This document shows positions 1 through 64,000 of a stretch of 64,000 bases of DNA, in pieces (the first letter of the stretch is position 1; every line of letters starts with the position of its first letter). The stretch spans positions 2,594,592-2,658,591 of the forward strand of contig NZ_CP121687.1 of NCBI RefSeq assembly GCF_038396635.1. The letters are read 5' to 3'. The notes under the pieces were generated by a model. The model was not told the DNA's origin and did no database searches. It saw only the letters and a program-made list of their open reading frames with translations. The DNA comes from Defluviitalea saccharophila. GTDB taxonomy: Bacteria > Bacillota > Clostridia > Lachnospirales > Defluviitaleaceae. Made by a program: the position numbers and the translations under genes.

Positions 1-169
1 CATCCTATTAAATACTCCTGAATATTGTGACCTGTACTTTGGCATGATATAGTAAATCTATGTTACCTAAGATTATTGAATGCGTTCATTCAAAATTTGG
101 GTGAGAGAAAATATAACTCTAAAATAAACCTGATGATGAGGATTGTTTGCTGATGTGTTCCGAAAAGGA

Positions 170-225
170 AGTAGATTATCTGAAAGCTGTAAGCGGGAAA
201 ACCGCATGTACGTATTGGTCAGAAA
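170..225 (+). other. possible group II intron remnant
   Basis: The stretch around 182-213 has a GAAAGCTGTAAGCGG start and a small GCGG-GAAA-CCGC hairpin followed by ATGTACG. This resembles from memory the conserved segment found just before the maturase ORF in some clostridial group II introns. No maturase gene follows and no intron ends were found, so at most this is a decayed piece. Bases 1-252 show no convincing coding sequence. Confidence 0.2.
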
Positions 226-252
226 ACAATTAATTAATTTGGAGGTGCCAGG

Positions 253-1002
253 ATGGATGCAAAATTTGATCCAAATAACGTCGTTATAAAACTCTGCATG
301 AGTGGGATGAGTTTGGAGGATAGTGGAAAAATCGAAGATGCCATCATGATGTTTCATAAAGCATGGGATGAAGCATCAGACGACTATGAAAGGTTTATTG
401 CAGCTTATCATTTAGCTCGTGTACAAAAGAATATTACAGAAAAATTGAAATGGATGGAAACATCTTTACAGTGCGCACTAAATGTAAATGATGAAGATGT
501 TAAGAGTGCATACCCAACTTTATATCTAAACATTGCCCAATATTATGAGGAGTTAGGGGACTCTGATAATGCAAAAAAATACTATGAACTGTCAAATTCA
601 TATAAGGGTGCGCCTTCTGATAAAGGGCCATTTTATCATGGGACAAAGGCAGATTTGAAGATTGGTGATTTACTGACAGCAGGTGGAAATTCAAATTACA
701 AATCTGATCTTAAAATGAACCATATTTATTTTACTGCCAATATCAATGGTGCAGGACTTGCAGCAGCATTAGCAAAAGGAGAAGGAAGAGAACGGGTTTA
801 TATAGTAGAACCAACAGGCGAATTTGAAAACGACCCAAATGTTACTGATAAAAAATTTCCTGGTAACTTAACCCGTTCTTATCGATCAAAAGAGCCTTTA
901 AGAATTATTGGGGAAGTAACAGAGTGGGCGAAACTAACAAACAGGGAGAGGCAGGAATGGCGCGAAAACCTGGATAAAAACAAGGGTGAAATTATTAACT
1001 GA
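253..1002 (+). CDS. arr: rifampin ADP-ribosyltransferase (Arr) with N-terminal TPR-like domain
   Basis: Arr transfers ADP-ribose from NAD to the ansa-chain hydroxyl of rifampin and so inactivates it in the cytoplasm. Residues about 125-245 carry the Arr core: FYHGTKADLKIGDLLTAG, then IYFTA, then RVYIVEPTGEFENDPN, KFPGN and TRSYRS. Known Arr proteins are about 140 residues, so this one has roughly 120 extra N-terminal residues. That part is helical and TPR-like (FDPNNVVIKLCMSGM, then repeats such as LYLNIAQYYEELGDSDNAKKYY) and resembles a stand-alone clostridial TPR family. GGAGG precedes the ATG by 7 bases. Arr function is clear; the role of the fused domain is unknown. Confidence 0.9.
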   Translation: MDAKFDPNNVVIKLCMSGMSLEDSGKIEDAIMMFHKAWDEASDDYERFIAAYHLARVQKNITEKLKWMETSLQCALNVNDEDVKSAYPTLYLNIAQYYEELGDSDNAKKYYELSNSYKGAPSDKGPFYHGTKADLKIGDLLTAGGNSNYKSDLKMNHIYFTANINGAGLAAALAKGEGRERVYIVEPTGEFENDPNVTDKKFPGNLTRSYRSKEPLRIIGEVTEWAKLTNRERQEWRENLDKNKGEIIN

Positions 1003-1104
1003 TTAAATTAAAGAGGGAAGAAAATGTTAAAGTAATGATAGGGTTAATTTGAGAATATGAAAATTAAATGACTAAGGTTCAGAAATTAAGGGGGGAATGA
1101 AATC

Positions 1105-1977
1105 ATGAAAATACAATCGTTATCTGTATGCGTACCCAATAAAGCTTGTGTAAACAAATGTAAATTCTGTGTAGCGCGTATGAGAACAGAAGAATATAAG
1201 AATATGATGGATGAAAACTTACCTTTTTATGATTTGTACGAAAAGGATTATATAAAAAGGTTAGAATTTGCCAGGGACAATGGCTGTAATACTGTGATGA
1301 TTACAGGAAATAGTGAGCCTCAGCAGAACCGAGCATTTCTACAGAGATTTGGAACAATGAATAATAATTTATCTAAACCTTTTCGTTGGATAGAAATGCA
1401 AACTACAGGTGTAGGAATAGATGAGCCTTATTTGCGATTTCTCAGAAATCATGTAGGAATTAGTACAATTAGTGTATCTATTTCATCTTTTGATGATGAA
1501 ATGAATAGACAATACAATGGAACAAGTATGAATAATAAAGTTTGTTTAGTTGATTTTTGCAAAAGTATCAAAAAGTACGATTTTAATTTAAGGATTTCAA
1601 TTAATCTAACAGATTCATTTAATCCATATGATGCACAATATATTTTAAAATATTGTAAAGAAACACTTAATGCAGATCAGATTACCTTTAGAGTATTATA
1701 TACATCCAATAACAATACAGAGCAAGATCAATGGATTCATGAACATAAAGCCAGTGACGAATTAATTGAAGATATTAAAAAGTATATTAGACATCATGGC
1801 AGACCATTGGAACGTCTGGAATTTGGAAACATGAAGTATTCTGTAGATGGAATGTCTACAGTATTAGATGATGATTGTATGAATACAGAAGCAAAAGAGG
1901 AATTAAAATATGTGATATTAAGGCCTAACTGCAAACTATATTCTAAATGGGATGATACTGCGAGTTTAATATTTTAA
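1105..1977 (+). CDS. radical SAM protein
   Basis: The N-terminus has CVNKCKFC (residues about 15-22), the CX3CX2C motif that binds the 4Fe-4S cluster and S-adenosylmethionine in radical SAM enzymes. A following TGNSEP and a beta-rich core fit a MoaA-like partial TIM barrel. There is no obvious SPASM cysteine-rich C-terminus; only scattered cysteines occur near the end. A GGGG-rich ribosome site lies 5' of the ATG. No precursor peptide or partner enzyme is adjacent, so the substrate is unknown. Confidence 0.75.
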   Translation: MKIQSLSVCVPNKACVNKCKFCVARMRTEEYKNMMDENLPFYDLYEKDYIKRLEFARDNGCNTVMITGNSEPQQNRAFLQRFGTMNNNLSKPFRWIEMQTTGVGIDEPYLRFLRNHVGISTISVSISSFDDEMNRQYNGTSMNNKVCLVDFCKSIKKYDFNLRISINLTDSFNPYDAQYILKYCKETLNADQITFRVLYTSNNNTEQDQWIHEHKASDELIEDIKKYIRHHGRPLERLEFGNMKYSVDGMSTVLDDDCMNTEAKEELKYVILRPNCKLYSKWDDTASLIF

Positions 1978-2016
1978 TGAGGTATACTCTTAATATATTA
2001 TTTGAGGTGAAATGGC

Positions 2017-2151
2017 ATGAAAGACAATATGCAGTCAAGTTGGTTGCCTATAGGGATGTGCCTTGGGTTATCCATCGGAACAGCTATTGGAGCTGCAACA
2101 AAATCCCTAGTCATCTATACAAAATTAGGTGTTAAGATTTTGAATTTATGA
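2017..2151 (+). CDS. 44-residue glycine-rich membrane-associated small protein
   Basis: This short ORF starts at ATG 2017 with GAGGTG 8 bases upstream. It encodes WLPIGMCLGLSIGTAIGAAT, a glycine-zipper helix seen in small Firmicutes proteins of about 60-90 residues. After the helix the protein becomes unrelated (KSLVIYTKLGVK) and stops, so it looks truncated relative to that family. It may be a functional short version or a decayed copy. Function unknown. Confidence 0.5.
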   Translation: MKDNMQSSWLPIGMCLGLSIGTAIGAATKSLVIYTKLGVKILNL

Positions 2152-2207
2152 TATAACAAAAATTTTCATTGGCGCATTGAACGATTTTTTGTGAGAGGAG
2201 TGAGTAT

Positions 2208-2603
2208 ATGAGTCAAAGCAAATTGAATCGTGAAGTGACGGCATTTTTAGACAGTTTGAAACATCCCTTAAGAGATGAGATTGAATGTCTAAGAAAAATA
2301 ATATTGAGCACAGATTATGAGTTAACTGAGGGAATAAAATGGAACGCTCCTAACTATAGCATAAATGGAGAAGACCGTATTACTATAAGAATACATCCGG
2401 AAAAGCAGCTTCAAGTTATATTTCATCGTGGAGCGAAGGTTAAGGAGCCCCTGGAGGAAAGATTATTAAGTAAGAACTATGATATTTTGATATGGAAGGA
2501 AAACGACAGAGCGATAGCATCATTTAAGAGTCTAAATGAAATACAGGAAAATAGTCAAATGATAAAAGAAATTGTTGGGAAATGGATAGAAGCAACAACA
2601 TAA
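2208..2603 (+). CDS. DUF1801 family protein
   Basis: The 131-residue product matches the DUF1801 (YdhG-like) fold: an N-terminal helix pair (FLDSLKHPLRDEIECLRKI), then the conserved EGIKWNAPNYS segment and a beta-sheet with the typical IHPEKQLQVIFHRG. The length is usual for the family. The biochemical role of DUF1801 is not established. A GAGAGGAGTGAG ribosome site lies directly 5' of the ATG. It is monocistronic. Confidence 0.8.
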   Translation: MSQSKLNREVTAFLDSLKHPLRDEIECLRKIILSTDYELTEGIKWNAPNYSINGEDRITIRIHPEKQLQVIFHRGAKVKEPLEERLLSKNYDILIWKENDRAIASFKSLNEIQENSQMIKEIVGKWIEATT

Positions 2604-2828
2604 AAAAATATCTGATTACAATTAAAGATAGCTTATTCAAGTTAGAATAATTAGCTAAGGACGTAAGTGTTTAATTTTATGATTTACAGGAATAAAAAAT
2701 AGAGAAAGATTGAGGCAAGGATATTTATGGTGCCTCAGGGAAGCATCTTAAAAACGTATTACCAATTTTGTTAGGAGTTTTTTTGGTGAGTTATTTCAGT
2801 GTATATGCGAAAATTTAGGAGTGAATAT

Positions 2829-3593
2829 ATGAAAAATATAAAAATGAGAATTTTAATAAATAACATATATAAAAGTAAGTTGCTATTATTTTTTGTATTA
2901 TGTAGTACTGCCGTATTATTCGTAGGTTGTCAGAATAAGAATACAAATTCAAATACAGAGAACAAGCAAACAATAGATAGTCAAAAAATAGAGGATAACA
3001 GCAAAGATAGAATGACGCCAGAGGACTCAAATATATCAGAAGTTCCTCCAAGTGTAGAAGAAAGTAGCAGTGAAGAATCAACTCTTCTATTTTCTGAACT
3101 ATCAAAGTATCAATTCGTATTCTCCAGTGGAGCTGGGGCTTGGCAAACTATGTTAAACATTAATGAGGATGGAACGTTCAACGGATATTATTCAGATTCT
3201 GACATGGGTGATATTGGAGAAGATCATCCCAATGGAGTGAATTATTCATCCACCTTTGAAGGTAAATTCACCACACCAAAGAAAGTAAATGATTATACTT
3301 ATTCCATATCCATCGAATCTATGAAACTTGAGAAAGAAGCAGGAACTGAAGAAATCATTGACGGAATAAAATATATCTATACTGAACCATATGGGTTAGA
3401 TGGTGCTAAAGAAATTTATATCTACACACCACAAGCTCCCATAAAAGAATTGCCTGAAGGTTTTAGAAGCTGGGTTGGCTACATGGATTTAAGTGATCTG
3501 AAAGATGAATACTTGCCGTTTTATGGATTGTACAATGTAGAAACAGAAAGTGGATTTTCAAGCTATGAGATAGATCAAACAGAGGAAGATTAA
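2829..3593 (+). CDS. putative lipoprotein, function unknown
   Basis: The ATG at 2829 is chosen because AGGAG lies at 2817-2821; an earlier in-frame ATG at 2799 lacks a ribosome site. The product has a basic N-terminus, a hydrophobic stretch and a lipobox ending in FVGC, so it is probably lipid-anchored outside the membrane. A Ser/Asn/Glu-rich linker (about residues 35-85) leads to a beta-rich domain with aromatic and Gly-Asp repeats. I recognise no family. Confidence 0.65.
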   Translation: MKNIKMRILINNIYKSKLLLFFVLCSTAVLFVGCQNKNTNSNTENKQTIDSQKIEDNSKDRMTPEDSNISEVPPSVEESSSEESTLLFSELSKYQFVFSSGAGAWQTMLNINEDGTFNGYYSDSDMGDIGEDHPNGVNYSSTFEGKFTTPKKVNDYTYSISIESMKLEKEAGTEEIIDGIKYIYTEPYGLDGAKEIYIYTPQAPIKELPEGFRSWVGYMDLSDLKDEYLPFYGLYNVETESGFSSYEIDQTEED

Positions 3594-3610
3594 CTCCGTA
3601 GACTACTGGT

Positions 3611-3628
3611 GCCTGTTTGTCCACATTT
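3611..3628 (+). repeat. 18-bp dispersed repeat, copy 1
   Basis: GCCTGTTTGTCCACATTT. Near-identical copies occur at 26535-26552, and on the minus strand at 32147-32164 and 35836-35853. All are intergenic. Otherwise the 3594-3815 gap is AT-rich and shows only a ribosome site for the next gene. Confidence 0.7.
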
Positions 3629-3815
3629 GAAATGGAATAACGGAAGCTGTCTATTATTGTATTATTACTTAAGAGAAATACAAACCCCTATTCCATTTTA
3701 ATCATAACATATTTAAAAAAAATATTATAGACTTTTTGTTTCTGGAATATACTCATATAATATTCATACATGTTTTATTAACTTAAATTAATAATAGAAT
3801 AAGGAGGATGGGATA

Positions 3816-4736
3816 GTGGGTAAAAATAATGTTCAGGTTCATGACGAAGAAAGTATACAAAATGTTGGGCCATCGAATATAAAGATAATGTATCAGCGCT
3901 TTGGTGATCCTACTTTACCGCCTGTGTTCCTGATTATGGGTGCCGGTGCACAGATGATTAACTGGCCTGAAGGATTTTGTTTAGAACTGGCTGGTCGCGG
4001 TCTACATCCAATTCGATTCGATAATAGGGATGCCGGACTATCAACTCACTTTTTTGATGCACCTGTTCCAGATTTTCAAGCCATACAATCTGGTGATTTC
4101 TCTACAGTAACTTACACTCTCTCTGACATGGCAGCAGACACGGTAGGTCTTATGGATGCGCTTGGATATGATAGTGTACACTTGGTTGGTGCATCAATGG
4201 GTGGAATGATAGCACAGACAATAGCCATAGAGTTTCCGCATAGGGTTCGATCGTTGACTTCTATCATGTCCACTACTGGAAATAACTCGGTAGGGCAGCC
4301 TGACTATTCAGTGTTGGCAAATTTGGGTTCACCTCCTTATCATGATCGTCAAGCCTATATCAGTTGGCAGATTAAATCACGTAAAGCTATTGGTTCTCCC
4401 AGATATCCTTTAGACGAAAAAGCTACTGCCCAAATTGCAGGGCTTGCCTGGGACCGTGATCATGACCCATTGGGTATGTTGCGCCAAGCTGCGGCAGTTA
4501 TAAAATCCGGTGATAGAACTGAACAACTTCATTCTGTTGAAATACCAACTCTTGTTATCCACGGTGAAAATGATAAAATGATTGATGTAAGTGGAGGACG
4601 TGCCACGGCAGCAGCAATTCCAAACGCCGAACTGGTAACCTTCGAAGGAATGGGACATGATCTCCCAAAACAATTATGGTCAGAGTTTGCTATAAGGATT
4701 GTAAATCTTATACACCGAGTGGAGTCCTTGAAATAG
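3816..4736 (+). CDS. alpha/beta hydrolase
   Basis: A GTG start at 3816 is preceded by AAGGAGG at 3801-3807. The 306-residue protein has the alpha/beta hydrolase landmarks: an oxyanion HG-like strand (PPVFLIMGAGAQ), RFDNRDAGLS, the nucleophile elbow GASMGGM (Ser nucleophile), a late acid in IHGENDKMI and a catalytic His in FEGMGHDLP. These are typical of esterases and C-C hydrolases of the 3-oxoadipate enol-lactonase group. The cellular substrate cannot be told. Monocistronic. Confidence 0.8.
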   Translation: MGKNNVQVHDEESIQNVGPSNIKIMYQRFGDPTLPPVFLIMGAGAQMINWPEGFCLELAGRGLHPIRFDNRDAGLSTHFFDAPVPDFQAIQSGDFSTVTYTLSDMAADTVGLMDALGYDSVHLVGASMGGMIAQTIAIEFPHRVRSLTSIMSTTGNNSVGQPDYSVLANLGSPPYHDRQAYISWQIKSRKAIGSPRYPLDEKATAQIAGLAWDRDHDPLGMLRQAAAVIKSGDRTEQLHSVEIPTLVIHGENDKMIDVSGGRATAAAIPNAELVTFEGMGHDLPKQLWSEFAIRIVNLIHRVESLK

Positions 4737-4860
4737 ACTATTTTCCACTATGACATAAAAAAATGGCCTTAAGACATCTATTCCATCAACTCAAGTCATG
4801 TTGAGACAGCATGATGTCACATAAAGATATATACATTTGCCTAAAATGGCTTGAAATCAG

Positions 4861-4905
4861 AAGTTTCCAGGCTTTCAGTACTTAATTACTGATTAATGGA
4901 AACTT
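4861..4905. repeat. terminator-like hairpin repeat, copy 1
   Basis: AAGTTTCCA at 4861-4869 pairs with TGGAAACTT at 4897-4905, with a nested TCAGTA/TACTGA stem in the loop and a T-rich tail. Copies with the same plan lie at 10452, 16093 and 17667. It probably ends transcription of the hydrolase gene. Confidence 0.65.
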
Positions 4906-4980
4906 TATTATTTTATCTTAGGACGAAATGGAAATTTGAGTTAGGGTTAGACTATAGAATTGGTTTTTTGCTCTGGAAGA

Positions 4981-5173
4981 AAAGGGAATAACTATTTTTG
5001 GAATGTATGAAACTGTATCAACTCTAATACTGGACGATTTGTGCAGTCTATGTATGTTTCTTTGATGAAGAAATTGGAACATATCGTCTCAGGGAAATTG
5101 TTGGGTATCTGTTGTGGGAGGGGAGACTTTTTTGGGATAATAAAAGAAAAAGGTTTCAAGTTGTATAATATTT
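4981..5173 (+). pseudogene. possible decayed coding remnant
   Basis: One frame reads EKGITIFGMYETVSTLILDD and then hits a stop near 5064. A shifted frame continues with DEEIGTYRLREIVGYLLWEG and ends near 5172. Two abutting protein-like pieces in different frames suggest a broken gene, but I cannot name the family. The rest of the 4737-5245 gap shows nothing else. Confidence 0.25.
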
Positions 5174-5245
5174 ATCCGGCTGACAATATATGGATAATAT
5201 CTATAATAAAATTATCGAAAATAAACGATTGGAGTGACGTCATTC

Positions 5246-6184
5246 ATGTATAGCGACATTAATGAAGAGCTAAAAAAGGCCCATGAGGGAATGCTGTATC
5301 ATCAAAAGCTAGTATCCAAGTTAGAGGATTTAAGGGTTCAAAAAAGTGCTCTGGTAAAGAAAGTGGAAGAGCTGAGGAAGCGGGTTGAGAAAGAGGATTT
5401 GGATGTAGAAAATTTAGAGGGGAAAAGTATAAGCCATATCTTTCATACTATCTTAGGAAATCTAGATAAAAAATTAGAGAAAGAGCGGGAAGAAGCTCTT
5501 GCTGTGAGACTAAAATATAACCAGGCTTGTATGGATTTAAGAAATGTAGAGGATAATATTGCACGCTTAGAATTAGAAGAGGTTAAAAATAGGGATTGGG
5601 AAACAATTTACCAAAGAGTCTATAATGAGAAGAAGGAGAATTTAATCAGATCTGGGGCAAAGGCAGGAGAAGAAATTCTAAATCTTTCGCAACAGATAAC
5701 AGCTCTTAGAAGTTATGGGAAAGAACTAAAAGAAGCCATTGAGGCAGGTGAAGATGTGCTCACCCACTTAGAAGCAGCATCAAAAAGCCTTAATAGTGCT
5801 GAGGGCTGGGGAACATGGGATCTCATAGGAGGAGGATTTATTACAGATATGGCGAAGCATTCTCGCATTGATGAAGCAAAGGTGGAAGTATCTAAGGCGC
5901 AAACAAAGTTATCCCATTTTCGAAGTGAATTGGCTGATATAAAAGTAATAAGTAATCTTTCTATTGAGATATCAGATTTTGAAAAATTTGCGGATTTCTT
6001 CTTCGATGGATTATTTGCTGATTGGCATATGCAGTCTAAGATAAAAGAGTCTCTAGAGAGCGTAGAAAGAGCCAAGAATCAAGTGAATCATATCCTAATA
6101 AAGTTAAAATCCATGGAGAAGGAAAACACGGATAGAATAAATTCCCTTGATGAAGAAATTAATAATTTAATCACCAAAGCTTAA
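5246..6184 (+). CDS. coiled-coil cytoplasmic protein, function unknown
   Basis: The ATG at 5246 is preferred because GGAGTG at 5231-5236 sits 9 bases upstream; a GTG at 5234 is in frame but overlaps that site. The 312-residue product is almost all charged helix with heptad patterns (residues about 5-60 and 75-175). A conserved central box, AEGWGTWDLIGGGFITDMAK, interrupts the coils. No signal peptide or membrane segment is present. Homologues with the same Trp/Gly box exist in other Firmicutes as uncharacterised proteins. Monocistronic. Confidence 0.65.
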   Translation: MYSDINEELKKAHEGMLYHQKLVSKLEDLRVQKSALVKKVEELRKRVEKEDLDVENLEGKSISHIFHTILGNLDKKLEKEREEALAVRLKYNQACMDLRNVEDNIARLELEEVKNRDWETIYQRVYNEKKENLIRSGAKAGEEILNLSQQITALRSYGKELKEAIEAGEDVLTHLEAASKSLNSAEGWGTWDLIGGGFITDMAKHSRIDEAKVEVSKAQTKLSHFRSELADIKVISNLSIEISDFEKFADFFFDGLFADWHMQSKIKESLESVERAKNQVNHILIKLKSMEKENTDRINSLDEEINNLITKA

Positions 6185-6328
6185 AAAAGGACATATAGCA
6201 GACTAAGCAGATAAAAAGGCATTAGACTGGTATTTGAATTAAGACAATTTTAAGCAAGAATTGTCGGGAAGGTATCTTAGCCTCGAGATATAATATGGAT
6301 ACAGCAAACGCAAAGGAGACATTGATGA

Positions 6329-7186
6329 ATGGAATGGATGACTATTATTGGGAATTCGATTCAGTATATTGAGGAGCATATTACAGAGGACATTACTGTA
6401 GACAGTATTGCAAAGAATGCAAATGTATCTACCTTTTATTTTCAAAAGGGATTTGCAATGCTATGTGGCTTTACGGTAGCAGAATATATCAGAAACAGGC
6501 GGCTTGCTCTGGCAGGAAATGATCTTCTTGTGACCGATGAAAAAATAATCGATATCGCAATAAAGTATGGGTATGACTCCCCAGATAGCTTTACCAAGGC
6601 ATTTACCAGATTCCATGGAGTTACACCAACATCTGTGCGCAAAGATGGGGTGATGCTCAAATCCTTTGCTCCGCTGAAAATTAAAATATCATTAGAAGGA
6701 GGCTATATCATGGATTACAGAATTATGAAAAAGGAAGCATTTACAGTGCTTGGGAATGCTAGGGAATTTTTCTATGTAGGTGCAAAAGAAGTTGTGCCGC
6801 AGTTTTGGCAGGAGCATTTTTCATCTGGCAAGGGAGCGTATGTAGCGGGAGTGTATGGCATAAACATTGATGAGGAGATGGGGCAGGATAAATTTGAGTA
6901 TTTGATCGCTGATCCATATTGTCCTCAGAAGGAGATTCCAGAAGGTTTTGTGACCAGAACGATTCCTGCCTTTGACTGGGCTGTGTTCCCTTGTAAAGGA
7001 GCGATGCCCAATGCGCTTCAAGATGTGAACAGAAAAATCTTTGCAGAGTGGCTACCGGCACTGAAAGAGTATGAATTCGCGGCTGGGTACTGCGTGGAGT
7101 ATTATGATGATCCTACAAAGTATGAAAAAGGTACATTAGATGAGAATTACTACTGCGAAATTTGGATTCCAGTTAAAAAGAAATAG
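6329..7186 (+). CDS. AraC-family regulator with GyrI-like effector domain
   Basis: Residues about 5-105 form the two helix-turn-helix units of AraC proteins (ITVDSIAKNANVSTFYFQKGF and IIDIAIKYGYDSPDSFTKAF, then FHGVTPTSVRK). Residues about 125-285 form a GyrI/SOUL-like ligand-binding domain (YRIMKKEAFTVLG, later FDWAVFPCKG and CEIWIPVKK). This is the Rob/BmrR-like plan of drug- or small-molecule-responsive activators. GGAG at 6315-6318 serves the ATG. No target operon is adjacent; the next gene is convergent. Confidence 0.85.
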   Translation: MEWMTIIGNSIQYIEEHITEDITVDSIAKNANVSTFYFQKGFAMLCGFTVAEYIRNRRLALAGNDLLVTDEKIIDIAIKYGYDSPDSFTKAFTRFHGVTPTSVRKDGVMLKSFAPLKIKISLEGGYIMDYRIMKKEAFTVLGNAREFFYVGAKEVVPQFWQEHFSSGKGAYVAGVYGINIDEEMGQDKFEYLIADPYCPQKEIPEGFVTRTIPAFDWAVFPCKGAMPNALQDVNRKIFAEWLPALKEYEFAAGYCVEYYDDPTKYEKGTLDENYYCEIWIPVKKK

Positions 7187-7208
7187 AATCTTGAATATAA
7201 AACATGAG

Positions 7209-7241
7209 AGCATCAGCTATTTAGTTGGCTGGTGCTTTTTT
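7209..7241 (+). terminator. terminator after AraC-family gene
   Basis: AGCATCAGC pairs with GCTGGTGCT and is followed by TTTTTT. Confidence 0.75.
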
Positions 7242-7249
7242 GAGTCTTT

Positions 7250-7279
7250 AAAAGGCAGGTTCATCCGAACCTGCCTTTT
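7250..7279. terminator. bidirectional terminator
   Basis: A perfect 13-bp stem (AAAAGGCAGGTTC/GAACCTGCCTTTT) with a 4-base loop lies between convergent genes, just past the stop of the minus-strand transporter gene. Confidence 0.85.
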
Positions 7280-7281
7280 AT

Positions 7282-8163
7282 CTAACGTATCTTTATAAAA
7301 AGTTTTTCGCCAAAATTAAAAATCAGCACACCAATAAGGATAATTCCACCGCCAACAAGAGTCGCCCTGTCAGGGATCTCACCAGCAAGCAAGAACCCTA
7401 AAAGGCTTGTCAAAAAAGGTGTAACAAACATATAGTTGCTGACTTGTGATGTCTGTTTAGCTTTAGAAAATGCTTTTGACCATGTGCAATAAGCGATTGA
7501 ACTGCAGCAGATGCTTAAAATCGCAAGATAGAAACATTGAACTGGTGGAGCGAGGGAGATCTCATGGATTGAAGTGGGTGCAAAAGCTGAAAGCATCAGG
7601 GTGCCACAAAAAATGCTGAAAGTTGAAGTCTGTAGTGCAGTGTATTTTCTGGTTAGTTTTCGCTGGAGCAGATTGTAAATGCTCAGAGCCAGTGCAGCGA
7701 GTAAAAGCCAGAATAGTCCCATATTGACAGAAAAAGTGCTGTTCATCATTGTAAGGACGGTAACGCCGAAGAATTCAACAGGAAGAGCAATCCATTGAAA
7801 TAGTGTCAGTTCCTCATGGAATAGAAAACGTGCCCATAGTGCGGTAATAACAGGAACTGTGGCAATGACAACACTTGCTGTGGCTGCTGTAACAACAGCC
7901 TGGCCCTGATTGAATGCTATCATATAAAAAAAGAAACCTGCGCCTCCAGCAGAAACAAACCATAAAAAATCCTCTTTAGAAGGCAATTTCATTTTTAATA
8001 ATACGGCAACAATCATCAATGTGCAGGAGGCGATAAAATAACGAAGAAATCCCAAAGAAAATGCCGTGAAGTATTGTAACGTCAATCGGGTTAAGACATA
8101 GGCTAAGGACCAGAAGACAATGGTGATAATAGCATAGGGGTGAAAACTGTTTTTGATATTCAT
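7282..8163 (-). CDS. EamA/DMT-family permease
   Basis: The 293-residue protein has about ten hydrophobic segments in two EamA repeats, with the typical inner-membrane drug/metabolite exporter pattern (for example FGFLRYFIASC and GGIILIGVLIFNF). GAGAGG precedes its ATG. It is transcribed away from the MocR-type regulator starting at 8293, an arrangement in which such regulators often control the neighbouring transporter. Substrate unknown; an amino acid, amine or vitamin B6-related compound is an inference from the regulator class only. Confidence 0.85.
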   Translation of the reverse strand: MNIKNSFHPYAIITIVFWSLAYVLTRLTLQYFTAFSLGFLRYFIASCTLMIVAVLLKMKLPSKEDFLWFVSAGGAGFFFYMIAFNQGQAVVTAATASVVIATVPVITALWARFLFHEELTLFQWIALPVEFFGVTVLTMMNSTFSVNMGLFWLLLAALALSIYNLLQRKLTRKYTALQTSTFSIFCGTLMLSAFAPTSIHEISLAPPVQCFYLAILSICCSSIAYCTWSKAFSKAKQTSQVSNYMFVTPFLTSLLGFLLAGEIPDRATLVGGGIILIGVLIFNFGEKLFIKIR

Positions 8164-8292
8164 GATAAACCTCTCTATATGTTTAATCTTGTATTGATGT
8201 ATCAGGTACGCTATTATATAAGCACGAATTGCTAGTATAGAAAAGATACGGTTTTATGAATATTATACTGAACCAGTTTGGAGGAAATCTTT
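8164..8292. promoter_or_regulatory. divergent promoter region between permease and MocR genes
   Basis: A short AT-rich intergenic region holds a TATAAT-like box on the minus strand (near 8213-8218) for the permease and ATTATACTG near the regulator. It is the likely site of MocR binding, but no clear operator could be drawn by eye. Confidence 0.4.
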
Positions 8293-9696
8293 TTGTACAT
8301 CTCTTTGGATGAAACAAGAAAACGTTCATATTCAAAACAAATCTATATTAAGATTCGGGCAATGATACTATCAGGGGAATTATCGGCCGGAGAACCTTTG
8401 CCCTCATCAAGGACTTTAAGCCGTGAACTTTCTGTTTCTAGAAACACTGTCCTGACGGCATACGATATGCTGGTGTCGGAGGGGGCAGTATATAGCATTG
8501 CAGGATCAGGCTATTATGTCAGTCCTGGGGTAAAGAATACGCAAATAAAAGCCATGGGCATAAAAGATCAGCAGACGGCTTCACTTTCCGATACAGTAAT
8601 CATTGATCAGATAATCAATTTTGATAGTGGCATCCCCGCTCTTGATTTGTTTCCACGTGAGAAATGGAATCGGGTGGTATCCCGTGCTTTTCTAGATGCG
8701 CCAGTATCCGCCCTTGGATATGATGATCCGCAGGGACGTCCGGAATTCAGAAAGGTGCTGTGCAATTATCTGAAAAAGACTCGCGGCATATCATGTTCTC
8801 TGGAACAGATAATCATTACCTCCGGAACGAAGCAGGGGTTGTCTCTAGTTGCAAAATGTCTGCTTTCCTCGGAAAGCGAAGTATGGATGGAAAACCCATC
8901 AAATGTTAATGTGAAGCAAATTTTTTCTTACCATACAGACCGAATTGTCCCATTTGATGTAGATGCTCAAGGTATTCAGCCGGAACTGTTTCCAAGGAAC
9001 GGGAAACCTGATTTGATATTTGTAACCCCATCCCATCAATTCCCAATGGGGGGCATTTTGCCTCTTCAGCGAAGGATTGCACTGGTGGAATTCGCGAGAA
9101 AAACCGGAGCAATTATTCTGGAAGATGATTATGACAGTGCTTTCACTTATGACACACCCCTGTCAAATTCCTTATTTGAGTTAGACCACGACCGGGTTAT
9201 ATATACTGGAACTTTCAGCAAAGTCATGTTTCCGTCGATTAGATTGGGGTATCTTGTTATTCCGGAACACCTTGTCCCACCTGTGCGGGAGTTAAAGAGG
9301 CTGGCTGATCATCACTCCAACTCAGTTTATCAAATTGCATTGATGCGTTTTATTGAAAGTGGGGAACTTGACCGGCATATTCGGCGCATGAAAAAAGAGT
9401 ATCGAAATCGCCGTGATTTGCTGATAGAACTGCTCTATGATTACTTCGGAGATAGGGTACATATTCATGGGGGTTCAGCAGGGATGCACATTGTCGCTGA
9501 ATTCGACAATGTTCTGTTTTCAGAAAAGCAGGTGAGCAGACTGATGGCTTATGGCATTTATGTTGTCCCTGTGGAAAGACACTCGATTAAAAAGGGAAGT
9601 CATGCAAACCAGATCATACTAGGATATGCAGGGCTAACAAAAGATGACTTTATACGTGGGCTGAGTATACTAAAAGAAATAGTAAATAATTGTTAA
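8293..9696 (+). CDS. MocR/PdxR-type GntR regulator with aminotransferase domain
   Basis: A TTG at 8293 is taken as the start because GGAGG at 8280-8284 would overlap the earlier in-frame TTG at 8278. Residues about 10-75 are a GntR winged helix (IRAMILSGELSAGEPLPSSR, LSVSRNTVLTAYDML). The rest is a fold-type I PLP aminotransferase-like domain with YDDPQGRPEFR, TSGTKQGLS, EDDYDSAF and the PLP lysine in YTGTFSKVMFPSIRLGY. Such proteins bind PLP or amine-PLP adducts to control vitamin B6 or amine genes. Divergent from the permease gene. Confidence 0.88.
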   Translation: MYISLDETRKRSYSKQIYIKIRAMILSGELSAGEPLPSSRTLSRELSVSRNTVLTAYDMLVSEGAVYSIAGSGYYVSPGVKNTQIKAMGIKDQQTASLSDTVIIDQIINFDSGIPALDLFPREKWNRVVSRAFLDAPVSALGYDDPQGRPEFRKVLCNYLKKTRGISCSLEQIIITSGTKQGLSLVAKCLLSSESEVWMENPSNVNVKQIFSYHTDRIVPFDVDAQGIQPELFPRNGKPDLIFVTPSHQFPMGGILPLQRRIALVEFARKTGAIILEDDYDSAFTYDTPLSNSLFELDHDRVIYTGTFSKVMFPSIRLGYLVIPEHLVPPVRELKRLADHHSNSVYQIALMRFIESGELDRHIRRMKKEYRNRRDLLIELLYDYFGDRVHIHGGSAGMHIVAEFDNVLFSEKQVSRLMAYGIYVVPVERHSIKKGSHANQIILGYAGLTKDDFIRGLSILKEIVNNC

Positions 9697-9832
9697 ATTA
9701 TTTTTAATCGTTGCCTAGGCTTAATAAACCAATAATTCTTTCCTATAGAGAGAATGGCATGGCTAAGCAATTAAAAAGTATATACATATTATTTGAAAGA
9801 TCACAAATATAATAAAAAAGGATGTGCTAAAA

Positions 9833-10372
9833 ATGATATCATCACAATATAAGATAATTTTACCTAGCGATTATGACATGGATATAATTAGGAAGAGAGT
9901 CGAAGTTAATGGTAAAAAAACGGATGGGTTTTATGGGCTTAAGTTTAAGCTTTACTTGATAACAGAAAAGGGGAAAAATAATAATTTTTATAATAGCTAT
10001 TCTCCTTTATATCTTTGGAAAGACAGTGAAGGTTTAAATAAATTTTTATTTGAAGGATTCTATGATAATATAATAACATCATTTGGGTGGCAGAAAGTGA
10101 ATATCAGAGTACCATTAATTGATACTACAACCCAAAGAATTAGTGAGTGTAACTATCTATTTGAAATAACAGGAGAAATAGAACCCCAAGAAAGTTTAAC
10201 CAACTTAAAAGATAATATCAGAGAAGTTATTCCTGATATTGATAATGCAGAGTATGTTGTAATTTATAATCCAGATAAGTGGAAGTATCAAGTGTTTTAT
10301 TTTATAGATGATTTAAGTAAAGTGAATACGAAAAAAGGCGTAGTTTATGAGATACTTCATATATCACAATAA
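9833..10372 (+). CDS. DUF4865 family protein
   Basis: ATG 9833 is preferred over the in-frame GTG at 9824, which lies inside the AAAGGATG ribosome site. The product begins MISSQYKIILPSDYDMDIIR, close to the characteristic N-terminus of DUF4865 proteins, and continues with FYGLKFKLYLITEKG and SYSPLYLWKDSEG as in that family. About 179 residues, cytoplasmic, biochemical role unknown. Family members often sit near LysR regulators and tautomerases; here it is alone. Confidence 0.7.
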   Translation: MISSQYKIILPSDYDMDIIRKRVEVNGKKTDGFYGLKFKLYLITEKGKNNNFYNSYSPLYLWKDSEGLNKFLFEGFYDNIITSFGWQKVNIRVPLIDTTTQRISECNYLFEITGEIEPQESLTNLKDNIREVIPDIDNAEYVVIYNPDKWKYQVFYFIDDLSKVNTKKGVVYEILHISQ

Positions 10373-10451
10373 TAACTTAAAAACCCACGTTGAAACGGTA
10401 GCCCTGAAACGTGCGAAAAGATAATAATAGGTTCTAAAGGGCGTGAAATCA

Positions 10452-10500
10452 AAGGCTTTCAAACTTTCGGTAAAGATTACTGATTGATGGAAGCCTTATT
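10452..10500. repeat. terminator-like hairpin repeat, copy 2
   Basis: AAGGCTTTCA pairs with TGGAAGCCTT (one wobble), with an inner TTACTGATTGA similar to the copies at 4861 and 17667, followed by TTTT. Confidence 0.65.
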
Positions 10501-10542
10501 TTATTGCATAGAAGATTTCTTCGGATTTATTATGCAATAAAA
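10499..10542. repeat. degenerate copy of the TAGGAAAT palindrome repeat
   Basis: TTTTATTGCATA and TATGCAATAAAA form the outer stem. The inner TAGGAAAT/ATTTCCTA part is mutated. It lacks the GC-rich tail present in the copies at 14934, 24341 and 54913. Confidence 0.55.
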
Positions 10543-10604
10543 AGCTGCATGATTCTTTTTTCTATAAGGAATACTATCCATAAAAAAAGAAAGGTTAGAG
10601 GACT

Positions 10605-11474
10605 ATGAATGAAAAGGACATGTATACACCTGATGAACTAAAAGCTGAAACACAACCTATACCGGGACAGGAAAGCAAGATGCATCCCGAACCAATCTAT
10701 GACAATCCTGAAAAGAAAGGTACGGGCAGATTACAATCTAAGACTGCTATTATCACAGGAGGGGATAGCGGAATTGGTAGAGCTGTTGCCGTTGCATATG
10801 CGAAAGAAGGTTGTAATGTAGTTATTGTATATAATATTGCAGATGACGATGCCAATGAGACAAAAAGAGTAGTGGAATCTTATGGCGGAAAGGCATTATT
10901 GATCAAAGGAGATATTGGAGAGAGCAGTTTTTGCAACGAAGTAGTAGAAAAAACTCTGAAAGAATTTGGAGGCATTGATATTTTAGTCAATAATGCCGCG
11001 GAGCAACATATGCAACAATCCATAGAGAATATTACAGATGAACAACTTCTTCGAACATTTAAAACCAATATATTTTCCATGTTTTATCTAACAAGAGCAG
11101 TATTACCCCATATGAAAGAAGGCAGTGTAATTATTAATACCGGTTCGGTAACAGCATTTAAAGGAAACAAAGATTTACTTGATTATTCAGCAACAAAAGG
11201 TGCTGTAACAGCGTTCACAAGATCTTTATCCGAGAATTTAGCAGATAGAAAAATCAGAGTCAATCAAGTTGCCCCCGGACCAATCTGGACACCTCTTATT
11301 GTATCGACTTTTGATGAGAATACTATTGCGAACTTTGGTAAGGATACGCCAATGAAAAGACCAGGACAACCGGTTGAAGTTGCAGAAGCCTATGTTTATC
11401 TGGCAACCTCCGACTCTTCATATATGACAGGACAGACCATTCATATCAATGGTGGTTCGATTATCAATGGTTAA
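10605..11474 (+). CDS. SDR-family oxidoreductase with N-terminal extension
   Basis: A classical short-chain dehydrogenase: cofactor motif TGGDSGIGRA (residues about 52-61), NNAAEQ, catalytic YSATKGA and a C-terminal TGQTIHINGG. An extension of about 45 residues rich in Pro and Glu (YTPDELKAETQPIPG) is typical of the YhdF/YghA group of stress-associated dehydrogenases. The NAD(P)-linked alcohol or sugar substrate is unknown. A decayed copy of its 3' half and terminator lies at 14013-14192. Confidence 0.88.
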   Translation: MNEKDMYTPDELKAETQPIPGQESKMHPEPIYDNPEKKGTGRLQSKTAIITGGDSGIGRAVAVAYAKEGCNVVIVYNIADDDANETKRVVESYGGKALLIKGDIGESSFCNEVVEKTLKEFGGIDILVNNAAEQHMQQSIENITDEQLLRTFKTNIFSMFYLTRAVLPHMKEGSVIINTGSVTAFKGNKDLLDYSATKGAVTAFTRSLSENLADRKIRVNQVAPGPIWTPLIVSTFDENTIANFGKDTPMKRPGQPVEVAEAYVYLATSDSSYMTGQTIHINGGSIING

Positions 11475-11484
11475 TTGCTATACT

Positions 11485-11523
11485 AAACTGGAAGAAATAT
11501 GCTGTGCGAGTTTCTTCCGGTTT
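11485..11523 (+). terminator. terminator of the SDR gene
   Basis: AAACTGGAAGAAA pairs with TTTCTTCCGGTTT and leads into TTTT. A diverged copy stands at 14155-14192 behind the SDR remnant. Confidence 0.7.
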
Positions 11524-11867
11524 ATTTTGTTAACAGATTTTTTTTGCAAAATATAGAGGGTTATTACAGGTTTTCAAAGATAAATGTTAATTATGGAGGA
11601 GTTATATACAAAGAGATATATTATATAATTAAGATGAAACCATAAGCTCAGGAATATCGCTAAATATCAATAAGTATAAAAAATATAATCGAATTATTTG
11701 AAAAATATGATATGCTTAATAGTATAAATGTATTCTAGTTTTCAAACTAAGACGTATTAAAGTGATTTATCCAAAAGCAATGGAATTTTTTTGTTCGAAT
11801 TATGAACCTGCTTAACCAAAGCGGGACATAAATAAATATGATGGAATAGAGAAAGGGGAAGAATACT
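11524..11867. other. AT-rich intergenic region
   Basis: No coding sequence, strong hairpin or repeat was recognised, apart from AAAGGGGAAG just before the next gene. Confidence 0.6.
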
Positions 11868-12761
11868 ATGCAAAAAATAGTTCCGCATTTATGGTATGAC
11901 AAGGAAGCCAAAGAGGCCGCACAGTTCTACATCAGCATTTTTGAACAGTCAAAACTCGTGTATACCAAAGTTTTAAAAAACCCACCTCCTTTTGGGGATG
12001 CGGAGATTGTGAGCTTTGAACTGGCAGGGCAGCAGTTTATGGCAATCAGCGCAGGTCCTTATTTCAAGTTTAACCCAACCATATCGCTTATGGTAGCTTG
12101 CTCTACTTCTGAGGAAGTGGACAAACTCTGGAAGGCGCTGTCTGAGGGTGGTACTGAACTGATGCCCCTTGGAGAATACCCGTTTAGCAAACGCTATGCA
12201 TGGGTTCAGGACCGCTACGGCTTGTCTTGGCAGTTAATGCTGGTGGAAGGAGAACAGGAAATTCAGAAGATAACCCCTTGCTTGCTATTCTCTTATGGTG
12301 CCTGCGGGAAAGCCGAGGAAGCAATAAAATACTATGCAGAGTTGTTCGAAAACTCGGAGATAGGAATGATTAGCAGATACGGAGAGGGGGAAGCTGCGTC
12401 CTCGAGGGCAAAGGTGAACTATGCAGTTTTCAAGCTGGACGGTATGGCTTTTTCAGCAATGGACAACGGGTATGATGTGGATTACACGTTCAATGAGGCA
12501 TTTTCATTTATCATAAACTGTAAGGATCAGAAGGAGATAGACTATTTCTGGGAGAAGCTTTCGGCGATGCCCGAGGCAGAGAGCTGCGGATGGTGCAAGG
12601 ATCAATTCGGAGTTTCATGGCAGGTATTGCCTTCAAATTGGGAAGAGACTCTTTTCGGCGGCTCTGAGGAAGAAGTACAGAGAGTGAACGCGGCTGTTTT
12701 TGAGATGAAAAAGATTGATTTGGAGACTTTAGAGAAGATAAAGTTTGGAATTTCTAACTGA
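11868..12761 (+). CDS. tandem PhnB/3-dmu-9_3-mt-type VOC protein
   Basis: Two glyoxalase-fold (VOC) domains of the PhnB/3-demethylubiquinone-9 methyltransferase-like group follow one another. The first (about 1-135) starts [19 protein letters not shown] and ends [11 protein letters not shown]; the second (about 140-285) has [21 protein letters not shown] and ends [14 protein letters not shown]. These domains bind metals or small ligands; most members have no proven reaction. Codon use is richer in G+C than the flanking genes, a weak hint of separate origin. Confidence 0.85.
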
Positions 12762-12784
12762 GCGTTTATTATTTAAGAGTAAAA

Positions 12785-13102
12785 CGTTGTGGACTATTGG
12801 TACATGACAATTTTATCAAATCATATATTGGAGATGTTCTATAAGTGCTTTTAATATACTGCATTGTGAGTATAGCAATTCCCGAGAAAGTAAAGCTGTT
12901 GCCACTTTATGTTTTTCTTTTTGCCTGTTTTGTTGAGTTTATGCAATATTTAAAGATTGTTGAATTCCTTAGACTTCAGAATATTACATTTTTAAGAATC
13001 ATGATTGGGTCTGTATTCGATTGGGCAGATATAGTATCCTATTGTTTAGGATGTATTTTTTTAGTTTTCTTCGAGATGAAGAAAAAGAAATTTGATTGGT
13101 AG
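12785..13102 (+). pseudogene. DUF2809 membrane protein gene with in-frame stop
   Basis: The frame reads LLVHDNFIKSYIGDVL, then TAA at 12842-12844, then resumes in the same frame with LLIYCIVSIAIPEKVKLLPL through WADIVSYCLGC to 13102. DUF2809 proteins of about 125 residues have exactly this continuous order, so the stop looks like a nonsense mutation. The upstream start region is also unclear. Translation from GTG 12845 could make an 85-residue fragment with about three membrane segments. Confidence 0.65.
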
Positions 13103-13148
13103 ATTATAATATTCTTTTTACTTTCATTAGGCGGTTTATAGCCTATGT

Positions 13149-13190
13149 TGTACGGAGGGTTGCTGTAGACACAGCCCTCTGTACAGAATT
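13149..13190. terminator. hairpin between convergent genes
   Basis: TGTACGGAGGG...CCCTCTGTACA forms a strong stem with an inner GCTGT/ACAGC. There is no clear T-tract, but its place between convergent genes fits termination. Confidence 0.5.
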
Positions 13191-13218
13191 ATTAGTCTGT
13201 CTAAAAGTTTCTCAGCTT

Positions 13219-13548
13219 TTAATCAATTTGCTTCCGTGTTTGTTCATCTATCCATGCTAAATATGCCGCGCTTCCGCTTTCCACGTCTACAAATAAAATT
13301 TCCGGAGTATCATATGGATGAATTTCTAGGAGTTTTTTCTCTAGTTCAGGATATAATTCCTTTCTAGTTTTGAGCAGCACTAAATCCTCATCTTCATGAA
13401 ATAGTTCGCCCTTCCATGTATAATGACTTTTTATCTTAATTTCCTGGACGCATGCGGCTAGTTTACATCTTATAATTTCATCTATTACAGGCTTTGCCTG
13501 CTGCTCATTTTCAAACGTTGTTAAAACTATCCCATATTTGCTCATCAT
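13219..13548 (-). CDS. cutA: CutA-family divalent-cation tolerance protein
   Basis: The product of about 109 residues shows the CutA1 pattern: VLTTFENEQQAKPVIDEII, LAACVQEIKIKSHYTWKGEL, LLKTRKELYPELEKKLLEIH, and the signature HPYDTPEILFVDVESGSAAYLAW. CutA proteins are small cytoplasmic trimers with a ferredoxin-like fold linked to metal tolerance, though their exact role is unsettled. The start is one of two adjacent ATGs behind AGGAGG; the first (13548) is listed. Monocistronic. Confidence 0.9.
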   Translation of the reverse strand: MMSKYGIVLTTFENEQQAKPVIDEIIRCKLAACVQEIKIKSHYTWKGELFHEDEDLVLLKTRKELYPELEKKLLEIHPYDTPEILFVDVESGSAAYLAWIDEQTRKQID

Positions 13549-14012
13549 TATACCTCCTAACATTTATATATAATATATCATTTAAAATGATGACCTGCTA
13601 AACGTAGCAGTGGCTTCATATAGATAAATATTAATACAATACTGCAAAAAATAAAATACTCATAAATTATTGATATTGATATCTATTTATCCACATTTGA
13701 ATGCAGCAAAAGAAAATGCAAGATTAAATGGGATGACAGTTACCCAAAAGTAATTCATAACTTCATAAAATTCGAGGAACCATAAATATTGGAAGCAGAA
13801 AAGGCTTATCCAGACGTAATAACCCTTGCAGTGGTTGCAGTTATTACTTTATTTTAATTCAGGGAGAGTCCAATGGCTAAGACAGTAAAAAGAATCGCCG
13901 CAATTATCCTGTTTTTATTGTGACCTCTGTAATGGCAGCAATATTTGACTCCATCTTTGTTATTATCCAGCGATATAATCGTCCAAGGCTTATAAAACTG
14001 ATTGAGAAGAGA
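13549..14012. other. intergenic region with decayed sequence
   Basis: A T-rich stem precedes a short frame near 13873 reading MAKTVKRIAAIILFLL and then a stop; a shifted frame (VTSVMAAIFDSIFVIIQ) runs on into the SDR remnant at 14013. It looks like degraded coding sequence of uncertain origin. Confidence 0.4.
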
Positions 14013-14144
14013 GATCTAATCCATTATTCTGCAACGAAAGAGTTGCAAAAGCATTCATAAGATCTATATCTTGCATCCTTCGATTTTGCCTATATGACAG
14101 GAAAGAAGATTCACACCAATGGTGGTTAGATTATCAATGGATAA
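14013..14144 (+). pseudogene. remnant of an SDR oxidoreductase gene
   Basis: One frame reads DLIHYSATKELQKHS, stop, DLYLASFDFAYMTGKKIHTNGG, stop, IING, stop. The intact gene at 10605 has DLLDYSATKGAVTAFTRS and YLATSDSSYMTGQTIHINGG then SIING. The remnant therefore keeps the active-site YSATK and the C-terminus but has lost the segment between, plus two codons to stops. The GGAA/TTCC terminator behind it (14155-14192) is also copied. Confidence 0.75.
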
Positions 14145-14396
14145 GTATTATACTAAACCGGAAAACATGCTACGCGCATTTCTTCCGGTTTAATTTGTTT
14201 TTTACAATTCATTAATGTATTCCATACTCTTACAAAAGAACATTGCAATGTTTACGGAAATTACTATGTATGATATGCTGTTTTTATCTCCAAGAAATTG
14301 AATTGGGGCAACAGGCCGAACGCTGATATCAATAATGAGTGCTCGAGCTATGAGGGTCCATCGTATAGATGACACATATTATCAAGGAGGCTTAGA

Positions 14397-14867
14397 ATGA
14401 CAGAATATATAAAAACTTTACGAAAAATGGTTGGGCATACACCGATTTTGCAATGTGGGGCCTCTGTCATAGTTGAGAATGAACAAGGGGAAATATTGCT
14501 GCAGTTGAGAAAAGATAATCATTGTTGGGGATATGCCGGGGGTTCCGTTGAGCTGGATGAAGAAGTGGAAGAAGCGGCAAAAAGAGAATTATATGAGGAA
14601 ACAGGACTTATTGCAAATGAACTTGAACTATTCGGCATCTTTTCCGGAAAGGATATGCATTATATTTATCCTAACGGTGATGAAGTATCAAATATTGATA
14701 TTGTGTATGTATGCAAATCTTATTCAGGAGATTTAAAAATACAGCAAGATGAAGTTATCAATCTTAAATTTTTCCCGTTGTCTGATGTGCCGGAAAATAT
14801 TTCACCACCTAATATAAAAGCATTAAAGGAATACATCAGGAAAAGAACAGTAAAAACTATATTTTAA
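14397..14867 (+). CDS. NUDIX hydrolase
   Basis: The NUDIX box is complete: GGSVELDEEVEEAAKRELYE followed by ETGL, matching GX5EX7REUXEEXGU. It would bind Mg and hydrolyse a nucleoside diphosphate linked to some group X. The N-terminal YIKTLRKMVGHTPILQCGAS and following VIVENEQGEILLQLR resemble a common Firmicutes subgroup of about 155 residues. The substrate is not predictable. AAGGAGG precedes the ATG. Monocistronic, with its own terminator. Confidence 0.9.
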   Translation: MTEYIKTLRKMVGHTPILQCGASVIVENEQGEILLQLRKDNHCWGYAGGSVELDEEVEEAAKRELYEETGLIANELELFGIFSGKDMHYIYPNGDEVSNIDIVYVCKSYSGDLKIQQDEVINLKFFPLSDVPENISPPNIKALKEYIRKRTVKTIF

Positions 14868-14900
14868 CGATGTATATTAATAAACGTCTCAACATTATTT

Positions 14901-14938
14901 ACACTCGGTATGTGTTATAGACATATCGAGTGTTTTTT
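14901..14938 (+). terminator. terminator of the NUDIX gene
   Basis: ACACTCGGTATGT pairs with ACATATCGAGTGT, followed by TTTTTT. Confidence 0.85.
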
Positions 14939-15069
14939 GATTATATAGGAAATTTCTATGGATTTCCTATGCAATCAAAACCCCTTCGGGCAGAATACAC
15001 CTTTGCGCATATTGTATTTTGTAGGATTTGCCGACCGCGCTTGGCGCAAAAGTTTCGTAAGCGAAATTC
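14934..15069. repeat. long palindrome repeat with GC-rich tail, copy A
   Basis: GATTATATAGGAAAT/ATTTCCTATGCAATC forms the head hairpin. It is followed by CCCCTTCGGGCAGAATACAC, GCGCATATTGTATTTTGT, GCCGACCGCGCTTGGCGC and AGTTTCGTAAGCGAAATTCT. The same order of blocks recurs at 24341 and 54913. It lies directly after a terminator. Confidence 0.8.
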
Positions 15070-15220
15070 TTGTTTAATTAGAAAGGGAGGAGTTGGAAAT
15101 TAAATTGGTTACAAGTCCTGTGAAATATTTTTTTAGTAGGTTTTGGTGATTGATAATTTTGGTGGGGTGTGATACAACTATCTTGTTTTTATTGAATTTA
15201 CGGTAGAAAAGAGGCAGAAA

Positions 15221-15961
15221 ATGAATAGCTTAACACAGAGCAGAGGGGAAAAAAGCCTTTGGCTTTTTGTGAAGAAAAACCGGGACTTAATACTGCATAG
15301 CTTAATGTGCAGCATCGGAGGGTTTTTGGGTGGCTATGCTGTGCTTTGCAGAGGGAATTTAGCTTCCGCGCAGACACTTAACATGATCGACATTGTATTT
15401 GGGATTGTGGGTAAAAACAAGGATGAGCTTATGCTTAGACTCCTTGGACTTTTTTTATATATTATGGGAATAGAGCTTGTTGTACTTCTTTCGAAAAAGA
15501 CAAAAATCAATCTGCAGCGATACAGTATTTTTGTTGATATGGCAGGCTTTCTGATTTTGGCTATGATACCGGAGCAGACCAATAGGATGATAGGAGTTCT
15601 TCCTTTATTTTTTATACTTTCTACGCAGTGGAGCGTGTTTCATGGGGTAAGGGAATATAACAGTGCCACGATATTTTCTACAAATAACCTCCGTCAGATG
15701 GTGCTTGCTCTGAATGAGTATGCTTTTGACAGGGACAGAAAACAACTAAATAGTGCGCTGTACTATATCAATACATTATTCTGGTTTCACATAAATATAA
15801 TATTTATTTATTTTGCTGTTAAGTATTTCGGTATTTATGCTTCACTTTTTGGATTTATTTATGCTGTTCCTGCACTGGCAATTACATTTGTAAAGGATGA
15901 AAAAATACCGGAAAATAGCTTTCTTAATTGCAGCAAAGAGAAAATATATGTTAAGTTTTAA
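15221..15961 (+). CDS. DUF1275 (YoaK) family membrane protein
   Basis: Six or so hydrophobic segments and the pattern HSLMCSIGGFLGGYAVLCRG, LLSKKTKINLQRYS and FHGVREYNSATIFSTNNLRQ match DUF1275 integral membrane proteins. The family resembles YitT/SulP-like transporters in topology but has no proven substrate. Length (246) is near the usual 220-230. The ribosome site is weak (GAGGCAG). The preceding 14868-15220 gap contains only the terminator and repeat copy A. Confidence 0.75.
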   Translation: MNSLTQSRGEKSLWLFVKKNRDLILHSLMCSIGGFLGGYAVLCRGNLASAQTLNMIDIVFGIVGKNKDELMLRLLGLFLYIMGIELVVLLSKKTKINLQRYSIFVDMAGFLILAMIPEQTNRMIGVLPLFFILSTQWSVFHGVREYNSATIFSTNNLRQMVLALNEYAFDRDRKQLNSALYYINTLFWFHINIIFIYFAVKYFGIYASLFGFIYAVPALAITFVKDEKIPENSFLNCSKEKIYVKF

Positions 15962-16092
15962 ATTATATGAGAGAATTCATTTTCATATAGAGAAAATTAG
16001 AATCAAGAGTTTCCTGCAATATAGTGACATCGTAAAAGAGGAAACGGTTTTTTTATATCTAAAAGTGAATTGATTTTTTTATACAAAAATTA

Positions 16093-16135
16093 AAGGTTCC
16101 CAGGTATTCGGTAAATTTACCGAGATGGGAACCTT
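16093..16135. repeat. terminator-like hairpin repeat, copy 3
   Basis: AAGGTTCCCA pairs with TGGGAACCTT, with a nested TCGGTAAATTTACCGA stem. It stands between convergent genes and should terminate both. The outer arms differ from the other copies but still pair. Confidence 0.75.
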
Positions 16136-16140
16136 ATTAT

Positions 16141-16485
16141 TTAGAAATTGCTGCCGTTCCAACCCCAGGTTGAAACTTCTTCATACTTTACGTAGATGCA
16201 GTCCGGCTGTATGTTCAGCTCTTCATGGAGTATATTCGCAATTTCTCTTGTGAGATTATTGTAGGCATCCTTCGATGCTTTGCCAAAAAGCTTAACATCT
16301 ACGAAGGCTAAAGGCTTATCGTTTTTTCCTTTAAAATATAAGTTGCTTTCATCTTCAAAAGAAAGCATAAGCCAATTTTCACTCTTTCCAGGCAGTAATT
16401 CAATGGCTTTTCCAAGCTTAGTTTTAATTGATTCACACTGATCATTACTTAGCTTTACATTAGTTCTTGTACTTATATATGGCAA
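16141..16485 (-). CDS. MIF/phenylpyruvate-tautomerase-like protein
   Basis: The product resembles macrophage migration inhibitory factor family tautomerases: PYISTRTNVKLSNDQ at the start, LGKAIELLPGKSENWLMLSF, and a C-terminal EVSTWGWNGSNF as in MIF. The family uses an N-terminal proline as catalytic base. An ATG at 16494 would place that Pro at residue 5 and would abut AAAGG directly. A TTG at 16485, 9 bases from AAAGG, gives Met-Pro, so Pro1 is exposed after Met removal. I therefore choose the TTG. Keto-enol tautomerase activity is inferred. Confidence 0.8.
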   Translation of the reverse strand: MPYISTRTNVKLSNDQCESIKTKLGKAIELLPGKSENWLMLSFEDESNLYFKGKNDKPLAFVDVKLFGKASKDAYNNLTREIANILHEELNIQPDCIYVKYEEVSTWGWNGSNF

Positions 16486-16783
16486 CTTTATCATCCTTTC
16501 ATATAATTATTTTTTTCTTTGGAATTTTACGAAATATAAATATAATTATACCATATATACAGATGCTATGATATACTATTGCATAATAACTTATTACTGA
16601 AAAGAAAACAGAAATGAATCATAAAAAGTGAACATGAATTAAGAGAAAAATTTTTAGAAAATGCCTCCCTGTGATAGTTATATACAGAGCCAGTATGCTG
16701 AATGCGATGGGATGGAGAATGAAATATTTGGAAGGTGTAAGTAGTAATTTTAAATAAATAAAAAAGAAGGGGATGATGGTATT

Positions 16784-17212
16784 ATGCTTTGGAAAGATAC
16801 CTATGAATTGGGGGTTCCTCAGATTGATGCGCAACATAAAGAATTATTCAGGCGCGTTGAAGCTTTTTTGCAGGTATTGCGATCAAAGGACACTTGGGAA
16901 GACAAACTCCCCAAGATTAATGAAACACTGGAGTTTATGAAAGGATATGTCGTAGAGCATTTCCGAGATGAAGAGGAATACCAGAAAAAGATTAATTATC
17001 CTGAATATGAAGCCCATAAACAGATACATAGTAATATGGTGGGGTATGTTCTGGAGGTTTCTAAGCAATTCGAAGAATCCAATAATGACGAGAATTTGAT
17101 GCAACAGTTTGGAGGAAAACTTCTTGCATGGTTGATTAATCATGTAGCCGCCGAAGATCAACGCATTGCGGATTATGCCACAAAAGAAGGGGGAAATGGC
17201 AATGGTAGATGA
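16784..17212 (+). CDS. bacteriohemerythrin
   Basis: The 142-residue protein has the hemerythrin di-iron pattern: LGVPQIDAQHKELF, VEHFRDEEEYQ, YEAHKQIH and WLINHVAAEDQ. These supply the His/Glu/Asp ligands of the diiron site. Hemerythrin binds O2 reversibly and in anaerobes serves in O2 sensing or scavenging. Its 3' end overlaps the following CheX-like gene, implying translational coupling. The gap 16486-16783 upstream shows no other gene. Confidence 0.92.
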   Translation: MLWKDTYELGVPQIDAQHKELFRRVEAFLQVLRSKDTWEDKLPKINETLEFMKGYVVEHFRDEEEYQKKINYPEYEAHKQIHSNMVGYVLEVSKQFEESNNDENLMQQFGGKLLAWLINHVAAEDQRIADYATKEGGNGNGR

Positions 17213-17657
17213 TATTTACAAAGCCTTTGTTGATGCAATAAATAATGTATTTAAACTGGTTCTTAATATCTCAGATATTTCCGTTCATTCGTCTGAGGAA
17301 TTTACATGCGATGGCGAGATTGATATTGCAGTTGGGATTGTTGGAGAACTCCAGGGAGAAGTTCTTTACAGATTCCCGGTTACTACCTCTCTTAGTATGG
17401 TAAATATCATGAGTGGTATGGAGTTTGAGGATGTGGATATCTTCGTGACTTCTGCCATATCAGAGATTGCTAATATCATTAGCGGTAATGTTCTTACTTC
17501 ACTTTCCGATGATATGCAGAAATATGATATCTTAGATATCTTACCTCCGGTGCAAAGCAGACCTGATGATTCTAAGGCATATGAGATAGAATCAAGCTGC
17601 CGTGTTTCCACATCAATCGGGGAAGTTTTTCTTAAAATAGGATTAAATCCAGCGTAA
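17202..17657 (+). CDS. CheX-like chemotaxis phosphatase
   Basis: CheX proteins dephosphorylate CheY-P. The product (about 151 residues) has the CheX fold pattern: MVDDIYKAFVDAINNVF, ISVHSSEEF, GIVGELQGEVLYRF and the active-site ExxN in SEIANIISGN. The ATG at 17202 is chosen since the run of G at 17188-17192 is about 10 bases upstream; ATG 17196 is also possible. It overlaps the hemerythrin gene by 11 bp. No che operon is nearby, though a chemoreceptor lies at 30464. Confidence 0.8.
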   Translation: MVDDIYKAFVDAINNVFKLVLNISDISVHSSEEFTCDGEIDIAVGIVGELQGEVLYRFPVTTSLSMVNIMSGMEFEDVDIFVTSAISEIANIISGNVLTSLSDDMQKYDILDILPPVQSRPDDSKAYEIESSCRVSTSIGEVFLKIGLNPA

Positions 17658-17666
17658 CGCCATCAA

Positions 17667-17718
17667 AAGGTTTCCAGAATTTCAGTAAGTATAACTGATA
17701 GATGGAAACCTTGTTTTT
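17667..17718. repeat. terminator-like hairpin repeat, copy 4
   Basis: AAGGTTTCCA at 17667-17676 pairs perfectly with TGGAAACCTT at 17703-17712, followed by GTTTTTT. The loop holds TTTCAGTA...AACTGAT as in copy 1. It ends the hemerythrin-CheX transcript. Confidence 0.8.
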
Positions 17719-17934
17719 TCTTGAAAATGGATTTATTTTATTGAATTACAACAAAATAGTTATAATATTTAGAAATATCTAAAAAACAGATTATCCTTTC
17801 GTATAATTATTTACGCATTTTATGATAGAATTTAATCATATCAGATATACAAATATTGTGATATAGTGTTATATAATAACTTATAGATTGTAGATAAGCG
17901 AAAACAGTATTCTGGTAAGAATTAAAAACAATCT

Positions 17935-17972
17935 AAGACTGATACTCATCTCAGCGGTAAGAGTATAGTCTT
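17935..17972 (+). promoter_or_regulatory. leader hairpin before DMT permease gene
   Basis: AAGACT-G-ATACTC pairs with GAGTATAGTCTT (12 bp, one bulged G). It is followed by AAAAAATTTTTT, so it could act as an attenuator for the next gene. The remainder of the 17713-18015 gap is AT-rich. Confidence 0.5.
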
Positions 17973-18015
17973 ACGAACAAAAAATTTTTTGAACTTGATG
18001 GAGGACGTTCAGAAA

Positions 18016-18909
18016 GTGAATGCTCATACAAATGACAAGAAATCATACATTATGCTGATTTCATCTTTACTCATTGTGGGATCCATCGGCATTTTTAGAA
18101 GGTATATACCCTTATCTTCGGCATTGATTGCTTTTTTTCGTGGACTGATAGGTTCTGTTTCTCTATTTGTTTTTATTAAGCTGCGAAAGACAGGACGATG
18201 GCAAAGAATAGAAACAAAAAACCTCGTTGGACTGATGATAAACGGAGCTTTTCTAGGAATCAATTGGATTTTGCTTTTCGAGGCATTTAATTATACAACC
18301 ATTGCAAAGGCGACCCTTTGTTATTACATGCAGCCTACGATTGTTCTATTGCTTTCTCCTCTAGTTTTTAAAGAAAAACTGACAGTAAAAAAGATACTAT
18401 GCGCGTTGGTTGCACTCTTTGGTATGATATTCGTTTCTGGTGTTATCGGCGTGGATGTGGTACAAGCAGAAGAACTGAAAGGAATTCTGTTCGGCATTGG
18501 AGCTGCAGGTTTTTACTCACTGGTCGTTATCCTTAATAAGAAAATCGCTGATGTGGATGCTTATCAGAAAACCATTATTCAGTTAATCTCCGCGGCTGTT
18601 ATTCTGATTCCATACTTGATCATCATAGAAGATTTTAAGGACATTGTTTTTAATGCAAGTCTTGTTTTGCTGCTTCTGATTGTGGGAATCATTCATACCG
18701 GCGTTGTATATGCACTTTATTTTGGAAGTATGAGTGGGTTAAAGGCGCAGACTATTTCTATTCTCAGTTATATAGATCCCGTTGTGGCGATGATTGTATC
18801 TGCACTCATCCTTGGAGAAAGGATGACTCTATGGGGTATTATTGGAGCTGTGTTGATCATAGGTTCAGCAATTGTAAGTGAATTGGAGCCAAAACGGAAG
18901 AAAATATGA
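18016..18909 (+). CDS. EamA/DMT-family permease
   Basis: Ten hydrophobic segments in two EamA halves (SLLIVGSIGIFRRYIPLSSA, LGINWILLFEAFNYT, GVVYALYFGSMSGLKAQTIS, ILGERMTLWGIIGAVLIIGS) define a drug/metabolite transporter. The GTG at 18016 is chosen because GGAGG at 18001-18005 is 10 bases upstream; in-frame TTG 17989 lacks a ribosome site. Substrate unknown. It is followed after 47 bp by a MATE efflux gene, so the two may be one transcript. Confidence 0.82.
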   Translation: MNAHTNDKKSYIMLISSLLIVGSIGIFRRYIPLSSALIAFFRGLIGSVSLFVFIKLRKTGRWQRIETKNLVGLMINGAFLGINWILLFEAFNYTTIAKATLCYYMQPTIVLLLSPLVFKEKLTVKKILCALVALFGMIFVSGVIGVDVVQAEELKGILFGIGAAGFYSLVVILNKKIADVDAYQKTIIQLISAAVILIPYLIIIEDFKDIVFNASLVLLLLIVGIIHTGVVYALYFGSMSGLKAQTISILSYIDPVVAMIVSALILGERMTLWGIIGAVLIIGSAIVSELEPKRKKI

Positions 18910-18956
18910 GTAAAATTTTCTAGCAAAAGAATATATCGGGGAAAAGGAGAATAAGA

Positions 18957-20354
18957 ATGAAAGACATACCTATAGATACAAAGGCAAGGGGCAATCCACT
19001 AGGTTATGCACCCATACTTGGACTAATTAGCAAGTTTGCCATTCCTTCTATTATCAGTATGCTGGTTGCAGCAGCCTATAATATTACAGACCAGATCTTT
19101 ATTGGCCGTTTGGTAGGTATGCTTGGTAATGGTGCGACTAATGTAGTCTTTCCTGTTGTAACCTTTACAACGGCATTTGCTCAGCTGATTGGTGTGGGAA
19201 CTGCTTCAAACTTCAATATTAATATGGGTGCTAAAAGAGAGCAGGAAGCAAAAAGTTTTATCGGAACAGGGATTACCTTGATGTCCATCATTGGGCTATT
19301 CATCTTTTGTATCGTATACGTGCTGAAAAGACCGATTCTGCTTCTTTGTGGTGCCACAGAGAATGTACTTCCCTTGGCAATGATATATTTAGGCATTACA
19401 GTTATAGGACTCCCATTCCAACTCTTTACTACAGCCAGCAGTACTTTGATTCGAGCTGACGGCAGCCCCACGTATTCTATGATTTGCACTGTTACAGGTG
19501 CTATATTGAATGTGTTTCTTGATTGGTTATTCATGTATGTCTTTGGCTGGGGAATTAAAGGCGCTGCGACGGCAACAGTGCTTGGACAATTCCTATCCTT
19601 TTTCCTTTGTGCAATTTACTATCTTAAATTCAAGACCTTTAAAATCACCCGAGAAATGCTAAGTATAAAATGGCTTTATGTAAAACAGATTATAAAACTT
19701 GGAACCTCTAATTTTATTAATCATACCATTATGATGCTTGTAAACATTGTCTTAAATAATAGCCTGAAAACCTATGGCGCTATGTCCATTTATGGCAGTG
19801 ATATTCCCCTAGCAGTATCCGGTGTTATTGCAAAATTAAACAGCATTCTCTCTGCTGTGTCCATTGGGTTGGCTCAGGGCTGCCAGCCAATTTTAGGCTT
19901 TAATATGGGGGCAAAAAATTATTCCCGAGTGAAGGAAACTTATAAAAAGGCTGTTTCCATCGCCATATCTATTAGTATTCTAGCTTTTATTTTGTTCCAG
20001 GGCTTTCCCAGACAAATTACCGGAATTTTCGGAAATGGAAACGAGCTATATTTTCAGTTTGCAGAGCAATATATGAGAATTTATATGTTCATGGTATGTG
20101 TTTTTGGGGTACAGCCATTGACAATTAATTACTTTACTGGTACGGGAAATGTGAAACAGGGGATTTTGCTGTCCTTATCTAGGCAAGGGTTCTTTCTCAT
20201 TCCTATGCTTCTTATTTTGCCGCAATTTTTAGGACTGACGGGTGTTCTTTATGCAGGACCTATAGCAGATTTCATGGCTTTCCTTTTGTCTGTTACCATG
20301 ATCACCTTAAACTTCAGAAAATTAGATTCACAGCAAAGCTTGGCCAATAAATGA
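18957..20354 (+). CDS. MATE-family efflux transporter
   Basis: The 465-residue protein has twelve hydrophobic segments in two homologous halves and MATE signatures such as AAAYNITDQIFIGRLVG, FNINMGAKREQEAK and GCQPILGFNMGAKNYSRVK. MATE proteins export cationic drugs or metabolites by Na or H antiport. Length fits the family. GGGGAAAAGGAG lies 5' of the ATG. It lies 47 bp after the DMT permease gene. Confidence 0.9.
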   Translation: MKDIPIDTKARGNPLGYAPILGLISKFAIPSIISMLVAAAYNITDQIFIGRLVGMLGNGATNVVFPVVTFTTAFAQLIGVGTASNFNINMGAKREQEAKSFIGTGITLMSIIGLFIFCIVYVLKRPILLLCGATENVLPLAMIYLGITVIGLPFQLFTTASSTLIRADGSPTYSMICTVTGAILNVFLDWLFMYVFGWGIKGAATATVLGQFLSFFLCAIYYLKFKTFKITREMLSIKWLYVKQIIKLGTSNFINHTIMMLVNIVLNNSLKTYGAMSIYGSDIPLAVSGVIAKLNSILSAVSIGLAQGCQPILGFNMGAKNYSRVKETYKKAVSIAISISILAFILFQGFPRQITGIFGNGNELYFQFAEQYMRIYMFMVCVFGVQPLTINYFTGTGNVKQGILLSLSRQGFFLIPMLLILPQFLGLTGVLYAGPIADFMAFLLSVTMITLNFRKLDSQQSLANK

Positions 20355-20399
20355 TATCAAAGTACTTAATTAAATAAATAATCATTAAGGAGGAAGTAA

Positions 20400-20880
20400 A
20401 TGAATACTTTAATAGTTTATTCAAGTAAATACGGGTGTACAGAGCAATGTGCCAAAATACTTTCTGAAGAGCTTAAGGGTGAAGCTGACCTAATCAATTT
20501 AAAGAATGTAAAAGATATAAATATTTCAAAATATGATACTGTTATTATCGGCGGTTCAATATACATTGGTAAAATACAGAAGGAAGTAGCAGGATTCTGC
20601 GCAAAGAATCTGGATATACTTAAAGAAAAAAATTGGATTATTTATTTGTGGTATGCAGAAAGAAGAAGAGATCCAAAGTGAATTAAACAATAATTTTCCT
20701 CCTGAACTGCTTAAAATTGCTGTAGCAAAAGAACATTTTGGAGGAGAATTTAGATTTGATAAAATGAACTTCCTTGAAAGAATGGTCGTTAGGAAAGTAT
20801 CCAATATATCCTCTGATCAATCAAATATATTAAGAGATAACATTAACAAGTTTGCCAAAGCAATGAAGGAAGCTATTTAG
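20400..20880 (+). pseudogene. flavodoxin gene with frameshift in an A7 run
   Basis: The first frame encodes a flavodoxin N-terminus (TLIVYSSKYGCTEQCAK, the FMN phosphate loop, then IIGGSIYIGKIQKEV) and derails after LKEK at an A7 run (20626-20632). The shifted frame continues the family pattern GLFICGMQKEEEIQ through FGGEFRF to 20880. Removing one A restores a protein of about 160 residues of the HemG-like flavodoxin type. It is either a true mutation, a sequencing error, or slippage. AAGGAGG precedes the ATG. Confidence 0.8.
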
Positions 20881-20895
20881 TGAGGAGGGATTAGT

Positions 20896-21111
20896 ATGAA
20901 TCAAAATACTATAGGTGGCATATTGTTGATTTTAATTGGCGTTTTTCTTGGGTTCATAACATATAAGAAATACAGTTTATTTTGGAATATCATTAATACA
21001 AGATTATTAAGAAAACTTTTAGGAGATACTGTTACATCTATCATTTTGTATATTGTTAGTATTGTACTTATTGTTACTGGTGTGATCTTAACATTAGGAT
21101 TTGCCCGTTAA
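20896..21111 (+). CDS. small membrane protein
   Basis: The 71-residue product has two membrane helices (about 5-24 and 46-68) joined by a basic loop with KKY and RLLRKLLGD. GAGGAGG lies just upstream of the ATG and the gene follows the flavodoxin by 15 bp, so they are probably co-transcribed. I recognise no family. Confidence 0.6.
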   Translation: MNQNTIGGILLILIGVFLGFITYKKYSLFWNIINTRLLRKLLGDTVTSIILYIVSIVLIVTGVILTLGFAR

Positions 21112-21188
21112 TTAGGTTAGAAATTGAACAACTTGATCATATATATAGTTTTACTCGTTAAAATATATAATTATTATAATTATACAAA

Positions 21189-21218
21189 TTGACAATGTAA
21201 ATCGGATTATATTATAAT
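21189..21218 (+). promoter_or_regulatory. sigma-A promoter of the amino-acid ABC operon
   Basis: TTGACA at 21189-21194 and TATAAT at 21213-21218 are 18 bp apart. The roughly 90-base leader has a short TCAAC-GTTGA stem followed by TTTTT, which could attenuate. Confidence 0.75.
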
Positions 21219-21314
21219 ATCGCTTATAGTATTGAGGTAAAAGGCTTTTTGACATACCCAGTCAACAACGGGTTGATTTTTATACTAATAAATTTTAAAA
21301 GAAGGAGAATAATT

Positions 21315-22139
21315 ATGAAGAAAATTTTAGCGTTAATTTTATCGACACTTTTAATCAGTAGTGCAGTACTCACAGGATGTGGTTCTCAAAATAACCAAAA
21401 TACAGCAGACCAATCCTCCAATACTGCAGAAACATCACAAAATTCCAACAGCACATCAAGCGATAAAGTATGGATTATCGCGACAGACACTGTATTCAAG
21501 CCATTTGAATACACCAATGAAAACAATGAATTTGTAGGTATCGATGTTGATTTATTGGCAGCTATTGCAGAAGATCAAGGCTTTAAGTATGAATTACAAA
21601 GTCTTGGCTGGGATGCAGCAGTTGCAGCAGTTCAGGCAGGTCAGGCAGATGGCCTTATTGCAGGAGCAACAATCAAGCAAGAACGTATTGATTCTGGCTG
21701 GATTTTCTCCGATGGATATTACAATGCAACTCAGACATTTGTTGTGGCTGAAGGTAGTGACATTAAGAGCTTTGAAGATCTCAAAGGAAAAAATGTTGCA
21801 GTTAAAAATGGTACAGCAGGTGCTGACTTTGCAAACAGCTTAAAAGATCAATATGGATTTACAGTGACTGTTTTTGAAGATTCACCTACAATGTATCAGG
21901 ATGTAATTCTTGGAAACAGTGCAGCATGTGTAGAAGATACTCCAATTATGGCGGTTTCTATTAAAGAAGGTAACTTGCCTCTTATGATTCCTGAAGGAAT
22001 GGAAAGCGAAGGCGCTCCTTATGGTTTCGCTATTATGAATGAAGCTAACCAAGAATTGCTGGATATGTTCAATGCCGGACTTGCAAACATTAAAGCAAAC
22101 GGAAAATACGATGAAATTCTTAATAAGTATTTAAAATAG
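21315..22139 (+). CDS. polar amino-acid ABC transporter substrate-binding lipoprotein
   Basis: ATG 21315 follows AGAAGGAGAAT. The 274-residue protein has a lipoprotein signal (LISSAVLTGCGS), an Asn/Ser/Thr-rich linker, and the periplasmic-binding family 3 pattern: IATDTVFKPFEYTNENNEFV, GIDVDLLAAIAED, AGATIKQERIDSGWIFSDGYY and LKGKNVAVKNGTAG. It would capture a polar amino acid such as glutamine or histidine and pass it to the permease and ATPase encoded next. A terminator and a palindrome follow, which would keep the binding protein more abundant than the membrane parts. Confidence 0.9.
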   Translation: MKKILALILSTLLISSAVLTGCGSQNNQNTADQSSNTAETSQNSNSTSSDKVWIIATDTVFKPFEYTNENNEFVGIDVDLLAAIAEDQGFKYELQSLGWDAAVAAVQAGQADGLIAGATIKQERIDSGWIFSDGYYNATQTFVVAEGSDIKSFEDLKGKNVAVKNGTAGADFANSLKDQYGFTVTVFEDSPTMYQDVILGNSAACVEDTPIMAVSIKEGNLPLMIPEGMESEGAPYGFAIMNEANQELLDMFNAGLANIKANGKYDEILNKYLK

Positions 22140-22161
22140 TCGTATATTTAGTTGACAAAGG

Positions 22162-22197
22162 ACGTGAGAAACTGTTGCAGGTGTCTCACGTTTTTTA
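22162..22197 (+). terminator. intra-operon terminator after binding-protein gene
   Basis: ACGTGAGA pairs with TCTCACGT, followed by TTTTTT. Read-through would be needed for the permease gene downstream. Confidence 0.75.
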
Positions 22198-22237
22198 TTC
22201 CATAGGAAATTGCTGCGGATTTCCTATGGAATAAAAA
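22192..22237. repeat. palindrome repeat head without tail
   Basis: TTTTTATTCCATAGGAAAT and ATTTCCTATGGAATAAAAA are perfect 19-bp arms around an 8-base loop. The core TAGGAAAT is shared with the copies at 14934, 24341 and 54913, while the outer bases differ but still pair. Confidence 0.8.
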
Positions 22238-22280
22238 GTTCTTAATAATTTTGAGGGATAAAATATAGGGGTGATTACGG

Positions 22281-22949
22281 ATGATTATGATTATTGAAAA
22301 GTACGGTTCCATGCTGATGCAGGCATTGGGAAAAACTTTATTGCTTACTCTATTATCATTGTTTTTCGCCATGATAATCGGATTGATTTTTTCTTTGATG
22401 AATGTTGGGAAAAATAGATTTTTTAATTTTATAGGTACGGCATATGTTGACGGGGTACGAGGGGTTCCTTTGATTGTTTTGGCTTACTTTATTTATTTTG
22501 GTGTACCAGCCGGAGTTAAAATGATGGGGGTACAGGATTTTAGATTATCTGCCCTTCAGGCGGGTACCATTGCACTGGCGATGAACTGTGGTGCTTATAT
22601 GGCAGAGATCATTCGTGCAGGGATTGAAAGTGTGGATAAAGGACAGATGGAAGCCAGCAGAAGTCTTGGTTTAAGTTATGCGAAAAGTATGCGACTGGTA
22701 GTGCTGCCGCAAGCTATTCGCACAATGGTTCCCTCTATTATCAATCAGTTTATTATTACCTTAAAAGATACCTCCATTCTTTCTGTTATTGGGTTCCCTG
22801 AGCTTACCAATTTGGGAAAAACCATTAGTGGAAATACTTTTAAGAGTTTAGAAACCTGGGCGATTATTGGTATTATGTATATGATCGTTATTGTTACACT
22901 CAGTAAGGTTGCTAAGAGGATTGAAAGGAGGATTAACTTTGGCAGATAA
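22281..22949 (+). CDS. polar amino-acid ABC transporter permease (HisM family)
   Basis: The 222-residue membrane protein has about five helices and the HisM/GlnP pattern: [39 protein letters not shown] and the EAA loop [20 protein letters not shown] followed by PQA. It forms the channel of the amino-acid importer. Its stop overlaps the start of the ATPase gene by 11 bp. Confidence 0.92.
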
Positions 22950-23679
22950 AAAGATTAAAATCCATGTGGAAAATTTAAAGAAAAACTTTGGTAAATTAGA
23001 AGTTTTAAAGGATATCAGCATTGATATTTTTGAAGGAGAAGTTGTTGTTTTAATAGGTCCTTCTGGAAGCGGAAAATCTACCTTCCTTCGCTGCCTTAAT
23101 CAATTGGAGGTTGCTACAGACGGTAAGATTATTGTTGATGGAAAAGATATTACGGATAAACATACAGATATTAATAAAGTACGTGAAAATATCGGGATGG
23201 TGTTCCAACATTTTAATCTTTTCCCCCATAAAACTGTCTTAGAAAATATCATGCTTGCTCCGGTAGAGTTAAAAATTATGACCAAGCCAGAAGCTAAAGA
23301 AAAAGGCATGCAGTTATTAAGACGTGTTGGTTTGGATTCAAAAGCAGATGCGTATCCAGCTCAGCTTTCAGGGGGACAGAAGCAGCGTATAGCGATTGCA
23401 AGGTCACTGGCTATGAATCCTGATATTATGCTTTTTGATGAACCTACATCAGCGCTGGACCCTGAAATGGTAGGAGAAGTTTTAGCTGTTATGAAAGAAC
23501 TGGTGGCAGACGGTATGACCATGGTTGTTGTAACCCATGAAATAGGGTTTGCAAAAGAAGTTGCGGACCGAGTTGTCTTTATGGATGGTGGCTATATTGT
23601 AGAACAGGGACCACCTCAAGAAATTTTTGTAAATCCCAAGGAACCCAGAACAATTGATTTCCTAAATAAGGTTTTATAA
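22939..23679 (+). CDS. polar amino-acid ABC transporter ATPase (GlnQ type)
   Basis: A TTG at 22939 is the start: AAAGGAGG at 22924-22931 is 7 bases upstream, and an earlier in-frame ORF start lies inside the permease gene. Motifs are Walker [11 protein letters not shown]-loop [11 protein letters not shown], signature LSGGQKQR, Walker [15 protein letters not shown] and switch VTHE. At about 246 residues it is a full-length GlnQ-type subunit that powers the importer encoded by the two preceding genes. Confidence 0.93.
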
Positions 23680-23699
23680 TCTATTAGGGAGGATAGAGT

Positions 23700-24284
23700 A
23701 TGAAAAAAATTATTACAATTAGCCGTGAATTTGGAGCTGGCGGAGGAGAAATCGGTCTCAAAGTAGCGCAGGCCTTGAATTATCACCATTATGATAAAGA
23801 GCTGATTCTTAAAGCTGCAAAGGATTCGCAAGTAGATGTAGAGAGTCTGTTAAAATGGGACGAGAGAGTGCCGAGGGAATTTGGATTTGCTCAGAGCCTT
23901 TTTGATTTTTATAACAGGCCGCTGAGTGAAAAACTTTTTGATGCTCAACAACGGGTGATTAAAGCCATCGCAGAAAAAGGCAATTGTGTTATTGTTGGGC
24001 GAAATGCCAATGCTATTTTAAAAGAATACGATCATGTACTCCATGTATTTGTTCATGCCGATTTTTATTGGCGCCTTAATCGTATGAAGGGTAAAATGCC
24101 TGATGCAACTGAGCATAAGATTAGTGAACAAATCCGTGCCATAGATAAAATGAGAAGAAAATACTGTACTTATTATACCAATACAGAATTTGGAGTTGCA
24201 GATTATTATGACGTTTGCTTTAATACATCTAAGTTAGGAATTGATGCATGCGTAGAGATTATCTGTAATTTGGCAAAGCAGTAA
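23700..24284 (+). CDS. cytidylate-kinase-like family protein
   Basis: The product begins KKIITISREFGAGGGEIGL, the P-loop-like start of the cytidylate_kin2 family, followed by LNYHHYDKELI and later NCVIVGRNANAIL. The loop lacks a standard GKST, as in most of this family, whose substrate is not established. It sits 20 bp after the ABC ATPase with GGGAGGA before the ATG, so it is the last gene of that operon; its link to amino-acid import is unknown. Confidence 0.85.
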   Translation: MKKIITISREFGAGGGEIGLKVAQALNYHHYDKELILKAAKDSQVDVESLLKWDERVPREFGFAQSLFDFYNRPLSEKLFDAQQRVIKAIAEKGNCVIVGRNANAILKEYDHVLHVFVHADFYWRLNRMKGKMPDATEHKISEQIRAIDKMRRKYCTYYTNTEFGVADYYDVCFNTSKLGIDACVEIICNLAKQ

Positions 24285-24299
24285 TGACCATAAATAAAA

Positions 24300-24343
24300 G
24301 CGCCTTACTAGGAGAGACTTTCTCTAAGTAAGGCGTTTCTTTT
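24300..24343 (+). terminator. terminator of the ABC operon
   Basis: GCGCCTTACT pairs with AGTAAGGCGT, with a nested AGAGA/TCTCT stem and TTTCTTTTT tail. Confidence 0.85.
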
Positions 24344-24476
24344 TACTGCATAGGAAATTCCTCCGAATTTCCTATGCAGTAAAAAGCCCTCAGGGTAGAA
24401 TGCACACTTGCGCATATTGTATTCTGTCGGCCTTGCCGAACGCTCGGCGCGAGAGTTTCGTAATGGACACTTTTTC
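24341..24476. repeat. long palindrome repeat with GC-rich tail, copy B
   Basis: Perfect 20-bp arms TTTTACTGCATAGGAAATTC and GAATTTCCTATGCAGTAAAA flank CTCC. The tail has GCCCTCAGGGTAGAATGCAC, CGCATATTGTATTCTGTCGG, CGAACGCTCGGCGCGAGAG and TTTCGTAATGGACACT, the same order as copies A and C. Confidence 0.85.
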
Positions 24477-24483
24477 TTAGTTT

Positions 24484-25026
24484 TCAGGCGAATAGATCAG
24501 TTTTTCTATTAATCATAGTGTCAAACAGTTTATGGATCCCACATTTCCAGCATAATAACATTCCGAATATAGCCCCAATTGCGCCCTGAGCTATTTCGTA
24601 CGGGAGTTTAACCATAGCGTATTCAAAGGTACTGTATACATAGATTTTCCCCAGGGTATACCCTATTACCATAATGACTGCCCCAATGGTTACCCCTATG
24701 CCTGATGCAAGGATAGGTTTGCTTTTCAGTATCTTGTGAGAAAATACAGATATGACAGCAGCTTGGAGACCATGGGTAACGAGGGAGACAAACATTGGAG
24801 CCGGATAAAAGAGAAGGTCCCCCAGAAAAGATCCAACCCCTCCTACTACAAAGGCTTCAAAGGGATTTAGTAAGATAGCTGCAAGACTTATTACAACATC
24901 GCATAAATACAGACGTCCGCCCGGAACAGGGATTCCAAAAGAACTTAGGGCAATATTCATTGCCATTAATACACCGGTTACTGTTAATCGAATGGTAGTT
25001 ATTTTTCTGTATTGCTTTTGACTCAT
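24484..25026 (-). CDS. ECF transporter S component
   Basis: The 180-residue membrane protein has about six helices and the S-component hallmarks: RLTVTGVLMAMNIALSSF, VPGGRLYLCDVVISLAAIL, FVVGGVGSFLGDLLFY and FVSLVTHGLQA. S components bind a vitamin or similar micronutrient and dock with a shared EcfAAT module encoded elsewhere. The closest-looking class is the broad folate/pantothenate-type group, but I cannot fix the substrate. ATG 25026 lies behind AAGGAGG; an in-frame ATG upstream has none. No riboswitch was recognised in the short leader. Confidence 0.82.
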   Translation of the reverse strand: MSQKQYRKITTIRLTVTGVLMAMNIALSSFGIPVPGGRLYLCDVVISLAAILLNPFEAFVVGGVGSFLGDLLFYPAPMFVSLVTHGLQAAVISVFSHKILKSKPILASGIGVTIGAVIMVIGYTLGKIYVYSTFEYAMVKLPYEIAQGAIGAIFGMLLCWKCGIHKLFDTMINRKTDLFA

Positions 25027-25164
25027 TTGGGCTTCCTCCTTAACTTTTGATGCTCCAAATGATACCATCAACTTGGTACTATTAAAATAATCAGAACAGT
25101 TAAATTTTATATAACCAGATGTCTATTTCCATCGTTTGAGAGGGACGCCAAGATAGTTCCAATA

Positions 25165-25206
25165 TAAAAATAGCATTGATTAGGAAGACCTAACCAATGC
25201 TATTTT
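25165..25206. terminator. terminator between ECF and methyltransferase genes
   Basis: TAGCATTGATTAGG pairs with CCTAACCAATGCTA, flanked by AAAAA and TTTT, so it can serve the minus-strand methyltransferase gene upstream of it. Confidence 0.85.
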
Positions 25207-25219
25207 GCTTAAATGCAGG

Positions 25220-26449
25220 TTATACGACTTGGAAGATATAAAACTTAAGATAATCCGTCTCTGGAACATTCCATAGAATGGGATGGTCTGGGGCCTGCTG
25301 GCGGGCTTCAATTTGTCTCAGGGATACGGAGGCATCTTTTGCAGCGCTTGTAAGCATTTTGCGGAATAAGTCATCCGTCATAAAGTGGCTGCAGCTGCAA
25401 GTAGCCAGGTATCCACCCCGAGGCAGCAGCTTCATGGCTTTTAAGTTAATCTCTTTGTATCCGCGGGCAGCGGATTGCACGGTCTTTCGGGATTTGGTAA
25501 AAGCCGGCGGGTCGAGTATAATAAAGTCATAGTCACGACATTTTTGCTCAGCCAGCTTTGTCAGCAGATCAAACACATCCTCGCACAGAAAATCCATTCT
25601 TCCATCCAAGCCATTGCGGAGGGCATTTGCTTTTGCCATGTCAATGGCTGACTCTGAAATATCTACGCTGGTTACATGTTCTGCGCCACCCAATGCTGCA
25701 TTGAGACCGAAGGAGCCGGTATGGGTAAAGCAGTCCAGTACTCGCTTGTCTCTGGCAATACGGGCTACAGCAGCACGGTTATACTTCTGATCCAGGAAAA
25801 AGCCGGTTTTTTGTCCGTTCTCCACATCTACCAGATATTTTACACCGTTTTCGCATATTTCCGTCACAGCAGATTCCGGTACAGGTATACTATCGGACTG
25901 GTACCAACCTTTATATTCTGGTAGGCCTTCCTTAGTACGTAGACCAATATCATTGCGCTCATAAATACCGGTAATCGTTTCGCCCATTTCAGTAAGTACA
26001 TCCCATAGGGCATGGTAAACCATGTCCTTGACAAGTTCCATGCCGAGGCTGGTAATTTGCACGGACAGAATATTGTTGTAGCGATCCACTGTCAGTCCTG
26101 GCATCTGATCAGCTTCACCATGAATCAGGCGACAACAAGCAAAATCTGCACCAGGCATGACGGTTTTTCTGTAACGAACGGCATATTCCACACGGCGGCG
26201 CCAAAAGCGAGCATCAAATACATCGTTGGCATTGCGTGAAATAAGTCGAACGGTAATTTTACTGGCACTATTGTAAAAGCCTGTACCCATAAAAGAGTTT
26301 CCGGCAAACACATCTACCAGTTCACCATTTTGTGGTACGCCCTCTATTTTAAGAATCTCTTCCCCATATACCCATGGATGGCCATCCTGGACACTGCGTT
26401 TTGCTTTGGGGGATATCATGACTTTGGGATACTGCCGTTCTTGCTTCAT
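25220..26449 (-). CDS. class I rRNA (cytosine-C5) methyltransferase, RlmI-like
   Basis: The 409-residue protein has an N-terminal PUA RNA-binding domain (KVMISPKAKRSVQDGHPWVY), an EEHD-like middle domain, and a Rossmann methyltransferase with VLDCFTHTGSFGLNAALGG (SAM binding) and YDFIILDPPAFTKSR (motif IV). A catalytic cysteine region CSCSHFM follows. This is the order of RlmI/YccW, which makes m5C in 23S rRNA. Base composition is somewhat richer in G+C than its neighbours. Monocistronic. Confidence 0.88.
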   Translation of the reverse strand: MKQERQYPKVMISPKAKRSVQDGHPWVYGEEILKIEGVPQNGELVDVFAGNSFMGTGFYNSASKITVRLISRNANDVFDARFWRRRVEYAVRYRKTVMPGADFACCRLIHGEADQMPGLTVDRYNNILSVQITSLGMELVKDMVYHALWDVLTEMGETITGIYERNDIGLRTKEGLPEYKGWYQSDSIPVPESAVTEICENGVKYLVDVENGQKTGFFLDQKYNRAAVARIARDKRVLDCFTHTGSFGLNAALGGAEHVTSVDISESAIDMAKANALRNGLDGRMDFLCEDVFDLLTKLAEQKCRDYDFIILDPPAFTKSRKTVQSAARGYKEINLKAMKLLPRGGYLATCSCSHFMTDDLFRKMLTSAAKDASVSLRQIEARQQAPDHPILWNVPETDYLKFYIFQVV

Positions 26450-26534
26450 TTGTGTCTTCCTTTCGAAATAAAATTTTCATGCGTTTGATTGTAGCATATT
26501 TCTATTTTGTCTTCAATGTTTATAAATTATTGAT

Positions 26535-26552
26535 GCCTGTTTGTCCGCATTT
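26535..26552 (+). repeat. 18-bp dispersed repeat, copy 2
   Basis: GCCTGTTTGTCCGCATTT differs by one base from copy 1 at 3611. It lies in the AT-rich 26450-26732 gap, which also holds a TTGACA box near 26580 as a possible promoter for the HD gene. Confidence 0.7.
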
Positions 26553-26732
26553 TCTCTCTATGAATAAAGCAAATTCCTATTGACAATAATTTATAACTGC
26601 TGTATTACTTATATAAAAAAAGTTGAAATTATACGGTAAAAATATGTGAATCCATCAATGAATATATGAAAGACATATAAAAAGGAAACATTACTGATGA
26701 ACCAAAGTTAATTTAATTTAGGAGGTTAGACG

Positions 26733-27326
26733 ATGAACCATATTACAAGAGAAGAGGCATTAGATTTATTAAAAAAATATAACAAGGAGCTTTTCCATAT
26801 TCAGCATGCACTGACTGTTGAGGCTGTTATGAAATGGTATGCCAAAGAATTAGGCTATGGAGATGAGGCAGACTATTGGGGAATTGTTGGATTATTGCAT
26901 GACATCGATTTCGAATTATATCCAGATGAACACTGTCTTAAAGCACCAGAATTGCTGCGTGAAGCTGGTGTAGGGGAAGATATAATTCATAGCGTTGTTT
27001 CTCATGGCTATGGAATTACTGTAGGATGTGGTGCTACAATTGATGTTGTCCCTGAGCATGAAATGGAGAAAGTCCTCTTTGCTGCAGATGAGTTAACAGG
27101 GCTAATTTGGGCGGCAGCTCTTATGCGTCCTTCAAAAAGTACAAAGGATATGGAACTAAAATCTCTTAAGAAGAAATACAAAAGCAAAGGTTTTGCTGCC
27201 GGCTGTTCAAGAGAAGTAATCGAGCGAGGTGCAGAGCTGCTAGGATGGGAGCTTGATAAGCTTCTTTCTATGACCCTTCAGGCAATGGCCGATAGCGAAG
27301 ATGTCATTAATCAGCAGCTACAATAG
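26733..27326 (+). CDS. HD-domain hydrolase
   Basis: The 197-residue protein has the HD metal-binding pattern: FHIQHALTVEAVMKWYAKEL, GLLHDIDFELYPDEHC (the HD dyad), VVSHGYG and FAADELTG. HD proteins are metal-dependent phosphohydrolases; this subgroup has no assigned substrate. GGAGG precedes the ATG. The last 19 codons of a paralogue survive at 40505-40561 (TFQAMANSEDIIKQQME against TLQAMADSEDVINQQLQ here). Confidence 0.85.
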   Translation: MNHITREEALDLLKKYNKELFHIQHALTVEAVMKWYAKELGYGDEADYWGIVGLLHDIDFELYPDEHCLKAPELLREAGVGEDIIHSVVSHGYGITVGCGATIDVVPEHEMEKVLFAADELTGLIWAAALMRPSKSTKDMELKSLKKKYKSKGFAAGCSREVIERGAELLGWELDKLLSMTLQAMADSEDVINQQLQ

Positions 27327-27448
27327 TCTAAAAAGCCTGGCAAAAAGAACCATGAAGAGAATGTAGTATAGTTTGCGCTCATATCTAATAACGTAGAGGA
27401 ATCAAAAAGTTATATGAGAGATCATTTAGTAAAAATGTTTCCAAATAA

Positions 27449-27477
27449 TTGACAATATATCTAAAATATAATATAAT
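27449..27477 (+). promoter_or_regulatory. sigma-A promoter of the two-gene membrane operon
   Basis: TTGACA at 27449-27454 and TATAAT at 27472-27477, spaced by exactly 17 bp. Confidence 0.8.
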
Positions 27478-27498
27478 CTTGATAATTATTAAGCAAAT

Positions 27499-27556
27499 AA
27501 GGATGGCGAAAGCCTCCTTTTTTAATACCTATTAAACCTAGTATTAAGATAGGTAT
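27499..27556 (+). promoter_or_regulatory. two-hairpin leader with intrinsic terminator
   Basis: AAGGATGGC and GCCTCCTT form a GAAA-loop hairpin followed by TTTTTT (27499-27524). Directly after it ATACCTAT (27525-27532) pairs with ATAGGTAT (27549-27556). Both lie between the promoter and the first start codon, suggesting attenuation. I do not recognise a riboswitch class. Confidence 0.65.
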
Positions 27557-27606
27557 ACTTTAAATTAAGCTACATATCTTTTTATGCAATGAAGGAGGGT
27601 GTTACT

Positions 27607-28029
27607 ATGTCATGTTTTATTGTACCGGTCGCAGAAGCTGTAGTGACGACCATCGTGACAAAAGTCATTGAAAATAAGGAAAAGAAACAGGATGCAGAAA
27701 AACTTGAACAAGGTATCCGTGTTTCCTCATTTGACAAGGAACGTTTTTCGAACAAACTGAGGAGACTAAATTATTTGCTTTGGGGAGGCGCGGGACTTCT
27801 TGCATTTGAGCATTTATGGCATGGAGAAATTCAACCGTTCTTCCCATTCCTTACAGCTGTAAACAATCCAGCTGATATGGCAGAAATGCTGCATGAAATA
27901 TCTACAGTGGGTGTCTCGATGGCGGTCCTTGTAACAGCTTCATGGGGTATTGCAACTTATGTAACCACACGCATTGAGAATAGGAAAGAATCTTTGATAA
28001 GCGCTGTGGAAATGAAAGGGGCTAATTAA
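27607..28029 (+). CDS. small membrane protein, first gene of a pair
   Basis: ATG 27607 follows AAGGAGGGTG. The 140-residue product starts MSCFIVPVAEAVVTTIVTKV, has a charged KENKEKKQD-type linker and two to three membrane helices (about 50-70, 100-120). The Cys and Pro near the N-terminus and EAVVTTIVTKV are distinctive but belong to no family I can name. Its stop overlaps the next start by one base (TAATG), so both are made together. Confidence 0.6.
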   Translation: MSCFIVPVAEAVVTTIVTKVIENKEKKQDAEKLEQGIRVSSFDKERFSNKLRRLNYLLWGGAGLLAFEHLWHGEIQPFFPFLTAVNNPADMAEMLHEISTVGVSMAVLVTASWGIATYVTTRIENRKESLISAVEMKGAN

Positions 28030-28340
28030 TGACGCTGTTATTAACTATACTAGCTGCTGTGATTACAACAGTGATTTGGTACTGCAATGAAAAAGCACGT
28101 CAGTTAAAGGTTGGTACCTTATGCTATATGTTCTGGGGTGCTTCTATGATGTGGCTGGTAGATGCTATTTTTGAATATGCAAAGTTGAGGGCAGAATATT
28201 TTACCCCTGCGGCTGAAGATATGCTCAATGATACTTTTCTTGGTGTATCCGTAATAACCTTGGCGTTAGTTATATGGGTATTAATATTGCTTGTAAAAGA
28301 TCCTCAGAATGTTGTAAAACAGGCGCTTAGGAAAAATTAA
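28029..28340 (+). CDS. small membrane protein, second gene of a pair
   Basis: The 103-residue product has three hydrophobic segments (about 2-18, 27-45, 72-92) and no recognised domain. It is coupled to the gene before it through a TAATG overlap, so the two probably form one membrane complex. The whole unit is controlled by the hairpin leader at 27499. Confidence 0.6.
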   Translation: MTLLLTILAAVITTVIWYCNEKARQLKVGTLCYMFWGASMMWLVDAIFEYAKLRAEYFTPAAEDMLNDTFLGVSVITLALVIWVLILLVKDPQNVVKQALRKN

Positions 28341-28378
28341 GGATCGCTTTTGCCATATTATTGGTGTGTTGTAAAAAT

Positions 28379-28422
28379 GCCGCCAGTTAAGAAAGGAAAA
28401 ATTCTTAATTGGCGGCGTTTTG
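28379..28422 (+). terminator. terminator of the membrane-protein pair
   Basis: GCCGCCAGTTAAGAA pairs with TTCTTAATTGGCGGC, followed by GTTTTGC. Confidence 0.85.
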
Positions 28423-28520
28423 CTGTATCAATATATTTTTTGAAAATATATTTGCTAGACATAGATATTTGTGTAATGACAATTCGTTCCTGGTATATAT
28501 TTTGGTTTTGTTCGGGGTGT

Positions 28521-29060
28521 CTATTCTAAGTCTTTTTTCAGTGCTCTGAGCTTAAGACTGCAGTGTACCAGAAGGTAAATGTAAAGAACAAGCATTAGTG
28601 ACCAGAAAACAGTAAATACAGCACTGACAGCGCTATCAAACATCTTTAATGTATTAGGAATTACACAGCTCAGGAATATTATAAGAAGTGGAAGCATACG
28701 TGTTTTCATTATATGTGAGATCATGTTTGCACGAGAAGTGTTGTCAGAAAAAATCTCTCCGTCATTCTCATTTGTTATGCTGGAAGTAGATTTTCTGAAA
28801 TACAGCCAGCCCACACAGTGGCCGAGATACTCCCAGCCGTAATCCTGAACCATTTGCATATAATCTTCATTTTCCTTGTTGTTTCTAAAATCAAGTCTAT
28901 AGATCACATCTTCCGGTGGGCATTTTTCAAAATGATAGAAATAGGGAGGAACCATTTTAGTCAGCTTCCAGCCTTTCTTATGTTCTTCTCTTAGCCATAT
29001 TTCTTCTTCCTTAAAGTCGGCAATTGTATAAAAACGAATTTTTAATTTGGTTTCACCCAT
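28521..29060 (-). CDS. DUF2812 membrane protein
   Basis: The N-terminal half has the DUF2812 pattern (LREEHKKGWKLTKMVPPYFY, HFEKCPPEDVIYRLDF, YGWEYLGHCVGWLYFRK). Two membrane helices follow (about 132-150 and 158-178). DUF2812 proteins are regularly encoded with PadR regulators. ATG 29060 follows GGAGGAG and begins one base after the PadR stop, so expression is coupled. The role is unknown; a target or partner of the PadR system is the usual inference. Confidence 0.82.
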   Translation of the reverse strand: MGETKLKIRFYTIADFKEEEIWLREEHKKGWKLTKMVPPYFYHFEKCPPEDVIYRLDFRNNKENEDYMQMVQDYGWEYLGHCVGWLYFRKSTSSITNENDGEIFSDNTSRANMISHIMKTRMLPLLIIFLSCVIPNTLKMFDSAVSAVFTVFWSLMLVLYIYLLVHCSLKLRALKKDLE

Positions 29061-29061
29061 G

Positions 29062-29376
29062 TTATATCTCCTCCCGACTGTTTTTATATAAACGTTCAAT
29101 TCGACTTATTTCAATATTGAGTATTTCTTGTCCGAGTGAGGTTATTTTATAAAGTTTTCGCTTGTTCTCTTCGCAAAAGAATTCAATCAAGCCGTCTTTT
29201 TCCATTTTTGATAGTGTCCCGTACATTGTTCCCGGACTAATGGTAACCTCACCATTGGTCATTTGCTTTACCTGTTGGCTAATTCCATAGCCATGTTGTG
29301 GCTTTTGAAGGCAAAACAGGATATAAAAACCTGTTTCTGTCATAGGTATATATATTCTTCTAATTTTGTCGTTCAT
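29062..29376 (-). CDS. PadR-family transcriptional regulator
   Basis: The 104-residue protein is a small PadR winged helix: FYILFCLQKPQHGYGISQQV, VTISPGTMYGTLSKMEKDGL and the beta wing FFCEENKRKLYKIT. PadR proteins repress their own operon and a neighbouring membrane protein gene and respond to phenolics, drugs or cell-envelope stress. AGGAGG is 5' of the ATG. Two operator-like repeats lie just upstream. Confidence 0.9.
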   Translation of the reverse strand: MNDKIRRIYIPMTETGFYILFCLQKPQHGYGISQQVKQMTNGEVTISPGTMYGTLSKMEKDGLIEFFCEENKRKLYKITSLGQEILNIEISRIERLYKNSREEI

Positions 29377-29406
29377 ACGTCCTCCTTATATATATCAATT
29401 CGATAC

Positions 29407-29443
29407 ATCGAGATTCGATATAAAAATTATATCGAGATTCGAT
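29407..29443. promoter_or_regulatory. candidate PadR operator, two direct repeats
   Basis: ATCGAGATTCGAT occurs at 29407-29419 and again at 29431-29443, 24 bp apart, with ATTCGATAC beside the first. Each unit is partly palindromic (TCGA). They lie in the promoter region of the PadR-DUF2812 operon, the expected place for autorepression. Confidence 0.7.
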
Positions 29444-29538
29444 GTAATTGTCAATAGAAAAGATAAAAAATATCTTCTCAGCGATCAAGGGCAGGGGCGT
29501 CGTGAGTCCTCATACGTATAAAGACATAAATTATTTTT

Positions 29539-29593
29539 GTAAGGTTGACATTACAAAACATGGCGAGTATACTGTGAGTAAAGTCAACCTTAC
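29539..29593 (+). promoter_or_regulatory. promoter embedded in an 11-bp inverted repeat
   Basis: GTAAGGTTGAC (29539-29549) and GTCAACCTTAC (29583-29593) are perfect inverted arms. The first contains the -35 TTGACA (29545-29550); TATACT (29568-29573) is the -10 at 17 bp. The second arm lies near the start of transcription. The XRE product probably binds both arms to repress itself. Confidence 0.75.
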
Positions 29594-29608
29594 AGGAAGG
29601 AGTTTTTA

Positions 29609-29872
29609 ATGAAAAATCGACTTAGAAAATTAAGAGAGCAGAAAGGTTTAACCCAAGAGCAGCTGGGAGAGATAGTGGGTGTTTCCAGACAGGCAATTAA
29701 CGCCATTGAAACAGAAAAGTTTGAACCCTCTATTTGGCTTGCTTACGACATATCACAAGTGTTTGGATGTACTATTGAAGAAGTATTTTTATTTGAAGAA
29801 AGTCCAAGAAAATCCCGTGCAGACAGCAGCAGAAGGAGGAATACAAATGGCAATAAGAAACTTGCGATATAA
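29609..29872 (+). CDS. XRE-family HTH regulator
   Basis: The 87-residue protein has a complete Cro/CI helix-turn-helix in its first 65 residues (LRKLREQKGLTQEQLGEIVG, VSRQAINAIETEKFEPS, LAYDISQVFGCTIEEVFLF), the compact YozG-like type. The charged tail (SRADSSRRRNTNGNK) overlaps the deformylase start by 26 bp. AGGAAGGAG serves the ATG. It is likely autoregulated through the inverted repeat at 29539-29593. Confidence 0.9.
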   Translation: MKNRLRKLREQKGLTQEQLGEIVGVSRQAINAIETEKFEPSIWLAYDISQVFGCTIEEVFLFEESPRKSRADSSRRRNTNGNKKLAI

Positions 29873-30302
29873 CAATGACAGCATTTTGCGTAAAAGATGT
29901 AAAGAAGTAACTCAGATTGATGACAAGATCAGGCAAATTCTTGAGGATATGATGGATACACTTCATCATACTGAAAACGGTGCTGCATTGGCAGCCAACC
30001 AAATAGGAATTCTAAAACGATTGGTAGTAATTGATTATTGTGGATATACGCTTAAACTAATCAATCCACAAATCATAGAATCTAGCGGTGTCCAAGAATG
30101 TATAGAAGGATGTCTTAGTTTTCCCAATCGTTTTGTAAAAACCATTCGTCCTCAAAAAGTGACAGTTAGAGCTTTGAATGAAAATGGTGAAGAAATTATA
30201 GTGACAGGCGAAGATAAAATGGCCAAATGCTTTTGCCATGAACTAGAGCACTTAGACGGAGAAATTTTTTTGGATAAAGCGATTGAGGAAATAGAGATAT
30301 AA
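29847..30302 (+). CDS. def: peptide deformylase
   Basis: ATG 29847 follows AAGGAGG and lies inside the regulator gene. The 151-residue enzyme has all three deformylase motifs: NGAALAANQIG (motif 1), EGCLSFP (motif 2, metal Cys) and CHELEHLDG (motif 3, HExxH-type). It removes the N-formyl group from new proteins in the cytoplasm. The pairing with an XRE regulator instead of fmt or priA suggests an extra, separately regulated copy. Upstream in-frame starts inside the XRE gene have no ribosome site. Confidence 0.92.
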   Translation: MAIRNLRYNNDSILRKRCKEVTQIDDKIRQILEDMMDTLHHTENGAALAANQIGILKRLVVIDYCGYTLKLINPQIIESSGVQECIEGCLSFPNRFVKTIRPQKVTVRALNENGEEIIVTGEDKMAKCFCHELEHLDGEIFLDKAIEEIEI

Positions 30303-30463
30303 ATTGTTAGAGACAAAAGATATTTTGTTAAGGCTTATAAGGACAAGTTATTTAAATAGAAAACTATCCAGAGGGTTGGGTAAAATTGTTTTGCTCTTTT
30401 TCCTCCTAAAGTGGTATAATGTGCTTAAAGGATTCTACATTATTCGACAGTATAGGAGGCTAG

Positions 30464-31948
30464 ATGTTGATGCAGCAAGATCATTACAATGTCCAAAGAG
30501 TTCATCGAGTGAATATTTTAATAACGATTGTTTTAGTTTTTTTAATCTGTATACCGGTTGTATTGACTAGGGGTATTACGGGGGCTATGGCGATTATCAT
30601 AGCGGGGCTATCGGTCTTAATAATGAGCGTAATTGTTTATTTTTTACCAATCAAAAATTATGTAAAAGGATTTTGTCTGTCTTTATTGCCGTGCATAGTG
30701 ATTATCGCGCTTTTCGTGGCAGATGGGTATAGTTTAAATAAGCACTATATTATACTTTTGACTATAGCTATGGTCACACTCTATTTTAAGAAAGAGCTCA
30801 TTCTATTACTAGGGCTATTGATTGATATGGCATATATCTTTTTGTTTTTCTCATTCCCTGAAAGCTTGTTAGGGATCAATAAAGATCTTAGAGGATTTTT
30901 TACAGTCTTTTTTATTATAAATGCAATTATTATTCTATTGTACCTATTGACAAAGTGGGGGCGACAACTCATAAAAGATGCCTATCAAAAAGAGCTCGAA
31001 GCTGAAAATCTTGTAAACAAGTTAACGTCAGCTTTTAATTCAATCGAAGAAGTTTCGGATTTGCTTGATGAACATATTACGAGTTTTAAAAATGATATTA
31101 ATACAATTTATCATTCAAGCAAAGGAATAATAGAATCCGTGGAACAAATGAGCAATTGTATACAGGAAGAAGCAGAAAGCGGAAATATCATCAATGACTC
31201 AATGAGTCAATCTGTGACTAAAATGGGTGAAACAATTAATATTAGTAAGAATATTGTTATGGAATCCCAAAGCATGAATGCAAAGGTTCAGGAAGGCTGG
31301 CATAAAATCAATCAAGTTACAAACTACATGGATACTGTTGGTTCTACTATCAGTACGACTACGCTGACGGTTTCTGATCTACAGATGAGTCTTGAAAGAG
31401 TAAATGATTTACTAAATAGTATCCAGGCAATCTCTAATCAGACAAATTTGCTAGCCCTAAATGCTGCAATTGAATCTGCACGGGCAGGGGAGCATGGAAA
31501 GGGATTTGCAGTAGTTGCCGAAGAAGTAAGAAAACTGGCAGAACAGAGTTCTCGTATTACTTCGGATATTGCTGAGGTAACCACAGAGTTATCGAATAAG
31601 TCGAAAGAAGCACAAGAACAATCCATCCAAGGTGAAGCTTCCATTACAGAGGGAAGAAGATTGCTTAAGGAGATTTCTGCGTATTTTGAAGAAATTAAAA
31701 ACGCTTATAAAAATATTGATAAAGGGTTATCAAACGGGATAAACGAAATAGCGTTAACTGTGGACAATTTCGCCAGGATTCAAAATCAAATTGAAAACGT
31801 GTCTGCAATCTCGCAACAAAATGCAGCAGCAACTGAGGAGATTATATCAACTGTAGAAAACGAACACTCATTGATTACTTCGATTAACACAGCTGTTGCT
31901 GAAATAAAGGAGTTAAGTCAAAAACTTCGTGAAATGACAAAAAATTAG
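30464..31948 (+). CDS. methyl-accepting chemotaxis protein with multi-helix membrane sensor
   Basis: The first 170 residues hold about six membrane helices and no periplasmic domain, so the sensor is probably membrane-embedded. The C-terminal part is a long coiled-coil signalling domain with the conserved tip [21 protein letters not shown] followed by [16 protein letters not shown]. The tip recruits CheA/CheW. The ATG is close behind AGGAGG (30454-30459); a second ATG at 30470 has better spacing. A TATAAT box lies near 30415. The input signal is unknown. Confidence 0.9.
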
Positions 31949-31992
31949 GGATAAAAAAGGGACATTTGTCGCCGTTATGAAACTAAAGCAAG

Positions 31993-32042
31993 CCTAAAGG
32001 ATTGATAGGGTTAAATCCATTATCCCTATCAATCCTTTTAGG
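31993..32042 (+). terminator. terminator of the chemoreceptor gene
   Basis: CCTAAAGGATTGATAGGG pairs with CCCTATCAATCCTTTTAGG over nearly its full length, followed by TTGTTTTT. Confidence 0.85.
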
Positions 32043-32146
32043 TTGTTTTTAGGACGAAATTATTGTATAACATTATTAGTTAGAAAGCAGGTGATTTCTT
32101 TATTCCCTGAGCAGTTTAATGGTGAGACCTTATGTTAATTTGCGGG

Positions 32147-32164
32147 AAATTTGGACAAACAGGC
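32147..32164 (-). repeat. 18-bp dispersed repeat, copy 3
   Basis: Minus strand GCCTGTTTGTCCAAATTT, one base different from copy 1. It lies 72 bp upstream of the phosphate symporter gene. Confidence 0.7.
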
Positions 32165-32235
32165 AGCGATAAACAAAATCATAAATTTCGGTACGAAACA
32201 GATGATACATTTAAGGCGAAGCAAAAAATAATACG

Positions 32236-33948
32236 ATGGAAATCATAATGAATTTACTGCTTATGTTAGGTGGAGTTGCTGTATTCATGTTTGGCATGAA
32301 GCAGATGAGCTCTGGTTTGGAAAAAAGCGCAGGTTCAGGGATACGAAATCTTTTTAAGAAATTCAATAAAGATAGAATTCTTAATTATGGAATCGGAATA
32401 GGGGCTACCGCACTTGTCCAATCTTCTTCAGCGACTTCGATCATGACAGTCGGACTTGCCCATGCAAACATTGTAACCGTTAAGCAAGGCGCAGGCTTTA
32501 TTTTAGGAGCAAAAGTGGGTACCACGCTTACAGCATTTTTATTTGCCCTTTCAGGCATCGGCAAAGGCAGTTTTAATATAAGCTATGTTTTTTCAGCGAT
32601 TGCATTTGTTGGTGTTATGATTGTTTTTGCCACCAGCAACGAAACCCTTAATAAAATTGCACCATTGTTAATCGGATTTGGAATGTTGTTTATCGGAATG
32701 GAAGTAATGGAAACTGCAATCGGCGGTGCAGATTCTATGTTGAGTATTCAACTTTCAAAAGTATTTCAATATGATATCATGCAAAACCCTATCTTATTGG
32801 TTATATTAGGAATTCTCTTTACAGGCATCATACAGTCATCTACTGCAGCAACCGGTGTTTTTATCGCTTTCTTGGCTACGGGAGTTATTCACAGTATAGA
32901 TCAATCGTTTTTCTTGGTGATGGGTGCAAATATAGGAACCTGTATTGATGGTATTATGGCTTCTTTAACCACTAATGCCAACGGGAAACGTATTGCACTA
33001 TTCCATCTGATTACCAGCGTAATTGGCGCAGTATCATTTTTGATTATTCTAATTCTTTTCAGAACACCCATTATCGGCATATTTGAAAGTTTATTTCCTG
33101 GAAGACCCCAGTTTAGCCTTGCAACATACAATCTGATTTATAATAGTAATTACACCTTGGTGCTGCTTGTATTTATCGACCCATTAGTTGATTTTGTGAC
33201 AAGTTTGGTGAAAGATAAGCAAGAGAAGCTGGAAGAAGTATCGTATATTGATGAGCGTTTCTTACAGACTCCGGCGGTTGCCATTGAACAAGCATTGAGA
33301 GAGTTGTATGATATGGCGATTCTCGCAAAGGAAAACCTTGATCGTTCATTTTCTTCATTGGTTAACGAAGATATGAGTGAAAGTAAAAAAATTGCCGAGA
33401 CTGAATATCGTATTGATTTCTTAACCAATAAAATCACAAGTTTTTTAATTAAAATTTCCTCAGTTACTAAATTCGCTGGTGACGAAAAACTGATTGGCGG
33501 ATTGCATCATGTAACAAACGACATTGAGAGGCTGGGCGATTACGCAGTTCTTTTGGCAAAAGAAACTAATTATATGAAAGAAAATAATGTGAAATTTTTA
33601 GATCAGACCAAAGAAGAGCTTAACAAAATTTACACACATATATCCGAAATGTTCGACTTAGGGTTTGATGCATTTACAAAGCGAAGAACCAAAAACTTCA
33701 AAATAATTTCAAACATCCATAAGGAAACTAAGAAATTAATATCTACTACCCGTGACGAACATGTGGTACGCCTAAGTTCCGAAATGTACCCTGTTGAGGT
33801 ATCAAAAAGCATTTATAACGTCTTGTTTTCATTACAAAGAATATCGGATCATATTGTGAATATTGCTTATTCGGTTCGATCCACCACTGGAAGTAAAACA
33901 GAAGCTTTGCAAGCCATTGAAAGAGAAATGAAGAAAGCTGGAAGATAA
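32236..33948 (+). CDS. Na/Pi-cotransporter family protein with PhoU-like domain
   Basis: The 570-residue protein has two inverted Na/Pi cotransport repeats with the QSSSATSIMTVG and QSSTAATGVFIA signatures in about eight membrane helices (1-320). A helical PhoU-like domain follows (about 345-555; for example HHVTNDIERLGDYAVLLAKE and LQRISDHIVNIAYSV). Such proteins import or export phosphate with sodium. The start ATG has no strong Shine-Dalgarno; ATG 32248 is an alternative. Monocistronic. Confidence 0.88.
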   Translation: MEIIMNLLLMLGGVAVFMFGMKQMSSGLEKSAGSGIRNLFKKFNKDRILNYGIGIGATALVQSSSATSIMTVGLAHANIVTVKQGAGFILGAKVGTTLTAFLFALSGIGKGSFNISYVFSAIAFVGVMIVFATSNETLNKIAPLLIGFGMLFIGMEVMETAIGGADSMLSIQLSKVFQYDIMQNPILLVILGILFTGIIQSSTAATGVFIAFLATGVIHSIDQSFFLVMGANIGTCIDGIMASLTTNANGKRIALFHLITSVIGAVSFLIILILFRTPIIGIFESLFPGRPQFSLATYNLIYNSNYTLVLLVFIDPLVDFVTSLVKDKQEKLEEVSYIDERFLQTPAVAIEQALRELYDMAILAKENLDRSFSSLVNEDMSESKKIAETEYRIDFLTNKITSFLIKISSVTKFAGDEKLIGGLHHVTNDIERLGDYAVLLAKETNYMKENNVKFLDQTKEELNKIYTHISEMFDLGFDAFTKRRTKNFKIISNIHKETKKLISTTRDEHVVRLSSEMYPVEVSKSIYNVLFSLQRISDHIVNIAYSVRSTTGSKTEALQAIEREMKKAGR

Positions 33949-33951
33949 TAG

Positions 33952-34089
33952 GGGAAATCCAAGCCACAGGCAAAACTTAAAACTATTTTTGAAAAGTTTT
34001 ATAGGCCGGATTCTGCTCGCTCAACAAACATTTGCGGTGCAGGGCTTGGTTTGGTCATTTATAAAAAAGGCATTATAAGAAAATCTTAA
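33952..34089 (+). pseudogene. 3' remnant of a VanS-like histidine kinase gene
   Basis: The frame from 33964 reads PQAKLKTIFEKFYRPDSARS, then TNICGAGLGLVI and a divergent tail. It is nearly the same as PQAKLDTIFEKFYRLDSARS, TNTGGAGLGLAI in the intact VanS at 36652. The DNA after it (34090-34140) also matches the DNA after the intact vanS (37800-37855). So the locus once had a second vanS copy in front of the carboxypeptidase gene. Confidence 0.8.
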
Positions 34090-34095
34090 GAAATT
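34084..34095 (+). promoter_or_regulatory. candidate VanR box
   Basis: TCTTAAGAAATT differs by one base from the 12-bp VanR-binding consensus TCGTANGAAATT known for VanA-type clusters. It lies upstream of the carboxypeptidase gene where VanR-P would activate. Confidence 0.5.
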
Positions 34096-34172
34096 TATAA
34101 GATGAAGTTTAAACATGGCTTTTTATTTTGTGATTAAATAAGTATCATCACAGAATAAGGAGCTGTTTTATT

Positions 34173-35147
34173 ATGGAACGAAAAGTAAGAAAGAAAAAAT
34201 CAAGAATACGCAGATTTGTAAAGTTTCTGATGATGGTCGTCATTGCTGTTTTTGCTTATAGATCCTTTATCACACAAGGAAGCAATCAAATTTCTGAGAT
34301 AGAGTATGAGGATAGATTCCCTTCGATTCCTCTGTCTAAAGAACCTGATTTTACTGCTTTTATATCTTCCGATCAGTTATACAGTTCGAATGGGATTTTG
34401 ATACGGTTTACCGATGATGCTGTTTTGATGGAAAAAAACAGTGAAGAAAAAATCTATCCTGCGTCATTGACTAAAATGATGACAGTCCTTGTTGCGATAG
34501 AGAATTTACCTGATTTGGATGAAAAAATTAAAATTACCTGGTCCATGTTTGAAGGACTGTACGAAGCAAATGCGTCTATGGCAGGCTTCCAGGCAGGGGA
34601 AGAGGTAAGGGCAATCGATCTATTGTACGGAGTCATGCTGCCCAGCGGAGCAGAGAGCTGTATTGCCCTGGCTGACTATATAGCGGGATCAGAAGAGAAT
34701 TTTGTACGATTAATGAATCAAAAGGCAAAGGAGCTTGGCATGACAGATACCCATTTTGAAAATACGACGGGACTCCACAGTGAAAACCACTATACAACAG
34801 TCAAAGATCTGGCTGTTCTTTTAAGAAATGCTCTGAAGAATGCTGCCTTCAGAGATATTTTTACTACATTTTGTTATTCTGTACCACCTACGAATAAGCA
34901 TCCTGATGGGATAACCTTTTACAGCACCATGTTTGAAAGACTTGGTATTCAAAGCATTGTTGACGGAGAAATTTTAGGAGGAAAAACTGGATATACAGAT
35001 GAAGCTGGTCTATGCCTTGCAAGTCTTGCAAAAGTGGGTGAGGAAGAATATATTCTTATTACAACCGGTGCAAAAGGAAATCATTTTTCGGAACAGTATC
35101 ATATTGCTGATGCATTAACTGTGTACAACAGCATAGGAAAAAAATAA
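34173..35147 (+). CDS. serine D-alanyl-D-alanine carboxypeptidase
   Basis: A single N-terminal membrane helix (about 12-28) anchors an S11-type carboxypeptidase: SLTK (the SxxK nucleophile motif, in YPASLTKMMT), SGAES in place of SGN, and GGKTGYTDEAG (KTG). It cuts the last D-Ala from peptidoglycan pentapeptide. With VanR/VanS-like genes and VanZ beside it, it could lower the number of vancomycin targets, as VanY does, but it belongs to the serine family, not the zinc VanY family. AAGGAG precedes the ATG. Confidence 0.88.
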   Translation: MERKVRKKKSRIRRFVKFLMMVVIAVFAYRSFITQGSNQISEIEYEDRFPSIPLSKEPDFTAFISSDQLYSSNGILIRFTDDAVLMEKNSEEKIYPASLTKMMTVLVAIENLPDLDEKIKITWSMFEGLYEANASMAGFQAGEEVRAIDLLYGVMLPSGAESCIALADYIAGSEENFVRLMNQKAKELGMTDTHFENTTGLHSENHYTTVKDLAVLLRNALKNAAFRDIFTTFCYSVPPTNKHPDGITFYSTMFERLGIQSIVDGEILGGKTGYTDEAGLCLASLAKVGEEEYILITTGAKGNHFSEQYHIADALTVYNSIGKK

Positions 35148-35256
35148 TTATAGGCACCTATAAGTAATGTGTGGGTATATACCGGGCAATGGATAATCTG
35201 CATTTATCAGGGTTAAGAGTATAATACGGAAGAATAGATTTCATGGAGGAGCATAC

Positions 35257-35772
35257 ATGGAAAAAAACAATCAAGTTAAATTTACACTTGGATTATTTGC
35301 AGTATATTTATTAGTTTTAATTTGGATTATTTTATTTAAAATGCAATTTTCTTTTAATACTTTACCACATTTTAGAGGACTGAATTTAATACCTTTTGCA
35401 GGCTCTGTTGTTAGAGACAATCAGCTGGATTATAATGAGATCCTATTAAATGTTTTGATATTCATACCTTTTGGACTGTATCTGAGTATGACAAAACTTA
35501 ATTGGTCGTTTTGGAAAAGAACAATCTTAATAGCAAGTGTCAGTCTATTATTTGAACTATTACAATTTATATTTGCTATTGGAGGGGCTGATATAACAGA
35601 TTTGATTGGCAACACCCTTGGAGGGACTATAGGGATAGGAGTATATACTGTATCTACTAAAATATTGAAAGAGAAAACAAACCAAATTTTAAATATTTTA
35701 GCCTTGATCGGAACGATATGTATTCTATTATTAGGAATCATCGCCATGAGATTTATTACTTTTAAATTTTAA
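35257..35772 (+). CDS. VanZ-family membrane protein
   Basis: The 171-residue protein has about five membrane helices and the VanZ pattern: NLIPFAGSV, NEILLNVLIFIPFGLYL, FELLQFIFAIGGADITDLIG and NTLGG. VanZ-like proteins raise teicoplanin tolerance by an unclear route. It follows the carboxypeptidase by about 110 bp with GGAGGAG before its ATG. Confidence 0.9.
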   Translation: MEKNNQVKFTLGLFAVYLLVLIWIILFKMQFSFNTLPHFRGLNLIPFAGSVVRDNQLDYNEILLNVLIFIPFGLYLSMTKLNWSFWKRTILIASVSLLFELLQFIFAIGGADITDLIGNTLGGTIGIGVYTVSTKILKEKTNQILNILALIGTICILLLGIIAMRFITFKF

Positions 35773-35835
35773 ATATGGAATCAATATAAAGGGCCAGGAT
35801 TAAGTGTATAGGCTGAAACTCACAGATTTAGTTGT

Positions 35836-35853
35836 AAATGTGGACAAACAGGC
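35836..35853 (-). repeat. 18-bp dispersed repeat, copy 4
   Basis: Minus strand GCCTGTTTGTCCACATTT, identical to copy 1 at 3611. It lies between vanZ and vanR. Confidence 0.75.
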
Positions 35854-35925
35854 GCCATTTAAGGTCTATATTAAGAAAGTCTTAAGATTTTCAACAGAAA
35901 AAGTAGCAAAAAGGATTGGCGTTTT

Positions 35926-35934
35926 TGGTATAAT
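35926..35934 (+). promoter_or_regulatory. extended -10 promoter of vanR
   Basis: TGGTATAAT at 35926-35934 is an extended -10. A TCTTAAGATTTT at 35879-35890 resembles a weaker VanR box upstream. Confidence 0.6.
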
Positions 35935-35969
35935 CATTATGGGGATATATACTGTAAAGAAAGAAGTTG

Positions 35970-36674
35970 ATGTTTTTGAACATAAATATTTTAATTGTTG
36001 ATGATGAACAGGCTATTGCCGATTTGGTTGAAGTTTATCTCAAAAATGAGAACTATAATGTTTTTAAATTTTATAACGGCAGAGATGCGCTTCATTGTAT
36101 TGAGGATAAAAAAATAGACCTTGCCATTTTAGATGTTATGCTTCCCGATATAGACGGTTTTTCAATCTGTCAGAAAATCCGGGAAAGACATACATTCCCT
36201 GTGATTATGCTGACTGCAAAAGAAGAAGAAATTGATAAAATTACCGGACTGACCCTGGGTGCGGATGATTACGTAACAAAACCTTTTAAGCCGTTAGAGC
36301 TTGTTGCCCGTGTTAAAGCACAGCTGCGAAGATTTATCAAATACAATACTACTGAACCATTACGAGAAGATAAGATCATTGCATTTGCAGGTTTATTTTT
36401 AAATAGGGACACTCGCGAGTGCACACTGAACGAAAAGCCCCTCTATTTAACGCCTACAGAGTTTTCTATTCTATGGGTTCTGGCTTCCAATCGAGGACGG
36501 GTGGTAAGTTCTGAAGAGCTGTTTCAAGAGGTATGGGGAGAAAAGTATTACACCAACAGCAATAATACAGTAATGGTTCATATACGGCATTTAAGAGAAA
36601 AAATGGGCGATAATGCGGAGCACCCCAAATACATCAAAACGGTTTGGGGGGTTGGCTATAAAATTGAAAAGTAA
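35970..36674 (+). CDS. vanR: VanR-type OmpR-family response regulator
   Basis: The receiver has ILIVDDEQAIADLVEVYLKN, phospho-acceptor Asp in LAILDVMLPDIDGF, TAKEEEIDKITGLTLGADD and KPFKPLELVARVKAQLRR. The C-terminal winged helix has LTPTEFSILWVLASNRGRVV and VHIRHLREKMGD. The protein is strikingly like VanR of VanA clusters along its whole length. The start may be ATG 35970 or TTG 35976. It overlaps vanS by 23 bp. It is expected to respond to glycopeptides through VanS, but no vanH, vanA or vanX follows. Confidence 0.88.
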   Translation: MFLNINILIVDDEQAIADLVEVYLKNENYNVFKFYNGRDALHCIEDKKIDLAILDVMLPDIDGFSICQKIRERHTFPVIMLTAKEEEIDKITGLTLGADDYVTKPFKPLELVARVKAQLRRFIKYNTTEPLREDKIIAFAGLFLNRDTRECTLNEKPLYLTPTEFSILWVLASNRGRVVSSEELFQEVWGEKYYTNSNNTVMVHIRHLREKMGDNAEHPKYIKTVWGVGYKIEK

Positions 36675-37791
36675 GAGCGATAAGAGAAGGAATGACTATA
36701 CAAAATTAAAAAGGAAACTATTTTTTCAAATGCTTTTGATTACAGTTACTGCTGCTGCAACCGTTTATCTGCTGCGCAATATTCTGCGCGGCCAGATTGG
36801 AGATCGTATTGTCCAATTTCTAATCCATGTGTTTCGTTTTGATTATTCGATTGCATACACAATATATCAGGTGGTATTTCGCAACAATTTGGATACGATC
36901 CTTTTTGTTGTAACTCTGATATTTTTGATTATCTTTTTCCGATTTTCTATCTCTTGGTTTACACAATATTTTGATGAGCTTAGCATTGGAATGGATCAGC
37001 TTTTAGAGGAATCCGATGAGGAAATTACATTAGCACCAGAGTTAGATTTTATGGAAAATAAGCTTAACCAGATTAAAAGGAATATTGAAAAACAAAAGAA
37101 AGCCGCCCTTGATGCCGAGAAGCGCAAAAATGATTTAGTCGTTTACTTGGCTCACGATTTAAAGACACCTTTGACTTCTGTTATTGGATATTTGAGTCTT
37201 CTCAATGAAGCGCCAGATATGCCGCCTGAACAGAAGGCAAAATATGTAGGAATTACTTTGGAAAAAGCCTATCGCTTAGAGCAGCTTATTAATGAGTTTT
37301 TTGAAATCACAAGGTTCAATCTTCAAACGATTGTTTTAAATAAAGAAAAAATAAATTTACTTTTTATGCTCCAGCAGATGGCGGATGAATTCTATCCCAT
37401 ACTTACGCCACAAGGGAAGCAGGTATCAGTTCATGCGCCAGAGGGGCTTACTTTATGGGGAGATCCAGACAAACTCGCCCGTGTATTTAATAACATTTTG
37501 AAAAATGCGATAGCCTATAGCTATGAAAACAGCACCATTGAGATTTCTGCTAAACAAGAGGACAATTATATCGTAATATCTTTTACCAATCAGGGAAATC
37601 CAATCCCACAGGCAAAGCTTGACACCATTTTTGAGAAATTTTATCGCTTAGATTCCGCACGCTCCACAAACACTGGCGGAGCAGGACTTGGTTTAGCCAT
37701 TGCCAAAGAAATTGTTAACGCCCACGAAGGGACAATCTCTGTAGAAAGCAACACAGAAAATACTGTATTTACAGTGAAGCTTCCGATATGA
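36652..37791 (+). CDS. vanS: VanS-type sensor histidine kinase
   Basis: The start TTG at 36652 gives MAIKLKSKSDKRRNDYTKLK, which parallels the VIKLKNKKNDYSKLERKL start of VanA-type VanS and likewise overlaps vanR. Two membrane helices (about 26-44 and 80-100) bracket a short outside loop. The kinase core has YLAHDLKTPLTSVIGYLSLL (H-box), NNILKNAIAYS (N-box), GGAGLGLAIAKEIV (G-box). The DNA after its stop matches the promoter of the carboxypeptidase gene, but no gene follows it. Confidence 0.88.
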   Translation: MAIKLKSKSDKRRNDYTKLKRKLFFQMLLITVTAAATVYLLRNILRGQIGDRIVQFLIHVFRFDYSIAYTIYQVVFRNNLDTILFVVTLIFLIIFFRFSISWFTQYFDELSIGMDQLLEESDEEITLAPELDFMENKLNQIKRNIEKQKKAALDAEKRKNDLVVYLAHDLKTPLTSVIGYLSLLNEAPDMPPEQKAKYVGITLEKAYRLEQLINEFFEITRFNLQTIVLNKEKINLLFMLQQMADEFYPILTPQGKQVSVHAPEGLTLWGDPDKLARVFNNILKNAIAYSYENSTIEISAKQEDNYIVISFTNQGNPIPQAKLDTIFEKFYRLDSARSTNTGGAGLGLAIAKEIVNAHEGTISVESNTENTVFTVKLPI

Positions 37792-37799
37792 AAAATGCA

Positions 37800-37870
37800 C
37801 TATAAGAAATTTATAAGATGAAATTCAAACACAACTTTTTATTTTGGGATTAAATATGTATCATCCACGG
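37800..37870 (+). promoter_or_regulatory. orphan copy of the carboxypeptidase promoter region
   Basis: The segment with AAGAAATTTATAAGATGAA and later TTTTTATTTTGGGATTAAAT matches 34089-34145 at most positions. There it precedes the carboxypeptidase gene; here a terminator and a different gene follow. Confidence 0.65.
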
Positions 37871-37940
37871 AAGACTTCTTTATTGATAAAAATTTAATCA
37901 TAAAATTTTTAAATTAGCGAAAAATAATATGCAAAAATAA

Positions 37941-37973
37941 AGTCCTGTTTAGCAAAAAAGCAGGACTTTTTTA
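37941..37973 (+). terminator. terminator downstream of vanS
   Basis: AAGTCCTG pairs with CAGGACTT, followed by TTTTT. Confidence 0.8.
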
Positions 37974-37994
37974 CTCCCTACTTTCATCATAATG

Positions 37995-38003
37995 TGATAT
38001 AAT
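37995..38003 (+). promoter_or_regulatory. extended -10 promoter of the FAD oxidoreductase gene
   Basis: TGATATAAT, an extended -10, lies 47 bp before the start codon. Confidence 0.55.
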
Positions 38004-38049
38004 AATATAAAAATTTAGAATGTTAAATACTTTTACGGAGGATAATGCT

Positions 38050-39279
38050 ATGAGTAACAATTATTCGGGAAGTTCAAGACAAATTCTGATTATCGGAAGC
38101 GGAGCAGCAGGACATTCAGCAGCAAAGGCAGCCAGAGCACAGGACCCAGAGGCTAACATAATTATATTTGGTGAAGAAAATCGCTTACCTTATTATAGGC
38201 TTCGTTTATGTGAGTACATTGGCAAGAATGTAGACTACGATGAAATTAAAATTAATAAAGATGAATGGTTTGAGAAAAACAGAATTCAGGTTGAGTTATC
38301 CTCAAAAGTTACAGCAATAGATCCCGAGGCTAAGAAAATCAGTGTAAATGGCAAAGAGTATAATTATGATTGCCTGGTACTGGCTACTGGCAGTACGCCG
38401 ATTATGCCTCCTTTTAAGGGTAAGGAACTTTCGGGTGTCCATACTATGTGGACTTGGGAGGATATTGTAGAAATTAATAAGAGTCTTATGAGTGCCAAAA
38501 AGGCAGTTGTGATTGGTGGTGGACTGCTGGGACTTGAGGCCGCACATAAAATCTCTGAGATGGGCATTGATGTATCATTGATCGAAGGGATGCCAAGACT
38601 TTTGCCCAAACAACTGGATGAGGAAGGTTCAGAAATATTTAGAGAGAAGGTACAAAGTTTAGGTATATCCGTGTATTGTGGGAAATCTGTGACCGGATTT
38701 GAAGGGGATCATAATGGACATGTTACACAAGTGCGCATGGCAGATGAGACGTTGCTTGAAGCCGATGTTGTGATTGTATCGGTTGGTGTTGCACCTAATA
38801 CTGCTGTATTCCAAAATACTGGTATGAGTATAAACCGATTTGTGAATGTTAATGAAAAAATGGAGACAAGCATTAAGGATATCTATGCGGCAGGGGACGT
38901 AGCGTGCGTCAACGGCAGATGGTTTGGACAATGGTCAGTAGCTGGCAAACAGGGACAGGTTGCGGGAACAAATGCCGCAGGAGGAAATGCTGTCTACAAA
39001 ACAACGGACGTTCCTTATATACTTGCCACCATGGGAACAAGAGTAGTATGTTCAGGGGATATGGGGATTACTCAGTCGGATCATTCTGGAGAAGCTTATG
39101 AAATAGACCAAAAGATTGACAAAGAACAATTTAACTATTCCAAACTTGTATTCCGCAACGGGGTGTTGGTTGGATATATTCTTGTTGGGGAACCGGCAAA
39201 AGCTTTCAATAAACTTCAGCAACTGATGAATACCAGTGTGAGTGTTGAAACTATAAATAATATTTTATATAATGGATAA
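38050..39279 (+). CDS. FAD/NAD(P)-dependent oxidoreductase, rubredoxin/nitrite-reductase-like
   Basis: ATG 38050 follows GGAGG at 38037-38041. The 409-residue protein has an FAD loop (ILIIGSGAAGHSAAKAAR), ATGSTPIMPPFKG, an NAD loop (AVVIGGGLLGLEAAHKI) and the second FAD motif with DIYAAGDVA. It belongs to the pyridine-nucleotide disulfide oxidoreductase group that includes rubredoxin reductase and the N-terminus of NirB, without a redox disulfide. It could feed electrons to O2/NO-detoxifying flavodiiron proteins such as the one at 47890; that link is inferred. Confidence 0.85.
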   Translation: MSNNYSGSSRQILIIGSGAAGHSAAKAARAQDPEANIIIFGEENRLPYYRLRLCEYIGKNVDYDEIKINKDEWFEKNRIQVELSSKVTAIDPEAKKISVNGKEYNYDCLVLATGSTPIMPPFKGKELSGVHTMWTWEDIVEINKSLMSAKKAVVIGGGLLGLEAAHKISEMGIDVSLIEGMPRLLPKQLDEEGSEIFREKVQSLGISVYCGKSVTGFEGDHNGHVTQVRMADETLLEADVVIVSVGVAPNTAVFQNTGMSINRFVNVNEKMETSIKDIYAAGDVACVNGRWFGQWSVAGKQGQVAGTNAAGGNAVYKTTDVPYILATMGTRVVCSGDMGITQSDHSGEAYEIDQKIDKEQFNYSKLVFRNGVLVGYILVGEPAKAFNKLQQLMNTSVSVETINNILYNG

Positions 39280-39320
39280 TTCTTTCAAGTCAATTAAAGA
39301 CTAAGAATTTTTGCTAATGA

Positions 39321-39351
39321 GGCACTCTATGGGATATATGCATAGAGTGCC
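39321..39351 (+). terminator. hairpin after the oxidoreductase gene
   Basis: GGCACTCTATG pairs perfectly with CATAGAGTGCC. There is only a weak T-tract. Confidence 0.55.
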
Positions 39352-39456
39352 TGATTTAGCCTTATTGGCGTACATAGACACAATGGATGGGCGTATATTG
39401 TGAGAATTTTATCTTTGAAATTTGATGAGGTTAGACCAACAGATAAGGAGAATGAT

Positions 39457-40500
39457 ATGAATATTGGATATTTGCACAAACTTTTATCTCGTACGGATGA
39501 GATAAAAGTAATAGGGAAAAATGTTAAAATAGACGGTGTTATCTGTAATGTTATGGGAATAGTACACCATGATATGGAGATGCAACTCTTAATTTTACAA
39601 TATGACGAGAGTTATCAGCAGAGGATTGAGGAAAGTGAAGGGGCAGAACTGTTTGATGCTCCAAACACTCCAGAGAGTAATAGGATGATGCTGCACATTG
39701 ACAGAAAAAACGACGCAATACATCCCTTCGATTCAGTCAGTAAAGTATTTATTGACGGAAAAGAATTTCAAGTATACAGGTCAGAGTGTCGACAACTGAG
39801 TACGGAAGATTGGGAACATATATTGATTCTTACAAAATTCCTGAATAATGGGTGGCAACCAAATGACATAGACTATCAGAACATCAATATGCTATTTCTA
39901 ACCAGCTTAATACTTGAGGGTGAATATCTTTCTATTCCGGCCCTTAGTCAGAATCCAGAGCTGCGTTTTATAATGGGACCACGCCACGTAGTACATCAAG
40001 TGGAAAAACCTATTACTTTGGTTGTTGGAGATCAATATCCCGATAAATTATTGTTCCGAGATGCAGCTACTGGTTCGGAACATTGGGCACAGATTAATAG
40101 AGTATATTTGTCAGATATGTGGGCAGAAATGGATGAAGTTTTTTCCAATCCTAAATTTCAGGAACAGATGACTTCTGAGGAAATAAATCAGGCTAGACTG
40201 GATTTTGAGAAAAAATTTTCAGAAATCTGCCCTAAAGGTATGTGCTTTCCCATAATTGAGTATGAATGTGAGGAAGATATATCTCTATTGTTTTATTCCA
40301 AGTCTTATTTGGATGCAAAACCTTTACATAGAAGCGGCACCATGGGATTCATAGTTCGACCAGATCAGCCTACAGGTATTTTGGGATTAAAACTGAAGGC
40401 TGCCGTTATACAGGAGCCTGTTCCGCCAAATACGACTTCAATCGAGGCAGAATTATTTCAATATATTGATACTACTACTGGTAGGGATATTTTATTGTAA
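39457..40500 (+). CDS. hypothetical protein, possibly helix-beta cytoplasmic domain
   Basis: ATG 39457 is chosen because AAGGAG at 39445-39450 is 6 bases upstream; a GTG at 39400 has no ribosome site. The 347-residue product has no signal peptide or membrane helix. It begins NIGYLHKLLSRTDEIKVIGK, has MGPRHVVHQVEKPITLVVGD in the middle and VPPNTTSIEAELFQYI at the end. I cannot assign a family. It is followed at once by the tail of a decayed HD-domain gene. Confidence 0.6.
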   Translation: MNIGYLHKLLSRTDEIKVIGKNVKIDGVICNVMGIVHHDMEMQLLILQYDESYQQRIEESEGAELFDAPNTPESNRMMLHIDRKNDAIHPFDSVSKVFIDGKEFQVYRSECRQLSTEDWEHILILTKFLNNGWQPNDIDYQNINMLFLTSLILEGEYLSIPALSQNPELRFIMGPRHVVHQVEKPITLVVGDQYPDKLLFRDAATGSEHWAQINRVYLSDMWAEMDEVFSNPKFQEQMTSEEINQARLDFEKKFSEICPKGMCFPIIEYECEEDISLLFYSKSYLDAKPLHRSGTMGFIVRPDQPTGILGLKLKAAVIQEPVPPNTTSIEAELFQYIDTTTGRDILL

Positions 40501-40504
40501 GAAT

Positions 40505-40561
40505 ATGACCTTTCAAGCAATGGCGAACAGTGAAGATATCATCAAGCAACAAATGGAATAA
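40505..40561 (+). pseudogene. 3' tail of a decayed HD-domain gene
   Basis: Nineteen codons read MTFQAMANSEDIIKQQME and stop. The intact HD gene ends MTLQAMADSEDVINQQLQ at 27326. Only this tail remains, butted against the end of the hypothetical gene. Confidence 0.65.
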
Positions 40562-40566
40562 GTAAG

Positions 40567-40593
40567 AAGGACCGGCAAAAAGCACGGTCCTTT
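40567..40593. terminator. bidirectional terminator
   Basis: AAGGACCG pairs with CGGTCCTT around a 10-base loop. It lies at the end of the minus-strand operon. Confidence 0.75.
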
Positions 40594-40597
40594 GATA

Positions 40598-41368
40598 TTA
40601 TATATAATATTCAATTTTATTCTTTTCCTTCATTTCGAACTCTGCGAATACTTTATCGCGAATTGTGAGGAAATCGGGATGGGTCCTATCCCTTTTTCTA
40701 GCTAAAGGAACATTGATAATACTTTTTATTTTTCCGGGATGAGGAGTCATAATGACAATTCTGTCAGCTAGAAACACAGACTCATCAATATCATGGGTCA
40801 CGAAGAGAATGGTCTTTTTCTTCTTCTCCCAGATACCAGAGATTTCATCCTGCATTTTCATCCGGGTCATTGCATCCAAGGCGCCAAAAGGTTCATCCAT
40901 AAAAATGATATCAGGGTCTACCGCTAAAGCCCTGGCTATGGCAACTCTCTGCTGCATACCTCCTGAGAGTTGATAAGGATGATGCTTTTTAAACGCACTA
41001 AGCCCAACCAGTTCGATGTATTCTTCGGCAATTTTCCTGATCTTTGCTTTGTCATAGCCCAGAGATTCCAAACCCAGTTCCACATTGCCCTGAACAGTCC
41101 TCCAGGGTAGCAGACCATAGTTTTGAAAAATGGTTACATATTTTATGGATGGTTCATTCACAATTTGCCCATCAAGCAGTATTTCTCCCTCCGTAGGTTT
41201 TTCAAAACCGGCAATCAGATTAAGCAGTGTTGTCTTTCCGCACCCGGAAGGACCTAAAAGGCATATAAATTCACCCTGTTTTATTTCCAAATTTGCATCT
41301 TCAAGTGCTTTTGCGTTTACTGCATTTTGGGTGTATATTTTGGTCACATTCTTAACCTGAATATACAT
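40598..41368 (-). CDS. ABC transporter ATPase, nitrate/sulfonate/taurine type
   Basis: ATG 41368 lies one base after the permease stop and behind a G-rich ribosome site; an ORF extension to 41386 overlaps the permease. Motifs are Walker A GPSGCGKTT, signature LSGGMQQR, Walker B DIIFMDEPFGALD and switch VTHDIDE. This is the SsuB/TauB/NrtD class, about 256 residues. It is the last gene of the cysK-cooS operon and would energise the importer. The substrate is not fixed by sequence. Confidence 0.88.
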   Translation of the reverse strand: MYIQVKNVTKIYTQNAVNAKALEDANLEIKQGEFICLLGPSGCGKTTLLNLIAGFEKPTEGEILLDGQIVNEPSIKYVTIFQNYGLLPWRTVQGNVELGLESLGYDKAKIRKIAEEYIELVGLSAFKKHHPYQLSGGMQQRVAIARALAVDPDIIFMDEPFGALDAMTRMKMQDEISGIWEKKKKTILFVTHDIDESVFLADRIVIMTPHPGKIKSIINVPLARKRDRTHPDFLTIRDKVFAEFEMKEKNKIEYYI

Positions 41369-41369
41369 C

Positions 41370-42146
41370 TCAGAGCCCCCTTTCATTCGGCACTATACCC
41401 CAGTTTTTACCGATCCAATGCTCCAGTAACCGTATCAATCTGTCCAGCAGCAGACCGGATATTCCAATGAAAATAATCCCTGCCAGAACCAAATCCGGTC
41501 TTATGTTATTTCTGGCGTCGATAATAAGATATCCAAGGCCTGACTGTGCGCCAACCATTTCACCTGCAACGAGAAAAACCCATGCCGAACCAAGCGCTAA
41601 ATGGAGTCCTGTTGCAATATATGGAAAAGCCGCTGGGAAAACAATCTTTGTCAGTATATGAGGTTGTTTTATTCCAAAATTTTTGGCTACCTTAAGATAT
41701 ATCTGATCGACCTTGCTCACTGCAGATACGGTTGATAAAAGTACTGGGAAAAATGCAGCAATAAAAATGATGACAATAGCAGGGGTATCCCCAATCCCAA
41801 ACCAAAGAACAATAAAGGGGAACCAGGCTATGGGGGATATGGGTCTTAATACCTGTACGATAGGGTCAATGATTCCCCACAGCTTGTTAAACCATCCAAG
41901 GATCAAGCCAAAAACGATCCCTGCTGCCACAGCACACAGATATCCCGCGGAAAAGCGGTATAAGCTGACCCTTATATGTGTAAGAAGTGTCCCGTTTTCT
42001 ATGAGTTCCCCCATGGCTTCAAGAACCTTTAGGGGAGAGGGAAGCAGGGAACTGTCATACTTTCCTGTCAGTACAATTCCCTGCCAGAGCGCAATCAAAA
42101 GTAACAATCCGATTATTGTATTTATTAACTTCTTTAATCTGCTCAT
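41370..42146 (-). CDS. ABC transporter permease, SsuC/TauC/NrtB type
   Basis: The 258-residue protein has about six membrane helices. It has the class pattern ALWQGIVLTGKYDSSLLPSP, FRPISPIAWFP-like VLRPISPIAWFPFIVLWFGI and an EAA-like loop in YLKVAKNFGIKQPHILTKIV. It starts 4 bases after the binding-protein stop and abuts the ATPase gene, so the three parts are one operon. Confidence 0.88.
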   Translation of the reverse strand: MSRLKKLINTIIGLLLLIALWQGIVLTGKYDSSLLPSPLKVLEAMGELIENGTLLTHIRVSLYRFSAGYLCAVAAGIVFGLILGWFNKLWGIIDPIVQVLRPISPIAWFPFIVLWFGIGDTPAIVIIFIAAFFPVLLSTVSAVSKVDQIYLKVAKNFGIKQPHILTKIVFPAAFPYIATGLHLALGSAWVFLVAGEMVGAQSGLGYLIIDARNNIRPDLVLAGIIFIGISGLLLDRLIRLLEHWIGKNWGIVPNERGL

Positions 42147-42150
42147 TTTA

Positions 42151-43146
42151 TCACTTCACCTTATCAATCAAAGAATTGTCTACGAAGTCTTCATAGGAAG
42201 GAGGATTCTCTGACAAGCCTATTTCTACGAGGTATTTTGTCAGGTCATTATAATCCTTTTCATAAATTTTAAGATCATTGTAGGAGATCCATTCCATAGA
42301 CAGGTCAAGGACATTTTGCTCTACATTCATATAGTTCTTAGAGATTTCCTGAACCTTCTCGCCTTTTGCATCAATATATTCACCGGCAGCAATATATCCT
42401 TTTAGAAGCTTTTCTGCAGCAGTAGCATTATTTTTTATAAAATCACCTCTTAGCACCAGACTGCAGCACACAGAATCTTCCCATATGTCTTTAGAGTGAT
42501 AAAGCACTTTTCCCTTGCCGTTGGCTACTGCTTTTGCTCCAAAGGGTTCTGCAACAAGATACCCGGATATTCTTCCTTCAGCAAGGGCTGCAGGCATTTC
42601 CGGAGGAGGGAGCTCAACGATTTCTAAATCGGAGAGACTGAGGCCTGCATCTTTTAACATCTGATAAAGAAGAATATTGTGAGTGGACAGTCTGTGAGGG
42701 ATGGCAAAAATTTTACCTTTTAAATCGCGAGTTTCGTTAATGTCTTGAGAAACAACCACCACATTTCCGTCACGATGACCAAGGGCTGCAGCTTTTAAAT
42801 CAATTCCTTGTTCTTTTGCTTTTATGGCAAGCTCGATTAATACCGAGGCGCCATCCACACTTCCGGTATTGAGCGCATCCATCAGTTCAGGCCATGAACC
42901 GAATTTTACAAGTTCAATATTGATATTCTCAAAGTCTTGTTGCCCAAATTCATTTTCGACATACAGGGGCAGGGCATGCGTGATAGGAAGATAGGCTATT
43001 TTTATAGTTTGTTTTTCTGAATCGTCTTTAGTGTTAGTGACGTTTTCTTGAGTGTTGACGTTTTGAGTTCCACCACAGGCAGAGAGTGCGACTGCTAATA
43101 AAAAAGTAGAAATAGCTATAGTAATAATTCTTTTAAAAATCTTCAT
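42151..43146 (-). CDS. ABC transporter substrate-binding lipoprotein, SsuA/NrtA type
   Basis: A lipoprotein signal ends LAVALSACGG. The mature protein has the NMT1/SsuA-like fold: IKIAYLPITHALPLYVENEF, ELVKFGSWPELMDALNTGSV, DGASVLIELAIKAKEQGID and SGYLVAEPFGAKAV. Relatives bind sulfonates, taurine, nitrate, bicarbonate or thiamine precursors. The gene starts 11 bp after cooS, so the ligand is probably tied to the carbon monoxide dehydrogenase or to sulfur assimilation by CysK. Confidence 0.85.
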   Translation of the reverse strand: MKIFKRIITIAISTFLLAVALSACGGTQNVNTQENVTNTKDDSEKQTIKIAYLPITHALPLYVENEFGQQDFENINIELVKFGSWPELMDALNTGSVDGASVLIELAIKAKEQGIDLKAAALGHRDGNVVVVSQDINETRDLKGKIFAIPHRLSTHNILLYQMLKDAGLSLSDLEIVELPPPEMPAALAEGRISGYLVAEPFGAKAVANGKGKVLYHSKDIWEDSVCCSLVLRGDFIKNNATAAEKLLKGYIAAGEYIDAKGEKVQEISKNYMNVEQNVLDLSMEWISYNDLKIYEKDYNDLTKYLVEIGLSENPPSYEDFVDNSLIDKVK

Positions 43147-43157
43147 AGATCATCCTC

Positions 43158-45125
43158 CTATTTCCAACCAAGATTATTTCTTTTTCGCTTGATATGCATT
43201 TTTATAGTTTGAGCTGCTAGTTCAGGATATGGCTCGGTATAAATTTTTGCGCCCAGTTCTTCAAGGGCTCCGTTTCCTCCAAAATAATCTGCAATATTGT
43301 TGCTTCCCCGTTCCATTTCACCATCGGTAGAGCCTTTAACCGGTTTTGGCATTGGTACAGGGATTGGGGCAGGGAAGCCTACGAGATTGGATACACCATG
43401 CATCAGGAAGCTTAAACCCTGTCCTACCGTCTTTTCATTTCCAGGTTCAGGGCCCACAAACATAAACGGCATATCTTTAATTGCAATGCCCATTTCCTCA
43501 GTCAAGGCCATAAAAAGTCTTAAAGTTCTGGTGTTATCAACACATCCCCCTACAGCCATTACCGGAGGCACATTGTACTGTTCTATAATAGCTTTTAGAC
43601 CGTTGCCGCAGAGCTCTGATGCTTCCTGGCTGCACAGTCCTGCGTTTAAAAGAGCATGGGAGCTGCACCCTGTAGTTAATACAAGGACATCCCATTCGAG
43701 GAGCTTCTTTACAATAGTGACGTGGTTGCTTTCATAAGCGACTTTGGGGCTATTGCAGCCCACAACGGTCGCAATTCCCTTGAGGGTACCGTCTTTTAAT
43801 AGTTTTGCGAGATTTTTGATACCACCGAAGGCTTTCACAATACTTTCGAAGCTCCATCCGCCATAAGCTTTTGTAATTTCTTTAGGAATTTTAATTTTGC
43901 TTCTGTCTCTGTCTTTATAAGCTTCAACAGCTGTTTTAGCGATGATATAGGCATCTTCATCAAGGGTCTCAGGTTTTTCAGGATCAAAGGGAAGGTGTAC
44001 GGCACCTGGAATTCGGTTTGAATTACATGTGGTAATGATTTTTGTGCCGTAGCAGTCGGCAAGTATTTTCATGCCTGGGATAACGCATTGCATATCAACA
44101 ACGACGCAATCTACCGCACCAGTACCTATTGCAAACTCCTGTCCCAGTATATTTGTAACCGTTGGTATGCCATACCTCGCCAGCAGTTCGGTACCTGTAC
44201 AGCAAAGGCCTCCGATAACAATTCCTTTAGCCCCGTAATCTTTTGCAAGCTGTTGGATTTCAGGAAGATTGATTTTTTCAAGCACCTTTTCAATCATGAC
44301 AGGAGAGTGGCCATGAACCAGTATATTGACATGATCTTCCTTCATAATACCGTAGTTTACTTCTGTTTCCTTAGGTTCAGGAACACCGAAGAGTATTTCT
44401 GTGGCAAGGGAAGAACCAAATAGGGTGCTGTAGCAGTAAGCCAGGGCTGAGCGTTTTTCCTGCCCTGCAATAGCTTTCCAGTCGGTACAGCTTCCGAGGG
44501 TCGTCATGTGCAGAGCCTCCATGACTTCATACGCTGCCGAACGAGGAAGAATATCCAGTTTGCTCCATAGATCTTTTCTTTCTTGTGGGGCAAAAACTTC
44601 AAGGAGCCGAATGTTTTGATTGTTCATTCTTGACAGGTCTTCAACGAGTATGTCTGCAATTTCCCCTGCTAATTCCTCGAGGGTTTTATTGTTTATTTCT
44701 AACCCCAGTTTTTCTGCCATATCGATTATTCTGTCGGTACCTTTAAGTTTGAGATTGATTTTGCCTTCTGCGACACCCTTTATTGTGTATATGATTTCGT
44801 GGGCATGCCTTCCGTGGGCGGCAAGCCCGGATACAAGGGCTCTTATAATGTTGCTGATTACAATTTCGTCCTGGCTTCTTCCACAAATCCCCCTGGGGCT
44901 TTTCTCAGAGATGCGGCAAGGTCCCCATTGGCACATTCTGCAGCAGGTACCTTTAAGTCCAAAACTGCATTGAGGCTGTTGGCTGGCAAATCTATCAAGA
45001 TAAGTCTCGTTGCCATCTGCGGTAATTTTCTCTATCAACACTTTGGTTGCTGGATTTGGTGTTTTCTGCAGTACTTCATTTTTATCTGGCATATCTGCAT
45101 TCAAATACGGATATTTATAGCTCAT
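43158..45125 (-). CDS. cooS: anaerobic carbon monoxide dehydrogenase catalytic subunit
   Basis: The 655-residue protein has the CooS metal ligands. The B/D cluster cysteines are in PQCSFGLKGTCCRMCQWGPC and GICG. C-cluster ligands are in LVHGHSPVM (His), GGLCCTG, VVDMQCVIPGM, TVVGCNSPK, LTTGCSSHALL and GGCVDN, and a Lys lies in PGNEKTVGQG. It would interconvert CO and CO2 with ferredoxin. No cooF, cooC or acetyl-CoA synthase genes are beside it. It stands between cysK and an SsuABC-type transporter, an unusual setting. GAGGGGG precedes the ATG. Confidence 0.93.
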   Translation of the reverse strand: MSYKYPYLNADMPDKNEVLQKTPNPATKVLIEKITADGNETYLDRFASQQPQCSFGLKGTCCRMCQWGPCRISEKSPRGICGRSQDEIVISNIIRALVSGLAAHGRHAHEIIYTIKGVAEGKINLKLKGTDRIIDMAEKLGLEINNKTLEELAGEIADILVEDLSRMNNQNIRLLEVFAPQERKDLWSKLDILPRSAAYEVMEALHMTTLGSCTDWKAIAGQEKRSALAYCYSTLFGSSLATEILFGVPEPKETEVNYGIMKEDHVNILVHGHSPVMIEKVLEKINLPEIQQLAKDYGAKGIVIGGLCCTGTELLARYGIPTVTNILGQEFAIGTGAVDCVVVDMQCVIPGMKILADCYGTKIITTCNSNRIPGAVHLPFDPEKPETLDEDAYIIAKTAVEAYKDRDRSKIKIPKEITKAYGGWSFESIVKAFGGIKNLAKLLKDGTLKGIATVVGCNSPKVAYESNHVTIVKKLLEWDVLVLTTGCSSHALLNAGLCSQEASELCGNGLKAIIEQYNVPPVMAVGGCVDNTRTLRLFMALTEEMGIAIKDMPFMFVGPEPGNEKTVGQGLSFLMHGVSNLVGFPAPIPVPMPKPVKGSTDGEMERGSNNIADYFGGNGALEELGAKIYTEPYPELAAQTIKMHIKRKRNNLGWK

Positions 45126-45164
45126 CTTATAATCCCCCTCAAATTTGCTTAATTTTGATTACTC

Positions 45165-46085
45165 CTAAGAATAAAGTCCGGTAGATAAATATCGCTCGCC
45201 TGTATCGGGTAAAACGACAACAATGCGCTTACCCTTATTTTCGCTTCGGTTCGCCAGAGTAAGAGCCGCATAGGCAGCAGCCCCGGAAGAAATTCCAACC
45301 AATAGTCCTTCAAGCTTTGCGAGATTTCTTGCAGTACTGATGGCATCCTCATTTGAGACTTTGATAATCTCATCAATGACATCAATATTTAATATCTCAG
45401 GAATAAAACCAGCACCAATTCCTTGTATTTTATGAGGTCCCGGCATATCTCCCGAAAGTACGGCTGAAGCAGAAGGCTCCACAGCAACGACTTTGATATT
45501 GGGATTATGTTCCTTAAGGATTTCTCCAACACCGGATAGTGTTCCCCCTGTACCAACACCAGCTACAAAAATATCTATATCGCCGTCAGTATCCTGTAGT
45601 ATTTCCTGAGCAGTGGTAAGCCTGTGAATTGTCGGGTTGGAAAGGTTCTTAAACTGCTGCGGGATAAAGGCATTGCCGTACTGCTTTTTAAGCTCTTCAG
45701 CTTTTCTTACAGCGCCTTTTATACCTTCTGAACCGGGAGTGAGTACAAGCTCTGCGCCATAAGCTTTAAGAAGCATCCTTCTTTCAATGCTCATCGTCTC
45801 AGGCATTGTTAAAATCAGTTTATAGCCCTTAACGGCAGCAACTAAGGCAAGGCCAATGCCGGTATTTCCACTGGTAGGTTCAATGATTACCGTATCACTG
45901 TTAATTAGTCCTTCCTTCTCGGCTTGAGAGATCATAGCAAAAGCAATTCTGTCTTTTACGCTTCCACCAGGATTAAAGTATTCTACCTTTGCATAAATTT
46001 CAGCTGCCCCCTCATTCATACGGTTAAGTTTCACCAGAGGGGTCTTGCCTATAAGACTTAACAGATTCTCATGAATGTTTTTCAT
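45165..46085 (-). CDS. cysK: cysteine synthase (O-acetylserine thiol-lyase)
   Basis: The 306-residue PLP enzyme has the PLP lysine in [29 protein letters not shown] (the substrate loop), [12 protein letters not shown] (PLP phosphate binding) and PSASAVLSG. It makes cysteine from O-acetylserine and sulfide. ATG 46085 follows GAGGTG. It is the first gene of the operon, 39 bp before cooS. Two 19-bp repeats upstream are likely operators. Confidence 0.93.
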
Positions 46086-46097
46086 ATCACACCTCAC

Positions 46098-46116
46098 TAT
46101 ACATAAGTATTCATAT
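46098..46116 (-). promoter_or_regulatory. operator-like repeat, proximal copy
   Basis: Plus-strand sequence TATACATAAGTATTCATAT, 16 of 19 bases identical to the copy at 46182-46200. It contains ATAC-N4-GTAT and lies 13 bp before the cysK start codon. Confidence 0.65.
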
Positions 46117-46181
46117 AGGTTTAATAGGGAAATAGGATAAAAAAATATTGGCTCGTAAGATTATAGCCATTCAATCAATTT

Positions 46182-46200
46182 TATACCCAAGTATTCCTAT
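46182..46200 (-). promoter_or_regulatory. operator-like repeat, distal copy
   Basis: Plus-strand TATACCCAAGTATTCCTAT lies just downstream of the predicted transcription start. The ATAC/GTAT half-sites look like those of Rrf2-type regulators such as CymR, which control cysteine genes; that assignment is an inference. Confidence 0.6.
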
Positions 46201-46214
46201 GTGTATTAACGATT

Positions 46215-46242
46215 ATTATAGCAAGGTAGTAAATTTTGTCAA
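46215..46242 (-). promoter_or_regulatory. sigma-A promoter of the cysK-cooS operon
   Basis: On the minus strand TTGACA (46242-46237) and TATAAT (46220-46215) are 16 bp apart. Confidence 0.8.
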
Positions 46243-46461
46243 TAATAAATTGAAAAATATCAGAGGAAAAATCTTTTAAGACAGGATGCAGGGAATATTT
46301 ATCAACTTATTTGTTGAAGAACTGCTAATCCAGAATTTGATTTTTGCCCAAAGTGCAGGAAAAAAACTTCATAACCGATGGCTTTAATTTTCTAAATGAT
46401 GGGTTTTGGAAGTTTAAAAACAAAAATGAAAAATTATAATATCTCAATTGTATGAAAACTA

Positions 46462-46470
46462 TGATATAAT
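46462..46470 (+). promoter_or_regulatory. extended -10 promoter of the flavodiiron gene, cut off by the IS
   Basis: TGATATAAT lies 53 bp before the left end of the insertion sequence. Removing the IS joins it to the ribosome site of the gene at 47890, giving a leader of ordinary length. The 46243-46461 gap shows only a possible zinc-ribbon scrap near 46345. Confidence 0.55.
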
Positions 46471-46522
46471 TAAGTATGTATCTGTCGACCTAATTGTGGG
46501 TAAATAATTTATGATATTTTAT

Positions 46523-47864
46523 GGCTCTGTTAACTTAGTATGAAAGAAATGAGATCTGAAAGGCCTCTGGTAGGTTTAAAAAAGGAAAAAAACCTACAAA
46601 TGGAAACGACTATGTGTAAGATAACACGAAAAAAAGATACGTGCAAGCCTTGAAAAAATAATAAAGGCAGCACAAATAGTCCTGATGTAGAACAGGACGG
46701 AATGAACATTGAAATCTGAATATTACTCAAGCTACCAAAAGCCAGAATAACCGTTCTTTATCCGAGTATTTTATACCAGCAACTTGAGCTGGAGTGAGAC
46801 CGTTGAGGCTGGAATGTGGGCGTATAAAGTTGTAAAAGAAGATGTAAGTAGCAATAAGTCTATTGGCAGATTCAAATGAATTAAATCCTCTTTTAGGCTT
46901 GTACCAAGCTTTAAATTGACCATTAAAAGCCTCTAAGACGTTGTTGTTGATTAAATCATCAAAATCTTCAACACGGATATGTTTTGCGTTAGGGAAGAAC
47001 AAAGAAGCAGGCTGCTGATAGGCATAATATCTGTCAGAAATGACAGCAGACCGGGGTTGTCCAAACTTTCTTCTGCAGTTAGATAAAAGGCTATGTGCAG
47101 ATGCCGAGTCACGCATAGGGGAAAGATTGAAGTCAAGAACTAATCTGGTTTCTGAATCAATGGCGAGCCAGAGGTAATAATCTTTACCAGCAATTTTAAT
47201 ATAAGTTTCATCGAAATGCCATTCATCCGAATCGCAAAGATTAATCCCCAAAAGCCTGTCATCAGCAATTTTCTTGAATACAGGAGCAAAGCGCTTGATC
47301 CATTTAGAAACAGTTACATGAGAAACCTTAACCTGGTGGACCATATGTAAGGTTTGAGCGACTTTCCGTGTTGTTGAATTTCCGCAGAAGTAGTAAGTCA
47401 GTGCATGAAGAACAATATGAAGCGGATGGCGCATACCTTTAAAAGAAAAGGATTCGGGCTTAAATTCAGAAGAAGGTGGTTGAACATTAATTAGTTTTGG
47501 TACTCGAAAAGAATGGTTGCATTTTTTGTCACAGCAACGGAAGTTTGAGTAATAAGTATAGTCATGGTGAAGAAAAGTTGCTTTACCACAAACAGGACAA
47601 TCGGGATATTTTCTTTTTCTTGGTGAACCTGGTTTATCAGGTGCAAACTGGCGTTTGCATCGTTGACACTGATATCTTTGAAAACCGTCTTTGTCCTTAC
47701 CAAAACGGTGAAGAACTTTTGAAAAACACCTTGGACATACTACGTTTTTTGGTATAATGGTCATGAGACTTGAACGCTCCTTTCTGGGAGGTAATGGTTG
47801 TTTGGCAATTTCCATTATACCAGAGGCGTTTCAGGTCTCATTTTTTTATTAAGTTAACAGAACA
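46523..47864 (-). mobile_element. IS6-family insertion sequence, intact copy
   Basis: The element is 1342 bp with 8-bp target duplications TATTTTAT on both sides (46515-46522 and 47865-47872). Terminal inverted repeats are about 50 bp and imperfect: the left end begins GGCTCTGTTAACTTA, the right end (reversed) TGTTCTGTTAACTTA, and both have CCTCTGGTA near their inner end. It carries one transposase gene and lies between promoter and ribosome site of the flavodiiron gene. The last base is ambiguous because element and target both have an A there. Confidence 0.92.
46727..47764 (-). CDS. IS6-family transposase with N-terminal zinc ribbons
   Basis: The 345-residue product starts at ATG 47764 (AAAGGAG upstream); an ORF extension to 47815 runs into the terminal repeat. 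Two zinc-ribbon-like units (CPRCFSK, YQCQRCKRQF; CPVCGKAT, CCDKKCNHSF) are followed by an HTH region and the DDE catalytic core: DEWHFDETYIKI, VISDRYYAY, and the Glu in NNVLEAFNGQFKAW. IS6 elements move by copy-in and form cointegrates. Confidence 0.92.
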   Translation of the reverse strand: MTIIPKNVVCPRCFSKVLHRFGKDKDGFQRYQCQRCKRQFAPDKPGSPRKRKYPDCPVCGKATFLHHDYTYYSNFRCCDKKCNHSFRVPKLINVQPPSSEFKPESFSFKGMRHPLHIVLHALTYYFCGNSTTRKVAQTLHMVHQVKVSHVTVSKWIKRFAPVFKKIADDRLLGINLCDSDEWHFDETYIKIAGKDYYLWLAIDSETRLVLDFNLSPMRDSASAHSLLSNCRRKFGQPRSAVISDRYYAYQQPASLFFPNAKHIRVEDFDDLINNNVLEAFNGQFKAWYKPKRGFNSFESANRLIATYIFFYNFIRPHSSLNGLTPAQVAGIKYSDKERLFWLLVA

Positions 47865-47889
47865 TATTTTATTTTTAGGAGGAAAGAGT

Positions 47890-49113
47890 ATGAGGAAGTT
47901 GAAAATTGCAGATGGAATACATATGCTTACTATGAATGTTGAAGACATATTATTTGAAGGAATGTGGGAGCTTGCAAATGGAGTAACTCTTAATTCCTAT
48001 ATTGTACAGGGAGAAAAAACTGCAATCATAGATGGTGTAATCGGTTGGGACGGGGTACCTGAAACCCTTTACAAAAGCTTGGAAGAAATAGATGTTGATC
48101 CGCAGAGTATCGATTATTTGATTGTTAATCATATGGAACCAGACCATTCCGGCTGGATATCAAATTTCCGAAAAGTTAAGGATGATTTTACAATCATATG
48201 TACGGATAAAGCTGCAAAGATGGTATCTTCTTTTTATAATGAAGATAAGATAAGAATTGTGAAGGAAGGAGATACTTTAGACCTTGGAGAAGGTAAAGTA
48301 TTGAGTTTTCATCCAGTACCAAATGTTCACTGGCCAGACACTATGTACACCTATGAAAGCTCTACAAAAACGCTTTTCTCATGCGATATGTTTGGAGCAT
48401 TTGGTAGAATGGGAGATCATTGCTTTGATGATGAGCTGACTCCTGAAGAGATAGACTTCTTTGAATCTGAAGGAATAAGATATTATTCCAATGTAATGAT
48501 TACTTTTACACCTAGTGTAAGAAAGGCAATTGAGAAAGCAAAAGCACTGGATGTAAAGACTATAGCACCTGGACATGGCCCGGTTTATAGAGCAAATCCT
48601 CAAAAAATCATGGATGATTATTATAGATTTGCCAAATATGCTGAAGGCTCAGGGAAGAATGAAGTCACAATATTGTGGGGTTCCATGTATGGAATGACTT
48701 CAAAAGCAATTGAACATGCTGAAAGTATACTTCAAAAAGAAGGCATCAAATACAACAAGCTGCATATGCCCATTGAAAGTGAAAGTGAAATGGTCGCAAC
48801 TGCTTTTAAATCTGCAGGAATCATTATTGCGGCACCTACTTATGAGTACAAGCTTTTCCCACCGGTTGCAGCAGCTTTAAATGAGCTTGGCAGAAAGAAG
48901 ATTTTAGGCAAAACAGCATTTAGATTTGGGTCCTATGGATGGTCTGGCGGTGCAGAGAATGAGCTGAAAGAAATCAATGAAAGAAATAAGATGAAATGGG
49001 ATTTCATTGAATCTGTAGAGTTTGAAGGAGCACCCAAGGAAGAAGATCTTAAGAAAGTGGAAGAGGGAGTATTAGAACTTATCAAAAAGATGAAAGAGAA
49101 AGTAGTAGAATAA
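47890..49113 (+). CDS. A-type flavodiiron protein
   Basis: The product of about 407 residues has a metallo-beta-lactamase-like diiron domain (VNHMEPDHSGW with HxExDH, later CDMFGAFG and APGHGPVYR) and a C-terminal flavodoxin domain (VTILWGSMYGMTSKAIEH, APTYEYKLFPP). It reduces O2 or NO using electrons from rubredoxin or F420-type donors, protecting anaerobes. AGGAGG precedes the ATG. The IS ends 25 bp upstream, so it may now depend on read-through or a promoter at the IS edge. Confidence 0.92.
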   Translation: MRKLKIADGIHMLTMNVEDILFEGMWELANGVTLNSYIVQGEKTAIIDGVIGWDGVPETLYKSLEEIDVDPQSIDYLIVNHMEPDHSGWISNFRKVKDDFTIICTDKAAKMVSSFYNEDKIRIVKEGDTLDLGEGKVLSFHPVPNVHWPDTMYTYESSTKTLFSCDMFGAFGRMGDHCFDDELTPEEIDFFESEGIRYYSNVMITFTPSVRKAIEKAKALDVKTIAPGHGPVYRANPQKIMDDYYRFAKYAEGSGKNEVTILWGSMYGMTSKAIEHAESILQKEGIKYNKLHMPIESESEMVATAFKSAGIIIAAPTYEYKLFPPVAAALNELGRKKILGKTAFRFGSYGWSGGAENELKEINERNKMKWDFIESVEFEGAPKEEDLKKVEEGVLELIKKMKEKVVE

Positions 49114-49151
49114 TTTTTAAAAGGTAAAAAAGGTTCTAAAAAATATAACCG

Positions 49152-49178
49152 AGAGTTTCGCTTGCGAAACTCTTTTTT
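49152..49178 (+). terminator. terminator of the flavodiiron gene
   Basis: AGAGTTTCG pairs with CGAAACTCT, followed by TTTTT. The stem is the same motif as the AGTTTCG end of the long palindrome repeats. Confidence 0.8.
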
Positions 49179-49267
49179 GCTACATATGAACTAAGAATAT
49201 AAAATTAGAATTTAATTTAAAGTAATGTTTTTCAATAAGTTGGCATAGGGTGAGAGTATAAATCTGA

Positions 49268-49564
49268 ATAAATCAATTAATAGAAGCGGCAATGCTTCAT
49301 GATTTATATCTCTATGACTGGCATGACGGTGAGACTGCGCGAAAAAAACTGAGTCTTGACCGCCCTGATATTACATGTGATAATGCAGTAAAACCTTTTG
49401 ACATTCCTGAAAAAGAGCAGGAGACTATACGCAGTCATATGTGGCCGCTGAACATTACTAAGATTCCTAAAAGTAAAGAGGCTTTGATCATATGTTTTGC
49501 GGATAAATATTGTGCGCTTATCGAGAGAATTCGACTAAATAAACACTTTAAATTAAGACATTAA
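49268..49564 (+). pseudogene. 5'-truncated HD-domain protein gene
   Basis: The frame opens directly with LIEAAMLHDLYLYDWHD, the middle of a typical HD protein (HD dyad), and continues with SHMWPLNITKIPKSKEALII and FADKYCALIE. Relatives have about 70 more residues before the HD motif; here an in-frame stop precedes it. An ATG at 49292 has no ribosome site. It is therefore probably a dead gene. Confidence 0.65.
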
Positions 49565-49600
49565 CGAGTATATGTTTAATAGGTGAGATTAAATGATTAA

Positions 49601-50245
49601 ATGAAGGAGATATTAAATGAAATTCGGCGACCAATTAATATATCGCCATCAAGGAAGTTTTTATACTCGATACTCTTGTTTATTGCAGGGGTTATTTTGG
49701 GTTTATTTTCCAAGATGCTTGATACAATCCCAAGTAACACATTGCCATATTTTTTGGAAGCATTAGATTTAAACAATTTCTTTTCGCGCATGGGAATTTG
49801 GATTTTCCTTGCGATGCTGATATCTGTATACAGTAAATCACCTGTCAGGTCTGCCATCAATGTATTTTTGTTTTTTGTAGGGATGGTTAGCAGCTATTAT
49901 TTGTACACGATTTTGGTAGCCGGATTTTTCCCTGGAGCATATATGATGATTTGGATTATAATGACTTGTATTTCTCCCTTTATTGCTTTTGTGTGTTGGT
50001 ATGCAAAAGGGAAAGGTAGTATTGCTGTTTTGCTTTCATCTATAATTTTTATGTTTATTTCCAGGCAGGCTTTTGCATTTGGGTTTTGGTATTTTGATAT
50101 TCGTTATCCTTTGGAATTTTTACTTTGGATAGCTATGATTTTCGTTTTATACCAGTCTTCTAAACAAATTATGAAAGTGATGACCATAGGATCGCTTCTT
50201 TATTTTCTTACATCTCAAATAAATATATTTTGGGGAATGTTATAA
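49601..50245 (+). CDS. multi-pass membrane protein, function unknown
   Basis: The 214-residue protein has about seven hydrophobic segments (for example FLYSILLFIAGVILGLFSKM, GAYMMIWIIMTCISPFIAFV). It is rich in Phe and Ile and has charged ends. I recognise no family with confidence. The only ribosome-like site (AGGTGAG near 49582) is 14 bases from the ATG, and AAGGAG lies within the first codons, so the start may be elsewhere. Confidence 0.65.
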   Translation: MKEILNEIRRPINISPSRKFLYSILLFIAGVILGLFSKMLDTIPSNTLPYFLEALDLNNFFSRMGIWIFLAMLISVYSKSPVRSAINVFLFFVGMVSSYYLYTILVAGFFPGAYMMIWIIMTCISPFIAFVCWYAKGKGSIAVLLSSIIFMFISRQAFAFGFWYFDIRYPLEFLLWIAMIFVLYQSSKQIMKVMTIGSLLYFLTSQINIFWGML

Positions 50246-50311
50246 ACTCTAATCTTTAATCTATAAAACTTTAAGATTTGTTTTGTAATCTGTCAAAATG
50301 AACATTAGAGT

Positions 50312-50360
50312 AAAAAGCAGGAAGTATATTACCATTGGATAAATATATTTCCTGCTTTTT
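50312..50360. terminator. bidirectional terminator
   Basis: AAAAAGCAGGAA pairs with TTCCTGCTTTTT, with inner TATATT/AATATA, between convergent genes. Confidence 0.85.
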
Positions 50361-50406
50361 GCTTTCCTTATTTTTATTTTCCCGATAAAGCCAAGAGTCT
50401 TAACAT

Positions 50407-52167
50407 TTATTCGTCCTCTTCATCCTGAAGGGCGTCATATCCTTCTTCACCTGTTCTAATTTTTATAACATTTTCAACGTCGTAAATGAAGATTTTACCG
50501 TCGCCCATATTGCCTGTATAGAGTGCTTTTTTCACTGTGGCAACCACTGTTTCGGTAGGTATCTTGCACACAACGATATCAATCTGAACTTTAGGCAGAA
50601 GTCTTGTTTTTACCGGAAGACCACGGTAATATTCCGCGTGTCCTTTTTGCATACCATAACCAAGAACATTTGTAACCGTCAGTCCGGTAATACCAATTTT
50701 GTCAAGGGAGGACTGAAGTTTTGCCAATTTATCCTGGTTAGTAATAATCGTAACTTTAGTTATCTTCGCGCCAGAATGTGCTCGGTTAACCACTGGGATT
50801 GCGACATCCGGTGATATTGTAGCGGAAGCTTCCTTCTGTACTTCAACCGGGCTTACGATGGAGACTGTGTCTCCGTTTTCATCATCTGAAGCCATAATAG
50901 GCTCTACAACTGAAAAATCAGGATATGCAGTATGTCCGTGTTCACCAATATCAAGACCTAAGATTTCCTCTTCAAGGCTAACACGGATACCTATCGTTTT
51001 ATCAAGAAGAAGCCAAATCAGGGCAGATGAGATAAATACAAATATACCAACAGCTATAATACCAAGTAGCTCTACTCCGAGCAGTGAGAAACCGCCGCCG
51101 AAGAATAGACCGTTGACTGTAGAAAGACTTGTTACGCCTGCCTGAGCAAAAAGTCCGACGCTGATTGTACCAAAAACACCACAAACTAGATGAACAGCGG
51201 TAGCACCTACAGGGTCATCAACTTTTACCTGGTCAAAGAAGAGTACGGCGAATACGACAAGCACACCAGCTATTGCACCGATAATCATTGAACTTTCAAC
51301 ACTTACATAAGCACAGCTTCCAGTGATGCCAACAAGTCCTGCCAGACAGCCGTTGATAGTCATACCAAGATCCGGTTTACCAATAAAGATCCAAGATGTA
51401 GCAGTAGCAGTAAGTATAGCTGTAATGGCAGCCGTATTGGTAGTTACAAGGATATGCATAACGTCTGCAGGATTTTGGAAACTCATAGTAGATCCAGGAT
51501 TAAAGCCAAACCATCCAAGCCACAGGATGAAAAGTCCGATAACTGCTAAAGACATATTGTGACCAGGGATAGCCTGTGGCTTTCCGTCTTTATCATATTT
51601 TCCGTGACGGGGACCAAGTATAATAGCTCCTGCCAGAGCTGCCCAGCCACCGACTGAGTGAACAACAGTATCACCGGCAAAGTCCAGGAAGCCAAGGGTA
51701 CCTAACCATCCGCCTCCCCATATCCAGTGCCCAACGATTGGGTAAATGAAAATTGTAAGCACAAAGGAAAACACGATAAAGGAGATATACTTAACACGTT
51801 CTGCAACCGACCCTGATACTATGGTTGCTGCAGTACCACAGAATACCAGCTGGAAAAAGAATTTTCCCCAGAATGGTACATCGGATGTAAGAGTATCCTT
51901 GTAAAAATCAAGATTGGAATTACCTAAAATCAATAGGTTTTGCGTACCGAGAATCGGATGATCTCCACCGAACATCAGTCCCCACCCAAGCAGCATGAAA
52001 CCAAGTGAAGAGACTGCAAAAACGATAAAGTTTTTCGATAGAATGTTAACTGTATTTTTTGCTCTGGCGAAACCGGATTCGACTGCAGCGAAACCGAGAT
52101 TCATAAAGAACACTAGCACTGCTGCAAGCAGTACCCAAAGGGTATCAACCATCATTGTAATATTCAT
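50407..52167 (-). CDS. amt: ammonium transporter fused to a PII signalling domain
   Basis: Residues 1-405 form an 11-helix Amt channel (VLLAAVLVFFMNLGFAAVES, WGLMFGG, GDTVVHSVGGWAALAGAI, HLVCGVFGTISVGLFA). After a linker (about 410-470) a complete PII domain follows (KITKVTIITNQDKLAKLQSS, GYGMQKGHAEYYRGLP, LLPKVQIDIVV, TGNMGDGKIFIYDVENVIKI). PII normally gates Amt as a separate protein; here it is covalent. The T-loop has Val where Tyr51 of uridylylated PII stands, so control is probably by ATP/ADP/2-oxoglutarate. Confidence 0.93.
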   Translation of the reverse strand: MNITMMVDTLWVLLAAVLVFFMNLGFAAVESGFARAKNTVNILSKNFIVFAVSSLGFMLLGWGLMFGGDHPILGTQNLLILGNSNLDFYKDTLTSDVPFWGKFFFQLVFCGTAATIVSGSVAERVKYISFIVFSFVLTIFIYPIVGHWIWGGGWLGTLGFLDFAGDTVVHSVGGWAALAGAIILGPRHGKYDKDGKPQAIPGHNMSLAVIGLFILWLGWFGFNPGSTMSFQNPADVMHILVTTNTAAITAILTATATSWIFIGKPDLGMTINGCLAGLVGITGSCAYVSVESSMIIGAIAGVLVVFAVLFFDQVKVDDPVGATAVHLVCGVFGTISVGLFAQAGVTSLSTVNGLFFGGGFSLLGVELLGIIAVGIFVFISSALIWLLLDKTIGIRVSLEEEILGLDIGEHGHTAYPDFSVVEPIMASDDENGDTVSIVSPVEVQKEASATISPDVAIPVVNRAHSGAKITKVTIITNQDKLAKLQSSLDKIGITGLTVTNVLGYGMQKGHAEYYRGLPVKTRLLPKVQIDIVVCKIPTETVVATVKKALYTGNMGDGKIFIYDVENVIKIRTGEEGYDALQDEEDE

Positions 52168-52207
52168 AAATCATTCCTCCTTATAAAATTAAAATATAAT
52201 ATAAAAA

Positions 52208-52255
52208 GCGTGTATTTTATTGCGGCATCCGAAGATGCTTAAATAAAACACACGC
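52208..52255 (-). promoter_or_regulatory. leader terminator of amt
   Basis: On the minus strand GCGTGTGTTTTATT pairs with AATAAAATACACGC around a GCATC/GATGC top stem, followed by TTTTTAT. It lies between promoter and start codon of amt, so it should act as an attenuator. Confidence 0.75.
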
Positions 52256-52310
52256 CTTTGTGCGCATTATGTTTTGAATATATTCAATTGAACAAGGCCG
52301 ACAAAATACA

Positions 52311-52344
52311 AAAGGTGCTGTGGGCTTTTGCCCCCAGCACCTTT
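52311..52344 (-). promoter_or_regulatory. first hairpin of the amt leader
   Basis: AAAGGTGCTG and CAGCACCTTT with inner GGGC/GCCC form a strong stem right after the transcription start. With the later terminator it makes a two-hairpin leader of the kind bound by ANTAR antiterminators; no ANTAR gene is in the window. Confidence 0.6.
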
Positions 52345-52357
52345 GCTAATGCAAATG

Positions 52358-52386
52358 ATTATAGCTAAAATTGATCTAATTGTCAA
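52358..52386 (-). promoter_or_regulatory. sigma-A promoter of amt
   Basis: TTGACA (52386-52381) and TATAAT (52363-52358) with a 17-bp spacer on the minus strand. From 52387 to 52734 the DNA is AT-rich and no gene was recognised. Confidence 0.85.
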
Positions 52387-52734
52387 TAGCAAAAAACATG
52401 TCCTATAAAAAATTTTTATTGGGGAGATTGAATAAGACATCCCAAAACGGTTCTCAGTCTTCTTGATAGAGAATAATATTTGACTTAGATAATAGACAAC
52501 TTTTCTTTTTTTGAACATTTTATGTTTCATGTAGAAAAAAGCATGTTTCGTGCAGAAAACATTTTTTTGGAGAATTTTTTGATAAACTTATTGCAAGAAC
52601 AATCTGATGCCAAAGTATAACACCACCCGTACACAGGTTGTTAGCGGTTTACAGAGATTTGTGGAAAATGTGAATAAGTAAACAGTTAAAAGGAGTAACC
52701 CAAGTAATGAATATATACGAAGGAGGCTGTTAAT

Positions 52735-53799
52735 ATGAAAAAGAAAATTATATGCAGTGTGCTTTTGATTAGTATTCTATTAAACTTGTTACCGAGTATG
52801 GGATACGCAGCAACCAAGAATTCTGCCAAACCATCAGCAGGATGGTATTATCTGCGTATTATGTGGAACTATCTTAATGTAGATAAAAATGGTAACCTTG
52901 AACTGCGTAATAAGAGCAATACCAAAGAAGGGAATACGAAGTTCAGAATACATGATTATGGGAATGGTGACTATGAATTTGAATTAGAGGACGGAAGATA
53001 CTTAGGATTAGAGATCACCCAGGAGGAAATGGCTAAACACCCTGACAAGTTAAAAGGACTGAGAGTAAAGGCAGTTAAGAAAGATCCTAAAAAATATATG
53101 ACTACCTGGAATGCCTATAGTGAAAATGATTATGATCTTTTTAATATACGCCCAAGAATGAATAAAGATTATGTTGTAAACGCCAGTGGAGAAAAGAAAG
53201 ATGATGGAACGGCCATTATAGTATGGAAACATGCAGATCCGTGGATTTGTGCAGCTTATCCAACCCCTGATGCGCCTCATCATGCAGAAATTAGATTTAT
53301 ACCGGTTTTACCAGCAGTATTCAGTGTAAAATATAATAAGACTCCATACAGGGATAAACCGGAGGGAAAGGTACTGGGCGAATTTGGCAGTGGGGAAAAA
53401 GTATGGGTAACCAAGATAGACGGCAATTGGGCGACTATTCAGTACAAAGGTAAAGAATATTATATGTGGGCACCTAAGTTAGCTACCGTAAATCCAACTG
53501 TTGTTGCACCTATAATATTAAAGAGCATGCCTTCAAAATGTGATTATAAGATTGGTGAAACCTTTGATATTAAAGGTTTGAATGTTGTAGATATAACGGG
53601 CGGAAAAGAAACCAATGCTAATAATGATATAAAGTTTTATATGCGAGAAGCTGTTTATTTAAAAGATAACAGTTATACATTAAAAGATCCTGTAGAAATT
53701 AAGCCAGGCTACAAATTTAATAAAAAAGTTGAAGCATCCATAGAGATAAACTATAAAGGAGTAGCCTTACAATCTTATTGGATAGAAATAACGAAGTAG
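52735..53799 (+). CDS. secreted beta-trefoil/SH3-like protein
   Basis: A signal peptide (IICSVLLISILLNLLPSMGYAA) is followed by a ricin-like beta-trefoil region (about 30-195; GWYYLRIMWNYLNVDKNGNL, DYDLFNIRPRMN, DDGTAIIVWKHADPW). A bacterial SH3-like unit follows (about 200-250; TPYRDKPEGKVLGEFGSGEK, WVTKIDGNWATIQYKG), then a bacterial Ig-like domain (about 258-354; PSKCDYKIGETFDIKGLNVV). Such proteins bind cell-wall or carbohydrate ligands outside the cell. No enzyme domain is seen. GAAGGAGG precedes the ATG. Confidence 0.75.
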   Translation: MKKKIICSVLLISILLNLLPSMGYAATKNSAKPSAGWYYLRIMWNYLNVDKNGNLELRNKSNTKEGNTKFRIHDYGNGDYEFELEDGRYLGLEITQEEMAKHPDKLKGLRVKAVKKDPKKYMTTWNAYSENDYDLFNIRPRMNKDYVVNASGEKKDDGTAIIVWKHADPWICAAYPTPDAPHHAEIRFIPVLPAVFSVKYNKTPYRDKPEGKVLGEFGSGEKVWVTKIDGNWATIQYKGKEYYMWAPKLATVNPTVVAPIILKSMPSKCDYKIGETFDIKGLNVVDITGGKETNANNDIKFYMREAVYLKDNSYTLKDPVEIKPGYKFNKKVEASIEINYKGVALQSYWIEITK

Positions 53800-53823
53800 A
53801 ATGATATTCTAATGGCGCATATT

Positions 53824-53856
53824 AAAACTCCACAACTTAAATGATTGTGGAGTTTT
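53824..53856. terminator. terminator of the secreted protein gene
   Basis: AAAACTCCACAA pairs perfectly with TTGTGGAGTTTT. Confidence 0.85.
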
Positions 53857-53919
53857 AAATTTAATGTTATATAATAAGTTTAGATACAAAAGAAACTAAA
53901 AAAGAAATGGAGGAGTACT

Positions 53920-54276
53920 ATGATATTCGTATGTTATCCGAAATGCACCACCTGCCAGAAGGCCAAGAAGTGGCTGGAGGAAAATGGTGTAACCTTTGAA
54001 GAAAGGCATATCAAAGACAATAACCCTTCTATAGAGGAATTGAAGGATTGGCATAAAATGAGCGGTCTGCCCCTAAAGAAGTTCTTTAATACCAGCGGTC
54101 TGTTGTATAAGGAGTTAAAGCTAAAGGATAAGCTACCAACCATGAGCGAAGAAGAACAGTATAGCCTGCTGGCATCGGATGGTATGCTTGTGAAACGTCC
54201 TATTCTTGTTGGTGATGACTTTGTATTGGTAGGCTTTAAAGAGGCTGATTGGAAAGCTGCCCTTGGCATCCAATAA
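53920..54276 (+). CDS. ArsC/Spx-family thioredoxin-fold protein
   Basis: The 118-residue protein starts with the family pattern IFVCYPKCTTCQKAKKWLEE (CxxC redox pair) and has FEERHIKDNNPSIEELKDWH, the cis-Pro region VKRPILV, and FKEADW near the end. It belongs to the YffB/ArsC/Spx group, which acts as glutaredoxin-dependent reductases or RNA polymerase-binding regulators. The lack of ars genes nearby argues against arsenate detoxification here. GGAGGAG precedes the ATG. Confidence 0.88.
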   Translation: MIFVCYPKCTTCQKAKKWLEENGVTFEERHIKDNNPSIEELKDWHKMSGLPLKKFFNTSGLLYKELKLKDKLPTMSEEEQYSLLASDGMLVKRPILVGDDFVLVGFKEADWKAALGIQ

Positions 54277-54382
54277 TCGACCTTTGCCCGAATAGGTGGC
54301 TATAAAGTATTGACTTATGAGGAAATTATAGATATCTTAAGAGCCAGTATGTAAATAAGAGACACAGGAGAGGAGACTTACG

Positions 54383-54880
54383 ATGTTTAGAGAAATGAGG
54401 AGAATTAAACAGTTATTATCTATGGAAGAGACAGAAGCTGTAATGAACAGATGCACAAATGGGGTTATGGCATGCATTGGTGACGAAGGTTATCCCTATG
54501 CAGTTCCTCTCAGCTATGTGTATTATAATGGGAAAATATATTTTCATTCAGCAAAAGCAGGCCATAAAGTAGATGCTATTTTGAAGAATCCAAAGGTTTC
54601 TTTTACGGTAATAGACGAAGATACGATCGTTAGTAAGGAATATACTTCTTATTTCCGCAGTGCGATTGCCTTTGGAAAAGCAAGAATTACAGAAGGTACT
54701 GAATATCAGGAGGCATTTAGAGTTTTAGTTGAAAAGTATTCGGGAGACCAGCCTGAAGAAGAAAAACAAAATAAAATCAGCAGATGTGATCAAGCATATA
54801 TTATTGCAATTGATATCGAACATATTACCGGTAAGGAAGCCATTGAATACGTTAGAGCAAAGAACAATAGCCATTTATAG
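54383..54880 (+). CDS. NimA-like pyridoxamine-5'-phosphate-oxidase-family protein
   Basis: The 165-residue flavoprotein has the split-barrel FMN pattern: MRRIKQLLSMEETEAVMNRC, GVMACIGDEGYPYAVPLSYV, KIYFHSAKAGHKVDAILKNP and FRSAIAFGKARI. This is the Nim-related group found widely in anaerobes; Nim proteins reduce 5-nitroimidazoles in some species, but most members have unknown substrates. AGGAGAGGAG precedes the ATG. Confidence 0.85.
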   Translation: MFREMRRIKQLLSMEETEAVMNRCTNGVMACIGDEGYPYAVPLSYVYYNGKIYFHSAKAGHKVDAILKNPKVSFTVIDEDTIVSKEYTSYFRSAIAFGKARITEGTEYQEAFRVLVEKYSGDQPEEEKQNKISRCDQAYIIAIDIEHITGKEAIEYVRAKNNSHL

Positions 54881-54890
54881 ATGAATTTTT

Positions 54891-54916
54891 AAGCATCTCT
54901 CAGGGGATGCTTTTTT
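54891..54916 (+). terminator. terminator of the NimA-like gene
   Basis: AAGCATC pairs with GATGCTT, followed by TTTT. Confidence 0.8.
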
Positions 54917-55051
54917 GTTACATAGGAAATTCCTCTGAATTTCCTATGTAACAAAAGGCCCTTCGGGCAAAATGCACACTCGCGCCTATTGTATTTTGTC
55001 GGCTTTGCCGACCGCGCTCGGCGCGAGAGTTTTTCAAGCGAAACTCTTTCT
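54913..55051. repeat. long palindrome repeat with GC-rich tail, copy C
   Basis: Perfect 20-bp arms TTTTGTTACATAGGAAATTC and GAATTTCCTATGTAACAAAA flank CTCT. The tail has GGCCCTTCGGGCAAAATGCA, CGCGCCTATTGTATTTTGTC, GGCTTTGCCGACCGCGCTCG and GAGTTTTTCAAGCGAAACTC. Confidence 0.87.
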
Positions 55052-55107
55052 TATACCCGTTGAAGATGTACAAATCATTGAAAAAGCATAGAGAGTAAAA
55101 ATTACAT

Positions 55108-55136
55108 TTGACAATTTAACTCAAAATTGATAGGAT
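55108..55136 (+). promoter_or_regulatory. promoter of the ABC exporter operon
   Basis: TTGACA at 55108-55113 and TAGGAT at 55131-55136 are 17 bp apart. The leader to the first start is about 165 bases. Confidence 0.6.
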
Positions 55137-55234
55137 ATTATGATTGCTTTGCAGCCTGCTATAAAGACATAGTAGTGTTGGTAATTGATCGTATATTGAA
55201 AACTTAATGGGTTTAAGTTTTATGTCAAAAGCAG

Positions 55235-55290
55235 AAAACGAGTAATGTTTATCATGTCAGTCTATTGGATAAACAATACTCGTTTTTTAT
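55235..55290 (+). promoter_or_regulatory. leader terminator of the ABC exporter operon
   Basis: AAAACGAGTAATGTTTATC pairs with GATAAACAATACTCGTTTT (19 bp, one mismatch), followed by TTAT. A smaller AAAACTTAA/TTAAGTTTT hairpin lies at 55199-55221. The long stem sits between promoter and start codon, so transcription should stop here unless relieved. Confidence 0.75.
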
Positions 55291-55307
55291 GGAAAGGACT
55301 GATTTTT

Positions 55308-57053
55308 ATGATTAGAGAATTGGCACGAAGTGTACGTGAGTACAAGAAACTATCTATTATGACGCCAATACTCATTAGTTTGGAAGTTGTCATTGAATGT
55401 ATCATTCCATTTATTACAGCAAATTTGGTCAATGAGATTAAAAGCGGATGCGACTTAAACACAATCCTTCAGTATGGAATGATCCTGATTATTATGGCAT
55501 TTTTATCATTGGCCTTTGGCGGTATTGCAGGTACTACCAGTGCTACTGCGGCCTGCGGATTTGCAAAGAATTTAAGGAAAGATATGTTTTATAGTATTCA
55601 GAATTATTCCTTTGAAAATATCGATAAGTTTTTAACTTCATCGTTGATTACCCGTATGACAACCGATGTAAGTAATGTACAGAATGCATATATGATGCTC
55701 ATTAGAGTGGCGGTCAGGGCTCCTTTGATGTTGATTTTTGCATTTGTGATGGCATTTGTGATGGGAGGACGTATGGCATGGATTCTCCTTGTGGTTGTTC
55801 CCATTCTCGCAATTGGTCTGGGGATTGTCATATACAAGACCTTTCCGTTATTCAGGAAAGTTTTCACGAAATACGATGCCTTAAATAAATCTATTCAAGA
55901 AAATATTAAAGGAATGCGCGTAGTAAAATCTTTTGTTCGGGAAGATTATGAGCAGAAAAAATTTGAGGCAGCGGCTGAGGATGTCTGCGCCGACTTTACA
56001 AAGGCAGAACGTATTTTAGTGCTTAACGGACCTTTAATGCAGTTTTGCATGTATGTAGTGATGGTTTTTGTGCTATCCTTTGGCTCCTATACCATTATTA
56101 CAAGCAGAGGATTGGCTTTTGATATCGGGCAATTTTCCGCATTATTAACTTACAATTTTATGATTTTAAGCAGCTTAATGATGCTTTCCATGGTATTTGT
56201 TATGATTACTTTGGCTGGGGAATCAGCTAAGCGTATCGTTGAAGTATTAACTGAGAAAAGCACATTAACAAATCCTGAAAATCCCATATATGACGTTAAA
56301 GATGGTTCAATTTCTTTTGAGAATGTTAGCTTTAAATATTCCAAAAAAGCCGAGAGAATGGCTTTATCAAATATCCATTTACAAATAAAATCTGGCGAAA
56401 CCATTGGAATTATCGGTGGAACAGGATCTTCAAAAACATCCCTTATTCAGCTCATTCCACGTCTCTATGATGCGACTGAAGGTGTTGTAAAAGTGGGTGG
56501 CATAGATGTAAGGAATTACGATTTGGATACTTTAAGAAATCAGGTTGCAGTTGTGCTGCAAAAGAATATTCTCTTCTCAGGAACCATTAAGGAGAATCTC
56601 CGTTGGGGCAACAAGGATGCAACCGATGAAGAATTGGTTGAGGCTTGCAAACTTGCATGTGCTGATGAATTTATCAGTCAATTTCCTAAGGGCTATGACA
56701 CCTATGTTGAGCAAGGGGGAGCCAATTTATCAGGCGGTCAGAAGCAAAGGCTTTGTATCGCCAGGGCACTACTTAAAAAACCTAAAATATTAATTCTTGA
56801 CGATTCTACCAGTGCGGTGGATACCAAGACAGATGCCAAAATCCGTAAAGCTTTCCGGGAATACATTCCTGAGACAACCAAAATTATTATTGCTCAGAGA
56901 ATAGCTTCTGTTGAGGATGCGGACAAAATCATCGTCATGGATAAAGGAACTATTACTGGTATCGGAACCCATAAGGAATTATTGGCTACCAATGCTATTT
57001 ATCAAGAAATATACTATTCTCAAAATAAGGCGGGTGATCAAAATGAAAACTAA
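55308..57053 (+). CDS. ABC exporter half-transporter with degenerate NBD
   Basis: ATG 55308 follows GGAAAGGA; an in-frame extension to 55245 runs through the terminator stem. The 581-residue protein has a six-helix type I exporter domain and an NBD. Its Walker A is GGTGSSKTS, signature LSGGQKQR, Walker B ILILDDSTSAVD with Asp replacing the catalytic Glu, and the switch His is Gln (IIIAQRIASV). It is therefore the non-hydrolysing partner of a heterodimer with the next gene. Lipid, peptide or drug export is usual for the class. Confidence 0.88.
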   Translation: MIRELARSVREYKKLSIMTPILISLEVVIECIIPFITANLVNEIKSGCDLNTILQYGMILIIMAFLSLAFGGIAGTTSATAACGFAKNLRKDMFYSIQNYSFENIDKFLTSSLITRMTTDVSNVQNAYMMLIRVAVRAPLMLIFAFVMAFVMGGRMAWILLVVVPILAIGLGIVIYKTFPLFRKVFTKYDALNKSIQENIKGMRVVKSFVREDYEQKKFEAAAEDVCADFTKAERILVLNGPLMQFCMYVVMVFVLSFGSYTIITSRGLAFDIGQFSALLTYNFMILSSLMMLSMVFVMITLAGESAKRIVEVLTEKSTLTNPENPIYDVKDGSISFENVSFKYSKKAERMALSNIHLQIKSGETIGIIGGTGSSKTSLIQLIPRLYDATEGVVKVGGIDVRNYDLDTLRNQVAVVLQKNILFSGTIKENLRWGNKDATDEELVEACKLACADEFISQFPKGYDTYVEQGGANLSGGQKQRLCIARALLKKPKILILDDSTSAVDTKTDAKIRKAFREYIPETTKIIIAQRIASVEDADKIIVMDKGTITGIGTHKELLATNAIYQEIYYSQNKAGDQNEN

Positions 57054-58938
57054 TCCAACTAAAAATAGAAAATCGATCATCCTTCGCTTGTTTAAAACCA
57101 TAGTTGAGTTTTACCCGGTAATGTTCCCGACGGTTATTTTATTTATCATATTCAATGCGATAATAGGCTCTATCCCTGCTGTATTTATGCAGAATATTAT
57201 AGCGATTGTGGAGCAAAACTGGCAAGCCGGTGACTGGAATGGGGTAGAAGGAAAAATATTATCCCTTGTTGGGATATTAGTGGTATTTTATGTATTATCC
57301 CTTGCCAGTGGTTATGCATATAACCAGATGATGGCCATTATTACTCAAGGAACTTTGAAAAAATTCCGTGTAAAAATGTTTAACAGGATGCAAACCCTGC
57401 CAATTAAATATGTAGACACCAATAATCACGGCGATATCATGAGTTATTATACCAATGATATCGATACCTTACGACAACTGATTTCTCAGAGTTTTCCGCA
57501 GCTATTGGTATCAAGTATTACCGTAATCTCTGTTTTTGGCATTATGATCTATTACTGCCTGTGGTTAACCCTTGTTGTAGTTATCGGAGTCATTATAATG
57601 CTTTTTGTCACTAAAAAGGTTGGAGGCGGTTCTGCCAAATACTTTATAAAGCAGCAGAAAGCCCTTGGCCATCTGGAAGGCTTTGTGGAAGAAATGATGA
57701 ACGGACAAAAAGTCATCAAAGTCTTCTGCCATGAGAATGAAAGTAAAGCAGATTTTGATAAAATTAATGATTCTTTATTTAGCGATGCAAGAGCAGCCAA
57801 TCGATATGCAAATATCTTAGGTCCGATATTGAATAATATTGGGAATATATTATATGTTTTTGTTGCAATTAGCGGCGGTATTTTACTAATCACCAATGTT
57901 CCGAATGTAAGCATTTCAGGGCTTGCAATGGGCATTAGTATTGTTGTCCCATTTCTGAACATGACAAAGCAGTTTGTCGGGAATATCAATCAGGTGTCCC
58001 ATCAGATCAATGCCGTTGTTATGGGGATTGCCGGTGCACAACGCATTTTTGATTTGATAGATGAAGAACCAGAAAAGGACAACGGATATGTTACCTTAGT
58101 CAATGTCCGCGAAGAGAATGGACAACTTATTGAATGTAAAGAGAGAACAGGAATTTGGGCGTGGAAGCATCCTCACGGCGATGGTTCTGTAACGTATACC
58201 AAATTAACCGGAGACGTAAGATTATTCGATGTTGATTTCGAATATGAACCGGGAAAAACCATTTTACACGATGTAAGCCTTTACGCAAAACCTGGGCAAA
58301 AAGTTGCTTTCGTTGGTGCAACCGGTGCCGGAAAAACAACGATTACAAATTTGCTCAATCGTTTTTATGATATTGCCGATGGAAAAATCCGTTATGACAA
58401 CATCAACATCAACAAAATTAAAAAATCAGATCTTCGCCGTGCCATTGGCATGGTACTGCAGGATACCAATCTTTTTACCGGTACTGTAATGGATAATATA
58501 CGATACGGTAAGCTGGATGCCACCGATGATGAATGTATTGCAGCAGCAAAGCTAGTAGGGGCAGATGATTTCATTACACGTTTACCCGATGGGTATAATA
58601 CGATGCTTACTGAAAATGGTGCTAATCTCTCCCAAGGACAGCGCCAGCTTATTTCTATTGCCAGAGCAGCGGTGGCTGATCCTCCAGTTATGATTTTGGA
58701 TGAAGCAACATCTTCTATAGATACAAGAACTGAAGCCATTGTTCAGCGAGGAATGGATGCACTGATGAAAGACAGAACAGTATTTGTTATCGCCCATCGC
58801 CTGTCCACAGTAAAAAACTCTGATGTGATTATCGTATTGGATCATGGACGTATCATTGAACGAGGCAACCATGAAGAATTGATTGCTAAGAAAGGGCAGT
58901 ACTATCAGCTGTATACCGGTGCATTTGAGTTAGAATAA
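57043..58938 (+). CDS. ABC exporter half-transporter with catalytic NBD
   Basis: ATG 57043 overlaps the partner gene by 11 bp; the ORF extends upstream only inside that gene. The 631-residue protein has six membrane helices and a canonical NBD: GATGAGKTT, LSQGQRQLISIARA, VMILDEATSSID and VIAHRLSTV. An insert of about 50 residues with CKERTGIWAWKHPHGDG lies between membrane domain and NBD, a feature of this clostridial subgroup. It supplies the ATP hydrolysis of the exporter. Confidence 0.9.
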   Translation: MKTNPTKNRKSIILRLFKTIVEFYPVMFPTVILFIIFNAIIGSIPAVFMQNIIAIVEQNWQAGDWNGVEGKILSLVGILVVFYVLSLASGYAYNQMMAIITQGTLKKFRVKMFNRMQTLPIKYVDTNNHGDIMSYYTNDIDTLRQLISQSFPQLLVSSITVISVFGIMIYYCLWLTLVVVIGVIIMLFVTKKVGGGSAKYFIKQQKALGHLEGFVEEMMNGQKVIKVFCHENESKADFDKINDSLFSDARAANRYANILGPILNNIGNILYVFVAISGGILLITNVPNVSISGLAMGISIVVPFLNMTKQFVGNINQVSHQINAVVMGIAGAQRIFDLIDEEPEKDNGYVTLVNVREENGQLIECKERTGIWAWKHPHGDGSVTYTKLTGDVRLFDVDFEYEPGKTILHDVSLYAKPGQKVAFVGATGAGKTTITNLLNRFYDIADGKIRYDNININKIKKSDLRRAIGMVLQDTNLFTGTVMDNIRYGKLDATDDECIAAAKLVGADDFITRLPDGYNTMLTENGANLSQGQRQLISIARAAVADPPVMILDEATSSIDTRTEAIVQRGMDALMKDRTVFVIAHRLSTVKNSDVIIVLDHGRIIERGNHEELIAKKGQYYQLYTGAFELE

Positions 58939-58951
58939 ATTATAATCATTG

Positions 58952-59003
58952 AAAAGTGTGTAGTTTATAAGGGAATAAATCTTATGCTGCACACTTTTTT
59001 TGT
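58952..59003 (+). terminator. terminator of the ABC exporter operon
   Basis: AAAAGTGTG pairs with CACACTTTT, with inner TATAAG/CTTAT, followed by TTT. Confidence 0.75.
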
Positions 59004-59074
59004 TTTTATTAAAGGTTCACTAAAGGCAAATAGTATATGATAAGAAATGTAAGGCGGCCGCTTACAAAAAATAT

Positions 59075-60415
59075 GGCTCTGTTAACTTAGTATGAAAGAA
59101 ATGAGATCTGAAAGGCCTCTGGTAGGTTTAAAAAAGGAAAAAAACCTACAAATGGAAACGACTATGTGTAAGATAACACGAAAAAAAGATACGTGCAAGC
59201 CTTGAAAAAATAATAAAGGCAGCACAAATAGTCCTGATGTAGAACAGGACGGAATGAACATTGAAATCTGAATATTACTCAAGCTACCAAAAGCCAGAAT
59301 AACCGTTCTTTATCCGAGTATTTTATACCAGCAACTTGAGCTGGAGTGAGACCGTTGAGGCTGGAATGTGGGCGTATAAAGTTGTAAAAGAAGATGTAAG
59401 TAGCAATAAGTCTATTGGCAGATTCAAATGAATTAAATCCTCTTTTAGGCTTGTACCAAGCTTTAAATTGACCATTAAAAGCCTCTAAGACGTTGTTGTT
59501 GATTAAATCATCAAAATCTTCAACACGGATATGTTTTGCGTTAGGGAAGAACAAAGAAGCAGGCTGCTGATAGGCATAATATCTGTCAGAAATGACAGCA
59601 GACCGGGGTTGTCCAAACTTTCTTCTGCAGTTAGATAAAAGGCTATGTGCAGATGCCGAGTCACGCATAGGGGAAAGATTGAAGTCAAGAACTAATCTGG
59701 TTTCTGAATCAATGGCGAGCCAGAGGTAATAATCTTTACCAGCAATTTTAATATAAGTTTCATCGAAATGCCATTCATCCGAATCGCAAAGATTAATCCC
59801 CAAAAGCCTGTCATCAGCAATTTTCTTGAATACAGGAGCAAAGCGCTTGATCCATTTAGAAACAGTTACATGAGAAACCTTAACCTGGTGGACCATATGT
59901 AAGGTTTGAGCGACTTTCCGTGTTGTTGAATTTCCGCAGAAGTAGTAAGTCAGTGCATGAAGAACAATATGAAGCGGATGGCGCATACCTTTAAAAGAAA
60001 AGGATTCGGGCTTAAATTCAGAAGAAGGTGGTTGAACATTAATTAGTTTTGGTACTCGAAAAGAATGGTTGCATTTTTTGTCACAGCAACGGAAGTTTGA
60101 GTAATAAGTATAGTCATGGTGAAGAAAAGTTGCTTTACCACAAACAGGACAATCGGATATTTTCTTTTTCTTGGTGAACCTGGTTTATCAGGTGCAAACT
60201 GGCGTTTGCATCGTTGACACTGATATCTTTGAAAACCGTCTTTGTCCTTACCAAAACGGTGAAGAACTTTTGAAAAACACCTTGGACATACTACGTTTTT
60301 TGGTATAATGGTCATGAGACTTGAACGCTCCTTTCTGGGAGGTAATGGTTGTTTGGCAATTTCCATTATACCAGAGGCGTTTCAGGTCTCATTTTTTTAT
60401 TAAGTTAACAGAACA
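59075..60415 (-). mobile_element. IS6-family insertion sequence, copy with frameshift
   Basis: This 1341-bp copy is the same as the one at 46523 wherever compared, apart from one lost G in a GGG run (60154-60155 against 47603-47605). The target duplication is AAAAATAT (59067-59074 and 60416-60423). Its right end lies 25 bp before the start codon of the Asp-box protein gene, again between promoter and ribosome site. The frameshift splits its transposase. Confidence 0.92.
59279..60315 (-). pseudogene. frameshifted IS6-family transposase
   Basis: The reading frame starts as in the intact copy (ATG 60315), goes through the first zinc ribbon and shifts after RKRKYP because of the 1-bp loss near 60155. 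The out-of-frame tail ends at 60043. The remaining catalytic part could restart at 59986 (MRHPLHIVLHALTYYFCG) but would lack both zinc ribbons. This copy probably depends on the other one for movement. Confidence 0.88.
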
Positions 60416-60440
60416 AAAAATATCTTAAGGAGGTATAATA

Positions 60441-60998
60441 ATGAATAAAAAAATATTATCAATGTTAGATACAACAAAAAAGAAAGCAGGTGCTGTTGTG
60501 CTTAGTACAGCATTGGTTACAGCACTGGGGGTTAGTACGGTATTTGCAGCAAATTCAATAAATTTTTTACAGGTTAAGATGGAAAATGGAGTTAAAAGTT
60601 ACTCAACTGATAACGGAAAGACTTGGAGTCAGGATGCTCCCTATGGCATGACAGTAAACGATGAAGAGGGGAAACTTACTATTAGTAATGGAGATCCTTC
60701 AAAACTTGGAGAAGGAAAGGGAATTCTGACCAAAATGGAAGACGGTATCAGATACTATTCTACAGATGGAGGAAAGACCTGGAGCCAGGATGCCCCATAT
60801 GGTGTTACAGCGAGGGACGCAGATGGTAAGATTACCATTTCTAATGGTGCTCCGAAGGATGATAAAGGAAATAGTCTGCTGATTAAAATGGAAGATGGTA
60901 TTAGGAACTATTCTACTGATGGTGGAAAGACTTGGAGCAAGACACCACCTAAAAGTATAACAGTGAATGAAGACGGTTCTGTGGTCAATAAGAATTGA
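60441..60998 (+). CDS. secreted protein with three Asp-box repeats
   Basis: A signal peptide (AGAVVLSTALVTALGVSTVFAA) leads to three tandem repeats of about 45 residues: KMENGVKSYSTDNGKTWSQD, KMEDGIRYYSTDGGKTWSQD and KMEDGIRNYSTDGGKTWSKT. Each holds a sialidase-type Asp-box (STDxGKTW). There is no catalytic domain; the 185-residue protein would be a small extracytoplasmic ligand-binding or structural protein. AAGGAGG precedes the ATG. The IS inserted just upstream has probably separated it from its own promoter. A two-component system follows. Confidence 0.75.
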   Translation: MNKKILSMLDTTKKKAGAVVLSTALVTALGVSTVFAANSINFLQVKMENGVKSYSTDNGKTWSQDAPYGMTVNDEEGKLTISNGDPSKLGEGKGILTKMEDGIRYYSTDGGKTWSQDAPYGVTARDADGKITISNGAPKDDKGNSLLIKMEDGIRNYSTDGGKTWSKTPPKSITVNEDGSVVNKN

Positions 60999-61066
60999 CA
61001 ATAATAAGATTCGTTAATGATAAGTACAAAAATACATGGATACGAGGATAAAATATATTTCTTACC

Positions 61067-61098
61067 ACATAGGAGCTGTGGTCAGCTCCTATGTATAT
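61067..61098 (+). terminator. hairpin after the Asp-box protein gene
   Basis: ACATAGGAGCTG pairs perfectly with CAGCTCCTATGT around TGGT. Confidence 0.75.
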
Positions 61099-61146
61099 AT
61101 GTAATTTTAATAACCGATTCAAATGAGCAGGCGAGGAGGACCACAC

Positions 61147-61830
61147 ATGAGGCTATTAATGGTTGAAGATGAAAAGTACATGGCAGAAGCTGTTGCTCAA
61201 GTTCTTAAAAAGAATAACTATAGTGTCGATTTGGTCTATAACGGTGAAGATGGATTAGATTATGGCCTTTCAGGCATTTATGATATCATTATTCTGGATA
61301 TCATGCTTCCTAAAATGGATGGTATAACCATACTTAAGGAATTGCGTAAAAACGGCATTGAAACACCCGTTATTTTATTAACTGCAAGAGGAGAAATAGA
61401 AGATAAGGTGCGTGGTCTTGATAGCGGTGCGGATGACTACCTGGCAAAACCGTTTCATACGGATGAACTTTTAGCACGTTTGCGGGCCTTAGGGCGAAGA
61501 AATACGGAACTAATCAATGACGGCATTCTCACATATGGAGATATCAAACTGAATCCACATACCCTTCAGCTTGAATGCGGAAGTAAAGAAACAGCTTTAA
61601 CTTTAAAAGAGTCCCAGTTGTTAGAATTACTCATAAAAAGAAAAGGAATGATTGTTTCAAAAGAAAATATTATTGAAAAGCTGTGGGGATATGATACAGA
61701 TGCAGAAGATAATCGTGTAGAAATACATATATCCCTTTTACGAAAAAAGATGGCTCAACTAGATTGTGGCGTTTACATTCATACTGTACGGGGCGCAGGA
61801 TATGTCCTAAAAACAGAAAAGGATGGTTAA
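61147..61830 (+). CDS. OmpR-family response regulator
   Basis: ATG 61147 follows AGGAGG at 61134-61139. The 228-residue protein has a receiver (LLMVEDEKYMAEAVAQVLKK, Asp in IIILDIMLPKMDG, LDSGADDYLAKPF) and a winged helix (LTLKESQLLELLIKRKGMIV, VEIHISLLRKKM). It is of the CutR/ArlR-like type. It overlaps the kinase start by a few bases, and the two form a signalling pair. The Asp-box protein directly before it is a candidate target. Confidence 0.9.
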   Translation: MRLLMVEDEKYMAEAVAQVLKKNNYSVDLVYNGEDGLDYGLSGIYDIIILDIMLPKMDGITILKELRKNGIETPVILLTARGEIEDKVRGLDSGADDYLAKPFHTDELLARLRALGRRNTELINDGILTYGDIKLNPHTLQLECGSKETALTLKESQLLELLIKRKGMIVSKENIIEKLWGYDTDAEDNRVEIHISLLRKKMAQLDCGVYIHTVRGAGYVLKTEKDG

Positions 61831-63133
61831 TAAAATGTTTACGAAATTGCGCAATAAATTTCTCATTCTTAATATGACCATGACTTCAGCAGTAATGATT
61901 ACTGCTTTTCTTGTTATTTATATCATTAGCTATAATAATATCCATTCAGAAATTGCGAAAAAACTGAATCCACAATTTGGCGTACAAACTGTAATAGAAG
62001 GAACGGAATTACACGTTGACACAGAAAATAGCAAATCTAAAACTTTATATCGTAGGTTTTCACAAGACGATACGTATTCATTTATTGTCCAGGTAGACGA
62101 AAATGGTGAGATCTTAGATATAGATTCTCCTTTTAATATGCTTGATGAAACATACAAGGAAGCTGTCGAAATTGCTTTGAGCAATAAAGATAACAATTCC
62201 ACAATAACTTTGGAAGGAAAGCAGTGGAGATATTCCATTAATCCAATGAAAAAACAAGTTATTCAGGAGAACGGGCAGACATATACCATAGCGGATGACA
62301 AATACCACATCATGTTTTTGGATGTTACGATATATAAACAAACTCTGTTTCAATTGCTTATGACATTAATTTCAGTAGGAATCATAATGCTTTTGGTTCT
62401 TTTTTTCATAAGTCTTTGCTTTGCCAACCGAGTAATTCAGCCAATAGCCGAAGCATGGGAAAGGCAGAAACAATTTGTAGCCGATGCTTCCCATGAATTA
62501 AAAACACCCATTTCAATTATAAATGCCAATTACGATGCCCTTTTGGCAAACCAGGAAGAGACCATTAAGAGCCAATTAAAATGGCTTGAGTATATCAAGA
62601 TTGGAACCGATAGAATGACAAAACTTGTTAACGATCTTTTATCTCTGGCCAAGATGGAGGATATGAGATTTGAAATACAAAACGTTCCATTCAATATGAG
62701 CAATACAATTCATGATGTGATTTTATCCATGGAAGCTGTAGTATTTGAAAAAGGCATTACAGTCACTCGTTCAATTGAACCGGATATAATGGTTAAAAGT
62801 GATCCTGAAAGAATTAAACAGGTTATCACGATTCTATTTGATAATGCCGTAAAGTATACGGATCCAAAGGGACAGATTGATATATCTCTGACTAAGTCAA
62901 AACGTCATATTACCTTTTCTATAAAAAATACTGGGAAAGGAATCTCTACACAAGAATTGCCGAAAATATTTGATAGATTTTATCGTGTAGATTCCTCTAG
63001 AACCCATGAAACAGGCAGTTATGGCCTAGGCCTATCCATCGCGAAAACTATCATAGAGCGCCTAGGTGGTGGAATATACGCCGAAAGTGTGGAAAATGAA
63101 TATGCAAAATTCACTTTTACACTTGCACGATAG
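61823..63133 (+). CDS. sensor histidine kinase
   Basis: Two membrane helices (about 14-34 and 172-195) enclose an outside sensor region of about 135 residues that has no recognised fold. The kinase core has FVADASHELKTPISIINANY (H-box), ITILFDNAVKYTD (N-box), FDRFYRVDSSRTHETGSYGL and SIAKTIIERLGGG (G-box). No HAMP linker is obvious. The start is ATG 61823 (overlapping the regulator stop) or ATG 61835. It phosphorylates the regulator encoded just before. Confidence 0.9.
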   Translation: MVNKMFTKLRNKFLILNMTMTSAVMITAFLVIYIISYNNIHSEIAKKLNPQFGVQTVIEGTELHVDTENSKSKTLYRRFSQDDTYSFIVQVDENGEILDIDSPFNMLDETYKEAVEIALSNKDNNSTITLEGKQWRYSINPMKKQVIQENGQTYTIADDKYHIMFLDVTIYKQTLFQLLMTLISVGIIMLLVLFFISLCFANRVIQPIAEAWERQKQFVADASHELKTPISIINANYDALLANQEETIKSQLKWLEYIKIGTDRMTKLVNDLLSLAKMEDMRFEIQNVPFNMSNTIHDVILSMEAVVFEKGITVTRSIEPDIMVKSDPERIKQVITILFDNAVKYTDPKGQIDISLTKSKRHITFSIKNTGKGISTQELPKIFDRFYRVDSSRTHETGSYGLGLSIAKTIIERLGGGIYAESVENEYAKFTFTLAR

Positions 63134-63238
63134 AATATATTGGTGACTGGTTGTTTACATTGGATGCAGTTATTTTAGTTGGATTGTAAATTATTAGATT
63201 CAATTACTGTTTTTCTTAGATTAATTTATTCTATGCTA

Positions 63239-63286
63239 ATACCTTTGATATGCTTTTCTAAAAACATATCGAAGGTATATTTTTTT
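63239..63286 (+). terminator. terminator of the two-component operon
   Basis: ATACCTTTGATATG pairs with CATATCGAAGGTAT, followed by a long T run. Confidence 0.85.
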
Positions 63287-63306
63287 ATAAAAAATCAATC
63301 TCTATA

Positions 63307-63334
63307 TTGATATATTAAAATATATTGTTATAAT
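63307..63334 (+). promoter_or_regulatory. promoter of the ferredoxin operon
   Basis: TTGATA at 63307-63312 and TATAAT at 63329-63334, 16 bp apart, with TG upstream of the -10. Confidence 0.65.
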
Positions 63335-63421
63335 ATATAAGTATATTATCAATGACTTATATACGTATGCTGCCTTTTATGTTGTATGGGCAAAAATTTT
63401 CTAATAGTAAAGGAGGATAAC

Positions 63422-63619
63422 ATGAAAAAAGCAATGGTCAATCAAACAGAATGTGTAGCATGTGGAGTTTGTAAAAAAGTTTGTCCACGTCAAGCCATCA
63501 CTATATTTCATGGAATTTACGCAGAGGTTAACGAAGATTTATGTGTTGGATGCAGAAAGTGTGAGAAGGCATGTCCCGCTTCTGTAATTCAAGTTGTACA
63601 AAAGGAGGTTAAAGTATGA
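63422..63619 (+). CDS. 2[4Fe-4S] ferredoxin
   Basis: ATG 63422 follows AAAGGAGG; an extension to 63386 lacks a ribosome site. The 65-residue protein has two cluster motifs, CVACGVCKKVCP and CVGCRKCEKACP, so it binds two 4Fe-4S clusters and carries electrons at low potential. Its TGA overlaps the ATG of the next gene (ATGA), so it is made with that membrane protein. Confidence 0.92.
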   Translation: MKKAMVNQTECVACGVCKKVCPRQAITIFHGIYAEVNEDLCVGCRKCEKACPASVIQVVQKEVKV

Positions 63620-64000
63620 AGAAGTGGAATGAATATTTATGGATATTTTCAGCACTATATCTGACTTTAGGTTTTTTTAATATTTTATTTGCATGGATAG
63701 GGATGATCTGCTTTATTACTCCATTATTACTTTCGATAATAGGTAAGGGCAAGTTATACTGCAACAGCTATTGTGGAAGAGGACAGCTATTTGAATTATT
63801 GGGAGACAGGCTTAAACTCTCTTCAAATCGTAATATTCCTGCATTCCTAAGAAGCAAATGGTTTCGTTATGGATTTTTAGCATTTTTTATGACTATGTTT
63901 GGAATAATGATTTTTTCTACTTATTTGGTTTTTAATGGATCGAATAATTTGAAAGAAGTAGTTACTCTTTTATGGACAATTCAACTTCCTTGGAACTGGA
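63616..64000 (+). CDS. NapH-like membrane iron-sulfur protein, partial
   Basis: The gene starts at ATG 63616 behind AAAGGAGG and runs off the window. The first 128 residues show membrane helices (LWIFSALYLTLGFFNILFAW, IGMICFITPLLLSIIG, FLAFFMTMFGIMIFSTYLVF) and LYCNSYCGRGQLFELLG, the CxxxC-containing loop of NapH/YccM-type polyferredoxin membrane proteins. With the ferredoxin it would form a membrane electron-transfer module. Confidence 0.75.
   Translation, partial: MKKWNEYLWIFSALYLTLGFFNILFAWIGMICFITPLLLSIIGKGKLYCNSYCGRGQLFELLGDRLKLSSNRNIPAFLRSKWFRYGFLAFFMTMFGIMIFSTYLVFNGSNNLKEVVTLLWTIQLPWNW

Follow-up and report, generated by a model that had tools for sequence, protein, structure and literature searches.

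What does an exported protein built only of Asp-box repeats do beside a two-component system? The question is raised by a locus of Defluviitalea saccharophila in the window, the stretch of 64,000 nucleotides that was analyzed, where the gene for such a protein lies directly before those of a response regulator and a sensor histidine kinase. An earlier note on this DNA had proposed that the repeat protein is an accessory or sensor subunit of the kinase.

The Asp-box protein and its neighbors

The open reading frames and motifs bear out the arrangement that had been described, namely a 185-residue protein with a signal segment and three Asp-boxes at 60441-60998, followed directly on the + strand by frames at 61123-61830 and 61823-63133. 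The features are:

60441..60998, + strand: Asp-box repeat protein gene, 185 aa; predicted export, mature part about 149 aa, 16 kDa
60441..60548, + strand: export segment, aa 1-36, homologous to the last membrane segment of M56/BlaR1-like receptors
60603..60626, + strand: Asp-box 1 (STDNGKTW), by motif pattern
60759..60782, + strand: Asp-box 2 (STDGGKTW), by motif pattern
60912..60935, + strand: Asp-box 3 (STDGGKTW), by motif pattern
61067..61094, + strand: 12-bp stem-loop in the gap separating Asp-box and regulator genes; intergenic fold -26.8 kcal/mol, z -3.37
61147..61830, + strand: OmpR/PhoB-type response regulator, frame open from 61123; Response_reg 3.4e-30, Trans_reg_C 1.2e-22
61823..63133, + strand: membrane sensor histidine kinase, 436 aa; HisKA 1.3e-13, HATPase_c 1e-26

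The pattern S-x-D-x-G-x-T-W occurs three times in the protein, at aa 55, 107 and 158, and the signal segment ends VFA|A, a cleavage site predicted by pattern. Pfam BNR matches in three stretches (E=1.6e-10; 39.8 bits, cut-off 27). Tli3 (27.9 bits against 27) and CHB_HEX_C, the C-terminal domain of chitobiase (27.2 bits against 23.6), are reported on the same stretches; the best stretches of CHB_HEX_C and Tli3 are 22 residues around an Asp-box, in profiles 76 and 129 long. That no enzyme is present, as had also been claimed, is upheld: no enzyme family reaches its cut-off, the NCBIfam profile glycosyl_F510_1955 (E=3.1e-10) scoring 39.7 bits of the 175 required and Pfam BNR_2 21.4 of 31.4, and a mature part of about 149 aa holds no full catalytic or propeller-length domain match. 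CpxP/Spy and LuxP-type (periplasmic-binding-protein) families are absent from the 13 Pfam matches, as is the M56 domain. The gene is single copy in its own genome, where the next match has E=0.19. An AlphaFold2 model of the repeat protein forms the Asp-box hairpins only, with low confidence (mean pLDDT 48, pTM 0.33).

The regulator contains both a receiver and a winged-helix DNA-binding domain (Pfam), and its start is probably 61147 (MRLLMVEDE), judging from the genus relative G003. The outer sensor of the kinase had been said to have no known fold, a description that the structural model speaks against. Here a PAS/PDC-like outer domain is predicted at about aa 34-175, its best match being the WalK-YycH integrative model (Z 9.7, rmsd 5.7, 178 aligned), with five LuxQ periplasmic-domain entries at Z 8.5-9.1 (rmsd 2.7-3.1, 105-124 aligned). 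These Z values are moderate. The model has a mean pLDDT of 76, with residues 52-81 under 50, and Foldseek returned no match for it at E<=0.001. A PAS/PDC-like fold is assigned to the outer sensor tentatively.

A family linked to one kinase subfamily

The Asp-box gene is present in two of the four genus genomes and absent from the species' other genome, which is a draft. A profile scan of genome contigs gave at least 46 loci. Among the matches listed, L004-L011 are short exported Asp-box proteins adjoining the same regulator-kinase pair, in Anaerosolibacter, a Clostridiaceae MAG, Gordonibacillus, [Clostridium] ultunense, two Pelotomaculum, Paenibacillus and Seinonella. Of the other 38 loci listed, 35 carry the motif by strict pattern, and these motif-bearing proteins are at least 343 aa each, except L041 (118 aa), the one whose neighborhood was examined. 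In the class, 8 of 391 genomes matched the profile at E<=1e-6: four members (G000, G061, G279 and G325, with an M56 match also in G061), two M56 receptors (G022, G329), and Asp-box proteins of about 400 aa in G102 and G237. In the order of Gordonibacillus 11 of 344 genomes matched, nine of them members (G677 being split over contig ends); the G626 match is an M56 receptor, and G485 holds a relic, where the beginning of the Asp-box gene leads straight into the beginning of a kinase.

Nineteen loci have readable context: the window, G003, L004-L011, G279, G325, G061, G562, G460, G690, G742, G450 and G528. That homologs never lie near kinases had been named as a refuter of the accessory role; this refuter failed, for in all 19 loci a regulator and kinase adjoin the Asp-box gene. 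The order is Asp-box gene, regulator, kinase in 17; in L009 the Asp-box gene follows the pair and in G690 it is divergent. Flanking genes vary, and no common neighbor beyond the three genes was seen across the loci. The window, G003 and L011 have ABC exporter pairs upstream, and G279 has an FtsX-type pair; neither was seen directly upstream in the other loci.

Seen from the kinase side, the association is not strict. The sensor profile matched 26 of 391 class genomes at E<=1e-10, and the five strong matches (E<1e-50) are the four members and G218, which encodes a regulator-kinase pair and no Asp-box gene. None of 11 weaker loci examined has an Asp-box gene; six of them adjoin genes that we take, by eye, to be VTC-like and DUF4956-like. 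In the kinase tree, Asp-box presence needs two changes: the G218 system is placed within the family (86/66), and the kinase of Seinonella, whose Asp-box gene is present, groups with gene-less pairs (93/73), both with weak support. The G218 case indicates that a kinase of this family can do without the Asp-box protein. Co-evolution of the repeats with the kinase sensor is not significant (partial r 0.18, p=0.10) in 18 of the 19 loci, L011 being left out for masked bases, and was dropped as support; the values for the regulator and the kinase core are 0.27 (p=0.049) and -0.09 (p=0.74).

The family proteins carry one to four Asp-boxes in the 19 members. Repeat copies within one protein may be nearly identical (100% in G742, 95% in G450, 93% in L009), and, of the 17 proteins that have at least two, 10 find the best match of a repeat in another locus. 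The mature protein is acidic in 17 members (pI 4.05-5.32) and basic in two (pI 9.7-9.8). The single-box members, L011 and G528, are too short for a propeller on their own. By analogy, oligomers are possible in principle: building blocks of one to six blades assemble into six- to nine-blade homo-oligomers, although these are WD40-derived designs and not Asp-box units (PMC6805158). Another option is an Ig-like setting, Asp-boxes being described in non-propeller folds such as the Ig-like domain of chitobiase (PMC2716378), the enzyme whose family CHB_HEX_C was also reported by Pfam for this protein.

Promoter, palindrome and leader

The 220 bases upstream of each Asp-box gene share one layout: TAAAGGTTCGCTAAAGG is followed after nine bases by TATGAT and then, some six bases on, by TGTAAGGCAGCTGCTTACA and a ribosome-binding site. 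The TAAAGGTTCGCTAAAGG box is a direct repeat of 11-bp period found before the Asp-box gene in all 19 loci, where it scores 16 to 23 of 23 positions (Seinonella 19, G742 16). In the window strain the region reads:

59010..59041, + strand: predicted response-regulator box (direct repeat TAAAGGTTCACTAAAGG) and -10 TATGAT; 22/23 consensus positions
59048..59066, + strand: conserved palindrome TGTAAGGCGGCCGCTTACA just after the -10; candidate operator or 5′ mRNA element
59075..60415, - strand: IS240/IS6-like element, DDE_Tnp_IS240 E=1.5e-24, exact ends predicted

The box is the sole strong site in the window (38.5 bits, the next 12.6). Because the consensus derives from these very promoters, other genes of the same loci served as control, namely ORFs of at least 100 aa starting at least 400 bases from the Asp-box gene; 3 of 218 such upstream regions reach a score of 16. 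Two of the three belong to the regulator genes of L009 and G690 and the third precedes an ABC transporter in G528. L009 and G690 are exactly the two loci whose regulator cannot share the Asp-box promoter. In 19 genomes, box plus -10 at up to two mismatches gives 23 sites, 18 of which are Asp-box promoters, that of Seinonella having three mismatches. The other five are the informative ones, since the pattern was built from the family: they precede two regulators of family loci, two regulators of related pairs (in G403 and G460, beside VTC-like genes) and one ABC transporter.

A box before both Asp-box genes and regulator genes looks like the regulator's own predicted binding site, and with 18 of the 23 close matches at its promoters the Asp-box gene looks like its main target. 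Looser matching sets no further target clearly apart, although some may exist. Of the 68 sites for box plus -10, 45 differ at three positions, and the reversed pattern yields 48, which is background. The box alone at up to one mismatch gives 128 sites in 22 genomes against 120 for the reversed pattern (7 against 4 in the own genome), with an excess in G218 (20 against 8), G401 (12 against 4), G279 (8 against 1) and G399 (8 against 2).

The palindrome accompanies the Asp-box gene and not the regulator gene. All 11 exact matches in 22 genomes lie at Asp-box promoters, 15 of the 19 promoters carry it within two mismatches (the 11 and four more), and the ten matches elsewhere all have two mismatches; at this threshold it has 25 matches against 28 for the reversed pattern, so that the evidence is the location of the exact ones. 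Variants were seen by eye at the G325, G690 and L009 promoters, and the Seinonella form is degenerate. Rfam gave no match in four loci. The innermost covarying pair is A:T in 11, G:C in five and G:T in one of 17 rows. In most rows only two bases lie inside this pair, a point against a simple RNA hairpin, whereas T:G pairs, present in four rows, and an asymmetry of one base speak for an RNA element. Shuffles of the pairs keep no relatedness, and the resulting 1/500 is not a probability. An origin from a BlaI operator was rejected, as nothing like the palindrome lies upstream of the blaI-like genes in five BlaI-M56 loci.

Downstream of the Asp-box gene, the intergenic fold reaches z<=-2.8 in 13 of 16 folded loci, a set that leaves out G003, where the gap is 12 bases, and L009 and G690, where the order differs, and in which the L004 stretch was extended 60 bases into open frame.

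In the window strain the IS element sits between the promoter with its palindrome and the ribosome-binding site of the Asp-box gene. It is flanked by an 11-bp repeat (59064-59074 and 60413-60423), and a near-identical copy lies at about 46.5-47.9 kb of the window (1345 columns, no mismatch, one gap). The promoter of G003 is uninterrupted by the element. As the insertion splits promoter from gene, the module of the window strain has probably lost the connection to its own switch. A simple scan detected no promoter-like site on the + strand of this region, a result that says little, as the same scan also misses the conserved promoter.

The leader, here the first 37 residues of the Asp-box protein, matches the segment that follows the protease domain of M56 receptors, and the start methionine aligns with a receptor methionine. 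Against five M56 receptors (L104, L105 and L155 confirmed by Pfam, L106 and L113 by eye) the leader scores 25-51 bits, where 400 shuffles each reach at most 20.4. In 196 genomes a search with the leader alone found non-family matches from position 1 in three M56 receptors (G061, G022, G041) and in an FtsK-like protein of G045 (E 5.6e-5, assigned by eye); eight more matches begin later in the segment. Asp-boxes are absent from all M56 proteins examined, and the last membrane segment is the only common part. From these matches the leader appears to descend from a receptor, and perhaps the whole exported part does so.

Possible roles of the exported repeat protein

Gene linkage, the common promoter, leader homology and varying repeat number are established by comparison of the loci. 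The functional link of the Asp-box gene to the kinase pair, one part of the earlier proposal, is strongly supported by adjacency and promoter in all 19 loci; the other part, a sensor-subunit role, remains a candidate. Recurrence of the gene group and its control DNA in distant bacteria makes the repeat protein look like a dedicated sensor partner or product, and since the promoter marks it first as a regulator target, it is no more likely to be a sensor subunit than to serve in feedback or as an effector.

The reading placed first, because the tie to one kinase subfamily is fixed, is an autoregulated module of three components, with the exported protein reporting to the kinase or exerting feedback on it; we give it an even chance. 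The kinase would sense an envelope or extracellular cue through its PAS/PDC-like outer domain and phosphorylate the regulator. The regulator may bind the direct repeat before the Asp-box gene and would drive this gene strongly, and the regulator and kinase genes more weakly past the intergenic hairpin. Via the leader descended from the last BlaR1/M56 membrane segment, the Asp-box protein would be exported and probably cleaved. It would then act outside the cell at or near the kinase outer domain, where it may bind a ligand or damage product and adjust kinase output, like CpxP with CpxA or HbpS with SenS. The resemblance of the sensor model to WalK and LuxQ counts in its favor, along with adjacency and promoter. 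Against feedback stand the variation from one to four Asp-boxes, unexpected for a fixed protein-protein fit, the nonsignificant sensor-specific co-evolution in 18 taxa, the gene-less pair of G218 within the family, and the placing of the Seinonella kinase among gene-less pairs.

One strong target for the regulator is also compatible with a plain effector. This is the main rival, somewhat less probable than feedback: an inducible secreted protein that binds or sequesters a glycan, wall fragment or antimicrobial peptide outside and never touches the kinase. It is favored by the Asp-box promoter being nearly the sole close match to box plus -10 in the genomes searched, by the promoter-proximal gene and intergenic hairpins, which suggest high output, by the acidity of most mature proteins, and by related boxes before ABC transporters in G528 and G218 (one mismatch); the G218 box is weak, such matches being many in that genome (20 against 8 in the control). 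However, an effector would not require so tight a linkage to one kinase subfamily as is seen in 19 of 19 loci, and the two basic proteins mean that simple charge trapping is not general. The Asp-box protein may instead be a ligand-binding subunit of the kinase, comparable to LuxP with LuxQ, autoregulation only setting receptor abundance. The similarity of the sensor model to LuxQ periplasmic domains speaks for this co-receptor, as does a leader descended from receptors in which an outer domain follows the last segment. Yet the regulator's own receptor would then be almost its sole close-matching target, the co-evolution signal is not significant, and the signal-peptidase-like site of the leader means that the protein may be released. 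We consider it unlikely as a strict reading; it overlaps with feedback, and the probabilities given to feedback, effector and co-receptor therefore add up to more than one. Slightly more doubtful still is a dismantled BlaR1-like receptor, whose Asp-box-tailed segment, now free, would form homo-oligomeric rings from its one to four blade-like units; ligand occupancy would set the kinase, the sole strong target would be the ring protein, and the palindrome would be a second input. It is highly improbable that a sialidase, or another propeller enzyme with Asp-boxes, left this protein as a remnant that lies beside the two-component system by chance. The motifs, the weak similarity of sialidase chains (best phmmer E 0.0058) and the NCBIfam glycosylhydrolase match would fit a remnant, but that match and BNR_2 fall short of their cut-offs, promoter and linkage are common to 19 of 19 loci, and family conservation as a short protein of one to four repeats in all 19 members, here of about 149 mature residues, largely refutes it.

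Known systems offer partial parallels. The cpxP gene is under strong CpxR control. As here, the CpxP-CpxA-CpxR system of Escherichia coli pairs an exported accessory protein with a kinase and regulator, and CpxP is described as contacting CpxA and being displaced by stress (PMC4160245). The Asp-box protein differs in having Asp-box repeats and no CpxP/Spy family match (Pfam), and its gene belongs to the cluster of the pair, which it precedes in 17 of 19 loci. HbpS of Streptomyces is unrelated to the Asp-box protein. HbpS-SenS-SenR likewise joins a secreted protein, a kinase and a regulator, in one signaling pathway; many genes are reported to be under SenR-dependent control, in contrast to the one strong target seen here (PMC4991794). 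In Vibrio, LuxQ has a separate exported partner and an outer domain similar to the fold predicted here, and PDB titles list it as solved in complex with LuxP, whereas the Asp-box protein has no periplasmic-binding-protein family match (Pfam). M56 receptors of the BlaR1/MecR1 type, which act with BlaI, share the homologous last membrane segment; the Asp-box protein lacks their M56 domain, and the upstream regions of the blaI-like genes lack the palindrome. With Asp-box beta-propellers and GH33 sialidases the family shares the motif and repeats of about 50 aa, but it has one to four units and no catalytic domain at cut-off.

QseG is an individually known exported partner of a histidine kinase. 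CpxP, HbpS and LuxP are likewise known one by one. Exported kinase partners are thus a known kind; the Asp-box family, its promoter and its leader origin were not found in the open literature searched, where none of the titles listed was relevant to Asp-box proteins paired with two-component systems. The family spans Clostridia and Bacilli, and its conserved promoter makes the circuit directly testable. Here the partner is built only of repeats, in varying number, and keeps the trace of a receptor-leader origin. As a small system, it lends itself to two questions: how a repeat unit turns into the partner of a kinase, and whether Asp-box proteins of few blades form oligomers on folding.

Features upstream of the Asp-box gene

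Several features of the window lie 5′ of the Asp-box gene:

46727-47815, IS240/IS6-like copy
52735-53799, secreted protein of 354 aa, putatively lectin-like as judged by eye, its family being uncertain
55245-58938, heterodimeric ABC exporter pair, immediately 5′ of the Asp-box promoter
59048-59066, promoter palindrome
59279-60366, second IS240/IS6-like copy

The two IS240/IS6-like copies are nearly identical in sequence: their alignment spans 1345 columns with 0 mismatches and 1 gap. In the 59-kb copy, the transposase frame is broken into two ORFs. The ABC exporter pair is also conserved in the genus relative G003, and a comparable pair lies upstream at the Pelotomaculum locus L011.

Promoter palindrome and regulator-type boxes

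Among 22 genomes, the exact form of the palindrome was seen at Asp-box promoters only; a paired change at its centre converts A:T to G:C. Predicted regulator boxes also occur at related regulator-kinase pairs. At loci L187 (G403:C6) and L188 (G460:C30), the same box lies 5′ of the regulator gene, and both pairs adjoin VTC-like and DUF4956-like genes (named by eye). At L092 in G218, where background is high, a regulator-type box with one mismatch (~3575-3591) precedes an FtsX-type ABC permease gene, which adjoins a related kinase pair lacking an Asp-box gene.

Other Asp-box loci

The relic locus L154 (5131-5439, G485) carries the start of the Asp-box gene fused to the start of the family kinase, without the regulator. 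Outside the family, L041 (5983-6339) encodes a 118-aa protein with one Asp-box and a membrane segment, whose BNR score of 17.6 bits falls under the cut-off of 27. This one-box gene sits within a cluster of ABC-transporter and two-component genes, perhaps representing an independent association of the Asp-box with two-component genes.
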